Of a stretch of DNA of 5,617 nucleotides, positions 1 through 5,617 are shown in pieces (position 1 is the stretch's first letter; every line of letters begins with the position of its first letter). The notes beneath the pieces were generated by a model, which searched no databases, was not told the origin of the DNA, and saw nothing but the letters and a program-made list of their open reading frames with translations. The stretch lies in the NCBI GenBank assembly GCA_024679635.1, contig JAIBDA010000087.1:1-5617 (forward strand), in the 5' to 3' direction. This DNA is from Amphritea sp. Lineage in GTDB: Bacteria; Pseudomonadota; Gammaproteobacteria; Pseudomonadales; Nitrincolaceae. The translations under genes were made by a program, and so were the position numbers.

Positions 1-776
1 ACACTCAAGCCCCAGCTTTCAGCCCGTTGCTGGCTGGCCTGTCGGAAGCGTTCACGAACCTCAGTTCCCGCAGGTTTGGTCAGGTAAAATAGCAGCGTAC
101 TGGCTTTTTCAGGGCTCAGATTTTGTTCTTCTCCCCAGCTCTGCATAAACGCTACCAGAGTATTATCACTCTTGTCTTCCAACGCCACAGGGACTTCTAA
201 CGAGAGATCTTCCCCGGCACGAACACGGCGACAGATAACCTGATAGTTATAACGAAAGTCTGGAAAAATACGCTCTTCATTTTCACTGCGCAGGCGGAAC
301 CAGCCAGTAGCTTTACCCGCATGATAAAGCGCTACATGAGTCCAGTCATGCTGTGTTGGATGGTCGGCGTAGCGGCAAACCTCTTCGTAGGCAATTCTCG
401 CCGGAGGCAGTCCGAAGTCGCCACTTTGTTCATTGAGGATGGTCAGAAATTCAGAGATGGTTGGCATCCACGCCAGGGTTTCTTTACAGCGATTAATCGC
501 TGACACCATTTCCGCTTCACCATAGCCCTGAATACTCAGAGCCCATTCGCGTTTAGCGATACGAATTTCATCCTGAGTTTCAAAACAACTCTTAAACTTA
601 TGCCCATAAATCGCCATAAAACGGGCAAAAATCATATTAACCAGAGTTTTAGTTTCAGTGGTAATGATTGCCGCTTCAGCCGCAGCGTCAGGACTACCAG
701 TCGGTGTCCTTGATGTCCATGATGGCTGCGGTAACCCGCTTGCGCTTTTCCCTATTATCTGGCCGGGCGTTTTCAT
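1..776 (-). CDS. dopE: Lambda P-like replicative helicase loader candidate (DopE-like), 3' end cut by window
   Basis: Reading the minus strand from the ATG at 776 gives 258 codons without a stop up to the left edge, so the C-terminus is missing. Residues 45-190 resemble phage lambda replication protein P. W78 lies in a KREWAL segment like P's RRQWVL. Residues 96-111 (RCKETLAWMPTISEFL) match the P segment before its WC, and 143-165 (HDWTHVALYHAGK...) match its HYWLV region. Lambda P binds DnaB and delivers it to the origin with O, so the expected role is loading the replicative helicase on chromosomal DNA. Residues 1-45 are low in complexity (Pro/Ser/Thr/Ala) and probably disordered. The start is chosen because an AAAGGTG Shine-Dalgarno sits 6 bases upstream and because starting at the next ATG (codon 48) would remove the first helix of the P-like region. 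The gene overlaps the upstream dopC-like gene by 83 bases in another frame. At over 258 residues it is already longer than lambda P (about 233). The symbol follows the proposed domesticated lambda P family, recalled from literature and not checked here. Confidence 0.75.
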   Translation of the reverse strand, partial: MKTPGQIIGKSASGLPQPSWTSRTPTGSPDAAAEAAIITTETKTLVNMIFARFMAIYGHKFKSCFETQDEIRIAKREWALSIQGYGEAEMVSAINRCKETLAWMPTISEFLTILNEQSGDFGLPPARIAYEEVCRYADHPTQHDWTHVALYHAGKATGWFRLRSENEERIFPDFRYNYQVICRRVRAGEDLSLEVPVALEDKSDNTLVAFMQSWGEEQNLSPEKASTLLFYLTKPAGTEVRERFRQASQQRAESWGLS

Positions 777-1617
777 GGCTTACACCTTTATTAGTACCTG
801 CGTCTGCCCGCTTTTTACGAGCATCACGTGTCTGTTTATTAACCCACTCCCGCTTTACCCAAGCAAGAAATTTCTGATCCCAATTCGACTCTTTGCGGTC
901 TTTATCCAGCCAATAGAGCACAAATTCATCCAGCAACTGGTCAGCAAAGTCAGCAGGAATACTGTGACGGGGCAGCATATCTAACAGCGTCTGAGAGGGA
1001 CGCCAACCCAGAAACATTGCATGCAGTTTCTGATTCTTCTTCTCAATTTCATTCAATCGTGTCGCAAAATCATTTTCCGATGTTGTCTCACAACTGGGCG
1101 TAATCTGACGACTTTTTGACCAGCCAATACTGCCGCCAAAGGTTGGCGCCGGGCCTAATTTTCTAGGTTGTGCCTGGTGTACCCGACGACTGATTTCACT
1201 CCGTTCCGGTGGCTGCTCGACTACTTGCAGGTCCTGAACGATGACAGGTGCGATATGCTCAGGCACATGGGTTCCATCCTGAGTATAGCCTTGTGAAGCC
1301 CCCTGGTATTCAGCCGCCGTTTGCGTGCTGACAAGGGTGACTTTTATCGCACCACCGTGACCAAAGGACGCATGGACATACCCCTGTGTAACCAGACTAT
1401 TAGTCACTATGGCCAGCTGATCTTCATCCCAGAAGTTCGCCAGCGCTAACCACTCATCTCGGCTAAGCACCGCGGAAGGCTGGCCGGACCGGTCTGGCAG
1501 GCCATGCAGCTGAATATACTCATGATACAACGCCAGAAGAATCGCTTCATCGGAGCCTACCGTACGAGCCAGAGAAGGGTAAAACAGTACGGGTTTTTCC
1601 GGAAAGCGGAAGCTCAT
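694..1617 (-). CDS. dopC: DnaT-like / lambda O-like replication protein (DopC-like)
   Basis: A 307-residue protein. Residues 1-95 look like a winged-helix N-terminal domain of the primosomal/phage replication type: FYPSLART, then a Leu/Ala-rich helix, then a DEWLALANFWDEDQL helix, ending in a beta hairpin around 80-96. Residues 100-180 are a Gln/Pro/Ser-rich linker. Residues 184-203 are charged and may form a short coiled coil. Residues 204-262 match the C-terminal single-strand-DNA-binding domain of DnaT (GWRPS..., PADFADQLLDEFVLYW, NWDQKFLAWVKREW). A Lys/Arg-rich tail follows (262-294). The likely role is DNA or origin binding during primosome assembly or helicase loading, acting with the lambda P-like protein encoded immediately downstream. 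The start has a modest TGGAA Shine-Dalgarno 6 bases upstream. The last 83 bases also encode the N-terminus of the next gene. The DnaT-like domain is clear; equating the gene with dopC rests on its pairing with the P-like gene. Many databases would call it only a DnaT-like ssDNA-binding protein. Confidence 0.75.
   Translation of the reverse strand: MSFRFPEKPVLFYPSLARTVGSDEAILLALYHEYIQLHGLPDRSGQPSAVLSRDEWLALANFWDEDQLAIVTNSLVTQGYVHASFGHGGAIKVTLVSTQTAAEYQGASQGYTQDGTHVPEHIAPVIVQDLQVVEQPPERSEISRRVHQAQPRKLGPAPTFGGSIGWSKSRQITPSCETTSENDFATRLNEIEKKNQKLHAMFLGWRPSQTLLDMLPRHSIPADFADQLLDEFVLYWLDKDRKESNWDQKFLAWVKREWVNKQTRDARKKRADAGTNKGVSHENARPDNREKRKRVTAAIMDIKDTDW
783..789 (-). promoter_or_regulatory. Ribosome binding site that sets the dopE-like start
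   Basis: AAAGGTG on the minus strand, 6 bases before the ATG at 776. It lies inside the dopC-like reading frame (codons for Lys-Gly-Val near residue 278). It supports a start well inside the upstream gene rather than after its stop at 694, and suggests translation of the two proteins is linked. Confidence 0.6.
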
Positions 1618-1746
1618 ATTGATTCCATAACATCAAACGTAAAAACTAAAGAGAACAAAGCCACCCAGTGAACCCATCAAAACATCTCAAAAAGTTTCGC
1701 TGGATCTACGAGGTGGCCCTCAACTCACATATATACAGATAGCTGA

Positions 1747-2154
1747 TCAGCCGTCTTGTGCGAACTGCTCTACTGCACGCAGTACATCACGGCGACTGAT
1801 CTGGCCGATCAGTTTACCATTTTTTACTACCGGCAAGCGACGTCTTCCGTTGTTAATAAATTCTTCAGCCACAGAAATAATATCGGCATCATGGGCGATG
1901 GTGTAAACCTCAGGCGACATGTAATCACCAACCCGACCACCCATCTCTTCCTCATGATAGGTCAGCGTTAATATTGCTTTCAGGCAATCGGCCTCAGATA
2001 ACAAGCCCACCAGCTCACCCTCCTTACTTATAACAGGAGCACCGGTGATACGGTATTTAAGTAGTAAATTGATCGCTTCGAACAGATCAGTTTCAGGGGT
2101 AAAGGTTATCAGCTTCTCAGCCATGTAATCGCTGGCTTTAACAGATCGCAGCAT
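1747..2154 (-). CDS. Small protein made of two CBS domains
   Basis: A 135-residue protein that is almost entirely a CBS pair (Bateman module). CBS1 spans about residues 8-65 and CBS2 about 77-130. Each repeat has the usual hydrophobic segment (ITGAPVI at 36-42, RRRLPVV at 104-110) and the ending motif with Ser and Asp that commonly contacts the ribose of a bound nucleotide (GLLSEAD, S53/D56; GQISRRD, S120/D123). No enzyme, membrane or DNA-binding domain is attached, so it is probably a cytoplasmic stand-alone sensor that binds an adenine nucleotide (AMP, ADP, ATP or similar) and acts on an unknown partner. A strong GGAGGA ribosome binding site lies 6 bases before the ATG (2161-2166), which fixes the start. 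It sits 127 bases after purU and 129 bases before the dopC-like gene on the same strand, so it could be co-transcribed with either. Ligand and partner cannot be read from the sequence. Confidence 0.88.
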   Translation of the reverse strand: MLRSVKASDYMAEKLITFTPETDLFEAINLLLKYRITGAPVISKEGELVGLLSEADCLKAILTLTYHEEEMGGRVGDYMSPEVYTIAHDADIISVAEEFINNGRRRLPVVKNGKLIGQISRRDVLRAVEQFAQDG

Positions 2155-2190
2155 TGAGCATCCTCCAAACGGACATCAGGTAGTATCGCA

Positions 2191-2202
2191 GGCCTGCAGG
2201 CC
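2191..2202. repeat. 12-base perfect palindrome in the leader of the CBS gene
   Basis: GGCCTGCAGGCC reads the same on both strands and lies 36 bases upstream of the CBS start codon, between purU and the CBS gene. It partly overlaps a second palindrome (GCAGGCCTGC, 2188-2197). No T-run follows on either strand, so a classical intrinsic terminator is not supported. It could be a protein-binding site, a small RNA hairpin or chance. Confidence 0.4.
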
Positions 2203-2281
2203 CTGTTTGTGTATCATCTTAGCCCAGGAAAGCGGCACAAAACACTGTCCGAGATCTATCAATTAGGCGTACAAGGGTTTA

Positions 2282-3136
2282 TTAGTTAAAAACCACGGTT
2301 TTATTCCCATGTACCAACACCCGGTCATCAAGATGCCAGCGCAATCCACGGGACAAAACAGTTTTCTCAACATCCTTACCCAAACGAACCATCTCTTCAG
2401 GCTGGTCCCGGTGACTAACGCGCACCACATCCTGATCGATGATCGGCCCGGCATCCAGCTCTTCCGTCACATAGTGACAGGTGGCACCGATAAGCTTCAC
2501 GCCTCGATCATGGGCCTGATGATAAGGCTTTGCACCGGCAAAAGAGGGCAAAAAACTATGGTGTATATTGATGATTTTATGTCGATATAGATCGCAAACA
2601 CTGCTCGGCAAAATCTGCATATAGCGCGCCAGCACAATAGTTTCTGCCTGATGCTCTACGATCAGCTGGTGTACTTTATCAAAGTGAGGCTGCTTATCCT
2701 CTTTATCCACAGGCACATGGTAATAAGGAATCCCGTGCCATTCCACCATGCTGCGCAGGTCATCATGGTTAGAGATCACACAAGGGATCTCACAATCCAG
2801 TTCACCTTCATGGTAACGGTATAGTAAGTCAGCCAGACAATGGGAGTCTTTACTTGCCATCAACACCACTTTTTTAGGCGTTTCAGAATCAGTTATTTCC
2901 CACTGCATATTAAATGACTGGGCAATAGGCGTGAACTGCTCGATCAACTGTTCACGACTAAAACTCACCGAGGCAGAGACGATCTCTACCCGCATAAAAA
3001 ACCAGCCGTTTGAGCTATCGGAGTGCTGATTAGCGTCAGCAATAGAGCCGCCATGACTGGAGATAAAATTACTTACCATTGCAACAATGCCCAAGCGATC
3101 CGGGCAAGCCAATACCAGTCTGAATCTGCGTTCCAT
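2282..3136 (-). CDS. purU: Formyltetrahydrofolate deformylase PurU
   Basis: A 284-residue protein, the usual length for PurU. It hydrolyses 10-formyltetrahydrofolate to tetrahydrofolate and formate in the cytoplasm, balancing the one-carbon pool and supplying formate to PurT-type purine synthesis. Residues 5-83 form an ACT regulatory domain (LVLACPDRLGIVAMVSNFI..., HGGSIADANQH), which in the E. coli enzyme responds to glycine and methionine. Residues 87-280 are the formyltransferase-fold catalytic domain, with SNHDDL at 122-127, the NIHHSFLPSFAGAKPYHQA signature at 190-208 (catalytic Asn and His region), and the catalytic Asp in ELDAGPII (D228). All key residues are intact. The ATG at 3136 has a GAAGGG Shine-Dalgarno 4-5 bases upstream (3141-3146), and the ACT domain begins straight after it. 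The gene is first in the leftward group and divergent from the phosphorylase operon. No glycine-riboswitch-like structure was recognised in the short leader. Confidence 0.96.
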   Translation of the reverse strand: MERRFRLVLACPDRLGIVAMVSNFISSHGGSIADANQHSDSSNGWFFMRVEIVSASVSFSREQLIEQFTPIAQSFNMQWEITDSETPKKVVLMASKDSHCLADLLYRYHEGELDCEIPCVISNHDDLRSMVEWHGIPYYHVPVDKEDKQPHFDKVHQLIVEHQAETIVLARYMQILPSSVCDLYRHKIINIHHSFLPSFAGAKPYHQAHDRGVKLIGATCHYVTEELDAGPIIDQDVVRVSHRDQPEEMVRLGKDVEKTVLSRGLRWHLDDRVLVHGNKTVVFN

Positions 3137-3174
3137 GATGCCCTTCTTTTTCTGTCTGTAAACTAAGTGGCAAC

Positions 3175-3203
3175 ATTCTATCAGCTCTCAGGTTTCACGC
3201 CAC
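3175..3203 (-). promoter_or_regulatory. Candidate sigma-70 promoter for purU
   Basis: On the minus strand, GTGGCG (3198-3203, 3 of 6 matches to the -35 consensus) is followed after 17 bases by TAGAAT (3175-3180, 5 of 6 matches to the -10 consensus). Transcription would begin near 3168, giving a leader of about 30 bases. The -10 is good and the -35 weak, so this is a tentative call. Confidence 0.35.
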
Positions 3204-3280
3204 CTGTCTTATTCTGAAGCCCCGGAATCAGGGAAGCTGCAAATATATCCTTTGCGTCTTAGCCCCCCCTCTGGGTACTC

Positions 3281-3306
3281 AGATCATATACAGGCCCTAA
3301 TGATCT
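3281..3306. promoter_or_regulatory. Perfect inverted repeat, possible operator
   Basis: AGATCAT (3281-3287) and ATGATCT (3300-3306) are exact reverse complements separated by 12 bases, with arm centres 19 bases apart. The repeat spans the place where a -35 element would lie for the TATAAC -10 box at 3311, ending just before it. This geometry suits a dimeric regulator controlling the phosphorylase/PRPP synthase operon. No regulator gene is in view to assign it to. Confidence 0.4.
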
Positions 3307-3307
3307 C

Positions 3308-3316
3308 TGCTATAAC
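3308..3316 (+). promoter_or_regulatory. Extended -10 promoter for the phosphorylase operon
   Basis: TGC TATAAC: a -10 hexamer (3311-3316, 5 of 6 matches to TATAAT) with the TGn extension. The region 17 bases upstream (ATACAG at 3288-3293) does not resemble a -35 box, which fits an extended -10 or activator-dependent promoter. Expected start near 3323, giving a leader of about 63 bases. Confidence 0.45.
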
Positions 3317-3351
3317 CAAGGTAAGCTCTAACCAATAAGAAGCGAAAGCAG

Positions 3352-3367
3352 CCAGGCAAACGCCTGG
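3352..3367 (+). other. Leader hairpin next to the ribosome binding site
   Basis: CCAGGC and GCCTGG form a perfect 6-base stem with an AAAC loop in the predicted leader. It ends 2 bases before the AGGGAG Shine-Dalgarno (3370-3375) of the ATG at 3386. No U-run follows, so it is not an intrinsic terminator. It may influence translation or mRNA stability. Confidence 0.4.
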
Positions 3368-3385
3368 GTAGGGAGCACAGCTGAT

Positions 3386-4915
3386 ATGATTTCAACCCCC
3401 GAACGAGCGACAACACTGCAGGCACGGAGACTGGGAATTGATACCCGTCAGGAGCCAATCATCTACCTACGGGCAGACAGCCCGGTCTGCCGTTCAGAAG
3501 GATTCTCCGCTCTATCCCGGGTATTAGTACATACCGAACACAATAAGATCATCGCAACACTGAATATAATTACCGGAGAGATGCTTCGCCGTGGGCAGAT
3601 TGGTTTTTCTGAATCCGCCTGGCATCGGCTCCATCTGAACACCGACGATAACGTTTGGTTATCTCACCCAAGACCCGTACAGTCACTCTCCCATGTACGC
3701 TCAAAAGTTTACGGACACCAGCTCAATAAGCAGCAATTTCAGGAAATCATCAACGATATCGTCGACGGTCGCTATGCTGATGTTCATATCGCCGCTTTCA
3801 TTACTGCCTGTGGTGACGACAAGCTCAACGACACCGAGATAACTGCGCTAACCCAGGCGATGATCGATTCGGGTAGCCGTATCGACTGGGAACAGCCCCT
3901 GGTTATTGATAAGCACTGCGTTGGGGGGCTGCCAGGTAATCGCACCACCCCTATTGTTGTCTCTATCCTGGCCGCCAGCGGCCTGACCATGCCGAAAACA
4001 TCATCCCGGGCGATTACCTCGCCAGCCGGCACCGCTGACACCATGGAGACTATGACCGACGTCAGCCTGACACTGGAACAGATGAAACAGGTGGTCAAAC
4101 AGGAAGGCGCCTGTCTCGCCTGGGGTGGTTCAGTACGATTAAGCCCCTCCGATGACATTCTTATACAGGTTGAACGGGCGCTGGATATTGATAGCGAAGG
4201 CCAGTTGATCGCCTCAGTACTCTCGAAAAAAATAGCCGCAGGGGCAACCCATGTGCTTATAGATATCCCGGTCGGCCCGACAGCAAAGGTGAGATCTCAG
4301 GAAGCCGCAGATAAACTGGCAAACTCTTTTATGACTGTCAGTGAACGACTGGGAATCAAGGTTCAGATTCTCTATACCGACGGTAGCCAACCGGTCGGCA
4401 ACGGCATCGGCCCGACGCTTGAGGCTAAAGACGTCATGGCGGTATTACAAAATGACACCGATGCTCCCCAGGACCTGAAACAGCGAGCGCTGACCATGGC
4501 AGGTGCCATGTTAGAGATGTCGGGTACCGTAACTGCAGAAACAGGCATAGAGAAAGCCACGACTATTCTGGAAACAGGGCTGGCATGGAAAAAATTCGCG
4601 GCTATCTGTAACGCTCAGGGCGGCATAAAACAGCCCGGTGAAGCCCCCTACCTGTTTAAGCTCATGGCTGAAGAAAAAGGTTATGTTGCGTCGATTGATA
4701 ACCGTCTTCTGGCGCAGGTAGCCAAGTTGGCCGGCGCCCCTATGGACCTGACAGCAGGCGTCGAAATACACGCCAAGCTCGATCAACTGGTTCATCCTCA
4801 AGACCCATTATTCACTATCCACGCTGAAAGCTCTGGCGAACTCAACTATGCGGTCGACTTTTTAGAAAGTCATCCGGAGATTATCTGCCTGACCACTGAG
4901 GTATCTGATACATGA
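3386..4915 (+). CDS. AMP phosphorylase-type thymidine phosphorylase family protein
   Basis: A 509-residue protein of the archaeal-type (type 2) thymidine phosphorylase/AMP phosphorylase family, similar in length to archaeal AMP phosphorylases (about 500) and longer than classical DeoA (about 440). Residues 10-95 form the extra N-terminal domain typical of this subfamily. Residues 105-170 are the helical domain. Then come the phosphate-binding stretch DKHCVGGLPGN (175-185) and the KTSSRAITSPAGTAD signature (204-218). Classical DeoA has KMSGRGLGHTGGT at that place, so this copy has the AMP-phosphorylase form. GPTAKVRS (298-304) and DGSQPVGNGIGP (332-343) follow, with a C-terminal alpha/beta domain after about 400. 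The expected reaction is nucleotide (AMP, perhaps CMP/UMP) plus phosphate to base plus ribose 1,5-bisphosphate; activity on nucleosides is the alternative. The ATG at 3386 has AGGGAG upstream. The stop overlaps the start of the PRPP synthase gene (ATGA), which argues for one pathway. Databases often label such proteins only as putative thymidine phosphorylase. Confidence 0.88.
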   Translation: MISTPERATTLQARRLGIDTRQEPIIYLRADSPVCRSEGFSALSRVLVHTEHNKIIATLNIITGEMLRRGQIGFSESAWHRLHLNTDDNVWLSHPRPVQSLSHVRSKVYGHQLNKQQFQEIINDIVDGRYADVHIAAFITACGDDKLNDTEITALTQAMIDSGSRIDWEQPLVIDKHCVGGLPGNRTTPIVVSILAASGLTMPKTSSRAITSPAGTADTMETMTDVSLTLEQMKQVVKQEGACLAWGGSVRLSPSDDILIQVERALDIDSEGQLIASVLSKKIAAGATHVLIDIPVGPTAKVRSQEAADKLANSFMTVSERLGIKVQILYTDGSQPVGNGIGPTLEAKDVMAVLQNDTDAPQDLKQRALTMAGAMLEMSGTVTAETGIEKATTILETGLAWKKFAAICNAQGGIKQPGEAPYLFKLMAEEKGYVASIDNRLLAQVAKLAGAPMDLTAGVEIHAKLDQLVHPQDPLFTIHAESSGELNYAVDFLESHPEIICLTTEVSDT

Positions 4916-5617
4916 AAACTATTCTGATCAATCTGGAATCTGATCCTGTTCTGGAAGCCCAGTTATGCGATGAACTCGGCGCCCGCAGAGGGGAACTGGA
5001 ACTTCGCCGCTTTCCGGATCAGGAGACCTATCTGCGGGTTATAACCGAATGCGAAGACCGCAATGTAGTAATTCTGTGTAACCTTTATCAGCCCGATAAC
5101 AAAATCCTCAGGCTCCTGCTGCTGGCCACTACACTGCGCGAGATGGGGGCAAAAAAGATCGGGCTAATCACCCCCTACCTGGCCTACATGCGTCAGGATA
5201 AGCAGTTTCATGATGGCGAATCTGTTAGCTCCCGCCCCTTTGCCAAACTGATCTCCGAACATCTCGACTTTCTGGTCACCGTCGACCCACACCTACACCG
5301 TTACAAAAAACTTGATGAAATCTACAATATTCCTTCCAGCGTGGTACATGCCGCACCACTGATTGCCAGCTGGATCAAAGAACATATTCAAAACCCACTG
5401 CTAATCGGCCCCGATAGCGAAAGCGAACAGTGGGTTTCTGAGGTTGCTAAACTCGCTGACGCTCCCTTCCAGGTACTCAGTAAAACCCGGCTGGGGGACT
5501 ATGATGTAGAGGTCACTCTGCCGGACGTCGAACGCTGGCTAAACCATACGCCGGTACTGGTCGATGACATTATCTCCAGTGGTCGCACCATGATGGAAAC
5601 GGTCATCCATTTGAAAG
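4912..5617 (+). CDS. Ribose-phosphate pyrophosphokinase-like protein (PRPP synthase), 3' end cut by window
   Basis: 235 codons from the ATG at 4912 are visible and the C-terminus lies beyond the edge. PRPP synthases transfer pyrophosphate from ATP to C1 of ribose 5-phosphate, giving PRPP and AMP. Visible family motifs in order are: RFPDQE (33-38) in place of the usual FPDGE; PYLAYMRQDKQF (88-99), the ATP-binding RQD segment; SSRPFAKL (107-113); VDPHLHR (124-130), where canonical enzymes have a DLH motif; the flexible-loop catalytic pair K191/R193 in SKTRLGDYDVEV; and the ribose-phosphate loop VLVDDIISSGRTM (216-227), usually VDD..DTGGT. Short spacing and the KTRLGD loop make it closer to archaeal/class III enzymes than to the housekeeping bacterial Prs of about 315 residues, so it is probably a second, specialised copy. 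It starts within the stop of the phosphorylase gene (ATGA), with TGAGGT 9 bases upstream, so the two are translationally coupled. Catalytic residues look intact; substrate preference is unproven. Confidence 0.88.
   Translation, partial: MKTILINLESDPVLEAQLCDELGARRGELELRRFPDQETYLRVITECEDRNVVILCNLYQPDNKILRLLLLATTLREMGAKKIGLITPYLAYMRQDKQFHDGESVSSRPFAKLISEHLDFLVTVDPHLHRYKKLDEIYNIPSSVVHAAPLIASWIKEHIQNPLLIGPDSESEQWVSEVAKLADAPFQVLSKTRLGDYDVEVTLPDVERWLNHTPVLVDDIISSGRTMMETVIHLK

Follow-up and report, generated by a model that had tools for sequence, protein, structure and literature searches.

Loading of the replicative helicase onto DNA is a need of every bacterium. In Escherichia coli, the genes for the relevant proteins stand in the order dnaT–dnaC, and the DnaT domain of DnaT is a single-stranded DNA-binding domain. 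Bacillus subtilis uses DnaD, DnaB and DnaI, that is, a winged-helix co-loader plus a loader, and in phage lambda the O gene carries an iteron array within it. Adjacent domesticated O/P-like genes (DopCE) were reportedly found by Brezellec et al. in 2017 in gammaproteobacteria without DciA and DnaC/I. Three papers (PMC13326638, PMC10201434 and PMC6784150) cite this DopCE proposal, and what the preliminary description of the present DNA said of it was therefore right in substance. As far as could be found, this third class of loader has so far been proposed only from genome comparison.

The DNA analyzed here, referred to as the window, is a stretch of 5,617 nucleotides from an Amphritea sp. that contains a gene pair belonging to DopCE. 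The second gene is of the lambda P family, an O-like/DnaT-like gene lies directly upstream of it, and nothing tested here contradicts membership. It is very probable, in our assessment, that dopC–dopE is a domesticated phage replication module that acts as a resident DnaB-loading system, an idea that genome comparison backs strongly, if only by inference. At the level of sequence, the comparison shows common descent of DopE and phage P proteins, vertical fixation of the pair, exclusivity with DciA, absence of dciA from its usual site and a changed docking helix in DnaB. On this reading, DopE would bind and load DnaB, and dopCE may be essential.

The dopC–dopE gene pair and its encoded proteins

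The dopE gene occupies 1..776 on the reverse strand, starting from an ATG at 776 and continuing for 258 codons without a stop until it runs off the left edge of the window. Its product matches the Pfam family Phage_lambda_P (PF06992; E = 1e-12, residues 45–192) and a P-like helicase loader in PHROGs (E = 2e-24), and these profile searches confirm the lambda P-like partner that the preliminary description had noticed. Residues 196–258 (3..191, reverse strand) make up a C-terminal extension, recognized by alignment, which is conserved, contains the motif LLFYLTKP.G and lies outside the part aligned with lambda P. The upstream gene, dopC (694..1617, reverse strand), is an open reading frame (ORF) of 307 amino acids with an ATG start, encoding a predicted winged helix, a low-confidence linker, a DnaT domain and a conserved C-terminal tail. 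The 3′ end of dopC and the 5′ end of dopE overlap by 83 nt (694..776, reverse strand), a segment that codes for both the conserved DopC tail and the start of DopE, and the two genes are probably translationally coupled. A Shine–Dalgarno-like word precedes dopE in 25 of 67 relatives. Between positions 1 and 2300 of the window, five promoters and two terminators were called, against 2.7 and 2.4 in shuffled sequences.

The preliminary description had presented DopC as a DnaT/O-like protein with a winged helix at its N-terminus, and this characterization holds in part. The DnaT domain is clear, as PF17948 matches residues 200–264 (826..1020, reverse strand) with an E value of 6e-22 and 77.6 bits against a cut-off of 25. 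The winged helix is predicted by a structure model for residues 1–97 (1327..1617, reverse strand), with a mean pLDDT above 90 over residues 11–90 in the single-chain prediction (pTM of the single-chain models was 0.38 for DopC and 0.44 for DopE). This domain is without a Pfam match, and its best structural neighbors are plasmid Rep initiators. The O-like label is apt only for gene order and for the C-terminal half, where two PHROGs families of 'replication initiation protein' match (E = 8e-8 and 6e-5), whereas phage O families were absent from the N-terminus in Pfam to E = 1 and in NCBIfam to E = 0.1; the models sought were TIGR01610 and Phage_rep_O, whose accession we take to be PF04492.

Neither protein of the pair matched any NCBIfam model. 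An AAA+ match (PF01695) was likewise absent from DopC and DopE in Pfam and NCBIfam, as was a DciA match (PF05258) in Pfam, and sequence searches of PDB chains with the DopE profile and with DopC gave nothing at E up to 1. No iteron array was found in dopC, short repeats of two copies being all that was seen between 620 and 1760 of the window. Across lineages, the number of DnaT domains per DopC ranges from one to four. Two such domains are encoded at L193:6861-7637, three at both L170:8260-9513 and L178:4273-5526, and four at L186:6204-7547; the ORF in the dopC position at L175:7940-8395 encodes a DnaT-only protein of 152 amino acids without a winged helix.

Neighborhood, inheritance and phage relatives

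To the right of the pair, the window contains genes for a CBS-domain protein (1747..2154, reverse strand; PF00571), a purU-type formyltransferase (2282..3136, reverse strand; PF00551), a thymidine/AMP-phosphorylase-type enzyme (3386..4915, forward strand; PF02885/PF00591/PF07831) and a PRPP-synthetase-type enzyme that runs off the window (4912..5616, forward strand; PF13793/PF00156). Their Pfam domains agree with the earlier reading of these neighbors as host genes. The phosphorylase-type and synthetase-type genes (3386–5616) share a 4-nt overlap and are transcribed divergently from purU; conserved near dopCE, they likely form a nucleotide-salvage operon.

A scan of genome contigs yielded 67 loci with a DopE relative at 53–95% identity, mostly from Amphritea, Neptuniibacter, Marinobacterium, Pontibacterium, Nitrincola, Neptunomonas, Motiliproteus and Aliamphritea; NCBI taxonomy places Amphritea in the Oceanospirillales, Oceanospirillaceae. 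The closest relatives, at 95% identity, come from two Amphritea metagenome-assembled genomes (MAGs), one of which is L002. In 54 and 56 of the 67 relatives, respectively, the CBS-domain gene and purU are located upstream of dopE at a distance of up to 10 kb, and the phosphorylase-type and synthetase-type genes are each found in 55. At least one of these four neighbors is within 10 kb of dopE in 65 of 67 loci and all four are in 44; the two loci lacking host neighbors (L011 and L016) are ones where the contig ends. Adjacency of dopC and dopE is universal (67/67), with dopC running off the contig in L011 and L016 and interrupted in L022, and the overlap measures 83 nt in 60 loci, 86 in four and 89 in one, with none in two (L022 and L019). 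In L022, from Aliamphritea spongicola, dopC is open over its last part only. Since that assembly also has lpxC and secA each divided between two frames, the broken dopC suggests sequencing errors and not gene decay.

Beyond dopE, in L002 and four other relatives, the encoded domains are of GGDEF, DUF3549, DUF1538, P-II, response-regulator and peptidoglycan-binding types, and none of the nine proteins scanned in these five relatives has a phage domain. Phage genes just left of the window, which the preliminary description had named as grounds for abandoning its reading, were looked for in relatives, and host-type proteins were found. Of four relatives tried, two Amphritea relatives allowed dN/dS to be calculated for dopC and dopE alike, and the ratios were 0.023 and 0.052 for dopE, 0.052 and 0.088 for dopC outside the overlap, and 0.024 and 0.033 for purU, values that are rough as dS (0.9–1.7) is near saturation. 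Both dopC and dopE are under strong purifying selection, and they are therefore not a chance pair of ORFs. Moreover, the distances of dopE, dopC and purU are correlated (Mantel r 0.80–0.86, p = 0.001; 54 of the 67 loci plus the window), as expected for vertical inheritance. The pair is resident, vertically inherited and located outside mobile elements.

With respect to phage relatives, the nearest GenBank phage P proteins share 24–32% identity with DopE, and the two best IMG/VR matches share 32% (residues 1–232) and 37% (residues 45–203). Relatives of DopC in IMG/VR came from four loci and covered the C-terminal region with the DnaT domain. A tblastn search with DopC against 50,697 phage records gave none at 1e-5, and positions 1–2300 of the window had no match to phages at the DNA level. 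In a tree that included 40 of 48 non-redundant viral P proteins, 73 chromosomal DopE proteins group with one viral protein (L318), apart from 39 of the 40 viral P proteins (SH-aLRT 94), which is consistent with a single domestication followed by vertical descent. In 8 of 80 viral P loci, the DopC profile matches a gene upstream of P, and loci of this kind are a plausible source of dopC–dopE.

Loader distribution and the DnaB docking helix

No DciA was detected in the genomes of 49 relatives (the 67 loci less 17, all of them MAG contigs, and less L009), either by PF05258 at E = 0.1 or by a custom profile made from 20 DciA proteins of the same order. The sensitivity of the custom profile is real, since it recovered DciA in 16 of 25 order genomes in which PF05258 had failed. 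Among six DciA genomes examined, dciA is beside lpxC in five; L285 (G294) is a DciA genome in which dciA is placed elsewhere. In DopE relatives, secA (identified by Pfam) begins 185–217 bp after lpxC with no DciA match in 10 of 10 cases; among the lpxC–secA loci, part of lpxC is masked in L298, and frame breaks split both genes in L297.

Matches to PF01695 (DnaC/DnaI/IstB) occur weakly in every one of the 49 genomes, and judging by the lengths of their frames and by which part of the profile they match, these weak matches are probably DnaA or Lon. Seven stronger matches were named by profile, and six strong ones are IS21 IstB helpers. In L075 (Marinobacterium ramblicola), whose genome has dopCE as well, a DnaC-like AAA+ loader comes after a phage-type O gene. 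G314 has a PF01695 match scoring like that of L075, and the matches also include further copies and fragments. On this classification of PF01695 matches, no resident DnaC/I was found among the relatives' genomes. The relatives thus carry the pair in genomes in which dciA and a resident dnaC/dnaI were not found, as in the DopCE proposal. A dciA or dnaC gene combined with sporadic presence of the pair was the other sign that the preliminary description would have held against itself, and among the relatives DciA was missing in both searches while dopC stood beside dopE throughout.

A wider sample comprised 293 genomes from the order of Neptuniibacter PT1. DopE was detected here with a profile of 48 DopE sequences; PF06992 alone was rejected as a genome detector, having failed to pick up the G001 DopE despite its 66% identity to that of the window, and PF05258 alone was rejected for DciA, having left 25 order genomes with neither system. 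The DopE profile matched in 180 genomes and the DopC profile in 178, both together in 176, and DciA was present in 107 (91 by Pfam plus 16 by the custom profile, which was applied to the 25 genomes with neither system and to the 49 relatives rather than to all 293). No genome had all three. This distribution supports the suggestion in the preliminary description that the pair may be a domesticated helicase-loading system; Fisher tests performed on it are uncorrected for kinship.

At the order level, dopC adjoins dopE in 58 of 59 loci opened, the exception being G064. That genome, like G150 and G274, has DciA and a lone P-like match without DopC, which in G064 appears, when read by eye, to be an O/P-like remnant with ORFs resembling transposases and integrases close by. 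Two further genomes (G177 and G220) have DciA and a DopC-profile match without DopE. Neither the complete pair nor DciA was found in 10 of 293 genomes, including G251, which has DopE alone; some of the 10 are small, and others may hold a further type of loader.

Among the matches listed, 10 of 43 DopE genomes have dopE and dnaB no more than 25 kb apart (in four of the 10, the two starts are at most 1.5 kb from each other), compared with 0 of 50 DciA genomes for dciA and dnaB (p = 2e-4 for the difference in linkage, uncorrected for kinship). The linkage of dopE to dnaB was not seen in the window's own family. In several genomes of the order the distance is about 1 kb or less, as at L178:2173-5526 and L195:5930-9911, where the two genes are convergent, and in G138 and G245.

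In terms of DnaB itself, loaders are described as sharing a site, the module of linker helix and docking helix (PMC9912922). The same paper, citing Marsin 2021, gives one docking-helix residue as Ser where a species has DciA and as Gly where it has DnaC/I. Comparison of the E. coli and V. cholerae proteins would place this residue at E. coli DnaB 299. We aligned DnaB from 50 DopE and 47 DciA genomes over 451 columns (3 of 100 genomes, all of the DciA class, gave no DnaB ORF by motif; an extra sample took 60 of 71 genomes with a match, 9 of 80 being without one). Positions 296, 303 and 299 are the top three of the 451 columns for loader class, and all are within the docking helix. Position 296 is K in 44 of 50 DopE genomes (R is kept in the other 6) versus R in 46 of 47 DciA genomes. 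At 299, S is found in 44 of 47 DciA genomes, and the DopE genomes have A (16), T (14), S (13) or others (7); at 303, L is found in 37 of 47 DciA genomes, and the DopE genomes have M (17), K (15), R (6) or others.

When windows of the alignment are scored by the mean of their three best columns, 11 of 434 score as high as the docking helix, which is the number that hold all three columns, and the best window elsewhere in DnaB reaches 0.45 versus 0.56 at the docking helix; averaging over all columns puts the docking-helix window at rank 14 of 434. With the sequences clustered at 80% identity, K occupies 296 in 26 of 32 DopE clusters, and all 15 DciA clusters have R there. In a local contrast, five DopE genomes all have K296 and their eleven DciA sisters all have R296, S299 and L303, so that the change is clear at 296 and 303, with S299 lost in just one of the five. 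Loader class changes three times on the DnaB tree, and the docking-helix signal thus derives from few independent events. Given this signature, DciA and DopE presumably use the same docking site on DnaB. A more speculative possibility, which we put forward tentatively, is that the loader swap scarred the docking helix, from W-P-R-x-x-S-A-V-x-L to W-P-K-x-x-[A/T/S]-A-V-x-[M/K/R], such that helicase and loader would form a matched pair, and that DopC joins one to four DnaT modules to an origin-binding winged helix of Rep/DnaD type, making one phage-derived pair for both oriC initiation and fork restart.

Competing explanations and comparison with known systems

The homology of DopE to phage P, the viral P loci with a DopC-type gene upstream and the existence in the order of a prophage-like O/P remnant (L168, close to ORFs that by eye resemble transposase and integrase genes) could all be taken to mean that dopCE is what remains of a cryptic prophage, preserved by chance or for phage-related needs, while the chromosome uses an unrecognized loader or none. 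We consider this highly improbable, as host genes flank the pair in all relatives except the two at contig ends, the flank proteins scanned beyond dopE include no phage gene, dN/dS is 0.02–0.09, the pair and DciA exclude one another across the 293 genomes, and GenBank phage P proteins come no nearer to DopE than the identities given above. Less credible still is a role for DopE as an inhibitor or regulator of DnaB, like SPP1 G39P in its inhibitory role, and not as a loader; DopE matches lambda P over a greater length, across both domains, and searches of the relatives turned up no further resident loader.

DnaT acts in restart in E. coli, and DopC has the DnaT domain PF17948, in up to four repeats in other lineages. 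DopCE might on these grounds be a DnaT/PriA-type module for replication restart, with loading at oriC achieved by direct contact between DnaA and DnaB. This is somewhat less far-fetched than the preceding alternatives but still unlikely, since a restart-only module would hardly be expected to replace DciA, and the changes in DnaB fall at a general loader site. DopCE is, moreover, exclusive with DciA, a protein that P. aeruginosa requires for initiation according to one study (PMC5109545).

The favored reading, a resident DnaB-loading system of phage descent, suggests the following mechanism. The lambda-P-type helical domains of DopE would grip the module of linker helix and docking helix of the DnaB hexamer, break open the ring without help from an AAA+ ATPase and deliver DnaB to single-stranded DNA, as lambda P does. 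DopC would bring the DopE–DnaB complex to its site by means of its DNA-binding winged helix and DnaT domain or domains, the site being oriC opened by DnaA and perhaps also restarting forks. Gain of dopCE may have made DciA dispensable, with dciA then lost from the lpxC–secA locus.

If true, a phage-derived pair stands in for the usual bacterial loader in a large group of marine bacteria. What seems to be new here, as far as limited literature listings tell, is the signature in the docking helix, the empty lpxC–secA site, the dnaB linkage and the range of one to four DnaT copies. One later paper mentions DopE by name in a single sentence. No published tests of DopE were found in a limited literature search that covered titles and the starts of abstracts, with most subscription papers outside it. 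The data supply named culturable relatives, three DnaB residues to swap and genomes with dopCE next to dnaB, and the use of a phage loader as the cell's own, together with adaptation of the helicase, is therefore directly testable.

Compared with lambda P, DopE has PF06992 and the same two helical domains, and DnaB binding is expected of it; it differs in its identity of just 14–16% in structural alignments, its C-terminal extension, its chromosomal location and its vertical inheritance. DopC resembles lambda O in lying directly upstream of the P gene and in having a DNA-binding-type N-terminal domain followed by another domain, but it is without a phage O family match in Pfam and NCBIfam, lacks iterons and has a DnaT domain at its C-terminus. 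As in the E. coli DnaT–DnaC arrangement, a DnaT-domain protein accompanies a DnaB loader, although DopE is of the P family and, unlike DnaC, not AAA+. The B. subtilis system shares with DopCE the combination of winged-helix co-loader and loader, and one order-level DopC matches a DnaD-like PHROG (E = 3e-5); DnaI is, however, AAA+, and DopC has a DnaT domain in place of the DnaD C-terminal domain. Finally, DciA and DopE presumably serve the same function, yet they are unrelated in sequence and mutually exclusive in distribution.
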